Positions 1 to 42,275 of a stretch of DNA of 42,275 nucleotides are shown piece by piece. Position 1 is the first letter of the stretch. The number at the start of each line of letters is the position of its first letter. Location of the stretch: positions 1-42,275 of the forward strand of contig JAUZPN010000007.1 of assembly GCA_030705885.1 (NCBI GenBank), read 5' to 3'. A program made the position numbers and the translations under genes. The notes under the pieces were generated by a model. The model was not told the origin of the DNA, searched no databases, and saw nothing but the letters and a program-made list of their open reading frames with translations. The DNA comes from Bacillota bacterium. GTDB taxonomy: Bacteria > Bacillota > Clostridia > Clostridiales > Clostridiaceae.

Positions 1-123
1 ATGGTTACACATAATGAAGAAATTGCAAAGATGGCAGATCGTGTTGTAAGAATGAAAGATGGAAAAATAACTGACATTGTTGAAAACGAGAATCCATGTA
101 GTGCTGTAGAACTTGAGTGGTAA
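1..123 (+). CDS. ABC transporter ATP-binding protein, C-terminal end only
   Basis: The window opens inside a reading frame that ends at a TAA at 121-123. The 40 visible residues begin with a VTHNEEIA stretch, which is the H-loop (switch histidine) region of ABC ATPases, followed by the usual closing pattern 'ADRVVRMKDGKI'. Walker A, Walker B and the signature motif would lie upstream, outside the window, so the first ATG here is internal and not a start. The stop is 12 nt before the FtsX-type permease, so the two are clearly one operon and form the nucleotide-binding and membrane halves of one transporter, of the MacB/LolD/bacitracin-export type. Substrate cannot be told. Confidence 0.85.
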   Translation: MVTHNEEIAKMADRVVRMKDGKITDIVENENPCSAVELEW

Positions 124-135
124 AGGGGAAAAAGC

Positions 136-2601
136 ATGAAAAAAATATATGTAATAGATACATGGAGACACATGAAGCGTAATATTATAACTGTTTTTGC
201 TATTATTTTAATTGTTAGTCTAGGGATATCCACATATCTAGGAATGTCTTTTGCAAAGATATCTATGAATAGAACGGGAAATTATTATTATTCAAAACAA
301 AAATTACATAATTTTGAGATAAGTTATAATTACGGAATAACAGAAGATGATTTAGGAAAAATAAGTAAGATAGAAGGGATAGATGCTGTAGAAGGTCTTT
401 ATAAGACAACAGGTTTTTTGAAGATTGGAGGAGGAAATAGGCTGGTAACGGTACAATCCGTTACAAAAAAAGTAGATGTTGCAAATGTCATTAATGGACG
501 TCTTCCGGAGAAACAGAATGAAATTGCTATTGAACAAGTAATGGCTGAAGAAGATCATGTTACAATAGGTGATGAAGTTGAAATTAACTGTGAAGATGAA
601 AATGGAACAAGCTATCTTTTAGAAAAGAAATTTAAGGTAGTAGGTATCGTGGAGCATCCTGCTTATTCTTGTAATTATGTATATAGCCGCCGAGGTCTAA
701 GCGAAAAAGGAAATGGAAATTGCCAAAACTATTTTCTTGTATCTAAGGATGCTTTTAATAGTGAGAAATTAGATACTTGTTACCAAAGTGCATTGGTATG
801 GAGTGATACACTTAAAAAATATAACTGCTTTTCAGAAGAATATAAGAAGGAAAGTGATAAAATAAAGCAGCGTATTGAGAAGATTGAAGGAGAACAGAGT
901 CCAGCTCGATACAATGATGTGAAGAAAAAAGCAGGTGAAGAGATAGTTAAAACTAACTGGAATATTTATGACCGTAGTGCAAATATAAGTTATGTAATGT
1001 ATTCTGACAATGCAGATGGAATTGGAAAGTTGAGTTTTAGTTTTGCGTTTGTATATATTGTAGTTGCATTTATGGTTTGCTATTCTAATATTGGACGTAT
1101 GATTACGAAACAAAAACTTTTAATTGGAACTCAAAAAGCATTAGGATTCCGAGCCGGAGAAATAGAATTACAATATCTTTCTTATGCTTGTTTTTGTACC
1201 TTTTGGGGGTGTGTCTGGGGTGTTTTATCTGCAGTATTTTTTATAGAGAAGCTTTCGCTAAAGAGTTATATACCGATGTACTATTTAAAGAATTATTTTA
1301 TTGTTTACGATACTAAGCTGATTGTGATTACTATTATAAGTGCCTTTGCCTTGACATGTATTGCAACATTAATGGCTTGTAGAAAACAGATTCGAAAATC
1401 TACAGTGGTGCTGCTCAAAGATGAATTAGTTGGGGATAGCAAAGAATTTTTCTTTGAAAAATGGTTTTTATGGAAAAAGATATCTTTGTTTAGACGTACT
1501 GTTATTAAAAACCTATTAAATGAAAAGCGTCATATGATAACGACTATTATCGGAGTCGCTGGATGTACAGCACTTATGATCATCGGATTTACATTAAAAT
1601 TTGCCATTTCAGATGTGAAAGTGCAGCAGTTTCAACATATTCAGAAATTTGATTTGAGTCTGCAAGTTGAATCAAAAACAAATGGTAAAAGCTACACAGA
1701 TGAATTAGATAAATTTCAAAATCTTAAGTATATGAGCTTTTTAGATAAAATGGTAGGAGTACGGCTGAATGGGAAGGATGATATAGTTGCGGACTTGTTA
1801 TGTGCAGACACTCGTGAGTTGAATGAGTACTTCCAGCTGAAAGATGAAAAAATGAAGAAAACAATAGGGAACTATGGAGAAGGTGTATTAATTAGTGCTA
1901 ATACAGCACAGTATTATCACATTAAATTAAATGATAAGGTTGACATTATGAAAGAAAATGGGGAGAAGGTTTCTGTCCCAGTTGTAGGAATTGTTGAAAA
2001 TTATGTATGTCATATTATTATTATGAAACCTGATTATTATAAGAAGGTAATGGGTGAGGACGCTCAAAATAATATATATTTTATTAAATTAAATGGTACT
2101 AATGAGGGAAAATTAAGGCAGGCTGTATGCACTAAGGAAGGATATATTGATTTAGCAGGAAAGGAAATGGGGATTAGTATATTCAAAAACATTGCAGATT
2201 CCCTTAATTCTGTTGTTGAAGTAATGACTTCTCTATCTGCAATCATGGCATTAGTTGTTGTGTTGAATCTTATTATTATGTACATAAATGAAAAATCAAA
2301 AATGCTAGCTGTCATGAGAATAAATGGTTATTCAATACGTAAGACAAAATCATTCATTAACTTTAGTAATATAATACTGATTATTTCAGGACTATGTATT
2401 GGTGTTTTAGTAGGAATTTTACTGGGAATACAAATAGTTACCATTATAGATAATGACTGTGTAACATTTATTCATACACCAAATTATATGGCATGTCTTT
2501 TAAGTTGTGGTATTAGTATCGGATATTCAATCATAATTGGTGTAATAGGGAACAGAAAAATTAACAATCTTGAACTAACTAACATTAATAGATTTGAATA
2601 A
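136..2601 (+). CDS. FtsX-like ABC transporter permease (two-repeat type)
   Basis: This 821-residue membrane protein has the layout of large FtsX/MacB-type permeases. It has one N-terminal helix (about 17-36), a large extracytoplasmic domain (about 37-295), three helices (about 299-317, 348-371, 394-414), then a second copy of the plan: helix about 467-488, a smaller outer domain, and three C-terminal helices (roughly from 690 to 806). Start at ATG 136 follows an AAGGGG ribosome binding site. It lies 12 nt behind the ATPase gene. Two-repeat permeases with one ATPase partner typically export lipids or peptides or act as mechanotransmitting resistance/sensor transporters in Firmicutes. No histidine kinase or response regulator is visible here, though one could lie upstream. 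The family call is firm and the substrate is unknown. Confidence 0.85.
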   Translation: MKKIYVIDTWRHMKRNIITVFAIILIVSLGISTYLGMSFAKISMNRTGNYYYSKQKLHNFEISYNYGITEDDLGKISKIEGIDAVEGLYKTTGFLKIGGGNRLVTVQSVTKKVDVANVINGRLPEKQNEIAIEQVMAEEDHVTIGDEVEINCEDENGTSYLLEKKFKVVGIVEHPAYSCNYVYSRRGLSEKGNGNCQNYFLVSKDAFNSEKLDTCYQSALVWSDTLKKYNCFSEEYKKESDKIKQRIEKIEGEQSPARYNDVKKKAGEEIVKTNWNIYDRSANISYVMYSDNADGIGKLSFSFAFVYIVVAFMVCYSNIGRMITKQKLLIGTQKALGFRAGEIELQYLSYACFCTFWGCVWGVLSAVFFIEKLSLKSYIPMYYLKNYFIVYDTKLIVITIISAFALTCIATLMACRKQIRKSTVVLLKDELVGDSKEFFFEKWFLWKKISLFRRTVIKNLLNEKRHMITTIIGVAGCTALMIIGFTLKFAISDVKVQQFQHIQKFDLSLQVESKTNGKSYTDELDKFQNLKYMSFLDKMVGVRLNGKDDIVADLLCADTRELNEYFQLKDEKMKKTIGNYGEGVLISANTAQYYHIKLNDKVDIMKENGEKVSVPVVGIVENYVCHIIIMKPDYYKKVMGEDAQNNIYFIKLNGTNEGKLRQAVCTKEGYIDLAGKEMGISIFKNIADSLNSVVEVMTSLSAIMALVVVLNLIIMYINEKSKMLAVMRINGYSIRKTKSFINFSNIILIISGLCIGVLVGILLGIQIVTIIDNDCVTFIHTPNYMACLLSCGISIGYSIIIGVIGNRKINNLELTNINRFE

Positions 2602-2655
2602 TGTTTGCAAAAAACTTAAATGCATAAAATAGAAATACATAAAATAGTTTAACTT

Positions 2656-2686
2656 AACAGCACTAACATTAGTTAGTGCTGTTTTT
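2656..2686. terminator. bidirectional intrinsic terminator
   Basis: A 12-bp perfect stem (AACAGCACTAAC, pairing with 2672-2683) with a 4-nt loop and a T-run on the plus side. It sits between the converging permease and DUF6179-like genes. The minus-strand gene's last sense codons form part of the stem and its TAA stop (2669-2671) is in the loop. The central 22 nt recur exactly in the terminator at 7383-7424. Confidence 0.8.
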
Positions 2687-4033
2687 CTTCAGTTCTTTAA
2701 TAAACTCTGTAAATTGCTTCTGCCATTCTTCTTCTTTTGCATCTGCATTTAAGTTATTAGGTGCAAGTTCACCATTTCTTAATTCCTCAGAAAATACTAG
2801 GTTTTCTAAAACTGATAGTTCTGGGACACTTAATGTGCTAAATATAGTTTTCATTTCTTCATTAAACAAGCAGTTGGATTTAAGCATATCTATAAAATCT
2901 TCTAAAGATTTTATATTTTCATTTATAATAGTAATTTTGCCTTCAATATTTTCACATTCCATTAATTCCTGTATCATGGTTCTAAAATCTTCATCTTTCA
3001 TCTTAGGTACATTATAGAAAGTTGTACCTTCGGTTTGAGGATCATCTTTAGAGCTGGTTATAACAATATTTGAAAGGTTGTTATTTTTAGCTGCGGTTGA
3101 TATTCTAGAAACTAATATATTAATATAATTTTTAATATATTCTGATAGGGTAGTGTTTTCTTCATTAAAATATTTTATGATTTTTTTAGCAGCTTCACTA
3201 ATAAGCATATTTATTTCTATGGAATCCATACTTTTCAAGTTATTAATTATCATAGTACCTTGAAGTTTAGAAAGAATTATGATGCTAGGCTCATTTCCTG
3301 ACAGAACAGAGAAGATATTATTGGTTAATACTATTTCAAATATGTTTATTGGAAACTTTACAGAGTCTATTTTGTATACTGATGCATGGTCAATAAACAG
3401 TCTTTGTATATCTATCTTGTTAAAGTAACTGCAAAATTCATTTTCCATCTTGAGTTTTTCAAGGTATTCTTTAATATAGAAAATACCTCTTAATTTCATA
3501 TCATCAAATAATAAAGGGTAATCAATATCACAATCTCCATTTTGTGCATTAAATACTAAGTTGTAGCTTTTGAAAAACTTTGGAATTCCTTTTTCGATTG
3601 TATCATTATATACTTCATTTTGTATGTCTAGTTTATTTTCTTTAACTTCATTAAGCAGCATCATTGTTTCAATAACAGCTTCTGATACAATCTCGATGCC
3701 GCTATTGTATATTTCTTGTAAGCTTTTTACTTTTAGCAGTTCTATACAGCTTTCAGGGTCCTTCAGACTTGAAGTATACGCATCAATAGAATAATATAAT
3801 GAATTTAGCAGGCTTTCAGCTGTTTCAACACTTACAGAAGTGCTTTCATTTTTGGTATATCTTTTTATTAAATCTTTAAGTATAAATATTACTTGACTTT
3901 GGAAGGCGGTAATGAAGCTTTTATTAATCATGCCAGCTTTAAATGCTTCTTCTAAAAGTGAATTTGTGTATTGATAAATGTTTAAATTTTCTGTTTTTAT
4001 ATATATTTTTTTATCTATATTATTAGATACCAT
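2669..4033 (-). CDS. uncharacterised protein, possibly DUF6179 family
   Basis: An all-helical-looking soluble protein of about 454 residues with no signal peptide, membrane segment or catalytic motif I can recognise. From memory it resembles the clostridial DUF6179 family, whose members sit next to a DUF6323-type gene as here, but I could not check this. An ATG also exists at 4042, but the AGGGAAGG ribosome binding site (4043-4050) directly abuts it, whereas it is 9 nt from the ATG at 4033, so 4033 is the better start. With that start the gene overlaps the upstream 160-residue gene by 11 nt, which implies translational coupling and probably a two-protein complex or linked function. The C-terminus is rich in Glu, Lys and Asn. 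Confidence 0.75.
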   Translation of the reverse strand: MVSNNIDKKIYIKTENLNIYQYTNSLLEEAFKAGMINKSFITAFQSQVIFILKDLIKRYTKNESTSVSVETAESLLNSLYYSIDAYTSSLKDPESCIELLKVKSLQEIYNSGIEIVSEAVIETMMLLNEVKENKLDIQNEVYNDTIEKGIPKFFKSYNLVFNAQNGDCDIDYPLLFDDMKLRGIFYIKEYLEKLKMENEFCSYFNKIDIQRLFIDHASVYKIDSVKFPINIFEIVLTNNIFSVLSGNEPSIIILSKLQGTMIINNLKSMDSIEINMLISEAAKKIIKYFNEENTTLSEYIKNYINILVSRISTAAKNNNLSNIVITSSKDDPQTEGTTFYNVPKMKDEDFRTMIQELMECENIEGKITIINENIKSLEDFIDMLKSNCLFNEEMKTIFSTLSVPELSVLENLVFSEELRNGELAPNNLNADAKEEEWQKQFTEFIKELKKNSTN

Positions 4034-4505
4034 TATTATCATCCTTCCCTAATAGAAAATCATTAAGTTGATTTTTGGCTCGGATATTTCTCGCAAATAT
4101 CTCTATTTCTCTGCCTTGAAGAAGTTCTATAGATCCTTTGCAGGAGTTATTAAAGTAATCCATCATCCTTTCTATTAATTCTTCATCTCCTATGGAATCC
4201 TCTGTTTCGTTTTTTAGATAATAAAATATCTCCTGTAAATCAATAAGTGTTGAAGTGTAATTCTGTTGATTTATAAAGTCTGAGGTGCAGAAGCTGTTTA
4301 TAAGTTCTTTTAATGTTTCTATACTTAAGTCAATTCTTCCATAGCTTTGTAATGCATAAGTTCTCTGTTCCATAATTTCCATTGCATCTTTTTCAGTTAA
4401 GATCAAACCATATTGTATTGAGAAATCATTAAATTTCATCAGTTCATTAATTTGAATTTCTTTAAGTACCTCATTCATAGAATTGAAGATAACAGGTAAA
4501 TTCAT
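4023..4505 (-). CDS. uncharacterised 160-residue protein, possibly DUF6323 family
   Basis: A 160-residue acidic, helical, soluble protein, first gene of a two-gene minus-strand unit. A good GAGGTGAT ribosome binding site precedes the ATG at 4505. From memory it resembles the DUF6323 family, which is found beside DUF6179 proteins in clostridia; this is not verified. The sequence is rich in Glu, Ile and Leu with no Cys cluster, P-loop, helix-turn-helix or transmembrane segment. Its 3' end overlaps the downstream gene. The pairing, not the individual sequence, is the best clue: two proteins made from coupled translation with no enzyme nearby. No function is offered. Confidence 0.75.
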   Translation of the reverse strand: MNLPVIFNSMNEVLKEIQINELMKFNDFSIQYGLILTEKDAMEIMEQRTYALQSYGRIDLSIETLKELINSFCTSDFINQQNYTSTLIDLQEIFYYLKNETEDSIGDEELIERMMDYFNNSCKGSIELLQGREIEIFARNIRAKNQLNDFLLGKDDNNGI

Positions 4506-4597
4506 TAGATATCACCTCTCATATTTTGCTCAGATATATTTATCCACTTAACTATACTTTCCCCGTAAAGTTTAACTAGTTATTTTTGAAAAAACTA

Positions 4598-4626
4598 TTG
4601 ACTTTTTGATTGAAATGGTGTATAGT
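4598..4626 (+). promoter_or_regulatory. sigma-A promoter with no gene directly downstream
   Basis: TTGACT, 17 nt, TATAGT. Transcription would start near 4633. The next plus-strand gene begins at 4894, and an intrinsic terminator (4709-4746) lies between. Confidence 0.55.
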
Positions 4627-4632
4627 TAAATT

Positions 4633-4746
4633 GTATAAGTGTTTATATTATGTGCATATTATATACCCATTAGGTAGTATTGTCAATACAATTATTTTTT
4701 GTGCAAGGAAACCTGACAAATCTGAAGTTTGTCAGGTTTATTTTTT
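4633..4746 (+). ncRNA. candidate small RNA or attenuated leader
   Basis: The interval from the predicted start of the 4598-4626 promoter to the T-run of the 4709-4746 terminator is about 114 nt. It has no open frame with a ribosome binding site. A small ATTGT-CAAT-ACAAT hairpin lies at about 4679-4692. I do not recognise a known riboswitch fold. It is either a free-standing small RNA or a terminated leader for the leucine-rich-repeat gene at 4894. Confidence 0.35.
4709..4746 (+). terminator. intrinsic terminator with no upstream gene
   Basis: A 12-bp perfect stem (AAACCTGACAAA with its complement at 4728-4739), a 7-nt loop, then A and six T. It points away from the minus-strand operon at 2669-4505 and has no coding gene upstream on its own strand. 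Confidence 0.75.
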
Positions 4747-4823
4747 ATAAATTTATAAGCTGATTTTTAATATCAAGGCATAAATAGGTTGATATACACT
4801 TAATTACTATTAAAATAAAATAT

Positions 4824-4851
4824 ATGACTTTAAGGACAAATATGTTATAAT
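4824..4851 (+). promoter_or_regulatory. possible promoter of the leucine-rich-repeat gene
   Basis: A good TATAAT (4846-4851) with a weak ATGACT 16 nt upstream, 42 nt before the ATG. It is weaker than the orphan promoter at 4598. Confidence 0.35.
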
Positions 4852-4893
4852 TAAATATAACTATAAATATAAATATGAAGAGGTGGAATTTAG

Positions 4894-7341
4894 ATGAAAA
4901 TATTTTCAAAGAAGTTTTTATCATCAGTGATGGTGCTTATGATTACATTAAATATAGGTATATTAAGTCCATTAGTTGTATTTGCAGATAGTTCTTCAAC
5001 GGATTTTGTAATTGATAGTAATGGAGTTTTGACTGGTTATAATGGAAATCAAGAGGAAGTTATAATTCCAAGTAATGTAAAGAGTATTGCTAATTATGTA
5101 TTTAATTATTGTGATAGTATTAAAGTATTAAAAATTCCTGATAGTGTAAAAAGTATTGGAATGAATGCATTTTATTCATGTCATGGGTTAATCGATGTTA
5201 CAATAGGTAGTGGCGTTTCAGAAATAGGAATTAGTGCTTTTGAAGAGTGTATTAATCTAAAGTATGTAACGCTTTCAGAGGGTTTAAAGCATATAGATTA
5301 TGCAGCTTTTAAAGATTCTCCAATACAAAAGTTAATTTTACCAAGTACTTTATTGTCTATTGGTGACTACGCGTTTTACGCATGTTCAGGATTAACAAAC
5401 ATAACAATACCAAACAGCGTTACAAGTATTGGAAATTATTCATTTTGTTATTGCAGTTCAATAACAAGCATTAAATTATCAAATAGTTTAACTAGTATAG
5501 GGAGTGAAGCTTTTAGTTGCTGTAGAATAACTAGTATAACAATACCTAGTAGTGTAACACAAATAGGAGATAGTCCATTTACATATTGCTGGTATCTTCA
5601 AAACATTAATGTAGATACCAATAATAATAAATATTATAGTAGTAATGGTATATTATATGACAAAAACAGTACAAGCCTTGTTGAATATCCTTCGGGTAAG
5701 AAAGATAAAATTTATATGATACCACTTAATATAACTAATATAGATAATGGTGCTTTTATAAGCTGCAGTTATTTAAATCAAATTATAATAACTGCAAATG
5801 TAACCTCTATAGGCTCTAATTTATTTAAATACTGCACCAACTTAGAATTGGTAAGTGTAGATTCTAATAATAAACAATACATAAGTGATAATGGAATATT
5901 AATAAATAATAATTCACATGAGTTAATCAAATATCCTCCTAAAAATAAAATGACATCTTATGAGGTTAAAAACAATATAAAGATTATAGATGATGAGGCA
6001 TTTGATGGTTGCAGTAATTTAGGGAGCGTAACACTTTCTGATGGATTAACACAAATAAACTCATATGCATTTTCTGACTGCAGCAGTTTGCAGAAAATAA
6101 TTATTCCTGATAGTGTTAAATATGTGGGAGACGGTGCATTTAACAGATGTACCAGTTTGACAAGTGTAACATTATCAAATTACTGTACTGATATAGCAGC
6201 TGGGGAATTTGAAAATTGCACAAAATTAAATGATATTGAAATTCCGTACAATGTAACCTCTATCAAAGATAGTGCATTTTTTAATTGTTCTGCACTAACA
6301 AGTGTAACAATACCAAGTACTGTAACTAATATTGCAAGTCATGAACTTAGTAATTGCAACAATTTAACATTATATGTTATAGAAAATTCTTATGCTAAGG
6401 AATTTGCTATTCAAAACAAAATTTCATATAAGGTAATTGAAGATCCATATTATGGTTTTTTAATAGATGCTAATGGTGTACTTATTAAATATAGTGGAGA
6501 TGGAGGAAATGTAGTTGTTCCAAAAGGGGTAAAGAGTATTGGTAGTTATGCTTTCTCTCCACAAACTAAAATAGACAGTTTGATAATTCCGGAGGGAGTA
6601 ACAAGTATACAAGACGGAGCATTTGAGAATTGCAATAACATATATAGTATAATTATTCCTAAAAGTGTAACATCTATAGGTAAATCTGCATTTTATGGAT
6701 GTATGAGCCTATCAAAAATAATAATTCCTGAAGGAATAACAAATATACAAGAAAGGACATTTGAGTATTGTATTAATTTAAAGAATATAACTATTCCAAA
6801 AAGTGTAACAACCATAGGAAATTCTGCATTTTCTGAATGTACTCAATTAGCAGAAATAACTTTTTCAGGTGGGTTAACAAGTATAGGCGATTTTACATTT
6901 TCTGATTGTATTGGATTGACAAAAATAACACTTCCAGATGGGTTGACGAATATAGGTAATTATTCATTTCTTGGCTGTAGTGAATTAAAACGTGTGGTAA
7001 TACCAAGTAGTGTAATAATCATAGGAAATTCTGCATTTAAGAGTTATGGTTTAGAAATTTGTGGGGTTAAATCATCTTATGCCTACAAATATGCCATGGA
7101 TAATAACATTAAATTTATAGATTTAAATATAAATTATGGAGATGTTAATGGTGATTCAAAAGTTAATGCACTTGATTATATATATATTAAGAGATATATA
7201 AATGGTTCTATTAGAGTATTTCCATATACAGATGGAATGAAAGCATCTGATTTAAATGATGATGGAAAAATTGATCAGAATGATTATATTTTGCTTAGAC
7301 AATTTCTTATTCATAAAATCAATAAATTTCCTGTTCAATAG
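4894..7341 (+). CDS. secreted BspA-type leucine-rich-repeat protein with C-terminal type I dockerin
   Basis: This 815-residue protein starts with a signal peptide (about 1-32; Lys-rich start, hydrophobic core, cleavage near 'VFADS'). It continues with many 22-24-residue LRR_5/BspA repeats of the form 'IPSSVTSIGxxAFxxC'. Two blocks each open with a related cap, near residues 36 ('VIDSNGVLTGY') and 520 ('LIDANGVLIKY'), suggesting an internal duplication. Residues 748-815 form a type I dockerin: GDVNGDSKVN and SDLNDDGKID are its two calcium-binding loops. The ribosome binding site is GAGGTGG. Dockerins bind cohesin modules on scaffoldins, so the protein may be docked on a cell-surface scaffold. 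BspA repeats are found in adhesins and other surface proteins. No cohesin gene is seen in this window. Confidence 0.88.
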   Translation: MKIFSKKFLSSVMVLMITLNIGILSPLVVFADSSSTDFVIDSNGVLTGYNGNQEEVIIPSNVKSIANYVFNYCDSIKVLKIPDSVKSIGMNAFYSCHGLIDVTIGSGVSEIGISAFEECINLKYVTLSEGLKHIDYAAFKDSPIQKLILPSTLLSIGDYAFYACSGLTNITIPNSVTSIGNYSFCYCSSITSIKLSNSLTSIGSEAFSCCRITSITIPSSVTQIGDSPFTYCWYLQNINVDTNNNKYYSSNGILYDKNSTSLVEYPSGKKDKIYMIPLNITNIDNGAFISCSYLNQIIITANVTSIGSNLFKYCTNLELVSVDSNNKQYISDNGILINNNSHELIKYPPKNKMTSYEVKNNIKIIDDEAFDGCSNLGSVTLSDGLTQINSYAFSDCSSLQKIIIPDSVKYVGDGAFNRCTSLTSVTLSNYCTDIAAGEFENCTKLNDIEIPYNVTSIKDSAFFNCSALTSVTIPSTVTNIASHELSNCNNLTLYVIENSYAKEFAIQNKISYKVIEDPYYGFLIDANGVLIKYSGDGGNVVVPKGVKSIGSYAFSPQTKIDSLIIPEGVTSIQDGAFENCNNIYSIIIPKSVTSIGKSAFYGCMSLSKIIIPEGITNIQERTFEYCINLKNITIPKSVTTIGNSAFSECTQLAEITFSGGLTSIGDFTFSDCIGLTKITLPDGLTNIGNYSFLGCSELKRVVIPSSVIIIGNSAFKSYGLEICGVKSSYAYKYAMDNNIKFIDLNINYGDVNGDSKVNALDYIYIKRYINGSIRVFPYTDGMKASDLNDDGKIDQNDYILLRQFLIHKINKFPVQ

Positions 7342-7382
7342 TTTATACAAGTAGTTAATGTAAAAGTTAAATTTAAAAATGT

Positions 7383-7424
7383 AAAAACTAATAGCACTAA
7401 CATTAGTTAGTGCTATTAGTTTTT
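7383..7424. terminator. strong bidirectional intrinsic terminator
   Basis: A 19-bp perfect stem (7383-7401 pairing with 7406-7424) around a 4-nt ATTA loop, flanked by A-run and T-run. It serves the converging leucine-rich-repeat gene and the minus-strand biosynthetic operon, whose TAA stop lies at its edge. Its core is identical to that of the terminator at 2656. Confidence 0.9.
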
Positions 7425-8133
7425 ATATTAATTTTTGAAGTGTTTTATTTATAATATCTGAAACTTCCTTTTTATGTTGATTTATAAAGAAGTGGTCTCC
7501 TTCAAATTCATAGAAACTGCACTCCCTAGATGTACATTTACGCCATAACTGTAAGTATTCATGTGGGAAGTAAGAATCCTGATTCCCATTTAAAATGCTG
7601 ATTCCACAATTTAAATTAACTATTTCCTGATTATAGTCATATTTTTGAACTATGTTATAGTCGCTAAGCAAAATAGGAAAAAGAAAATCTCGTATTTCTT
7701 TATTATTATTAATTTGGATTTTAGTTCCTACAACATCAATAAGTCTTTCAAAAATCTGTTCATCAGAGTAGTCATTACCCATTTTATAAGCATCTTCAAC
7801 ATATGGTGGAAAACGTCCAGAAAAGAAAACATGTATGGGTTCTTTTTTATTGTTTAATCTTATTTTGCGTATTAATTCATAGGCAAGTATTGTTCCCATA
7901 CTATGGCCATAGAAAGCATAAGGACCTTCATCAAGTTCGTGAGAAATTCTACTGTATATATCAATAACAGCTTCATCTATACTTTTATACAAAGGTTCAG
8001 ATATACGTTTTCCATGGCCAGCAAGCTCTATAGGTTTCATTTCAATGATGTTATCAATATATTTTTTCCAGCTTAAATAGGCACTTGCAGAGCCACCTGC
8101 ATAAGGAAAGAAATAAACCTTTATTTTTTCCAA
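7423..8133 (-). CDS. type II thioesterase (GrsT/RifR-like alpha/beta hydrolase)
   Basis: The 236 residues match type II thioesterases of nonribosomal and polyketide pathways. They show the N-terminal FFPYAGGSA oxyanion motif (8-16), the nucleophile elbow GHSMG with Ser78, a likely Asp186 and a GDHFFI motif with His214, so the triad is complete. Such enzymes hydrolyse wrong or stalled acyl groups from carrier proteins, or release the product. The start is TTG at 8133, chosen because the GGAGG (8141-8145) is 7 nt away and no ATG fits. The carrier-protein gene stops 2 nt upstream. It is the last gene of the operon, immediately before the terminator at 7383-7424. Without a condensing enzyme in the operon, it may be the product-release step rather than an editor. 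Confidence 0.88.
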   Translation of the reverse strand: MEKIKVYFFPYAGGSASAYLSWKKYIDNIIEMKPIELAGHGKRISEPLYKSIDEAVIDIYSRISHELDEGPYAFYGHSMGTILAYELIRKIRLNNKKEPIHVFFSGRFPPYVEDAYKMGNDYSDEQIFERLIDVVGTKIQINNNKEIRDFLFPILLSDYNIVQKYDYNQEIVNLNCGISILNGNQDSYFPHEYLQLWRKCTSRECSFYEFEGDHFFINQHKKEVSDIINKTLQKLI

Positions 8134-8135
8134 TA

Positions 8136-8384
8136 TTATTCCTCCGGTCTATGCTCGTTCAGTATGGTAAAAATGTCTCCAATAGTTTCAATAGTAGCAA
8201 CTGCAGACAGAGGTATACTTATTTCATAGGATTTATTCAAAAATAAACCAAGGCTGAATAGTCCTAGTGAATCAAAACCTAAATCTTCATATATGTTTGT
8301 TTCTTTAGATAGTTCATTAATTTCAATTCCTGTATAACTTGATACCTTTTCAACAAAATCAGTCCATTCAATTTTTTTGCTCAT
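8136..8384 (-). CDS. free-standing acyl/peptidyl carrier protein
   Basis: An 82-residue acidic four-helix carrier protein. The phosphopantetheine site is intact: DLGFDSLG with Ser39. A GTG at 8393 also opens the frame but is part of the ribosome binding region; AGGAGG lies 8 nt before the ATG at 8384, so this start is preferred. It overlaps the end of the upstream ligase gene by 17 nt and is followed 2 nt later by the thioesterase. The acyl chain made by one of the two adjacent adenylating enzymes is presumably loaded onto it. It is unlikely to be the housekeeping fatty-acid ACP, because no fatty-acid genes are near. No phosphopantetheinyl transferase gene is in the window, so one must act in trans. 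Confidence 0.87.
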   Translation of the reverse strand: MSKKIEWTDFVEKVSSYTGIEINELSKETNIYEDLGFDSLGLFSLGLFLNKSYEISIPLSAVATIETIGDIFTILNEHRPEE

Positions 8385-9996
8385 GATAAGCACCTCCTAG
8401 TATATTTTTTAGTTCAGCTTCAGCTATTTGTTTAAGTTTTTCAAAATTTACTTTACCTACTCCTGAATTTTTTGGTATATCATCAATAAAAGTTACCTGG
8501 TCTGGTACCATGTAGTTTGCTAGTTGAGACCTGCAGTGTTTCATAATATCCTTTAGTTCTACTTCTGCACCTTCATGTTTTACTATAAATGCCCAAATCA
8601 TTTCTCCATATAGTGGATGAGGGACACCAACAACCGCAGAGCTTTTAACACCATTTAATTTATTTATATAATTTTGAACAACAATAGGAGAAATAGATTT
8701 TCCGCCTCGTTTTATTAGGTATTTTTTTCTTCCTAGCAGTGTAATTGTATTATTCCCTTCATTTCTAACAATATCACCTGTTTTAAACCAGCCATCCTTA
8801 AAGCTATTAAGTGTTTCGGTTTCATTGTTTAAATAACCAGATACAACATTATTTCCTTTAACATATAATTCGCCTATGCTGCCAGGTGGAATGCTGTTAC
8901 CTTCTTCATCTCTTATATCAATTTCATTTCCAATGTTTTCTACAAGTTTAACAATATTAGTTGGAATGCTTTGATTTTCTTCAATATAAGTATTATATGT
9001 CATAATAACATTACATGTTTCAGAAAGACCATAGCCGTTTGAAAATACCTTTATGTTAACAAATTTATCCTTTAATCTTTTTATCAGCGATGGTGAAATA
9101 AAATCCATACCACTTGATATTCTATTTACACTTGTTAAATCATATTCATTTAGGTTAGGCAGCGATAAAATTGCTTCAAAGAATGCAGGTGGAGCAGTTA
9201 TAGTAGTTGGTTTCCACATAGTAATTAGTTCTAGGTACTTAACTGGTGAAACATCTGATGAATAAATTTGACAGTTTCCTGAAAGTAAAGAACCAATTTG
9301 AGTAATCATTCCAGAAGTTGATAGTGGAAATGCTGCTATATTTATACGTTTATATCCCTGCTGCGTCAATTCCTTTTGAGTAGGTCTGCCTAATTCTATA
9401 GCTGCATAAATTTCTGAGGCTATATTTGATTGCGTCATGGCTATACGCTTTGGAATTCCTGTAGTTCCAGAGCTGGAGGCTATAACAAATTCAAAGCTTG
9501 AGCCTTCACCTTCTTTAAGTATAAAATCCAAAATGTTAATGTCTTTATTAACAGTGTTTGAAAAAGTATAATCTGCAAGACTATTTTCTTCTATTGTTAC
9601 AAGCTTAAATTGAGCATTAATTTTTTCAGAAGCTTCTTTAAGAGAAGGAAACTGCTCAGAAGTAGTAATAACACATTTAACATTTATATTTTTAAAGGTA
9701 GTTGCTTTGGTTAAGTCTGGAATCATGTGAAATAATGGTACTGCACATGCACCAAGTCTTGCTATTGAAATAAAGATATAAAACAGTTCAGGACGATTGG
9801 CCATGGTATAGCCTACTTTATCACCTGATTTTATTCCGAGCTTTATTAAATGATAAGTATAATTGTCAACATTTTTTTCAAATTCTTCAGCTGTAATAGT
9901 TTTACCATAAAAATGAAGAATCTCTCTTTTAGGTTCTTGGCTTTTTATAAAATCTTCATATGCCTCATAAACTGTCTTTAAATTACTTTTTATCAT
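8368..9996 (-). CDS. AMP-forming acyl ligase (class I adenylate-forming enzyme), second of two
   Basis: A 542-residue ANL-superfamily enzyme. It has the P-loop ASSSGTTGIPK (about 168-180), a YGLSET motif, a TGD motif (WFKTGD), the hinge GRKKYLIKRGG, and the C-terminal catalytic lysine in NSGVGKVNF. It should activate a carboxylic acid with ATP and pass the acyl group to CoA or, given the next gene, to the carrier protein. The usual His-containing 'P-x-x-H' motif of acyl-CoA ligases is replaced by PLSTSG, so its substrate pocket differs from its neighbour's. The ATG at 9996 follows a GAAGGTG site. It overlaps the upstream ligase by 14 nt and the carrier gene by 17 nt. Acid specificity cannot be read by eye. 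Confidence 0.87.
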   Translation of the reverse strand: MIKSNLKTVYEAYEDFIKSQEPKREILHFYGKTITAEEFEKNVDNYTYHLIKLGIKSGDKVGYTMANRPELFYIFISIARLGACAVPLFHMIPDLTKATTFKNINVKCVITTSEQFPSLKEASEKINAQFKLVTIEENSLADYTFSNTVNKDINILDFILKEGEGSSFEFVIASSSGTTGIPKRIAMTQSNIASEIYAAIELGRPTQKELTQQGYKRINIAAFPLSTSGMITQIGSLLSGNCQIYSSDVSPVKYLELITMWKPTTITAPPAFFEAILSLPNLNEYDLTSVNRISSGMDFISPSLIKRLKDKFVNIKVFSNGYGLSETCNVIMTYNTYIEENQSIPTNIVKLVENIGNEIDIRDEEGNSIPPGSIGELYVKGNNVVSGYLNNETETLNSFKDGWFKTGDIVRNEGNNTITLLGRKKYLIKRGGKSISPIVVQNYINKLNGVKSSAVVGVPHPLYGEMIWAFIVKHEGAEVELKDIMKHCRSQLANYMVPDQVTFIDDIPKNSGVGKVNFEKLKQIAEAELKNILGGAYHEQKN

Positions 9997-11569
9997 TATT
10001 ATTCACCTTCTTATACTGTCTTAAGTATTTATATTGAACTTTTCCAATGTCATTAGGTATTTCATCCATTAAAATTACTTGATCAGGAATTTTGTAAGCT
10101 GCTAATTTTCCACGGCAGAATTTTAAAATCTCTCCTCTTGTTATTTCAAATCCTTTTCTAGGTTTAATGTATGCAACAATCATTTCACCAATAAGTTCAT
10201 CTTTTTCTCCAACAACAGCGATAGACTTAATATAAGGATGAGATAATAGAAAGCCTTCTATTTCTTCAGGATAAACAAGGTTAGCTCCTCTTTTTATAAC
10301 CCTTTTAGCTCTTCCTGAAAATCTTATTCTACCATAAGGTTTTTGAACGGCTAGATCCCCAGTATTAAACCATTTTTCACCTTCTATACTAATAATTCTA
10401 AGGTCTGTTTCTGTTTTGTTTTTGTAATATTCATTAATCAAAGCATCTGTGTGTATAAATATAGTACCTGTTTCGCCTTCTGATACTTTTGCACCTTTCT
10501 TATTTAAAAGCTTTAATTTTGTAAATGAGAGCTCTCTAAATTCATTAACATCAGCATCCTGATCAAATTTTGAGTCCCATACAACCATAGTAGCAGTTTC
10601 AGAAGAGCCTATGACATTTATTAACCTAATGCCTAATTGTTTAAAAAATATCTGTGCGACCTCCATAGGAAGCACTTCTCCAGCAAAATAGCACATTCTT
10701 ACACTAGAAAGATTATAGTTTTTAAAATCAGGAAGAGATAATAGTATTTTTGCGAGTGTTGCTGTCAGCTGAATAATTGTAATTTTTTTCTGTTCAATAG
10801 TTTTAAGAAACTTTATAGGATCAAAAGTGGGCTGATATAGGACTGTACCTCCTTTTAATATGAGCTGCAGCCCCATTCCAAATCCGCCCTGATGATATAA
10901 AGGCATGCCTAACAGCATAATATCATTTTCATTTAATCCAAGATAATCTCCCATATCTTTTTGTGATTTATAAAATCCAAGGTGCGGAACAACAATTATT
11001 TTAGGGTTTCCAGTACTGCCTGAAGTACATGCAAGCATTAATGGATCTTCTTCATTAGGAGTATATATATTATCATAAAATTTATCTTTATTTGATAAAT
11101 TTAAAAAATCATCAAAACTTAAAATATTCTCTAAAGTTTCATTTTGCACAGAAATAACAGTTTTTAGTAAAGGAACTTCATTTCTGATATTTAATAAATT
11201 TTGAAGTATAGCATTTGATCTATAGCAGTTTGCAGTGAAACATATCTCAATATCACCAATTGATATAAGCCTGGACATCTCCCACTGGCCAATCTGCGGA
11301 TCAAATGGTACTGGGTGAGCACCAAGTTTTACAACAGCCCAATAAATTTCATACCATAGTATAGAATTTGGAATTATAAGTGCAATTTTTTGTTTTGGTA
11401 CTGTTCCTAAATTATATAAAGCTGAAGCAATGTTATCAACCATTTCTGTAAATTTTTTATACGTTACTTCTTCTTGATCTATAGATAATAATATTTTATC
11501 AGGATATATGAGTGATTCCTCAAGAATTAACTCATATATGTTTTTACTTGGTATTATATCATTAATCAT
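9983..11569 (-). CDS. AMP-forming acyl ligase (class I adenylate-forming enzyme), first of two
   Basis: A 528-residue ANL enzyme with all core motifs: P-loop CTSGSTGNPK, PLYHQGG, GSSET, WFNTGD, hinge FSGRAKRVIKRG, and the catalytic lysine in NDIGKVQYK. The frame is open further upstream, but an AAGAGG site precedes the ATG at 11569, which also gives a classic 8-nt overlap with the stop of the hydrolase gene. It is similar in plan to, but clearly divergent from, the neighbouring ligase, so the two probably activate different acids. One may load the starter on the carrier and the other a second building block. It could equally form an acyl-CoA. The conserved His suggests an acyl/aryl-CoA-ligase-like pocket rather than an amino-acid A-domain. 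Confidence 0.87.
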   Translation of the reverse strand: MINDIIPSKNIYELILEESLIYPDKILLSIDQEEVTYKKFTEMVDNIASALYNLGTVPKQKIALIIPNSILWYEIYWAVVKLGAHPVPFDPQIGQWEMSRLISIGDIEICFTANCYRSNAILQNLLNIRNEVPLLKTVISVQNETLENILSFDDFLNLSNKDKFYDNIYTPNEEDPLMLACTSGSTGNPKIIVVPHLGFYKSQKDMGDYLGLNENDIMLLGMPLYHQGGFGMGLQLILKGGTVLYQPTFDPIKFLKTIEQKKITIIQLTATLAKILLSLPDFKNYNLSSVRMCYFAGEVLPMEVAQIFFKQLGIRLINVIGSSETATMVVWDSKFDQDADVNEFRELSFTKLKLLNKKGAKVSEGETGTIFIHTDALINEYYKNKTETDLRIISIEGEKWFNTGDLAVQKPYGRIRFSGRAKRVIKRGANLVYPEEIEGFLLSHPYIKSIAVVGEKDELIGEMIVAYIKPRKGFEITRGEILKFCRGKLAAYKIPDQVILMDEIPNDIGKVQYKYLRQYKKVNNNDKK

Positions 11570-12692
11570 GAAAATACCTCTTAACCCAATCAGCAGCAAC
11601 ATTTTTAATCCAATGCAGCTGCTCTCCTACAGGCATAGTGTGGGTTACAAACTGTTCGGTTGAAAATACTGGTTCATCCTCAATTATAATCTTTTCTTTT
11701 GGACCTTCAGCATTTTCAAAAAGATGCATTGCACTTTCAAGTGTCATCCAATTATCATGTTCTCCATGTATAAATAAAAATGGACATTTAATATTACCTT
11801 CTTCAAGTATTTTCATTTCATTTGAAAAACCAGGGTTTTTAACATTACCTGTTTGATAATTAAACCAGTCTCCCTGCTTCATCCATTGAGGGGTAGTTCC
11901 AGGGCTGACCTGTGTAATACGTAGTGCAAAAAATGTTACACATAACGAATAACGAGGATCAATAGATGCAGCTCTGTAAGCATATCCGCCTCCCATGCAT
12001 AAACCATATGTTCCAATCATGTCACTTCTTATATCGTCTCGTGTTTCAAGAAAATCAGGTATTTTTTTGAATGCGGTGTTAAGGTCATCAGCACAACATT
12101 TAATATCTTTTAAGAATAAAGCTTCTCCACTTCCAGGCATGTCAGGAACTAAAACAGAAATACCTCTTTCTACAAGAGGTCTTGCAAGCATATGCATTTC
12201 TTCCTTGCAGCTTCCTAATCCTGCATAAACGATAACGCAGGGTGTTTGTTTTCCAAAACTTTTGTCAGGATGATGTAAATAACAAGGGAGGTATCTATCC
12301 TGATCTAAATGAATGTAAAGCTTCTCAACATTTGAAGAATAGTATTGAGTACTCTTTCTATAACAGCTGGCATATTTAATGTAAATTCGTTTTTTCTCAT
12401 CAATAGTTGGTAAGTTTATTAAAAAAATTGAATAATAACATTGTGTTGCAAAAAAGTAAAGTTCACGTGCTGTAATAAAGTTATTGTTTTTGCTAGCTTC
12501 TTCAGCAATGGATATATACCTTACGGCCTTCTTTTCCCATTCATCACTCCATGCTTGCTGCAATGAATTCATGTTAAAGTAATTCTTTTTTTCAATTGAA
12601 GATAGAACAAACTCAACATCAATAGGATTAACACCATAAATTAAAAGCCTTGTAATAACTGGATTTAATATGTTTCTAATTGACCAATTAAT
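11562..12692 (-). CDS. FrsA/DUF1100-like alpha/beta hydrolase with Cys nucleophile; start appears non-canonical
   Basis: An alpha/beta hydrolase whose nucleophile elbow reads GLCMGG, so Cys replaces Ser, as in dienelactone hydrolases. The likely Asp is in HGEHDNW and the likely His in THTMPVG. The first ATG is at 12572, but the frame stays open and protein-like for 40 more codons, including 'RLLIYGVNPIDVEFVLSSI', which resembles the N-terminal part expected before the W-x3-W-x3-A region of this family. That extension holds no ATG, GTG or TTG and is stopped by TGA at 12708-12710. An AAAGGGG (12702-12708) lies 9 nt from an ATT at 12692, or 6 nt from an ATC at 12695, so one of these is the probable start. 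It opens the biosynthetic operon and overlaps the next gene by 8 nt. It may act in acyl transfer or release. Confidence 0.7.
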   Translation of the reverse strand: MNWSIRNILNPVITRLLIYGVNPIDVEFVLSSIEKKNYFNMNSLQQAWSDEWEKKAVRYISIAEEASKNNNFITARELYFFATQCYYSIFLINLPTIDEKKRIYIKYASCYRKSTQYYSSNVEKLYIHLDQDRYLPCYLHHPDKSFGKQTPCVIVYAGLGSCKEEMHMLARPLVERGISVLVPDMPGSGEALFLKDIKCCADDLNTAFKKIPDFLETRDDIRSDMIGTYGLCMGGGYAYRAASIDPRYSLCVTFFALRITQVSPGTTPQWMKQGDWFNYQTGNVKNPGFSNEMKILEEGNIKCPFLFIHGEHDNWMTLESAMHLFENAEGPKEKIIIEDEPVFSTEQFVTHTMPVGEQLHWIKNVAADWVKRYFHD

Positions 12693-12741
12693 GATAATCG
12701 TCCCCTTTCATATATAAAATAATTAAATAAATTAATATTAA

Positions 12742-14466
12742 TTAAGAAAACCAAGAAATTGATGTTTTAAGTTCAGTTTCACTAAGAGGCTTGCCCCATA
12801 AGAAGCCTTGAATAAAATCACAATTATGTTCGTTTAGATAGTTAAGTTGTTTTTCTGTTTCAACTCCTTCCGCAACGACAGCAATGTTCATTTTATGCAT
12901 AAGATTAATAAGGTCTCCAACTATTTGTTTTCTAGTATTATAATGATTAAGTTCATCAATAAAACTTTTATCAATTTTAAGAATATCAATAGGGAGCTTA
13001 TGTAAATAGCTTAATGATGAATAACCTGTTCCAAAGTCATCTAAAGCTATGTGAATACCAATTTCTTTTAACTTCTCAAAAATCCTGGCTGCATATTCAG
13101 CAGATGATATAAAAACGGATTCAGTAACTTCAAGTTCAAGCTTACAAGGATCAAAGTCAGTTTCGCTCAACACTTTTTTTACCATGTCCACAAATGTTGG
13201 TTTCATAAATTGAATTGTGGATATGTTTACTGAAAGAATAACATCAGCATTTAAATTACTAGAAATTTCTTTAAATTTAATGCAAGCGTTTTTTAAAATC
13301 CATTCACCTAATGAAATAATAATTCCTGTTTCTTCAGCTATTGGTATCATGGTATCAGGATTTATAAGTCCTAATTTTGGAGACTGCCATCTTACAAGTG
13401 CTTCAAAGCCTCTTAACTTTTTTGTATTAGTAGTATATTGAGGCTGAAATACAACATATATTTCATTATAATCTTGTGCACTTCGAAGATTGTTTTCTAA
13501 ATCAATTTTTTTAAGAATCAGTTCCTTTAGTTCTTTATTAAAAAAGTTTATATCATTTTTTCCGCTGCTTTTAACTTTATACATTGCCATATCAGCATTT
13601 TTAAGAAGTTCATCTGAGGTTTGACCATCATCGGGAAAAATTGAAACTCCAAAGCTGGCACTTGTATTTAAAACAAAGTTTCCAATCTGAAAAGGTTGGT
13701 TTAATGAGGTTTTAATAGATTCAATATATTCAATAATTTCATCATTCTTCAAAGGTCTTTGAATGAGAAGCGCAAATTCATCACCACCGATTCTGCCTAT
13801 TAAATCATTTTTATTGATGATTGAGCATATCCTTGATATTACAGCTAATAAAAAATCATCGCCAGTACCATGACCTAAAGAATCATTAATTTTTTTGAAA
13901 TCATCTAAATCAATAAATACTAAAACAAAACGCATATTTTCGAGTTTAGATAGATTTATGATAAACTGCATCTTCCTTAAAATCATAGATCTATTAGGAA
14001 TTCCTGTGAGGGAGTCAAAATATGCAAGAGTATTCAGCTTTTCTTTTTGAGATAAAATTTCAGCAATTTTATCATTAAGCTGATTTATATTATTGTAAAG
14101 AAGAGAAACAATAATAATGGTACAGATTGGTGTTACAAATCCTGGCATAACATCAAGCCTGTTTAAAAATATAATATGTATAATACTAGTAATACATTGA
14201 GTACAATTAAGTAAGACAGCTGTTATGTATCCTTGTTTATTAAATTTTATTTCTAAGTATATTGATATCATTACTTCAACCTGGGAAATTATGGCCGCTA
14301 AACTTCCATTTGTAGTTTTAAACTGAATGAAAAGCAGAATTACATATAATATAACAAAACATAATAATATAATGAACTTTACAGCTAAAGTAATGCTGCT
14401 ATTATATTCTACTATTTTACTTTGTGAAATATTGTTATAATTCTTTTTTAGACCTTTAATATGCAT
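12742..14466 (-). CDS. membrane GGDEF-EAL protein (c-di-GMP turnover)
   Basis: A 574-residue protein with about five N-terminal hydrophobic helices (first about 25-50, last about 105-125), a GGDEF domain (motif at about 227-231, preceded by IGRI) and an EAL domain (FEALVRW, EAL about 355-357; TESVF, DDFGTGYSSL and EGVET all present). Both catalytic motifs are intact, so it may make and break c-di-GMP. The product-inhibition I-site (RxxD) is absent: the matching positions read NKND. The frame extends to an ATG at 14487, but the AAAGGAGG lies just inside it and is 10 nt from the ATG at 14466, so that start is used. It is a paralogue of the next gene upstream. Only 49 nt separate it from the biosynthetic operon, with no terminator visible. 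Confidence 0.88.
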   Translation of the reverse strand: MHIKGLKKNYNNISQSKIVEYNSSITLAVKFIILLCFVILYVILLFIQFKTTNGSLAAIISQVEVMISIYLEIKFNKQGYITAVLLNCTQCITSIIHIIFLNRLDVMPGFVTPICTIIIVSLLYNNINQLNDKIAEILSQKEKLNTLAYFDSLTGIPNRSMILRKMQFIINLSKLENMRFVLVFIDLDDFKKINDSLGHGTGDDFLLAVISRICSIINKNDLIGRIGGDEFALLIQRPLKNDEIIEYIESIKTSLNQPFQIGNFVLNTSASFGVSIFPDDGQTSDELLKNADMAMYKVKSSGKNDINFFNKELKELILKKIDLENNLRSAQDYNEIYVVFQPQYTTNTKKLRGFEALVRWQSPKLGLINPDTMIPIAEETGIIISLGEWILKNACIKFKEISSNLNADVILSVNISTIQFMKPTFVDMVKKVLSETDFDPCKLELEVTESVFISSAEYAARIFEKLKEIGIHIALDDFGTGYSSLSYLHKLPIDILKIDKSFIDELNHYNTRKQIVGDLINLMHKMNIAVVAEGVETEKQLNYLNEHNCDFIQGFLWGKPLSETELKTSISWFS

Positions 14467-14494
14467 ATAGATAGTCCCTCCTTTCATGGATAAA

Positions 14495-14602
14495 TATACT
14501 GTACTTTCCTAAATCACATTTAGTTTCACTTAATTTATAAATGATAGAGGAGAGAAGTTTCCTTTAGAAATTTAGTGGAACTTTGTGACCAAGGGTAGTA
14601 TA
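14495..14602. repeat. dispersed palindromic element, copy A
   Basis: The 73-nt core (14515-14587) runs from CACATTTAGTTTCACTTAA to TTTAGTGGAACTTTGTG, the inverse orientation of copies E-G. Flanks (TACTTTCCT on the left, AAGGGTAGTATA on the right) pair further. It lies directly upstream of the GGDEF-EAL gene at 14466 and so is in its leader or promoter region. The rest of the gap to 14762 is AT-rich with nothing recognised. Confidence 0.75.
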
Positions 14603-14762
14603 TGTCTTAAATAAGTAAAATCTTTTAGAAAATCATAGTTATATTACAATAAAATTCTAATATATTTATATTATATATAAAAAATTAATCCATTTCAATA
14701 AAATCACTCATAATTTTTATAAAAATTTAAATAATAATAATAATAATATTTAATAAAAGGTT

Positions 14763-16505
14763 TTATTGCATGAACCATGAAATTGTTGATTTTAATTCTT
14801 CTTCATTAAGTGGTTTGCCCCACAGAAATCCTTGTATATAATCACAATCATAATTATTAAGGTAGATAAGCTGTTTATCCGTTTCAACACCCTCTGCAAT
14901 GACCAAAATATCCATTTTGTGCATGAGAGATATAATATCTCCAACAATTTGGTTTTCTGAATTTGATTTTAAGATATCATCAATAAAACTTTTATCGAGT
15001 TTAAGTATATCAATAGGAAGCTTTTGTAAATAATTCAGGGAAGAATACCCTGTACCAAAATCATCTAATGCTATATGAATACCCATATCTTTAATTATCC
15101 GAAATACATTTGCTGCATATTCAGAAGAAGTTATGAAAACAGATTCAGTAACCTCAAGCTCAAGATGTCTAGGGTCGAAGTCAGTTTCCTTTAAGACATT
15201 TTTAATCATATCTATGAAATTTGTTTTCATAAATTGAATTGTAGATATGTTTACAGAAAGTATAGCATCAATATTTGAATTGTTCATTATTCTTTTAAAC
15301 ATTAATATAGAATTTCTAAGAATCCATTCTCCAAGAATGACAATAAGTCCAGTTTCTTCTGCTATTGGTATCATAGAATCTGGACGTACTATACCAAGTT
15401 GTGGCGAATTCCATCTAATGAGTGCTTCAAAACCTCTTAATTTCTTTTCTTTAGTACTGTATTGCGGCTGAAATACAATAAACATTTCATCGGTACCAAT
15501 AGCTTTTCGCAGGTTATTTTCCAAATCTATTTTTTTAAGAATGTTATTTTTCATTTCAAAGTTAAAAAAGTTAATATCATTTTTACCCATACTTTTAATT
15601 TTGTACATTGCCATATCTGCATTTTTTAAAAGTTCATCTGATGAACTGCCATCTCTTGGGAAAATAGAAACACCAAAACTTGCACTTGTGTTAAGTGTAA
15701 AGTTTTCTAAATAAAATGGCTGATTTAATGCACTTTGAATAGACTGAAGATACTTTAAAATCTCTTCATCACTTAAAGACCTTTTAATGATAAGTGCAAA
15801 TTCATCTCCGCCGATTCGTCCAATTATGTCTTCACAATCAATAATAGTATTTATTCTGGATATTACAGCTAACAGAAAATTATCACCAACATTATGTCCT
15901 AAAGAATCATTAATTTTTTTAAATTCATCTAAGTCAATAAACACCAAGGCAAACTTAATACCTTTATTTGCTGATAACATAATTAATGTATTTAGTTCTT
16001 TTAAAATTGTTGATCTATTAGGTATGCCTGTAAGTGGATCAAAATAAGCAAGATCTTTCAATTTTTCCCTTTGTGATAAAGCTTCACCAATTTTTTCATT
16101 TAATTTAGCTAAATTTTTATTAAGAAGATTAATAATAACAATAGTAAGTAATGAAATTAAAATTCCTGGAATGGCCTGAAATCTTTTAAAAAATAAAATT
16201 AATATAATAACTTCAACTATGTGAAATATAGCTAATGAAATAGAAACTATATATCCTTTTGTTTTTAATTCGATAGCTATGAAAATAGAGGATATAACCT
16301 GAAACTGTGATATTATACCTGCAATACTATTTCCTGATTTGTATTGAAGGAAGCAAGAAAATATATATAATATTACAAAAATTAACAGCCCGATATTTAT
16401 AAGCAGATTATTATGAACTGTATCATTTTTCCTATTAAGTATGTTGTTTGATGATTCATAACTGTTTGTTTTATTATCATTTTCTTTATGTATTTTAAGG
16501 TTCAT
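14763..16505 (-). CDS. membrane GGDEF-EAL protein (c-di-GMP turnover), paralogue
   Basis: A 580-residue protein with the same plan as the gene after it: N-terminal membrane helices (about 33-55 and 60-130), a GGDEF domain (motif about 232-236) and an EAL domain (about 360-362, FEALIRW, with TESVF, DDFGTGYSSL and EGVET). Catalytic motifs are intact. The I-site position reads DCED, so it too lacks the inhibitory RxxD. The ATG at 16505 follows a GAGGG site. The two proteins align over almost their full length, with long identical stretches in GGDEF and EAL, so they arose by tandem duplication. The membrane sensor parts and N-terminal tails differ most, suggesting the copies respond to different signals or dimerise with each other. 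Confidence 0.88.
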   Translation of the reverse strand: MNLKIHKENDNKTNSYESSNNILNRKNDTVHNNLLINIGLLIFVILYIFSCFLQYKSGNSIAGIISQFQVISSIFIAIELKTKGYIVSISLAIFHIVEVIILILFFKRFQAIPGILISLLTIVIINLLNKNLAKLNEKIGEALSQREKLKDLAYFDPLTGIPNRSTILKELNTLIMLSANKGIKFALVFIDLDEFKKINDSLGHNVGDNFLLAVISRINTIIDCEDIIGRIGGDEFALIIKRSLSDEEILKYLQSIQSALNQPFYLENFTLNTSASFGVSIFPRDGSSSDELLKNADMAMYKIKSMGKNDINFFNFEMKNNILKKIDLENNLRKAIGTDEMFIVFQPQYSTKEKKLRGFEALIRWNSPQLGIVRPDSMIPIAEETGLIVILGEWILRNSILMFKRIMNNSNIDAILSVNISTIQFMKTNFIDMIKNVLKETDFDPRHLELEVTESVFITSSEYAANVFRIIKDMGIHIALDDFGTGYSSLNYLQKLPIDILKLDKSFIDDILKSNSENQIVGDIISLMHKMDILVIAEGVETDKQLIYLNNYDCDYIQGFLWGKPLNEEELKSTISWFMQ

Positions 16506-16587
16506 ATAATACCCTCATTTCATTAGTTAATTAATTCAATAAATAATTTAATTGTATAATATTATTATATATATATGATAGACTTAT

Positions 16588-16621
16588 TTCAATAAATATG
16601 TTTATAAACATATTTATTGAA
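16588..16621. repeat. 34-bp perfect palindrome in a divergent promoter region
   Basis: TTCAATAAATATGTTTA is followed directly by its exact reverse complement (centre between 16604 and 16605). It lies between the divergent GGDEF-EAL gene (16505, -) and the small gene at 16743 (+). It has no T-run suited to termination. It could be an operator for a dimeric regulator acting on both genes, or a cruciform-forming sequence. Confidence 0.6.
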
Positions 16622-16742
16622 GTAAACTTTTGTTAAATTACAATCAAAAAATATTGTAATTACTAAATAAAAAATATAAAATATATATGTAGTATATTTT
16701 CCTTGAATAAAATAATAAAGTTCATTAGAGAGGAGAAAAGTT

Positions 16743-17144
16743 ATGGAAGAAATCAAAAGAAAAGATGATGGTTTAAATAAAGAAGATAATATTCAGGTTA
16801 AAAAACTGTCAGAAACTATAATGGAATTTGCAGAACCAATAACTTCAGTATATCATAATCTAAAAACACAGCAGAATATATTGATATTTGCAATTATGGC
16901 TTGGAATGCTTCAATGCTTCCAAGAGAATTGAGATTAAAAGAAAAGAAGAATATTTTAAAAAAGGTAAATTCAGAGGACAAACAGATGGAATCAAAATTT
17001 AGTGAAACAATTGATTTCTTGATAAAAAGAAAGAACGAAAAATTTAAAGATGATAAACGTGTTGTTTATGATTATAAAATAGACATAGATGAATCTCAAA
17101 ACAAAGTCATTCTATCAGTAATGTCTAGTTCTTTAAAAAAATAG
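16743..17144 (+). CDS. small uncharacterised protein (133 aa)
   Basis: I do not recognise this protein. It has 133 residues, is highly charged (many Lys and Glu) and has one moderately hydrophobic stretch at about 48-60 (ILIFAIMAWNASMLP) that is too short and polar to be a sure membrane helix. A strong AGAGGAG ribosome binding site lies 7-8 nt before the ATG, and a hairpin follows the stop, so it looks like a real single-gene unit. It is transcribed divergently from the c-di-GMP gene at 16505, with a 34-bp palindrome in between, which hints at shared control. No Cys, zinc or DNA-binding motif is seen. Confidence 0.7.
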   Translation: MEEIKRKDDGLNKEDNIQVKKLSETIMEFAEPITSVYHNLKTQQNILIFAIMAWNASMLPRELRLKEKKNILKKVNSEDKQMESKFSETIDFLIKRKNEKFKDDKRVVYDYKIDIDESQNKVILSVMSSSLKK

Positions 17145-17153
17145 TATAACAAA

Positions 17154-17191
17154 ACACCTTTCTATAGTTGTTTATTACTATAGAAAGGTGT
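17154..17191. terminator. intergenic hairpin, probable bidirectional terminator
   Basis: A 14-bp perfect stem (ACACCTTTCTATAG pairing with 17178-17191) with a 10-nt loop between two converging genes. On the minus strand it is followed by TTTTGTT. On the plus strand the tail is A-rich, so it fits the minus-strand gene at 17205 better. Confidence 0.65.
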
Positions 17192-17204
17192 AAAAATAAA
17201 GTTT

Positions 17205-17876
17205 TTATTTTTTAAACTTAACTTCTATTGAATAACTGCTGCCGCCTTTACCTAAAAGAGATTTAATAAGATTACTTAAAGTAGTTTTAGTATTATTTTC
17301 TGCTTTGGTATAAAGGTCTGGTGTCATCATTTTCTCAGTCATTTTAGATTTTGCTGAGCTTTCTATGCTTTGAAGCTGAGCTGTTGAAAGCTTAACATCT
17401 CCAAAACGCAAAAGTCCGTTCTCAGTTGTTTTGTAAACAGTTTTTTGTTCATCCAAAGTAATAGATTTTACAGCAGGTTCTGGTGATGTTATAGTAATAG
17501 TTTTAGTTAAGTTGTTTATTTCTATATTTTCAGAAGAAAGCTTAGATAAATCAATAGTGTATATACCATTACCTGTAAGTTGTATTGTTTGAATCTTCTT
17601 AAATATAGGAAGTGAACCCCAGCTGTCATCTATTGAAACTTCCTCCGAAATCTCTGTTTCTGTTGATATAAGCTCATTTTTTTGTTGTATTTGTTGAACT
17701 AAAGCCTCTTTTGTTATAAACTTACTATAAGGAGTATTAACATTTGGGACTATCCATTGAGATGAGGCTTGTCTAGATGGATTATAAAAATAATAAGCTA
17801 TAAAAAAGCCTCCAGCAATACATAATAGTACAACTAAAATTATTAATTTAATTTTATTTTTTAAGCTTATTTTCAT
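17205..17876 (-). CDS. membrane-anchored DUF4230-like protein
   Basis: A 223-residue protein with one N-terminal membrane helix (about 9-30) and an outer domain. Its central part (GIYTIDLSKLSSENIEINNLTKTITITSP) has the pattern I associate with DUF4230, a family of membrane-anchored proteins of unknown function; this is from memory. The C-terminal third is helical and Lys/Ser rich. The ATG at 17876 has an AAGGA site about 11 nt upstream. A promoter with TTGTAC, 17 nt, TATAAT lies at 17942-17970. It appears to be a single-gene unit. No enzymatic role can be assigned. Confidence 0.75.
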   Translation of the reverse strand: MKISLKNKIKLIILVVLLCIAGGFFIAYYFYNPSRQASSQWIVPNVNTPYSKFITKEALVQQIQQKNELISTETEISEEVSIDDSWGSLPIFKKIQTIQLTGNGIYTIDLSKLSSENIEINNLTKTITITSPEPAVKSITLDEQKTVYKTTENGLLRFGDVKLSTAQLQSIESSAKSKMTEKMMTPDLYTKAENNTKTTLSNLIKSLLGKGGSSYSIEVKFKK

Positions 17877-17941
17877 TTATTATATATCCTTTCATAAATT
17901 TCGACTTAATAAACCATTTTATGCCTTTCTTTTGTAATAAT

Positions 17942-17970
17942 ATTATAGAATAATAATATAAAAAGTACAA
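17942..17970 (-). promoter_or_regulatory. promoter of the DUF4230-like gene
   Basis: On the minus strand TTGTAC (17965-17970), 17-nt spacer, TATAAT (17942-17947), about 65 nt before the start codon at 17876. Confidence 0.55.
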
Positions 17971-18069
17971 TAATGTTATAACTATAATTCAAGAAATATT
18001 AATATTTAAAAATTGACATAGTTTATCGAAATCTATTTATATATAATATATTTAGAATCATTTTATAAG

Positions 18070-18513
18070 CTATTTTATAATTGTAAGTGTTTTTGTAATA
18101 GTATCATTACCAAGTGTTGCTGTTATTGTATACTGTCCAACATTCATAGTTGCTTTGAATGTTACTGGACTTCCAGTTCCTTTAATATCTGTTCCTGAAA
18201 TGCTCCAAGTTATATTGGATAGTTTGTCCTTTGTTGCTTGATCATTTGCAGCTATTTCAAAACTTGCAGTTGTATTTTGTTCACTAAATCCTTCCCCTGT
18301 GCCACCCTTCCAGTATATTCCTGAAGATGGAGCATCATCTACTCCATCGTTTCTTACTGATGGAAGGTTTTTTTGAGTTATAGTGTTAGAATAAGTTGGT
18401 TTTGAAAAATGAACAATAAGAATACAAGCAGCAACTAGAAAAATTGATAATAAAGTTATAAGTATTGGTTTCTTGTAATTTTTGTGTTCTTTTGTTTCAT
18501 TAGTTTTTTTCAT
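18070..18513 (-). CDS. small membrane-anchored extracytoplasmic protein with Ig-like C-terminus
   Basis: A 147-residue protein with a Lys-rich start, one membrane helix (about 16-36) and an outer region. It contains a Gly/Ser-rich linker with 'GIYWKGGTGEG' (about 65-75). The C-terminal 70 residues look like a bacterial Ig/PKD-type beta-sandwich (SNITWSISGTDIKG, then VGQYTITATLGNDTITKTLTI). The membrane helix contains a Cys, but no good lipobox is evident. A GAAAGAGGG ribosome binding site precedes the ATG. Such proteins are often surface-exposed adhesion or binding modules. It has its own promoter and appears monocistronic. No closer identity is offered. Confidence 0.72.
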   Translation of the reverse strand: MKKTNETKEHKNYKKPILITLLSIFLVAACILIVHFSKPTYSNTITQKNLPSVRNDGVDDAPSSGIYWKGGTGEGFSEQNTTASFEIAANDQATKDKLSNITWSISGTDIKGTGSPVTFKATMNVGQYTITATLGNDTITKTLTIIK

Positions 18514-18553
18514 TTTAAACCCTCTTTCAATTATAATATTATTTATAAAAAAT

Positions 18554-18582
18554 ATTATACATAAAAAAAATAAGTATGTAAA
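18554..18582 (-). promoter_or_regulatory. promoter of the Ig-like protein gene
   Basis: On the minus strand TTTACA (18577-18582), 17-nt spacer, TATAAT (18554-18559), about 40 nt before the start codon at 18513. Confidence 0.6.
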
Positions 18583-18688
18583 TTATTATGTGAAAACAAT
18601 TTCAAAAAATAAATAGAAATTTTGGCTGCATTTTAAGAAAGTTGTCAAAAATAAACCTCAAAAGTTAAATTCCGGAAATTGCAAGAAG

Positions 18689-19861
18689 CTATATTCTAGC
18701 AACTCCACTTTCTCTTGCAGCTTTGCTTACAGCATCTGCTACTTTTTTCTGAACTTCTTTGTTAAATGGTTTTGGAAGTATATTGTCTTCATTTAATTGA
18801 TCAGTAGGTATTGAGTCTGCTATAGCATAAGCAGCAGCTACCTTCATAGCTTCATTTATATCACTTGCTCGTACATCAAGAGCACCACGAAAGATTCCAG
18901 GAAAAGCAAGAACATTGTTTACTTGGTTTGGATAGTCAGAACGGCCTGTACCTATAATACGAATACCAGCTTTTTTTGCTGCATCAGGAAAAATTTCTGG
19001 TGTAGGGTTGGCCATAGCAAATACAATAGCATCTTTGTTCATTGACTTTGCTAACTCTTCAGTAAGAGCTCCTGCTACGGATACTCCAATAAATACATCT
19101 GCATTTTTTAAAATATCAGATAAGCTTCCTTTAATGTTATCAGGGTTTGTTATTTCTGCAATTGCAGCTCTAGAAGAATCTAAAGCAGGGTTTCCCCTGT
19201 AAATAGCTCCATTTTTATCATTAAGTATAATATTTTTAACACCTAGGGATAATAGCAGCCTAGATATTGCAATACCAGCAGAGCCAGCTCCATTTACAAC
19301 TACTTTAATGTTCTCAAATTTCTTTTCAACAATTTTTAAAGCATTAATAAGACCAGCCATAACAACTACTGCGGTTCCATGCTGGTCATCATGAAAAACA
19401 GGAATATCTAATTTTTCTTTAAGTTTGCTTTCTACTTCAAAGCAGCGTGGAGCAGATATGTCCTCTAGGTTAATTCCTCCAAAAGAAGGGGAAATTCTTT
19501 CAATTGTTTCAACTATTTCATCTACATTTTTAGTATTAACGACTATTGGAAATGCATCTACATCTCCAAAGGACTTAAATAGCACTGCTTTTCCTTCCAT
19601 AACCGGCAGTGAAGAAAGTGCACCAATATCTCCAAGTCCTAAGACTGCAGTACCATCTGAAACTACTGCAATAGTATTCCATCTTCTTGTATATAAGTAA
19701 GATTTATCAGGATCCTTTTGAATTTCAAGACAGGGCTGTGCAACCCCAGGTGTATATGATAAGCTTAAATCCTTTGATGATTTAACTTCAACTCTTGAAA
19801 CTACTTCTATTTTTCCTTTTTTTTCTTCGTGAAATTTTAATGACTCTTCATATATTGACAT
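18689..19861 (-). CDS. NAD(P)-dependent malic enzyme
   Basis: A 390-residue short-form bacterial malic enzyme, which oxidatively decarboxylates malate to pyruvate. The N-terminal malic domain has LSYTPGVAQPC (about 33-43), the lysine-bearing GKAVLFKSFGDVDAFP, and FGGINLEDISAPRCFEVE. The C-terminal Rossmann domain has VVNGAGSAGIAI (about 187-198) and FAMANPTPEIFP. Length is normal for this class (about 390-410). The ATG at 19861 follows a GGAGG site. It stands alone between the Ig-like protein gene and a 34-residue membrane protein. A 16-bp inverted repeat (19891-19942) sits just upstream and may take part in its control. Cofactor preference cannot be settled by eye. Confidence 0.93.
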   Translation of the reverse strand: MSIYEESLKFHEEKKGKIEVVSRVEVKSSKDLSLSYTPGVAQPCLEIQKDPDKSYLYTRRWNTIAVVSDGTAVLGLGDIGALSSLPVMEGKAVLFKSFGDVDAFPIVVNTKNVDEIVETIERISPSFGGINLEDISAPRCFEVESKLKEKLDIPVFHDDQHGTAVVVMAGLINALKIVEKKFENIKVVVNGAGSAGIAISRLLLSLGVKNIILNDKNGAIYRGNPALDSSRAAIAEITNPDNIKGSLSDILKNADVFIGVSVAGALTEELAKSMNKDAIVFAMANPTPEIFPDAAKKAGIRIIGTGRSDYPNQVNNVLAFPGIFRGALDVRASDINEAMKVAAAYAIADSIPTDQLNEDNILPKPFNKEVQKKVADAVSKAARESGVARI

Positions 19862-19890
19862 GTTTCAAACCTCCGATTTTGCATAGTTAT

Positions 19891-19942
19891 ACAAATTTTC
19901 ATTTATGCTATGTTTGGTCACAAAGTATAAATGAAAATTTGT
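19891..19942. repeat. 16-bp perfect inverted repeat upstream of malic enzyme
   Basis: ACAAATTTTCATTTAT (19891-19906) and its exact reverse complement (19927-19942) are separated by 20 nt. The spacer includes GGTCACAAAGT, resembling the ends of the dispersed palindromic element. It lies 30-80 nt upstream of the malic enzyme start codon. It may be a transcript hairpin or two operator half-sites. Confidence 0.6.
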
Positions 19943-19997
19943 AAGAATTTATTTTTAACAGTTAATTACTGTAGGATATGGTATGATTGGCTTTTAA

Positions 19998-20102
19998 TCA
20001 TTTAAAATTAGCACTTCCTATTATTATAACTGCTACCAAAGCAATGAATATAACTACACAGGAAATAATTAATTTAACATTTATCTTTTTTTTCTTGCTC
20101 AT
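19998..20102 (-). CDS. 34-residue single-pass membrane protein
   Basis: A short frame begins at ATG 20102 with an AAGGTGG ribosome binding site at proper spacing and ends with TGA at 19998-20000. The product starts MSKKKKINVK, continues as one hydrophobic helix (about 11-29, LIISCVVIFIALVAVIII) and ends GSANFK. The strong site, Lys-rich cytoplasmic start and clean single helix argue for a genuine small membrane protein. It is codirectional with malic enzyme and 136 nt upstream of it. Similar tiny proteins modulate membrane complexes or transporters, but no specific role can be given. Confidence 0.6.
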   Translation of the reverse strand: MSKKKKINVKLIISCVVIFIALVAVIIIGSANFK

Positions 20103-20242
20103 ATTTACCACCTTTACATTATATTATATTAAAAATTTATATAAACTTATTCTAGCATTTTTAATAATAAAAGTATATAATATTATGGTGAAACAAAAAA
20201 TTGTAGTAATTAATATTATATATGTAATAAACTAAATTATAC

Positions 20243-20329
20243 TGTATAATTTTAACTATGTTGTATAATTCAATAACATGTTGTATAATTCAATAATGTA
20301 TTGTATAATCAAAAGATGTAATATATAAT
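20243..20329 (+). repeat. five tandem ~20-bp repeats, each carrying TATAAT
   Basis: Units contain TGTATAATTCAATAACATG-like sequence; the TATAAT boxes begin at 20245, 20264, 20284, 20304 and 20324 (spacings 19, 20, 20, 20). Because each unit reads TTGTATAAT, the TTGTAT of one unit is 17 nt from the TATAAT of the next, so the array forms at least three overlapping promoter-like pairs. It lies about 80 nt upstream of the Wzz-like gene. It could be stacked promoters, a phased operator array, or both. Confidence 0.75.
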
Positions 20330-20407
20330 TGAACCCTAAAGTATTATATCATTATATTTTTGAATTTACCATATAAAAAAACATTAATTTTTAGGAGGAT
20401 TTAGTAA

Positions 20408-21079
20408 ATGGAAATTACTAATTACATTAACATTATCAAAAAAAGGCTATTACTTATAATTTTTGTTACTCTGACTTTTACACTTATTAGTGCTATAGTT
20501 AGTTACTTCTTTATTAAGCCGACTTACAAAGCTAACATTTCTGTTATTATAGGCAAAGGAGAAACAACAACTAATACTGCAGTGACAGAAAATTACAATG
20601 ATTTGCTGATGTATCAAAATTCGGTAAAAACTTATGCTGCTTTAGCTACATCAAGAAAAGTAGCAGATGATGTAATAAGTAAACTAAATCTTAATATGGA
20701 TACAGCAACTTTAATATCTATGATTTCAGCCACACCTAATGCAAATACAGAATTTCTTACATTAACAGTAAAAGCAAAAGATAAAGAAACTTCTGTTAAG
20801 ATAGCAAACCAGTTAGCACAATCATTGAAAGAAGTAAGCCAAAGTATAAAAAAACAGGATAGTGTTAATTTAGTAGATGATGCTCAGCTGCCAACTCAGC
20901 CTGACAGTCCAAAACCAAAGTTAAATATAGTTATTGCATTTTTCTTAGGATTAATGGTTTCTGTTGGAGTTGTATTGTTACTAGAATATCTAGATAATAC
21001 AGTAAAAACACAAGAGGATATTGAAAGCTTATTAGGGATTCCTACAATAGGTTTAATACCAATAATTGATAAAAAATAA
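20408..21079 (+). CDS. capsular/exopolysaccharide chain-length regulator, tyrosine-kinase modulator (YveK/CapA type)
   Basis: A 223-residue Wzz-domain protein with two membrane helices (about 14-36 and 173-195) flanking an extracytoplasmic domain. A proline-rich 'LPTQPDSPKPKLN' precedes the second helix, the hallmark of polysaccharide co-polymerases. The short cytoplasmic tail (about 196-223) would activate the separate kinase encoded next. AGGAGG lies 8 nt before the ATG. It is followed 17 nt later by the kinase gene and forms the first gene of a three-gene set for tyrosine-phosphorylation control of surface polysaccharide export. Expression likely depends on the tandem-repeat promoter array just upstream. 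Confidence 0.9.
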   Translation: MEITNYINIIKKRLLLIIFVTLTFTLISAIVSYFFIKPTYKANISVIIGKGETTTNTAVTENYNDLLMYQNSVKTYAALATSRKVADDVISKLNLNMDTATLISMISATPNANTEFLTLTVKAKDKETSVKIANQLAQSLKEVSQSIKKQDSVNLVDDAQLPTQPDSPKPKLNIVIAFFLGLMVSVGVVLLLEYLDNTVKTQEDIESLLGIPTIGLIPIIDKK

Positions 21080-21096
21080 TTGAGGTGACATAAAAT

Positions 21097-21864
21097 ATGA
21101 TAAATAATCTTATTGCTTTAGATAATCCAAAGTCAAGAGTTGCAGAAGCTTTTAGAACTTTAAGAACTAATATACAGTTTTCTTCTTTAGATAATAATTT
21201 AAAAAGTATACTTATAACTTCTACAGCTCCATCAGAAGGAAAAAGTACTGTAATTATTAATTTAGGATTAGCTATGGCACAATCAGGCAAAAAAGTATTG
21301 ATTATAGACTGCGATTTAAGAAAACCTTCAATACATAAAAAATTAAGTATTCCTAACACAAAAGGTCTGACAAGTATACTTATTGGAGATGTTAAGATAG
21401 AGGATTGTATTACACCACTAAGTGTTAATAATTTATCTGTACTTTCATGTGGAGCTACTCCTCCAAATCCTTCAGAACTTTTAGGAACTAAAAAAATGAA
21501 GCAATTAATTGAAGAACTAGAAGGAATGTTTGATGTTGTTCTAATTGACTCACCTCCTGTAATAGCAGTTACAGATGCACAAATTATTTCAACATTTGCG
21601 AAGGGTGTTATTTTAGTATCAGCATATGGTCAAACTGAAAAAGGAGCTATAATTAATGCAAAGAATTTATTAGATAAAGTTGGAGCTAATATAATAGGAG
21701 TAGTTATGAACAAAATTCCTGAAGAGTCTCATGGTTATGGTTATGGTTACGGAAGGTATTATAACAAATATTATAACTATAATGCATATTATGAAGAAAA
21801 GGAAGATAGTGAAGACAAACCTAATGGAAAGAAACCTAATGAAAAGAAATCTAATAAGAAGTAA
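21097..21864 (+). CDS. bacterial tyrosine kinase (CpsD/CapB/YwqD type)
   Basis: A 255-residue BY-kinase. It has Walker A APSEGKST (about 44-51), Walker A' VLIIDCDLRKP (about 70-80) and Walker B VVLIDSPPV, with the 'SRVAEAFRTLRTN' entry typical of this family. The C-terminus carries a tyrosine cluster (about 210-232, many Y in 'GYGYGYGRYYNKYYNYNAYY'), the autophosphorylation site. The tail after it is Lys/Glu/Asn rich. It works with the membrane modulator encoded upstream and is reversed by the phosphatase encoded downstream. The GAGGTG site is at good spacing. No glycosyltransferase or flippase genes follow, so the polymer genes it governs must be elsewhere. Confidence 0.92.
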   Translation: MINNLIALDNPKSRVAEAFRTLRTNIQFSSLDNNLKSILITSTAPSEGKSTVIINLGLAMAQSGKKVLIIDCDLRKPSIHKKLSIPNTKGLTSILIGDVKIEDCITPLSVNNLSVLSCGATPPNPSELLGTKKMKQLIEELEGMFDVVLIDSPPVIAVTDAQIISTFAKGVILVSAYGQTEKGAIINAKNLLDKVGANIIGVVMNKIPEESHGYGYGYGRYYNKYYNYNAYYEEKEDSEDKPNGKKPNEKKSNKK

Positions 21865-21893
21865 TACTTTTTTATAGTATTAGAGGTGATTTT

Positions 21894-22658
21894 ATGATAG
21901 ATTTTCATACACATATATTACCTAAAGTTGATGATGGTTCAAAAAATGAAAAGATGACTATGAACATGCTTGAAAAATTGTCATTACAGGATGTTGACAC
22001 TATTTGTGCAACCTCGCATTATATACCAGATGAGTATGAGATAACAAGAGAAAAGTATGACTTAACTTTTAATGGTATAAAATCTTTAAATAGTAAAATA
22101 AATATTGTAACAGGTCTTGAGCTATACATAAGTCCTGATTTGATTAAACAGTATGAGAACAAAAAAATATGGGGTATTAATGATACAAATTATTTGCTAA
22201 TTGAGCTTCCTATGGATTTTTTTCCTATATATGCTGAAGATTTGTTTTATAATTTAAAGGCTTTAGGATTAAACCCTATTATTGCTCATCCTGAGAGGAA
22301 TTCTAAAATTATAGATGATGTGGATTTACTTATCAATCTTGTTAATCAAGGGACTCTTGTACAGATGAATTCAGGAAGTCTTATAGGTGAGTATGGTTCT
22401 TTGATTAAAAAATTTGCTGAAAAACTTGTAAGCATGAATTTAGTTCATGTTTTAGGAAGTGATGCACATAATGATTCCAGCAGACCTCCAAGGTTAAAAG
22501 AAGGATTTGATATTTTACACAAAATGAATCCTGATCTTTATCAATGGATTTTAGAAAATGAAAAGTTGATAATTAGTGGTGATGAAGTAAATAATATTCC
22601 TGAAATTTACATAAAGAAACAAACCTTTTTTGGAAAGCTTTTTAATAATAAAAAATAA
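21894..22658 (+). CDS. PHP-family protein-tyrosine phosphatase (CpsB/CapC/YwqE type)
   Basis: A 254-residue metal-dependent phosphatase of the PHP fold. The start MIDFHTHILPKVDDGS gives the H-x-H metal motif and the family signature. IIAHPERN (about 127-134) and LGSDAHND supply further metal ligands. It removes phosphate from the tyrosine cluster of the kinase encoded upstream, completing the cycle that controls polysaccharide assembly. The ribosome binding site is GAGGTG. It ends the operon, with a hairpin terminator 15 nt after the stop. The length is normal for the family. Confidence 0.92.
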   Translation: MIDFHTHILPKVDDGSKNEKMTMNMLEKLSLQDVDTICATSHYIPDEYEITREKYDLTFNGIKSLNSKINIVTGLELYISPDLIKQYENKKIWGINDTNYLLIELPMDFFPIYAEDLFYNLKALGLNPIIAHPERNSKIIDDVDLLINLVNQGTLVQMNSGSLIGEYGSLIKKFAEKLVSMNLVHVLGSDAHNDSSRPPRLKEGFDILHKMNPDLYQWILENEKLIISGDEVNNIPEIYIKKQTFFGKLFNNKK

Positions 22659-22672
22659 AGGTAAGGTTTTGA

Positions 22673-22696
22673 GGGCAGTTAAAATTTTAACTGCCC
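22673..22696. terminator. palindromic terminator between converging genes
   Basis: GGGCAGTTAAAA is followed immediately by its exact reverse complement, then TTGATTGTT on the plus side. It lies between the phosphatase gene and the minus-strand GtrA-like gene and could stop transcription from both sides. Confidence 0.7.
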
Positions 22697-22710
22697 TTGA
22701 TTGTTATAAG

Positions 22711-23130
22711 TTAATTTGCCTGATTTTTAAAAATTACTAGTTTACTTAAAATATAATTGATAATAATAACTACAACATTAGATAAAGTTTTAATAATCAT
22801 ATCATTGAATTTCAGTATGTTAACAAAAATATACATTGTTGCCAAATCAATACCCCATGTTAAAAGCCTGCAGATAACAAAACTAATAAATTCTCTTATG
22901 ACAATATTTGCATTAAAAGATTTGCTGTTAAATACATACAATTTGTTTGTGATGTAAGCAACTAAAATAGCAAGTATCCATGCTATAGTTGTGCTTATCA
23001 TAGTGCCTATATGCAGTATATGTGCAAAAATATAATAAGTTCCAATGTTGACTAAAGTAGTTACACCACCCCAAAATACATATGCAATTTTTTCTTTATG
23101 TTTTAGAAACAAATCAAAAATTTTAATCAT
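22711..23130 (-). CDS. GtrA-like membrane protein
   Basis: A 139-residue protein with four hydrophobic helices (about 15-35, 38-58, 76-98, 110-131). It shows the GtrA-family pattern 'YVFWGGVTTLVNIGTYYIF' near the start and 'NVVVIIINYILSKLVIF' at the end. GtrA proteins are thought to move lipid-linked sugars across the membrane for surface glycan modification. The ATG at 23130 is abutted directly by GGAGGA (23131-23136), an unusually short spacing; no better in-frame start is near. It converges on the polysaccharide-kinase operon, with which it may share a glycan context. It stands alone. Confidence 0.85.
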   Translation of the reverse strand: MIKIFDLFLKHKEKIAYVFWGGVTTLVNIGTYYIFAHILHIGTMISTTIAWILAILVAYITNKLYVFNSKSFNANIVIREFISFVICRLLTWGIDLATMYIFVNILKFNDMIIKTLSNVVVIIINYILSKLVIFKNQAN

Positions 23131-23215
23131 TCCTCCAATCTCTATCTATATTTATATTATCATATAAATATACAAAAATCTCAATTGTTTTTTTGTGTTG
23201 AGAAAAAATAATGTA

Positions 23216-23318
23216 CATATACTTTAATTGTAACATTTAGTTCTTACTAATTTGTAAATTGTGGAAATATAAAAATTATTTTAGAAATTTATTGAAACTT
23301 TGTGGAAAAGAATAGCAT
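23216..23318. repeat. dispersed palindromic element, copy B (degenerate)
   Basis: The core at about 23232-23304 reads AACATTTAGTTCTTACTAA at one end and AAATTTATTGAAACTTTGTG at the other. The middle is heavily diverged. It lies in the 367-nt gap between the GtrA-like gene and the LacI gene, next to copy C. Confidence 0.55.
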
Positions 23319-23375
23319 AAAATATTTGATTATTTACTTAAATACAGTATTATATATATAATAAAAGAATATAGA

Positions 23376-23470
23376 AATATACTTTACTGAAAAACATTTA
23401 GTTCTACTTAATTTATAAATTATGGGAGAGAGAAGTTTCTTTTAAAAATTTAGTGTGACTGAGTATGTCA
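23376..23470. repeat. dispersed palindromic element, copy C (deleted arm)
   Basis: The left arm CATTTAGTTCTACTTAA and the middle GAGAGAAGTTTCTTTTAAA match the family. The right arm reads TTTAGTGTGACTGAG where full copies read TTTAGTGGAACTTTGTGACTGAG, so 8 nt were lost between short GTG repeats. It ends about 28 nt before the LacI gene start. Confidence 0.65.
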
Positions 23471-23497
23471 TAATTAACAAATAAATGGAGGATTGCT

Positions 23498-24508
23498 ATG
23501 GGTAAAACAATAACTATGGGTGACATTGCAAAAAAATTAAATGTCAGTACCGTAACAGTTTCAAAAGCTTTAAGAGATAAAGAAGGTGTAAGTGAAGAAA
23601 TAAGAACAAAAATTAAAGAAGCAGCTAATTCGATGGGGTATAGGTATAATGGTGCTGCAAAATCTTTTAAAGATGGATCAACTTGTAATATTGGAATTAT
23701 TATTGCAGAAAGATATATTGAATCAGGGACATCATATTACTGGCAGTTATATAAGAAGGTTACAGACTATTTAATGCACCTTGATTACTTTGCAGTGTTT
23801 GAGATATTAAAGCTGGATGATGAACAAAAAGCAACTATTCCTAAAATTATTTATGAAGGTAAAGTTGATGGAATAATTATATTAGGTCAAGTAAATAATG
23901 ATTATTATAGATTAGTTAAAAATTTATCCGTTCCAATAGTATTTATGGATTTTTATGAAAAAGATACTACACAGGATTTTATTGTGGCTGATAATTTTTA
24001 TAGCATGTACTTACTAACAAATTATTTGATTGAAATGGGTCATAAAGACATTGGATTTATAGGAAATATAAAGGCTACAAGCAGTATTCAGGATAGATTT
24101 TTAGGGTACATAAAAGCATTAATTGAAAACGATATTGATATTAACAAATGCATGAAATGGTACATTAAAGATAGAAAAGATAGTGGTGAATATACAAGTT
24201 TTGAACTTACAGATACTTTGCCAACAGCTTTTGTTTGTAATTGTGATGATATAGGATATGAGTTAATAAATAAACTTGAGAGAAAAAACTATAATGTACC
24301 TGAAGATATTTCTATAGTTGGATTTGATAATATTAATAATTTAACAGACAGTGGTGTTGGTATCACCACTGTAGAGGTTGATATGAAGAGTATGGCTCAA
24401 ACTGCTGTTGATGTATTAGTTAAAAGAATTAATAATGTTAAAATTAAGTATGGAATCAAGCAAGTAACAGGTAAGATTGTATATAAGAATTCTGTGAAAA
24501 AAATATAA
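23498..24508 (+). CDS. LacI-family transcriptional regulator
   Basis: A 336-residue LacI/GalR regulator. The N-terminal helix-turn-helix is at about 6-28 (MGDIAKKLNVSTVTVSKALR), followed by the hinge helix region (about 45-60). The ligand-binding domain resembles periplasmic sugar-binding proteins, with NIGIIIAERYIE at the start and DISIVGFDNI near the end. GGAGG precedes the ATG. It is immediately upstream of, and codirectional with, the GH130/GH1 sugar operon, whose promoter (24530-24558) lies in the gap and contains repeated candidate operators. It presumably represses that operon until a manno- or gluco-oligosaccharide, or a product, binds. Confidence 0.92.
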   Translation: MGKTITMGDIAKKLNVSTVTVSKALRDKEGVSEEIRTKIKEAANSMGYRYNGAAKSFKDGSTCNIGIIIAERYIESGTSYYWQLYKKVTDYLMHLDYFAVFEILKLDDEQKATIPKIIYEGKVDGIIILGQVNNDYYRLVKNLSVPIVFMDFYEKDTTQDFIVADNFYSMYLLTNYLIEMGHKDIGFIGNIKATSSIQDRFLGYIKALIENDIDINKCMKWYIKDRKDSGEYTSFELTDTLPTAFVCNCDDIGYELINKLERKNYNVPEDISIVGFDNINNLTDSGVGITTVEVDMKSMAQTAVDVLVKRINNVKIKYGIKQVTGKIVYKNSVKKI

Positions 24509-24529
24509 ATCTTGTTTCACTAAAAATAC

Positions 24530-24558
24530 TTGACAATAAATTTAAGTAAATATATAAT
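24530..24558 (+). promoter_or_regulatory. promoter of the GH130/GH1 operon
   Basis: A consensus sigma-A promoter: TTGACA, 17-nt spacer, TATAAT. It is 22 nt downstream of the LacI gene stop. Confidence 0.8.
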
Positions 24559-24606
24559 AAATTTAAGTTAATCGATAATTTATTTTTTAGGCAAATTTAC
24601 TTAAAA
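24540..24606 (+). promoter_or_regulatory. candidate LacI-family operators
   Basis: Three related 12-mers: ATTTAAGTAAAT (24540-24551, between the promoter boxes, palindromic), ATTTAAGTTAAT (24561-24572, over the start point) and ATTTACTTAAAA (24595-24606, inverted). The first two sit inside a 13-nt exact direct repeat, AATAAATTTAAGT, with a 21-bp period, placing them on one face of the helix. Confidence 0.5.
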
Positions 24607-24671
24607 ATAATATATGCTTAATAAACTTAAAAATATGTTTATTTTAATTAAAAGGAGCAGCAGAGTGAAAG

Positions 24672-25688
24672 ATGAGTAAGATTATGGGTGAAAGACTATC
24701 AAACATTCCTTGGCAGGATAAGCCGAAAAATATTATTGCACCAATATGGCGTCATTCAGGAAATCCAATAATCGGTCGTAATCCAGTAAAAGGTGTTGCA
24801 CGTATATTTAATAGTGCAGTTGTACCATACGAAGGAGCATTTATTGGAGTATTTAGAGGCGAGACTATAAACGGAAGGCCACATATATACTTAGGAAAAA
24901 GTTCCGATGGTATCAATTGGGAATTTAATGAGGAAAAAATTAAATTTGTAGATGAGGAGGGAAAGCCTTACCAGCCGCTTTATGCTTATGATCCAAGATT
25001 AGTAAAAGTAGAAGATGCATACTACATTATTTGGTGCGGAGATTTTGATGGAGCTTCTATAGGTCTTGCGAGAACTAGAGATTTTAAGACATTTACACGT
25101 TTAGAGAATCCCTTCTTACCATTTAATAGAAATGGAGTTTTGTTTCCTAGAAAAATAAATAATAAATATGTTATGTTATCTAGACCAAGTGACAGCGGAC
25201 ATACACCTTTTGGCGATATTTTATTAAGTCAAAGTCCTGATTTAAAATACTGGGGAGAACATAGAATAGTAATGCAAAAAGGCGGTCAAGGATGGTGGCA
25301 GGCTGTTAAAATTGGATGTGGTCCTTCTCCTATAGAATTAGATGAAGGATGGCTGATGTTCTACCATGGAGTTACAGGAACATGTAATGGATTTGTTTAC
25401 TCTATGAGTGCAGCTATATTAGACAAAGATAATCCTGCAAAAGTTTTATATCGTGCTGGAAGCCATATGCTTACACCAGAAGAATGGTATGAAGAAAGAG
25501 GATTTGTACCAAATGTAGTATTTCCATGTGCAGCATTATGTGATGCACAAACAGGTAGAATTGCAATTTATTATGGAGCTGCAGATACTTATGTTAGTGT
25601 AGCCTATACTACATTAGAAGAAACTGTTAATTTCATTAAGGAACATAATGAGCTTGTTGGTTTAGATGGAACAGACGGCAGAATGTAA
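24672..25688 (+). CDS. GH130 family beta-mannoside phosphorylase (mannooligosaccharide type)
   Basis: A 338-residue five-bladed-propeller enzyme of glycoside hydrolase family 130. Signatures include NPVKGVARIFNSAVVPYEG (about 37-55), YAYDPRLVKVED with the likely catalytic Asp107, and 'CGPSPIELDEGWLMFYHG' for substrate and phosphate binding. It should split a terminal beta-mannose from oligosaccharides with phosphate, giving mannose 1-phosphate. By length and form it is closest to the mannooligosaccharide or mannobiose phosphorylase subgroups; exact linkage is uncertain. AGGAG is 14 nt before the ATG, a long spacing, and a 5-codon GTG frame overlaps the start. It is the first gene of the operon under the LacI-type regulator. 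Confidence 0.88.
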   Translation: MSKIMGERLSNIPWQDKPKNIIAPIWRHSGNPIIGRNPVKGVARIFNSAVVPYEGAFIGVFRGETINGRPHIYLGKSSDGINWEFNEEKIKFVDEEGKPYQPLYAYDPRLVKVEDAYYIIWCGDFDGASIGLARTRDFKTFTRLENPFLPFNRNGVLFPRKINNKYVMLSRPSDSGHTPFGDILLSQSPDLKYWGEHRIVMQKGGQGWWQAVKIGCGPSPIELDEGWLMFYHGVTGTCNGFVYSMSAAILDKDNPAKVLYRAGSHMLTPEEWYEERGFVPNVVFPCAALCDAQTGRIAIYYGAADTYVSVAYTTLEETVNFIKEHNELVGLDGTDGRM

Positions 25689-25703
25689 GAGGTAAACACA
25701 GAT

Positions 25704-26900
25704 ATGAAAAGTTTTAATGAACTGGTTAAACAGGAACTAAATAAATACGAAGAACTTATTACAAAAAAAAATGAAATAGATGATAAATATAATGGGATTT
25801 ATGATAGGTATAAAAATCCTGTCTTAACTAGAGAACATATTCCATTATATTGGAGGTATGATTTCAATCCAAAAACTAACCCATATTTCTTAGAACGTTT
25901 AGGGATTAATGCGGTTATGAATTCAGGAGCTATTGAACTAAATGGTAAGTTTTATTTAGTAGCACGTATAGAGGGCAATGATCGAAAATCATTTTTTGCT
26001 GTAGCAGAAAGTGATAATGGAATTGATAACTTTAGATTTTGGGATTATCCTGTGATTATTCCTGATACTTGTCCAGAAGAAACTAATGTATATGATATGA
26101 GAATTACAAAACATGAAGATGGTTATATTTATGGAGTGTTTTGTTCTGAAAGCAAGGATACTGATTCATCAGATTTGTCTGCAGCCATTGCACAAGCTGG
26201 TATCGTAAGAACTAAGGACTTAAGAATTTGGAGAAGACTTCCTAATTTAAAAACAAAATCACCTCAACAGAGAAATGTAGTACTTCATCCTGAATTTGTT
26301 AACGGAAAGTATGCTTTTTATACTAGACCACAGGATGATTTCATTCAAACTGGATCTGGAGGAGGAATATGTTTTGGCTTATGTGATGATATAAATAACC
26401 CTGTTATAACAACTGATGAAGTTGTTATAAGTCCAAGACAATATCACACTATTACTGAGATTAAAAATGGGGCAGGTGCAGTTCCTATAAAAACTTCAAA
26501 GGGCTGGATTCACATTGCACATGGCGTTAGGAATACTGCAGCAGGTCTTCGTTATGTTTTATATGTTTTTGCAACAGATCTAAATGATCCATCAAAACTT
26601 ATAGCAAGTCCATCAGGAGCGTTTATTGTGCCTCTTGGACATGAAAGATTTGGAGATGTTTCGAATGTTGTGTTTACGAATGGTGTTATAGCAAGAGAAA
26701 ATGGTGATGTTTTCATATATTATGCATCTTCAGATACAAGAATGCATGTTGCAGTAACTAATATTGATAAATTAATAGATTATACATTTAATACACCTTC
26801 AGATCAGCTGCGTTCTGCAGATTGTGTTAAGCAGAGATGTGAGCTTATAAGCATGAATTTTGAATATGCTAAAAGTGCTTCAGCAAAAATAGACTTTTAA
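25704..26900 (+). CDS. GH130 family phosphorylase, mannosylglucose phosphorylase type
   Basis: A 398-residue GH130 protein, longer than its neighbour and with the N-terminal helical extension (about 1-40) typical of 4-O-beta-D-mannosyl-D-glucose phosphorylases. The likely catalytic Asp131 is in [33 protein letters not shown] and [19 protein letters not shown] are family motifs. It would convert mannosyl-glucose plus phosphate to mannose 1-phosphate and glucose. It lies 15 nt after the first GH130 gene with an AGAGGT site. In known mannan pathways these two phosphorylase types work with a cellobiose 2-epimerase, which is not found here. It is therefore probably specialised on glucomannan fragments. 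Confidence 0.9.
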
Positions 26901-26923
26901 ACAAAGATAAAACAAATTAATTT

Positions 26924-26953
26924 GAACTTTGTAATTAAGGAAAGTATAGTATA
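26924..26953. repeat. possible fused remnant of the palindromic element
   Basis: GAACTTTGTAATTAAGGAAA followed by GTATAGTA joins a core end (GAACTTTG) to an outer flank (GGAAAGTATAG) found in full copies. It lies in the 99-nt gap before the GH1 gene and is too short to be sure. Confidence 0.25.
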
Positions 26954-26999
26954 AATGTTACACAGAAAGTACAAAATTTAAATTATAGGAGATGATAAA

Positions 27000-28358
27000 A
27001 TGAGTTTTCCAAAAGATTTTGTCTGGGGAGCTGCGACTGCTTCATATCAAGTAGAAGGAGCATTAAACGAAGGTGGAAGAGGACTTTCAATATGGGATGA
27101 TTTTTGCAATACACCAGGAAAAATATTTTCTAATCAAAATGCAGAAGAAGCCTGTGACCATTTTCACAAATATAATGAAGATGTTAAATTGATGAAAGAC
27201 CTAGAATTGCAAGCATATAGATTTTCTATAGCATGGCCAAGAATATTACCAAATGGTTTTGGTGAAATAAATGAAGAGGGCTTAGATTTTTATGATAAAT
27301 TAATTAATGAACTTTTAGAAAAAGGAATAACACCATATATAACGTTATTTCACTGGGATTTACCTTTCGAACTGCATAAACTTGGCGGATGGATGAATCC
27401 AGAAAGTCCAAAATGGTTTGCAAACTATGCAAAAATAGTTGCTCAAAGATTTGGGGATAGAGTAAAGAACTTTATTACATTTAATGAACCTCAGTGTTTT
27501 ATAGGGCTTGGTTATGTAACTGGTGAGCATGCACCAGGGATTTGTATGTCAAGAAAATGCACTCTGCAAATGGCTCATAATGTTATGCTGGCACATGGTT
27601 TAGCAGTTCAAGCAATTAGAAGTGTTGTAAAAGATGCTAAAATAGGATATGCGCCAACTGGAGGGGGTACTTATCCATTATCAAATTCTACAGAAGACAT
27701 TGAAGCAGCAAGAGAAGCTTATTTTCAATTAATGCCAAATCCAAAAAATTATTTATGGACAGTGCCATGGTGGAGTGATCCTGTTATGTTAGGACATTAT
27801 CCAGAGGAAGGTGTTAAGCTTTATGAAAAAGATATGCCTAAAATAGGGCAGGATGATATGAAAATAATATCACAGCCTTTAGATTATTACGGACAAAATA
27901 TATATAATGGTATTGGTATTTCAGCAGGTAAGGATGGATTTGAATGGGAAATACGTAAGGAAGGCTATACTAAAACGGCTTGTAACTGGCCTGTAACGCC
28001 ACAGTGTATTTACTGGAGTATTAAATTCTTATATGAAAGATATAAAAAGCCAATTATTATTACGGAAAATGGTATGTCTGCTCATGACTGTATTTCCATA
28101 GATGGAAAAGTTCATGATCCAAATAGAATTGATTATATGTATCGATATATTGCAGCTATGAAAAAAGCGGTAGAAGATGGTGTTGATATTAAAGCATATT
28201 TTGCTTGGTCATTAATGGATAACTTTGAATGGTCAAATGGATATAATGAGCGTTTTGGTTTAACATATGTAGACTATGAAACTCAGCAGAGAATTATTAA
28301 GGATTCAGGTTATTGGTTTAAAGATGTAATAAAATCTAATGGAGAAAATATTAAATAG
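27000..28358 (+). CDS. GH1 beta-glucosidase
   Basis: A 452-residue family 1 glycosidase, cytoplasmic (no signal peptide). It begins with the canonical FPKDFVWGAATASYQVEGA. The acid/base Glu163 is in TFNEPQ, the nucleophile Glu356 in IITENG, and the sugar-binding DNFEWSNGYNERFG is near the C-terminus. The motifs fit a hydrolase of unphosphorylated beta-glucosides rather than a 6-phospho-enzyme. It may also act on mannosides. AGGAG precedes the ATG. It follows the GH130 pair by 99 nt, so it is probably cotranscribed and would trim glucose from glucomannan fragments or use cellobiose. The esterase gene begins 12 nt after its stop. Confidence 0.94.
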   Translation: MSFPKDFVWGAATASYQVEGALNEGGRGLSIWDDFCNTPGKIFSNQNAEEACDHFHKYNEDVKLMKDLELQAYRFSIAWPRILPNGFGEINEEGLDFYDKLINELLEKGITPYITLFHWDLPFELHKLGGWMNPESPKWFANYAKIVAQRFGDRVKNFITFNEPQCFIGLGYVTGEHAPGICMSRKCTLQMAHNVMLAHGLAVQAIRSVVKDAKIGYAPTGGGTYPLSNSTEDIEAAREAYFQLMPNPKNYLWTVPWWSDPVMLGHYPEEGVKLYEKDMPKIGQDDMKIISQPLDYYGQNIYNGIGISAGKDGFEWEIRKEGYTKTACNWPVTPQCIYWSIKFLYERYKKPIIITENGMSAHDCISIDGKVHDPNRIDYMYRYIAAMKKAVEDGVDIKAYFAWSLMDNFEWSNGYNERFGLTYVDYETQQRIIKDSGYWFKDVIKSNGENIK

Positions 28359-28370
28359 GAGATGACATCT

Positions 28371-29024
28371 ATGCTGATTGATGCAAATTCTAAATTAGTT
28401 ATGATAGGCGATTCTATTACTGATGCAGGCAGAAACTATAATGCAGGAGAAGGCTGGCAGGAATCGTTTGGAAATGGTTATGTGAATCTTGTAAATGCAT
28501 TATTAATGTCAAACTACCCTGAAAAGAAAATTCGTGTTGTTAATAAAGGTATAAATGGAAACACTATAAGAGACTTGAAGGCTAGATGGAAGAATGATGT
28601 TTTAGACTTAAAGCCAGATTGGGTAAGTATTATGATTGGTGTAAATGATGCATGGAGATACTTTGACTGCCCATTAATATTAGAAAATAGGGTTTCAGAG
28701 GAAGAATATAGGAAAACTTATGAAGAGATGCTTTCTTCTATAAAACCAATAGTTAAAGGTATTGTAATTATGCGTCCTTACATGATTGAAACAAATAAAA
28801 CAGATGCTTTTAGAAGCAAGGTAGAATCTTTTGCACAAATCAGCAGAGAATGTGCAGAGAAATATGATGCTGTTTTTGTTGATACTCAGAAGGAATTTGA
28901 TGAATTTTCAAAAGTTCACTATTCAGCTGCACTAAGTTTTGATAGAGTACATCCTAATACTGCAGGACATATGATACTTGCTAAAGCATTTTTAAATGCA
29001 GTTAAGTTTGATTGGAATAGGTAA
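28371..29024 (+). CDS. SGNH/GDSL hydrolase, probable carbohydrate acetyl esterase
   Basis: A 217-residue SGNH-fold esterase. It has block I IGDSITD (Ser15), a Gly in GINGNT, block III GVNDAW (Asn), and block V DRVHPNTAGH with the Asp and His of the triad. An ATG at 28362 also exists, but the AGGAG directly abuts it and is 9 nt before the ATG at 28371, so the latter is used. No signal peptide is present, so it acts on imported sugars. As the last gene of a mannoside/glucoside operon it most likely removes acetyl groups from acetylated manno- or xylo-oligosaccharides, so that the phosphorylases can proceed. This role is inferred from context. Confidence 0.87.
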   Translation: MLIDANSKLVMIGDSITDAGRNYNAGEGWQESFGNGYVNLVNALLMSNYPEKKIRVVNKGINGNTIRDLKARWKNDVLDLKPDWVSIMIGVNDAWRYFDCPLILENRVSEEEYRKTYEEMLSSIKPIVKGIVIMRPYMIETNKTDAFRSKVESFAQISRECAEKYDAVFVDTQKEFDEFSKVHYSAALSFDRVHPNTAGHMILAKAFLNAVKFDWNR

Positions 29025-29042
29025 TGATTTAAACTCATTGAA

Positions 29043-29116
29043 TACATTTAGTTCCGCTAAATTTCTAAATGATAGCAGAAGGAAGCTTTATTTAGAAATT
29101 AAGTGGAACTTTTTTA
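29043..29116. repeat. dispersed palindromic element, copy D, doubling as terminator
   Basis: The arms CATTTAGTTCCGCTAAATTT and AAATTAAGTGGAACT (29095-29110) pair over more than 20 positions around a short middle, and are followed by TTTTTT (29110-29115). It is placed 18 nt after the sugar operon's last stop codon and looks able to end that transcript. No other terminator is seen there. Confidence 0.7.
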
Positions 29117-29190
29117 AAAAGAAATTTTATTATTAATTTTAGTAAATAAGTTTATATTAATAAACTTTGTATTAACAAATTCACTATAAC

Positions 29191-29219
29191 TTGACTGGAG
29201 AAATTCATTGACTTATAAT
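29191..29219 (+). promoter_or_regulatory. promoter of the phosphodiester-glycosidase operon
   Basis: TTGACT, 17-nt spacer, TATAAT, about 54 nt before the ATG at 29273. Confidence 0.65.
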
Positions 29220-29272
29220 TATCATATTGTGAATATAAAAAAATTTATAATAAAAATAATAAGGATAAATAT

Positions 29273-30268
29273 ATGAATAATAAGAGAAAAAAAAAGAAAA
29301 AAAAGAAAAAAAATATATTTAAATCATTTATGCTGTTTATTTTATATGAGATTATATTTATATTATTAACTTCACCATTTGTTCTATTCTATGGTCCATT
29401 TAATAATTTAAAGAAAGCGGTTGTTTATTCTGTTCAGGCATCACAACATAGATATATGCTTTCTTGGATTTTACCTAAAAGTTATCTTGATTCATTCTCA
29501 TCTACTGCATCAGCAACTACTGTGGATCAGGATATGTCTAAAGTAAAGATAAGCAATAATAGTGAGGACATATCAGTTGCAGAATTAAAAGATAACAACA
29601 GATTTGATGCATATATTATGAAAATAGGCAGACCTAAAAGAATAAAAGTAGCTATGACTAAATACTTAAATACCAGAGGACAAAAAACAAGTGAAATGGC
29701 TAAAGAGCATAATGCTGTTGCAGCAATAAATGGGGGTACTTTCTCTGACAGTACTGGAGGTAAGTATGCTGCAACAGGGGCTACACCAGGAGGATTTGTA
29801 ATTTCAGACGGTAAGGTAATATTTAAAGATGTTTCAGAAAGTGATAAATTACCTGTTACAGCATTTACAACAAATGGTAAGTTGATAGTAGGACAGCACA
29901 GCATTAATGATTTAATGAGCAAGGATGTATCAGAAGCAGTAACATTTAGAGGAACTCCTTTAATAGTTGATGGTAAAGGGCAGATCACTGACCAAGCAGC
30001 AGATGGTTACAGTCCTAGAACGGCTGTAGGTCAAACCAGTGATGGTACTGTATTGTTTTTAGTTGTAGATGGAAGAAAGAGTTTAAGCAAGTTAGGAGCA
30101 TCCTTATATGATTTGCAGCAGATTTTTCAGAATTATGGTGTAGTTAATGCATCAAACCTTGATGGTGGAGATTCGGCTACTATGTATTATGAGGGTAAAA
30201 TAAGGAATAGCCCTAATGTCTGGTCAGGTGAGAGGAGCGTTGCTACAGCATTTGTAGTTGAACAGTAA
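29273..30268 (+). CDS. membrane-anchored phosphodiester glycosidase family protein (NAGPA-like)
   Basis: A 331-residue protein with an extreme Lys run at residues 4-13, one membrane helix (about 18-40) and an outer catalytic-type domain. AAINGGTFSD (about 147-156), SPRTAVGQTSDGTVLFLVVDG (about 243-263) and NLDGGDSATMYYEGKI are hallmarks of the phosphodiester glycosidase (NAGPA) family, called exopolysaccharide biosynthesis proteins in many genomes. It likely cleaves or edits a glycan phosphodiester at the cell surface. The ribosome binding site is weak (AAGGA). The start codon is followed by A-tracts of 9, 8 and 8 nt that could slip. It is the first gene of a three-gene run. Confidence 0.87.
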   Translation: MNNKRKKKKKKKKNIFKSFMLFILYEIIFILLTSPFVLFYGPFNNLKKAVVYSVQASQHRYMLSWILPKSYLDSFSSTASATTVDQDMSKVKISNNSEDISVAELKDNNRFDAYIMKIGRPKRIKVAMTKYLNTRGQKTSEMAKEHNAVAAINGGTFSDSTGGKYAATGATPGGFVISDGKVIFKDVSESDKLPVTAFTTNGKLIVGQHSINDLMSKDVSEAVTFRGTPLIVDGKGQITDQAADGYSPRTAVGQTSDGTVLFLVVDGRKSLSKLGASLYDLQQIFQNYGVVNASNLDGGDSATMYYEGKIRNSPNVWSGERSVATAFVVEQ

Positions 30269-30280
30269 TGAGGTGTGATT

Positions 30281-31345
30281 ATGAGAAAGCTTAGAAATTA
30301 TGTTGTATGGACACTTATAGCAGCTGTAATAGAATTTTCTGTATTTTATTATGTTGATAATAATAATTTTAAATCTGTTGGAAGTTATAAGGAAACTCCA
30401 ATTGTAGTTAAAAAGGCTAGTAAGAAATTTAAAATAAGTATTCCAAATGGTGCAGCTTTCATGAAAATGTCTGATGATGGAAATTATATAAGCTATTATG
30501 TAGATGGAAATTTGAAGGTGGCAGATACATCTAATGGTAATGTCGATAATGTTCAGCCTGCAAACAATGCTTCTATAGCTTTAACATCATGGGCACCAGG
30601 ATCGGATATACTTTCAATTGTTGAAAAATCATCAGATTCAAGTGGAACATATATGAAGATGTACTCTTATAATGCAGATAAAAAAGAAAAAACGGAGAGG
30701 ATTGCAAATGATACTAAAAAGATTGCAAAAATTGAAGTATCAAGAAAAAGCGATAAAATAGTTGATGTAAGTGAATCAAGCCAAACAGGTTCATTTTATT
30801 TAAAGATTGGTACTGCTCAAAATAATACAGAAGCAATTTATAGAGTAAATATAATGAATGAGCCGCAGATTGTCGATGGAACTGAATGGAAGACTAATAT
30901 TGGCAAAATAAATCAGTTTAAATTGGATGAGAAATCAGGAGATCTTTTAGTTTACGAAGATACAAACAAAAATAAGGTCAAAGTTGAAGGAAGAAATTCT
31001 ATTAGTCTGCCTGATGTTGAGAAGCAGTGTTTATTAAGTGTAGATGATGATAATAATATATATATTGGCAGTGTTGTTGATAACAAAGTAACACAAATCT
31101 ATTATGGTACATATCAGACATCAGCATCGAAATGGCAGAGTATAAAGCTGGATAGTCCAGCTGATGCTAGTGATATTTTTATTAATAATATCGGCAAAAT
31201 ATATACTGTAGATAATTTAAAGGGTATTGTAACAGATACTTCAACTAAGAAGACTTATAAATTTAATGGAACATTTGTACAAATTTATGATGACGGTGTT
31301 GCATCATTAGATGATGGTAAATTAGTGAATATTTTATTTAAATAG
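30281..31345 (+). CDS. membrane-anchored propeller-like protein of unknown function
   Basis: A 354-residue protein with one N-terminal membrane helix (about 7-25) and an outer domain of repeated short beta strands. Segments such as FMKMSDDGNYISYYVDGNLKVADTSNG and 'SIVEKSSDSSGTYMKMYSYN' resemble WD40/TolB-like propeller blades, without a protease domain. A GTG at 30275 also opens the frame, but GAGGTG (30270-30275) serves the ATG at 30281. It follows the phosphodiester-glycosidase gene by 12 nt, and both are anchored the same way, so they may work together at the cell surface. No enzyme motif is recognised. Confidence 0.8.
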   Translation: MRKLRNYVVWTLIAAVIEFSVFYYVDNNNFKSVGSYKETPIVVKKASKKFKISIPNGAAFMKMSDDGNYISYYVDGNLKVADTSNGNVDNVQPANNASIALTSWAPGSDILSIVEKSSDSSGTYMKMYSYNADKKEKTERIANDTKKIAKIEVSRKSDKIVDVSESSQTGSFYLKIGTAQNNTEAIYRVNIMNEPQIVDGTEWKTNIGKINQFKLDEKSGDLLVYEDTNKNKVKVEGRNSISLPDVEKQCLLSVDDDNNIYIGSVVDNKVTQIYYGTYQTSASKWQSIKLDSPADASDIFINNIGKIYTVDNLKGIVTDTSTKKTYKFNGTFVQIYDDGVASLDDGKLVNILFK

Positions 31346-31366
31346 AGAGGAAGATACTTAAAAAAT

Positions 31367-32131
31367 ATGAAACAGCATTCCTTATCAAGAACAGAGTTAT
31401 TAATTGGAAAAGAAGCATTAGATAAATTAAAAGAAAAGAAAGTAGCTGTATTCGGTATAGGCGGTGTAGGCGGTTATACGATTGAAGCATTAGCAAGAAC
31501 TGGAATAGGAAGCCTTATACTTATAGATGATGATACAGTGTGCTTAACTAATATAAACAGACAGATTCATGCAACCTTTAAGACCATAAGCAAAGATAAA
31601 GTAGAAGCAGCTAAGGAAAGAATACTTGAAATTAATCCAAAGTGTGAGGTTATAACTCATAAAACATTTGTAACTGCAGATAATATAGATGATATATTAA
31701 CAGATGATGTAGATTATGTTGTTGATGCTATTGACACTGTTACTACCAAGATTGCACTTGTTGTATGGTGTAAGGAAAGAAATATAAATATAATCAGCTG
31801 CATGGGTACAGGAAATAAGCTTGATCCAACTCAATTTAAAGTAGCAGATTTGTATAAGACAAAGGTTTGCCCTTTAGCAAAGGTTATGAGGTATGAACTT
31901 AAAAGAAGAGGAGTAAAAAATCTTAAGGTGGTATATTCAGAAGAAATACCGATAGTTCCAGATTATGAAAATGTTATTACTTGTAAAGAGGGATGTGTCT
32001 GTAGTGGAGCCAGCAGCAACAAATGTACTATGAAAAGGCAGATACCAGCAAGTATTTCTTTTGTTCCTCCAGTAGCAGGACTTATTATTGGTGGAGAAGT
32101 AATAAAAGATTTGATTAAAATTGATGGTTAG
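31367..32131 (+). CDS. tcdA: tRNA threonylcarbamoyladenosine dehydratase (ThiF/MoeB family)
   Basis: A 254-residue E1-like enzyme that makes cyclic t6A in tRNAs in an ATP-dependent reaction. It starts with the clostridial form 'LSRTELLIGKEALDKL'. The nucleotide-binding GIGGVGGYTIEALARTG (about 31-47), IDDDTVCLTNINRQ and the ligand-binding DAIDTVTTKI are all present. A Cys-rich stretch (CKEGCVCSGASSNKC, about 206-220) is seen near the C-terminus. The AGAGGA site is some 14 nt from the ATG, a long spacing. It is a housekeeping gene apparently carried behind two surface-protein genes. It converges with the DUF1294 gene only 13 nt away. Confidence 0.92.
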   Translation: MKQHSLSRTELLIGKEALDKLKEKKVAVFGIGGVGGYTIEALARTGIGSLILIDDDTVCLTNINRQIHATFKTISKDKVEAAKERILEINPKCEVITHKTFVTADNIDDILTDDVDYVVDAIDTVTTKIALVVWCKERNINIISCMGTGNKLDPTQFKVADLYKTKVCPLAKVMRYELKRRGVKNLKVVYSEEIPIVPDYENVITCKEGCVCSGASSNKCTMKRQIPASISFVPPVAGLIIGGEVIKDLIKIDG

Positions 32132-32144
32132 TTTGAAAGTTTTG

Positions 32145-32429
32145 CTAAATTTTCAGAATGAGTATTTTCATTTTAAATAATTCATAAAAAATAAGTATAT
32201 GTGCTATAAGTATAGCAGGCATTCCTAATACAAATTTTATATGTTTAGTTTTATGGTGAAATAAATACATTCCAGATAATGTACCAATACTTCCTAATAT
32301 TATGGAAATTAAAAACAATCTTGCTTCAGGTGTTCTCCAGTTATGTTTCTTAGCTTTTTGTTTGTCTGAATACATGGAGTAAAGTCCAAATAAATTTATG
32401 AGAATTATGTAGATTATTAAAAATTTCAT
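32145..32429 (-). CDS. DUF1294 small membrane protein
   Basis: A 94-residue protein with three hydrophobic helices (about 1-19, 36-57, 66-85) and the DUF1294 signature: YSMYSDKQKAKKHNWRTPEARLFL, then GSIGTLSGMYLFHHKTKH. TTG and ATG codons lie further upstream, but GGAGG (32435-32439) is best spaced for the ATG at 32429. Its function is unknown; proteins of this kind are often fused to cold-shock domains in other bacteria. It is the last gene of a minus-strand run with an HD-domain gene and folE. Confidence 0.88.
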   Translation of the reverse strand: MKFLIIYIILINLFGLYSMYSDKQKAKKHNWRTPEARLFLISIILGSIGTLSGMYLFHHKTKHIKFVLGMPAILIAHILIFYELFKMKILILKI

Positions 32430-32447
32430 CATTTCCTCCAAATAGTT

Positions 32448-32927
32448 TTAGTATTTTATCATAAGGTTTTTCATTTCAATAGTCCAATCACATTCATTTT
32501 GGACTTTACAATTAAAACAGTTTCTAGAGAGCTTGTCACTTTTATATATGATATTATTTAAAATAATAGGTGTATTGTTAGAATTTCTATGGTTTTCTAT
32601 AGCACTAATAATGACTCTAGTTTCTGTTTTTGTATAACCACATCGCTCCAAAATACTTCGAGATAGAGCAGCACTAGCTTTTTCATGAGGAATTTTAGAT
32701 TCATATTGCTTCCATCTTCCTATATCGTGAAGAAAACCAATGGCATATATAATATCTTTTTTAATATCAAGTTTTTTCTCAAGACACATAATATAAGCAA
32801 TTCTAGAAACAGCTAAGAAATGCTTTGTATTGTGCTTGCAAAATTTACGACCCTTTTCATGAAGTTTGATTTTATTTAAGTATAAAACATATCTTTCATC
32901 TGAAAGAATTTTATTTAATCTATCCAT
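32448..32927 (-). CDS. HD-domain protein, putative phosphohydrolase
   Basis: A 159-residue HD-superfamily protein. H-N-T-K-H-F near residue 33 gives the first His, FLHDIGRW (about 68-75) the HD pair, and HEKAS with ENHRN the remaining candidate ligands, so a metal site seems complete. The C-terminus carries a small Cys group (CFNCKVQNEC). It probably hydrolyses a nucleotide or phosphoester; the substrate is unknown. The GGAGAAG site precedes ATG 32927. It lies 19 nt after folE, so a pterin or nucleotide substrate is possible but unproven. Confidence 0.85.
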   Translation of the reverse strand: MDRLNKILSDERYVLYLNKIKLHEKGRKFCKHNTKHFLAVSRIAYIMCLEKKLDIKKDIIYAIGFLHDIGRWKQYESKIPHEKASAALSRSILERCGYTKTETRVIISAIENHRNSNNTPIILNNIIYKSDKLSRNCFNCKVQNECDWTIEMKNLMIKY

Positions 32928-32946
32928 AATAAATCTTCTCCAAATA

Positions 32947-33501
32947 TTATTTAATTAAATTAATTACATCATCCCTTAGGCTTTTGTCAGTTTTAAATAT
33001 GCCTCTAGAAGAGTAAGTAACAGTTTTGCTTCCAGGCTTTTTTATTCCACGCATTGTCATACACATGTGTTCAGCTTCAATTATTACCATAACTCCTTTA
33101 GGAACAAGATTTTTTTCTAATGCATCAGCTATTTGGGAAGTTAATCTTTCTTGGAGCTGAGGCCTTTTAGCAAACACTTCTACAGTTCTTGCAAGTTTGC
33201 TAAGACCTGCGACTTTACTACTTGGAATATATGCTATATGTACCTGCCCATAAAAAGGAACTAAATGGTGTTCACACATAGAATAAAATTTTATATCTTT
33301 TTCAATAACCATTTCACTGTCAGGTGCTGAGAAGGTTTTAGTTAAATGTTCATCAGCGTTCTGAGAAATGCCACAGAATATTTCACTATACATTCTAGCA
33401 ATTCTGTCAGGTGTTTCAATAAGACCTTCCCTATCAGGATTTTCTCCAATGGCTTCTATAATCATTTTTACAGCTTTTTTTATTTTTTCTTCATCAATCA
33501 T
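32947..33501 (-). CDS. folE: GTP cyclohydrolase I
   Basis: A homohexamer-forming-type enzyme that converts GTP to dihydroneopterin triphosphate, the first step of folate synthesis. The zinc-binding and catalytic motifs are intact: [12 protein letters not shown] and HMCMTMRG, with [17 protein letters not shown] near the start. The family's usual N-terminus ('MxxEKIxxAVxxIxEAIGE') begins at the ATG at 33501, giving 184 residues. The frame also reaches an ATG at 33540, but neither start has a normal ribosome binding site: the only GGAGG (33534-33538) lies inside the longer form and 32 nt before the shorter start, with a TTAGAC-TAA-GTCTAA palindrome between. It heads a run with the HD and DUF1294 genes. 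Confidence 0.92.
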
Positions 33502-33586
33502 TTTTATATGGTTTAGACTAAGTCTAAGTCTTTCCTCCATTCAATAATATAATAGCATTATATCATAGTTTAAGATTTAATAAAAT

Positions 33587-34462
33587 TTATTTTTTATAAT
33601 CATCGAAGCTCTTTAAAAAGTTACGAGCAGGTACAGATAAATACCTGTTTTTTACCCATATTATCGCAGTTCTTGTTGCAAGTGAAGGCTCATTAATTTC
33701 TCTGAATTTTAAGTTGTGGCTGGGTGCAAGGTCAATCCAGTCTTTTGGAATGACAGCTATACCCATTCCTGTTTCAGCAAGTAGCAGTATTGCTCTTGTA
33801 TCCTCTATTTTACATAAAATTCTAGGAGTAAAACCTGATTTTTCACATGCTTCAATAATCATTTTTTCGAATCTCCTATGAACTAAAATGGGTTTATTTT
33901 CTAGATCATTAAGAAGAATATATTTATTTGTATTATTCGAAATTGATGTGTCAGAAGTAACTGCTATCATAGGCTGATTTTCTAGGTATATTGCTTCATA
34001 AGTATCAAGTTTTAATGGACTTCTTATTATTCCTATTTCTATAACACCACTTTCTAAAAGTTCAAGAATATGGTGAGTGCTGCATTCTCGTATTTCAAAA
34101 TTTATATAGGGGAATTTTTTATGGAAATTGTCAATATACTCAGGCAGGAGTATATCTCCCGAGGATGCAATTGTACCTATAGTCAAAGTTCCTCGAAAGC
34201 CTTCATTAAAATCTCTTAGCTCTTTAATAGTGGTTTCAGTGAGCTGAAGAATCTGCCTTGCTCTATGTTCTAACATGTGCCCTGCATCTGTAAGTTGTAT
34301 TTTTCGAGTAGTTCTTTCTATTAATTTAACTCCAAGTTCTTCTTCAAGTAATTTTAGCTGCTGGCTTAAGTATGGCTGAGCTATATGAAGTTTTTGCGAG
34401 GCTTTTGTTATGTTTTCATATTCAACTATTGCTAAAAAGAAATTAAGCTGTTTATTGTCCAT
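33587..34462 (-). CDS. LysR-family transcriptional regulator
   Basis: A 291-residue LysR regulator. The winged helix-turn-helix is at about 1-60 (FFLAIVEYENITKASQKLHIAQPYLSQQLKLLE), followed by the linker helix and an effector-binding domain of two Rossmann-like lobes. The start is ATG 34462, served by GGAGA (34468-34472); an in-frame TTG lies a little upstream. It is divergent from the aminotransferase gene at 34709 and probably controls it and itself from the shared 246-nt region, the common LysR layout. Effector is unknown, perhaps an amino or keto acid. Confidence 0.92.
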   Translation of the reverse strand: MDNKQLNFFLAIVEYENITKASQKLHIAQPYLSQQLKLLEEELGVKLIERTTRKIQLTDAGHMLEHRARQILQLTETTIKELRDFNEGFRGTLTIGTIASSGDILLPEYIDNFHKKFPYINFEIRECSTHHILELLESGVIEIGIIRSPLKLDTYEAIYLENQPMIAVTSDTSISNNTNKYILLNDLENKPILVHRRFEKMIIEACEKSGFTPRILCKIEDTRAILLLAETGMGIAVIPKDWIDLAPSHNLKFREINEPSLATRTAIIWVKNRYLSVPARNFLKSFDDYKK

Positions 34463-34708
34463 AATTATCTCCAAAAGATTTATAATTAATTTTATATAAA
34501 TGTAATAGGTATTAGATATTTTTAGTATATATTATTATTTGATATAATCATACATGAACTGATTAATAAAGTCAAAATTAAATTATATAGAAATACTATT
34601 ATAAAATTATATAATATAAGTTTAGTTTTTCAGTCACAAAGTGTTAATAACAAAGATATAATTATATTCATATAAGATATTAATATGAATTAGTAAGGGA
34701 TGATGTAA

Positions 34709-35986
34709 ATGATTAAATTAACAGCTAAAGATAAAGAAAAATTAGAAATTATATATAAGAAGGCTTTAGACCAATATGATGATTATAAAGCATTAAATTT
34801 AAAGCTTAATATGGCAAGAGGAAAGCCGAGTCCTGAACAGCTTGATATTTCAACAGATTTAATTACAGCTTTAAATAAAGCTGATATTGATTCCTGCAGT
34901 TCAGATTATAGAAATTATGGCATGATTGATGGTATACCTGAGGCAAAAGAATTATTTGCTCCTATGCTTGAAGTTTCTACTAAAGAAATAATTATTGGCG
35001 GCAATTCAAGTCTTAATATGATGTATGACATTATTATAAAAGCATTAATTAAAGGTGTTCCAGGAGTGAATATACCGTGGATAAGCTCTGGTAAAGTAAA
35101 GTTCTTATGCCCAAGTCCAGGCTATGACAGACATTTTGCTATATGTGAGAATCTGGGTATAGAAATGATTCCAATAGAAATGACTCAATTTGGACCTGAT
35201 ATGGATACTGTAGAGAGGCTTACAGCAAATGATGAAAGTATAAAAGGAATATGGTGTGTTCCAAAGTACAGTAATCCTGAAGGAATAACTTATTCAGATG
35301 AAGTAGTTGATAGACTTGCTTCTATGAAGACAAAAGCAGAGGACTTTAGGATATTTTGGGATAATGCTTATGCAGTTCATCATTTATCAGATAAAAAGGA
35401 TGATCTTAAAAATGTTCTTAAAGCATGCAAAGAAGCAGGAAATCCTGATAGAGTATTTATATTTGCCTCTACTTCAAAAATTACTTTTCCAGGTGCGGGT
35501 ATTGCAATGCTTGCTTCAAGTGAAGATAACATTAATGGAATTAAAAAACTGATGTCTGTTCAAACCATTGGACCAGATAAATTAAATGAGCTTAGACATG
35601 TAAAATATTTCAACAGTTATGAAAATATTTTATTGCATATGAAGAAACATGCAAGTATTTTAAAACCAAAATTCGATTTAGTAATAAATATTTTGCAGGA
35701 ACAATTAGGAGACATGGAAATTGCATGGTGGAGTAAACCTAATGGCGGCTACTTTATAAGTCTTAATACCCTAGATGGATGTGCTAAAGAAGTCGTAAAA
35801 AAGGCTGAAGAAGCTGGATTAACATTAACTAATGCTGGTGCAACCTTCCCTTATGGAAAGGATCCAAAAGATAAAAATATTCGTATAGCACCTTCATATC
35901 CATCTCTTAATGAACTGAAAAAAGCAATAGAGCTTCTCTGTATATGTGTTAAAATAGTATGTTTAAAGAAAAAATTAGAGGAATAA
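34709..35986 (+). CDS. class I (subgroup Ic-like) aspartate-type aminotransferase
   Basis: A 425-residue PLP enzyme. LNMARGKPSPEQLD near the start, NYGMIDGIPEAKELFA, PSPGYDRHFA, the Asn-Pro-Glu-Gly loop YSNPEGITY, WDNAYAVHH and the PLP lysine in FASTSKITFPGAG (Lys257) mark it as a fold type I transferase of the actinobacterial/clostridial aspartate-aminotransferase-like subgroup. It lacks a signal peptide. GGGATG lies 8-9 nt before the ATG. A divergent LysR gene suggests regulated amino-acid use. The terminator is at 35999-36042. Its upstream region includes a short CAGTCACAAAGT, matching the ends of the palindromic element. Confidence 0.9.
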   Translation: MIKLTAKDKEKLEIIYKKALDQYDDYKALNLKLNMARGKPSPEQLDISTDLITALNKADIDSCSSDYRNYGMIDGIPEAKELFAPMLEVSTKEIIIGGNSSLNMMYDIIIKALIKGVPGVNIPWISSGKVKFLCPSPGYDRHFAICENLGIEMIPIEMTQFGPDMDTVERLTANDESIKGIWCVPKYSNPEGITYSDEVVDRLASMKTKAEDFRIFWDNAYAVHHLSDKKDDLKNVLKACKEAGNPDRVFIFASTSKITFPGAGIAMLASSEDNINGIKKLMSVQTIGPDKLNELRHVKYFNSYENILLHMKKHASILKPKFDLVINILQEQLGDMEIAWWSKPNGGYFISLNTLDGCAKEVVKKAEEAGLTLTNAGATFPYGKDPKDKNIRIAPSYPSLNELKKAIELLCICVKIVCLKKKLEE

Positions 35987-35998
35987 AGGATAAAAGGT

Positions 35999-36042
35999 AA
36001 AAGAGATTAGGAAATATAATTTTCTAGTCTCTTTTAATTTTA
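35999..36042 (+). terminator. intrinsic terminator after the aminotransferase
   Basis: AAAAGAGATTAG pairs with CTAGTCTCTTTT (36024-36035; one G-U pair) around a 13-nt loop, followed by AATTTTAT. The rest of the 449-nt gap to 36436 holds repeat copies E and F and AT-rich sequence. Confidence 0.7.
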
Positions 36043-36045
36043 TAT

Positions 36046-36148
36046 ATACTATGTTCAGTCACAAAGTTCCACTAAATTTTTAAAAGAAGCTTCTCTCCGC
36101 TATCATTTATAAATTAAGTGGAACTAAATGTGCCTGAACAAAGTATAG
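36046..36148. repeat. dispersed palindromic element, copy E
   Basis: The 73-nt core 36060-36132 runs from CACAAAGTTCCACTAAATTT to AAATTAAGTGGAACTAAATG plus TG, with AGAAGCTTCT in the middle. The outer flanks are GTTC-AG and CT-GAAC, which pair. In copies F and G the same positions read CCTC and GAGG. Confidence 0.85.
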
Positions 36149-36267
36149 ATTAGAATAAAAGTTAACATTGTATAAATTATTATAATTCCTTGTTTACAAA
36201 ATGTGGCAATTGTATTATAGTATAATATATAATTATATATTAATTAGATTTAAAACACTTAATGTTC

Positions 36268-36393
36268 ACATATACTTTGTGACAGAGGATGTACTATCCT
36301 CAGTCACAAAGTTCCACTAAATTTCTAAAAGAAGCTTCTCACTGCTATCATTTATAAATTAAGTGGAACTAAATGTGTCCGAGGAAAGTATAG
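36268..36393. repeat. dispersed palindromic element, copy F, with an abutting inverted end fragment
   Basis: The full copy has its 73-nt core at 36305-36377 with paired flanks CCTC (36297-36300) and GAGG (36381-36384). Just upstream, ATACTTTGTGACAGAGGAT (36272-36290) is an inverted partial end of another copy, so two element ends meet head to head at GTAC. It lies 64 nt before the glgB start. Confidence 0.85.
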
Positions 36394-36456
36394 TATAGTA
36401 ATTAATTTTATAAATAAAATATTTCATTTCAATAATTGAAGGGAGATTTTCTTAAG

Positions 36457-38481
36457 ATGAATATAATAAAAAAAAATACATCAGAGTTAAAAATATTAGA
36501 GATTGATCCATATTTAAAGCCATATTCAGGAAGCTTAGAATATCGTATGAATAATTACATTGAAAAAAGAAAGATGCTGCTAGGAAGGCATCGTAAAATT
36601 AAGTCATTTGCTAATGCACATCTTTATTTTGGATTTCATTTATCTCAAGGCGGATGGTATTATAGGGAATGGGCACCAGCTGCAGAGGAGCTTTATTTAG
36701 TGGGAGATTTTAATGATTGGAATCCAACATCTCATAAGATGCAAAAGAAGGAAAATGGATGCTGGGAAATATTCATACCAGGAGTAAGTACTTTGAAGCA
36801 TATGTCTCGAGTAAAAGTAAGGGTAGTTGCAAATGGTAAAAGCTTAGATAGAATACCTCTTTATATTCGAAGAACTGAGCAGGACAAAATAACTCATGAT
36901 TTTGCGGGACAAATATGGAACCCACCAAAACAATATAAGTGGACAGACAGTCATTTTTCTGTTGATAATAAAAAACCATTGTTTATATATGAAGCACATA
37001 TTGGTATGGCACAAGAAGAGGAGAGGATTGGTACATTTAAGGAATTTACACAGAAAATTCTCCCTAGAATAAGAGAAAGCGGATATAATACTGTACAGCT
37101 TATGGCAGTAATGAATCATCCATATTATGCTTCTTTTGGATATCATGTATCTAATTTTTATGCTGTTTCTTCTTGGTTTGGAACACCAGAGGATTTAAAA
37201 GAACTTATAGATACTGCACATTCAATTGGGATAGCTGTTTTGTTAGATTTAGTTCATTCTCATGCAATTAAAAATATTGCTGAAGGAATGAATAAATTTG
37301 ATGGTACTGATTATCAGTTTTTTCATAAAGGAAATAAAGGTGATCATGTTGCATGGGATTCTAAGGTGTTTGACTATGGAAAGACTGAAGTAATTCATTT
37401 CCTTTTGTCTAATATAAAGTTTTGGCTTGAAGAGTACCATTTTGATGGTTTTAGGTTTGATGGAGTAACTTCTATGATTTATAATAATCATGGACTTGGA
37501 ATCGATTTTGATAATTATGGAAAATATTTTGGATCAGATACAGATACAGATGCAGTATGCTATTTGCAGCTTGCAAATGACTTAATCAAAGAAATACGTC
37601 CAGATGCAATAGTCGTGGCTGAAGACATGAGCGGAATGCCAGGAATGTGTCTTCCTGTTAAAGATGGTGGTATTGGCTTTGATTATAGACTAGCAATGGG
37701 AGTACCTGATTTATGGATAAAAATTTTGAAAGAGTATTCTGATGAAAATTGGAATATGAGAAAAATCTGGCATGAACTTACAAGTCATCGACCTCAGGAG
37801 AAAAATATAGGATATTCAGAATCACATGATCAGGCATTAGTTGGTGATAAAACTATTATGTTTCGTTTAGCTGATAAAGAAATGTACTGGCATATGATGA
37901 AAACTGATAATAATTTAATTATCGACAGAGCAATAGCTTTACATAAGCTTATTAGATTCTTAACATTAACATTATCAGGAGAAAGTTATCTCAATTTTAT
38001 GGGAAATGAATTTGGACATCCTGAATGGATAGATTTTCCAAGAGAGGGTAATGACTGGAGCTTTAAGTATGCAAGAAGACAGTGGAGTTTGGCTGACAAT
38101 AAAGATTTGAAATTTGAGTACTTATATAGATTCGATCGTGATATGATAGCTTTTGCTAAATACTTTAATTTATTGCAGGCAAATGATTTGCATAATTTAT
38201 GGATAGATGAAGATAATAAAATATTAGTATTTAGAAAAGCAGGTCTTATATTTATGTTTAATTTTAATCCTACAAAGTCTTTTGATAGGTATGAAGTGCC
38301 TACAGGAGAATCAGGAAAATATAAGGTGGATTTTTCAAGTGATGAAAAGATATTTGGAGGATATGATAGAATTGACAAAAATATAGTTTATGAAACTAGT
38401 CAGCTTGCTCAGAAAAAAGGGAATGTAGGAGTTATCATTTATTCTCCAAGCAGGTCAGCATTAGTTTTGAAGAAAGTTTAA
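36457..38481 (+). CDS. glgB: 1,4-alpha-glucan branching enzyme (GH13)
   Basis: A 674-residue glycogen branching enzyme. It has an N-terminal CBM48-like module (about 65-170; WAPAAEELYLVGDFNDW) and a GH13 barrel. The catalytic residues are visible: nucleophile Asp335 in DGFRFDGVTSM, acid/base Glu389 in VAEDMSG, and Asp458 in SHDQALVG. 'TSMIYNNHG' and 'LNFMGNEFGHPEW' resemble the eukaryote-like branching enzymes more than the long bacterial form. A TTG at 36436 also opens the frame, but AAGGGAG serves the ATG at 36457. It is separated from any other glycogen gene and has a palindromic element just upstream. A beta-galactosidase gene follows by 62 nt. Confidence 0.93.
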   Translation: MNIIKKNTSELKILEIDPYLKPYSGSLEYRMNNYIEKRKMLLGRHRKIKSFANAHLYFGFHLSQGGWYYREWAPAAEELYLVGDFNDWNPTSHKMQKKENGCWEIFIPGVSTLKHMSRVKVRVVANGKSLDRIPLYIRRTEQDKITHDFAGQIWNPPKQYKWTDSHFSVDNKKPLFIYEAHIGMAQEEERIGTFKEFTQKILPRIRESGYNTVQLMAVMNHPYYASFGYHVSNFYAVSSWFGTPEDLKELIDTAHSIGIAVLLDLVHSHAIKNIAEGMNKFDGTDYQFFHKGNKGDHVAWDSKVFDYGKTEVIHFLLSNIKFWLEEYHFDGFRFDGVTSMIYNNHGLGIDFDNYGKYFGSDTDTDAVCYLQLANDLIKEIRPDAIVVAEDMSGMPGMCLPVKDGGIGFDYRLAMGVPDLWIKILKEYSDENWNMRKIWHELTSHRPQEKNIGYSESHDQALVGDKTIMFRLADKEMYWHMMKTDNNLIIDRAIALHKLIRFLTLTLSGESYLNFMGNEFGHPEWIDFPREGNDWSFKYARRQWSLADNKDLKFEYLYRFDRDMIAFAKYFNLLQANDLHNLWIDEDNKILVFRKAGLIFMFNFNPTKSFDRYEVPTGESGKYKVDFSSDEKIFGGYDRIDKNIVYETSQLAQKKGNVGVIIYSPSRSALVLKKV

Positions 38482-38543
38482 TAATACAGAATTACTTTGT
38501 ATTTGTATTATTAAAGCTTCATCAAATCAAAGGAGGAATTTTT

Positions 38544-41500
38544 ATGAAATGTAGTGTTCCAAGTATAAGCTGGCTTTCTGATTCATCAATTTTTGAAGTG
38601 AACAGAATTGAAGCCCACTCAGATCATAAATATTATGAAACAGAGAATGAAGAAAAGACTGGATATATGAGTTTAAGGCAAAGCTTAAATGGAAACTGGA
38701 AGTTTAGTTTTGCAATAAATCCTGATTCTAGGGTTAAAGAATTTTATAAGCAAGAATTTAACTGTCATGTATGGAAAGATATAATTGTACCATCACATAT
38801 ACAGCTTCAGGGCTATGATAAGCCTCAGTATGTAAATACTATGTATCCTTGGGATGGTCACAGTTTTCTTAGACCGCCTGAGGTATCAGAAGAGTATAAT
38901 CCTGTGGGAAGTTATGTAAAGTACTTTAATGTTAATGAAAGTTTAAAAGAAAAGTCTGTTTACATTTCATTTCAAGGTGTTGAAAGTGCTTTTTATGTCT
39001 GGATAAATGGGGAATTTATTGGCTACAGTGAAGACAGCTTTACACCAGCAGAGTTTGATTTAACTGGTTATATTCAAGATGGAGAAAATAAATTATCAGT
39101 AGAGGTTTATAAAAGATCGACAGGAAGCTGGCTTGAGGATCAAGATTTTTGGCGTTTTTCGGGAATATTCAGGGATGTGTATTTATATGCTGTTCCAAAA
39201 ACACATATTCAAGATATATTTGTAAAAACTGATTTGGACAATAACTATAAAAATGCAGTTTTAAAGCTAGATTTAAAATTAAAGGGACAAATTAAAGGAA
39301 CAATAGATTTAGTACTTAATGATAAATATGGAGTAAAAACATCAAGATTAGAAGGTGATTTGCTACAGGATTTTATTAGTTTAGAACTGAAAGTGAATGA
39401 ACCTAAGCTTTGGAGTGCTGAGGATCCATATCTTTATAATCTTTCTATAATTATTAGAGACGAAGCAGGCAGTGTAGTAGAGGTGGCTGCTCAGAAAATT
39501 GGATTTAGAAAATTTGAAATTAAAAATAAGATTATGCTTATAAATGGAAAAAGGATAGTGTTTAAGGGAATAAATCGTCATGAATTCAATTGTCGCAGCG
39601 GAAGAGCAATAACTAGAGAGGATATGCTGTGGGACATAAAGTTTTTAAAACAAAATAATATAAATGCAGTGAGAACATGCCATTATCCTAATCAGAGCTA
39701 CTGGTATGAGCTTTGTGATGAGTATGGTATTTATCTAATTGATGAAACTAACTTAGAAACACATGGCTCCTGGCAGAAGATGGGGCAGGTGAAACCAGAT
39801 TGGGTGATTCCTGGCAGCAGAAAGGATTGGCTGGATATAGTAATTGACAGATCATCTTCTATGCTGGAAAGGGATAAGAACCATCCTTCTATATTGATAT
39901 GGTCATGTGGAAATGAATCTTTTGGGGGAGAAAATATATATAAGATGTCTCAGTATTTTAGAGAGAAGGATCCTACAAGGCTAGTACATTATGAAGGCGT
40001 TTTTCATGACAGAAGCTTTAATGAAACTAGTGATATGGAGAGCAGAATGTATGCTAAGGCTGCGGATATTGAGAACTATTTAAATAACTCTCCTGAAAAA
40101 CCATATATAAGCTGCGAATATATGCATGCAATGGGAAATTCCTGCGGTGCAATGTATAAGTACACAGAACTTGAAGATAAATATGATCTTTACCAAGGGG
40201 GATTTATTTGGGATTATATAGATCAGTTTATAGTCAAGAAAGACAGATTTAACAGAGAAATTTTAGCTTATGGCGGAGATTTTGACGATAGACCGACTGA
40301 TTACAACTTCTGCGGAAATGGAATAGTATATGCAGATAGAACTATTTCTCCAAAAGTGCAGGAAGTTAAAAAGCTTTATGAAAATATAAAGCTTATAGCA
40401 GATAAAAATGGAGTAAGAATTCAAAATAAAAATTTATTTATTGACACTTCAGGTTATGTATTGGAATATTCTTTAAATTTTAATGGTAAAGAAATTTATA
40501 AATCTTCTATTGATGTCATTGTTAAACCAGGAGAAGAAAAATATATAGAATTTAACCTGCCAGAAGAATATGCATCAGGAGAGTATTTAATTAATACATG
40601 TTTTAAATTAAAAAGTGATACATTATGGGCCTTTGCAGGACATATAACAGCTTTTGATCAATATGTTTATTCAATTATAGAAAAGTCTGCTGATATACAA
40701 CGAAGTAAACCTAAAGTTATATATGGAGATGTAAATATTGGAGTAAAAGGTGATGAATTCAGCTTTTTATTTTCAAAACAGCAGGGTGGAATTGTATCAT
40801 TAAGATATGAGGGCAGAGAAATGATAACACAAGTTCCGATGCCTACATATTGGAGAGCAATGACTGACAATGATAAGGGAAATAACCAAGGCTTTAGATG
40901 TGGTCAATGGCTGCAGGCAAGCATGTTTCAGCAGTGTTCTGATGTGCAGATAACTGAACAGGACTATAATATTAATATAGAATACACATATATATTACCT
41001 ACAATTCCACAAACCTCAGTTAAGGTATTATATACTGTTTTTAATAATGGAGAAATAAAGGTTAGCTGTGATTATAAAGGTGTTTCAGGTTTAACTGAGC
41101 TTCCTATATTCGGATGGGCAATTAAGCTGCCTGCTGATTATGACAGCTTTAAATGGTATGGTATGGGACCAGAAGAAAACTATATAGATAGAAATAACGG
41201 AGCAAAGCTTGGTATTTATGAGAAATCTGTGGTGCAGAACGTATCAGGTTATATTGTGCCTCAGGAAAGCGGCAATCATACTGGCGTAAGGTGGGCTCAG
41301 ATAATGGATAAAACCGGCTTTGGAATTGAATTTATTAATAATGGTGTACCTTTTGAACTTGGGGTATCACCATACACAGCTTTTGAACTTCAAAATTCAC
41401 TACATCATTTTGAACTGCCAGCAGTAAATTATACCGTAGTAACTATTGCAGGCAGACAAATGGGTATTGGCGGCGATGACAGCTGGGGAGCGCTAGTTCA

Positions 41501-41570
41501 TAAGGAATTTCTTATTGATTCAGCTGAAGATATGCATTTTGAATTTATAATTAGAAAATGCAGAGATTAA
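38544..41570 (+). CDS. lacZ: beta-galactosidase (GH2, LacZ type)
   Basis: A 1008-residue family 2 glycosidase with the five-domain LacZ layout: sugar-binding jelly roll (about 40-215), Ig-like domains, central barrel (about 330-620) and the C-terminal beta-sandwich (about 740-1005, Bgal_small_N). EDQDFWRFSGIFRDVYL, GINRHEFN, acid/base Glu458 in WSCGNESFGG and nucleophile Glu525 in CEYMHAMGNS are all present. AAAGGAGG precedes the ATG. There is no signal peptide, so it is cytoplasmic. No lactose transporter or regulator adjoins it. It is followed by a clear terminator. Confidence 0.94.
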   Translation: MKCSVPSISWLSDSSIFEVNRIEAHSDHKYYETENEEKTGYMSLRQSLNGNWKFSFAINPDSRVKEFYKQEFNCHVWKDIIVPSHIQLQGYDKPQYVNTMYPWDGHSFLRPPEVSEEYNPVGSYVKYFNVNESLKEKSVYISFQGVESAFYVWINGEFIGYSEDSFTPAEFDLTGYIQDGENKLSVEVYKRSTGSWLEDQDFWRFSGIFRDVYLYAVPKTHIQDIFVKTDLDNNYKNAVLKLDLKLKGQIKGTIDLVLNDKYGVKTSRLEGDLLQDFISLELKVNEPKLWSAEDPYLYNLSIIIRDEAGSVVEVAAQKIGFRKFEIKNKIMLINGKRIVFKGINRHEFNCRSGRAITREDMLWDIKFLKQNNINAVRTCHYPNQSYWYELCDEYGIYLIDETNLETHGSWQKMGQVKPDWVIPGSRKDWLDIVIDRSSSMLERDKNHPSILIWSCGNESFGGENIYKMSQYFREKDPTRLVHYEGVFHDRSFNETSDMESRMYAKAADIENYLNNSPEKPYISCEYMHAMGNSCGAMYKYTELEDKYDLYQGGFIWDYIDQFIVKKDRFNREILAYGGDFDDRPTDYNFCGNGIVYADRTISPKVQEVKKLYENIKLIADKNGVRIQNKNLFIDTSGYVLEYSLNFNGKEIYKSSIDVIVKPGEEKYIEFNLPEEYASGEYLINTCFKLKSDTLWAFAGHITAFDQYVYSIIEKSADIQRSKPKVIYGDVNIGVKGDEFSFLFSKQQGGIVSLRYEGREMITQVPMPTYWRAMTDNDKGNNQGFRCGQWLQASMFQQCSDVQITEQDYNINIEYTYILPTIPQTSVKVLYTVFNNGEIKVSCDYKGVSGLTELPIFGWAIKLPADYDSFKWYGMGPEENYIDRNNGAKLGIYEKSVVQNVSGYIVPQESGNHTGVRWAQIMDKTGFGIEFINNGVPFELGVSPYTAFELQNSLHHFELPAVNYTVVTIAGRQMGIGGDDSWGALVHKEFLIDSAEDMHFEFIIRKCRD

Positions 41571-41579
41571 AAATAAAGT

Positions 41580-41612
41580 ATAACACAGGTGATTTTACCT
41601 GTGTTATTTTGT
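41580..41612 (+). terminator. intrinsic terminator after the beta-galactosidase
   Basis: ATAACACAGGT pairs with ACCTGTGTTAT (41597-41607) around a 6-nt GATTTT loop, then TTTGTT. Confidence 0.85.
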
Positions 41613-41650
41613 TCGTTCAGGCAGTTGTATAGTTAAACATAACTCTTAAG

Positions 41651-41754
41651 GTTATCTATCCTCAATCACAAAGTTCTACTAAATTTCTAAAAGAAGCTTA
41701 TCACCGCTATCATTTATAAATTAAGTGGAACTAAATGTGACGAGGAAAGTATAG
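41651..41754. repeat. dispersed palindromic element, copy G
   Basis: The 73-nt core 41667-41739 is nearly identical to copies E and F, with flanks CCTC (41660-41663) and GAGG that pair. It lies 40 nt after the beta-galactosidase terminator. From here to about 41960 the sequence is AT-rich and nothing else is recognised. Confidence 0.85.
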
Positions 41755-41963
41755 TAAGACGGATTTTAGAATATTTGATTAAACCAATGTCACAATTAAT
41801 TGAAATTAAATGTAAAAAGAAAAGTATATATAAGGATATTTATTAGTGATGATAAACAGATTCTTTATAAACTATTCCTAGTGTGTCTATATGTGATATT
41901 TGGTGAAATAAATAAAAAAAAATAGATATAATGAGTTAATTTTGAATTATGGAATAAATCAAC

Positions 41964-41992
41964 TTAACAGTGGCTTTATTATGTGATAAGAT
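41964..41992 (+). promoter_or_regulatory. candidate upstream rRNA promoter P1
   Basis: TTAACA, 17-nt spacer, TAAGAT, about 204 nt upstream of the second promoter with the same -10 sequence. Confidence 0.5.
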
Positions 41993-42167
41993 AAATAACG
42001 TTCCGTCGAAACAAAAGCTTTTAAATTCAAAAGCAGTTTTGATTAGATTTTATTAAAATAAAATGTCTAAACAAATACAAAGAGTAAATGGGACAACTAC
42101 TTAAAACTTTGAAAACAACTTAGAAAAAATCTTAAAAAAAAGATTTTGAAAAAAATAAAAAAAGTTG

Positions 42168-42196
42168 TTGACAAAGAAAAAAATAAGTGGTAAGAT
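42168..42196 (+). promoter_or_regulatory. rRNA operon promoter P2
   Basis: TTGACA, 17-nt spacer, TAAGAT, preceded by long A-tracts (42126-42163) that could act as an UP element. It feeds the rRNA leader below. Confidence 0.85.
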
Positions 42197-42202
42197 ATAA
42201 AA

Positions 42203-42275
42203 GCTGTCAGATGACAGCGAAGAAAAAATGGTCTTTGAAAATTAAACAGAGTAAAATAAAGCAAGTAAACCAGCA
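42203..42275 (+). other. rRNA operon leader (16S gene lies beyond the window)
   Basis: After the promoter comes a hairpin, GCTGTCA-GA-TGACAGC (42203-42218), then TGGTCTTTGAAAATTAAACA (42229-42248). The latter is the boxA-like antitermination and 16S 5'-processing region common to clostridial and bacillar rRNA operons. No 16S sequence is reached by 42275. Confidence 0.85.

What the first reader, a model, noticed from the sequence alone, without database searches (positions are those of the whole stretch)
7423..12692. Compact carrier-protein pathway with two acyl ligases but no condensing enzyme
Seen: five tightly packed minus-strand genes, four junctions overlapping or within 2 nt, ending in one strong terminator. 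In order they are a Cys-nucleophile alpha/beta hydrolase, two divergent AMP-forming ligases, an ACP/PCP with intact Ser, and a type II thioesterase with an intact triad. Known: such ligases load carriers, and thioesterases unload them; NRPS-free thiotemplated assembly exists (closthioamide in clostridia). Inferred: one acid is loaded on the carrier, the other activated, and the Cys hydrolase or thioesterase joins or releases them as an ester, amide or thioester product. No condensation, ketosynthase or reductase domain and no transporter is near, so this may be an undescribed small-molecule system.
Basis: partly seen in the sequence, partly recalled or inferred. Interest (0 to 1): 0.72.

Follow-up and report, generated by a model that had tools for sequence, protein, structure and literature searches.

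The report
Widespread uncharacterised carrier-protein biosynthesis gene cassette
Five neighbouring genes in a probably cellulose-degrading bacterium form a compact small-molecule assembly line that turns up in at least five bacterial phyla without any description we could find, and whose key enzyme resembles one that shapes pigment polyketides but uses a cysteine instead of a serine; what it makes is unknown.

Summary
It is not a one-off: 18 further hydrolase loci in Bacillota, Chloroflexota, Myxococcota, Spirochaetota and Fibrobacterota carry the same core (ligase and ACP wherever the contig allows, ligase A displaced in two), with unshared flanks. Pairwise distances of hydrolase, both ligases and ACP correlate (r 0.73-0.91), so the set travels together. 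It is absent from all other sampled genomes of the window's family, class and phylum: a sparse, mobile distribution. The hydrolase has the FrsA/AntI fold (DHPON hydrolase Z 37.8, AntI Z 37.4) with AntI's Ser245 replaced by an invariant Cys; its gene starts at ATT 12692 (376 aa). "No condensing enzyme" holds for the window only: eight Ruminococcus-type relatives place the cassette behind a ketosynthase operon, and eleven loci add a MIF-type tautomerase. Ligase B is missing from six of those eight. The celluxanthene cluster does not explain it: Pseudobacteroides carries both, unrelated. Best reading: a thiotemplated pathway in which the Cys AntI-like enzyme takes the acyl group off the ACP and condenses, trims or releases it. 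Reactions and product are inferred, not shown.

The parts
11562..12692 (-). HYD: Cys-nucleophile FrsA/AntI-like alpha/beta hydrolase, 376 aa from ATT at 12692 (336 aa from ATG 12572). Proposed triad C232-D313-H351 (C192-D273-H311 in the short form)
9983..11602 (-). LIGA: AMP-forming ligase; probable start 11569 (MINDIIP), ATG 11602 is the alternative; pocket motif YHQGGFGMG invariant in 17 copies
8368..9996 (-). LIGB: second AMP-forming ligase, about 25% identical to the LIGA family, closest solved relatives oxalyl-CoA synthetase and 4-coumarate-CoA ligase
8136..8393 (-). ACP: free-standing carrier protein with invariant DSLG and FS motif; probable start ATG 8384
7423..8133 (-). TE: type II (editing) thioesterase with GHSMG; TTG start
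7382..7425 (-). 20-bp-stem terminator hairpin, shared with the convergent gene at 4894-7341
12701..12705 (-). GGGGA ribosome-binding site, 8 nt before ATT 12692

Best explanation
A dedicated thiotemplated small-molecule pathway, spread horizontally among anaerobes. Ligase A adenylates one carboxylic acid (probably the same type in all carriers, as its pocket is invariant) and loads it on the ACP. The second acyl partner comes either from ligase B (an acid taken ready-made) or, in Ruminococcus-type relatives, from a dedicated KS/AT/ACP2/dehydrogenase/hydratase operon that builds an unsaturated chain. The Cys enzyme, an AntI-like catalyst, takes the acyl group from the ACP thioester onto Cys232 and then condenses, trims or offloads it; in many relatives a MIF-type tautomerase with an N-terminal Pro handles a keto-enol intermediate. 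The type II thioesterase clears stalled carriers. Shown here: gene content, conservation, co-inheritance, fold family, Ser-to-Cys replacement. Inferred: every reaction step and the product.
For: Core set in 18 further loci of five phyla with unshared flanks. Distance matrices correlate, r 0.73-0.91, 0 of 2000 permutations as high for any pair. In Pseudobacteroides, where ligase A lies 0.8 Mb away from the rest, it sits beside a MIF-like ORF of the type found next to the hydrolase elsewhere, tying the parts together beyond one locus. PPTase and TE beside the set in L028. KS operon with intact KS Cys/His/His motifs and ACP2 DSL in eight loci. Hydrolase model pLDDT 89.0; best matches DHPON hydrolase, AntI, FrsA, Ayg1. 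AntI acts on an ACP-bound intermediate and does retro-Claisen plus Dieckmann chemistry (PMC11165489). AntI's GLDS pocket turn corresponds to the invariant G-x-G-S here.
Against: No substrate, product or expression data. ACP loading by either ligase is not tested; both could make CoA thioesters. The window has neither the KS operon nor a cassette-type MIF gene. The catalytic His loop is poorly modelled (pLDDT under 50 at 345-354). In one homologue (L035) the triad Asp is Glu.
Confidence: 0.5

Rival explanations
1. Trimming only: the Cys enzyme is a retro-Claisen or thioester hydrolase that cuts an acyl-ACP product to a free acid; it makes no bond, and any coupling is done elsewhere.
For: The nearest solved relatives, DHPON hydrolase and Ayg1/Wdyg1, are C-C hydrolases (PMC11165489).
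Against: The Ser to Cys replacement is invariant; from general knowledge, Cys nucleophiles in thioesterase-type enzymes tend to favour acyl transfer over hydrolysis. A separate TE already covers hydrolysis in 13 of 19 loci.
Confidence: 0.2
2. Amide or ester coupling as in closthioamide-type non-canonical thiotemplate pathways: an acyl group on the ACP is passed by the Cys enzyme to an amine or alcohol.
For: In closthioamide a CoA-synthetase-like ligase is predicted to load a carrier and a stand-alone transferase joins the parts (PMC6772006).
Against: No ATP-grasp, AANH or transglutaminase family among the genes scanned nearby. The MIF-type tautomerase and the KS operon of relatives suit keto-enol and C-C chemistry better (inference).
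Confidence: 0.15
3. Ordinary catabolic aromatic or fatty acyl-CoA ligases with an ester hydrolase, the ACP being incidental.
For: Both ligases score best against acyl-CoA ligase models; ligase A's nearest solved stand-alone relatives are aryl-acid ligases.
Against: None of the NCBIfam matches shown reaches its cut-off; the ACP is in every locus not cut by a contig end and its distances follow those of the ligases; type II TE and PPTase belong to thiotemplated pathways.
Confidence: 0.12
4. A piece of the celluxanthene/flavoaffinin (yellow affinity substance) pathway, which also has an AMP ligase, an ACP and an alpha/beta hydrolase.
For: Similar inventory (PMC12144888), and both occur in Pseudobacteroides cellulosolvens and its relative G1348.
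Against: cex-type clusters lie at other places in both genomes (L093, L094, L096); the CexD-type ligase is only 23-27% identical to ligases A/B and the CexE-type hydrolase gives no BLAST match to this hydrolase, nor a FrsA or DLH Pfam match.
Confidence: 0.03

Closest known systems
AntI of Photorhabdus (anthraquinone type II PKS; polyketide trimming and Dieckmann cyclisation), with Ayg1/Wdyg1 and DHPON hydrolase
   Same: Full-length fold including the N-terminal helical domain (Z 37.4, 351 residues); nucleophile-elbow position; GLDS/GxGS pocket turn; triad Asp position; works beside an ACP
   Different: Nucleophile is Cys, not Ser; about 21% identity; a longer loop before the presumed catalytic His; neighbours are ligases rather than a type II PKS (though a KS operon appears in Ruminococcus-type relatives)
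Closthioamide non-canonical thiotemplate pathway (Ruminiclostridium cellulolyticum)
   Same: NRPS-free loading of free-standing carriers by a CoA-synthetase-like ligase in an anaerobe
   Different: No ATP-grasp, AANH thioamide synthetase, CtaG-type transferase or transglutaminase found here
Celluxanthene (cex) cluster of cellulolytic clostridia
   Same: ACP + AMP ligase + alpha/beta hydrolase (+ PPTase) in cellulolytic anaerobes
   Different: cex has an iterative PKS and two KASIII; its ligase and hydrolase belong to other families; both clusters coexist in Pseudobacteroides
AbyA5 (abyssomicin pathway, tetronate elimination step)
   Same: Related fold (Z 26.3-28.1)
   Different: Clearly lower match than AntI; its elimination chemistry was not tested for here

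Membership tests
FrsA/AntI-like alpha/beta hydrolases | N-terminal helical domain plus alpha/beta-hydrolase domain | tested here: met
   Full-length model matches AntI over 351 residues, Z 37.4, rmsd 2.8; Pfam FrsA-like and DLH above cut-off
FrsA/AntI-like alpha/beta hydrolases | Ser nucleophile in GXSXG | tested here: not met
   GLCMGG; invariant Cys in 19 of 19 copies, aligned with the AntI Ser. So it shares the fold and layout but is at most a Cys variant of that family
FrsA/AntI-like alpha/beta hydrolases | Catalytic His before the last helix | tested here: inconclusive
   H351 is invariant and in the right place, but its loop has pLDDT under 50
Celluxanthene (cex) pathway | Iterative PKS CexF and a KASIII pair next to ligase/ACP/hydrolase | tested here: not met
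   None in the window; cex-type clusters lie elsewhere in two genomes that also carry this cassette
Celluxanthene (cex) pathway | Orthologous CexD/CexE | tested here: not met
   23-27% identity for the ligase, no BLAST match for the hydrolase
Closthioamide-type non-canonical thiotemplate pathway | ATP-grasp, AANH thioamide synthetase, transglutaminase | tested here: not met
   No such Pfam family among the window genes scanned or the immediate neighbours scanned in relatives
Thiotemplated biosynthesis in general | Carrier with intact phosphopantetheine Ser | tested here: met
   DSLG invariant in 11 aligned copies
Thiotemplated biosynthesis in general | Carrier actually loaded by the ligase | not testable with these tools
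   Needs purified proteins
Type II (editing) thioesterases | PF00975 domain, GXSXG, stand-alone | tested here: met
   E 1.1e-32; nearest solved relatives include stand-alone thioesterases of thiotemplated pathways: surfactin TE, RifR, YbtT

The most novel reading that the evidence does not exclude
A new class of thiotemplated pathway in which a Cys-nucleophile AntI-type enzyme, not a ketosynthase or condensation domain, joins two ligase-activated acids (C-C or C-O bond) on a single ACP; in Ruminococcus-type bacteria the same core has been wired to a small ketosynthase operon that supplies one of the halves.
Probability: 0.25. Interest if true: 0.82.

Novelty: new variant of a known kind. Interest (0 to 1): 0.58.

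Why it matters
Few natural products of strict anaerobes are known. This cassette is small, cross-phylum and easy to recognise by its hydrolase (GLCMGGGYA and HxMPxGEQxHW), and was not described in the papers searched. If the Cys enzyme forms bonds, it would be a compact KS-free joining catalyst; whatever it does, the Ruminococcus-type clusters are a defined set of candidate metabolite genes that can be tested directly.

Tried and rejected
Celluxanthene hypothesis: rejected. Hydrolase-ligase fusion in L067: suspected from an ORF call, but a stop separates the two, so no fusion. MIF gene in the window's own genome (C1:55595): present, but without cassette-type similarity or context. Viral contigs: no relatives. 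Paper searches for this gene set (MIF + ACP clusters, Ruminococcus clusters, Cys hydrolase + ACP, clostridial fatty acid amides) found no description. Substrate prediction from ligase pockets: only that ligase A's pocket is conserved and that its nearest solved stand-alone relatives are aryl-acid ligases; not enough to name a substrate.
Full report
Observation. The packing is tight and the terminator is real: a 20-bp stem, -26.7 kcal/mol, z -8.6. It lies between convergent genes and reads at least as well on the other strand. The 40 codons before that ATG encode INWSIRNILNPVITRLLIYGVNPIDVEFVLSSIEKKNYFN, a stretch conserved in 17 of the 18 aligned copies; the aligned start is ATG in most of them but ATT in the window, 8 nt after GGGGA. 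Residue numbers below use the 376-aa form unless stated.

Conservation. One scan of 84,980 species genomes with the hydrolase found ten orthologous loci, best segments 42-56% identical (an eleventh hit is only a short match and is not counted): Pseudobacteroides cellulosolvens, Cellulosilyticum ruminicola, an uncultured Ruminococcus, an Oscillospiraceae MAG, an unnamed bacterium, two Spirochaetales, a Deltaproteobacteria (Myxococcota) MAG, an Anaerolineae MAG and a Chitinispirillaceae MAG. Searches of sampled groups added six in the Ruminococcus family (7 of 198 genomes including the starting one), one in the phylum of the Chitinispirillaceae MAG and one in the Pseudobacteroides family. In the window's own family (147 genomes), class (391) and phylum (398) only the window's genome has it at a comparable score. 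That makes 19 copies in all, window included.

Gene sets. The ACP is present in 18 of 19 (the last is cut by a contig end). Ligase A is in the same gene run in 16, begins at the contig end in one (L067), and is absent from the locus in Pseudobacteroides and G1348. In Pseudobacteroides it lies 0.8 Mb away, 63% identical to the window's, beside a MIF-like ORF. Ligase B is present in 12 and TE in 13. None of the window's flanking genes is shared by relatives, apart from GGDEF/EAL similarity in one, so the cassette has sharp borders. Pairwise distances of hydrolase, ligase A, ligase B and ACP correlate at r 0.73-0.91, with 0 of 2000 label permutations as high for any pair. Shared ancestry of host genomes could contribute, but the hydrolase tree groups the window with Pseudobacteroides, the Anaerolineae MAG and the Deltaproteobacteria MAG (support 83/88), away from the Ruminococcus-type Bacillota (100/99), which points to horizontal transfer of the block.

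What relatives add. Eight loci (L029, L031, L061-L066) place the cassette directly with an operon of acyltransferase, ACP2, ECH1, 4HBT thioesterase, a third weakly conserved ORF (probably a degenerate ECH-like protein; my reading, no Pfam match), ECH2, 3-hydroxyacyl dehydrogenase and a FabF-like ketosynthase. KS catalytic motifs and the ACP2 DSL are intact. With no enoyl reductase, such a set would build unsaturated chains (inference). Six of these eight lack ligase B. A MIF-family protein is encoded in ten operons, with Pro directly after Met in all the full-length copies examined, and a shortened copy lies beside the separate ligase A of Pseudobacteroides. The Anaerolineae locus has an Sfp-type PPTase and a divergent TE. 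'No condensing enzyme' is therefore a property of the short form, not of the whole family. The window's genome itself has a FabF (C171) and, on another contig (C182), a three-KS modular PKS; no link to the cassette is shown, and the genome is only 78% complete.

The hydrolase. Profile search and structure agree: the nearest solved proteins are 2,6-dihydroxy-pseudo-oxynicotine hydrolase, AntI, FrsA and Ayg1/Wdyg1. The full-length model (pLDDT 89.0) gives Z 37.8 and 37.4 to the first two; adding the N-terminal 40 residues raised AntI from 32.1 to 37.4, which independently supports the ATT start. The AntI nucleophile Ser245 aligns with the invariant Cys232 (short form 192), the AntI pocket turn GLDS 173-176 with G-x-G-S, and the triad Asp with D313 (residue roles from PMC11165489). 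Invariant H351 is the likely catalytic His, but its loop has pLDDT under 50. AntI Arg24, which stacks on an aromatic ligand, falls near the almost invariant Arg15 if the N-terminal structural alignment (model 3 to AntI 12) is gapless; this is inference only. AntI acts on an ACP-bound intermediate and performs retro-Claisen trimming and Dieckmann closure. A Cys version beside an ACP and ligases makes acyl transfer or C-C bond formation plausible but unproven.

The ligases. Both keep the adenylation core and the C-terminal Lys in the GK motif. Ligase A's pocket stretch (YHQGGFGMG, GSSET region) is essentially invariant in 17 copies, so its substrate is probably the same everywhere. Its nearest solved stand-alone relatives are salicylate- and 2,3-dihydroxybenzoate-AMP ligases; ligase B's are oxalyl-CoA synthetase, a fatty-acyl/feruloyl-CoA synthetase and 4-coumarate-CoA ligases. 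None of the NCBIfam matches shown reaches its curated cut-off. Whether they load the ACP cannot be settled here.

Known systems. The celluxanthene cluster (PMC12144888) has a similar inventory, so I located cex-type clusters in Pseudobacteroides (L093, L094) and G1348 (L096): PPTase, giant PKS, hydrolase, ligase, two KASIII-type genes and ACP. Their ligase is 23-27% identical to A/B and their hydrolase does not match. The two systems coexist and are distinct. Closthioamide (PMC6772006) is a looser parallel: NRPS-free carrier loading, but different joining enzymes. Literature searches found no description of this set; the library lacks most subscription journals, so absence there is weak evidence.

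Verdict. A genuine, conserved, apparently horizontally spread and apparently undescribed thiotemplated cassette. The mechanism remains inferred.

Noticed in passing
window 12690-12692: Apparent ATT start codon of the hydrolase gene with a good ribosome-binding site; orthologues mostly have ATG at the aligned position. Rare start or sequence error.
   Followed up: partly
window 4894-7341: BspA-type leucine-rich-repeat surface protein ending in a type I dockerin, convergent with the operon; suggests a cellulosome-type host.
   Followed up: partly
window 12742-14487 and 14763-16505: Two tandem, similar GGDEF-EAL proteins directly upstream of the operon on the same strand.
   Followed up: no
window 24672-28358: Two GH130-type phosphorylases followed by a GH1 gene, with a LacI-type regulator before them: probably a mannan-type sugar utilisation locus.
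   Followed up: no
L029:15618-17885: UvrA-like protein directly downstream of the Ruminococcus version of the cluster; such genes can be self-resistance genes beside DNA-damaging products. Seen in one locus only.
   Followed up: no
L097:910-9489 (G000:C182): Three-KS modular PKS of 2859 aa in the window's own genome on another contig.
   Followed up: partly
L093 and L094: Pseudobacteroides cellulosolvens holds two cex-like clusters whose ligases are 70% identical; the second may make another congener.
   Followed up: no
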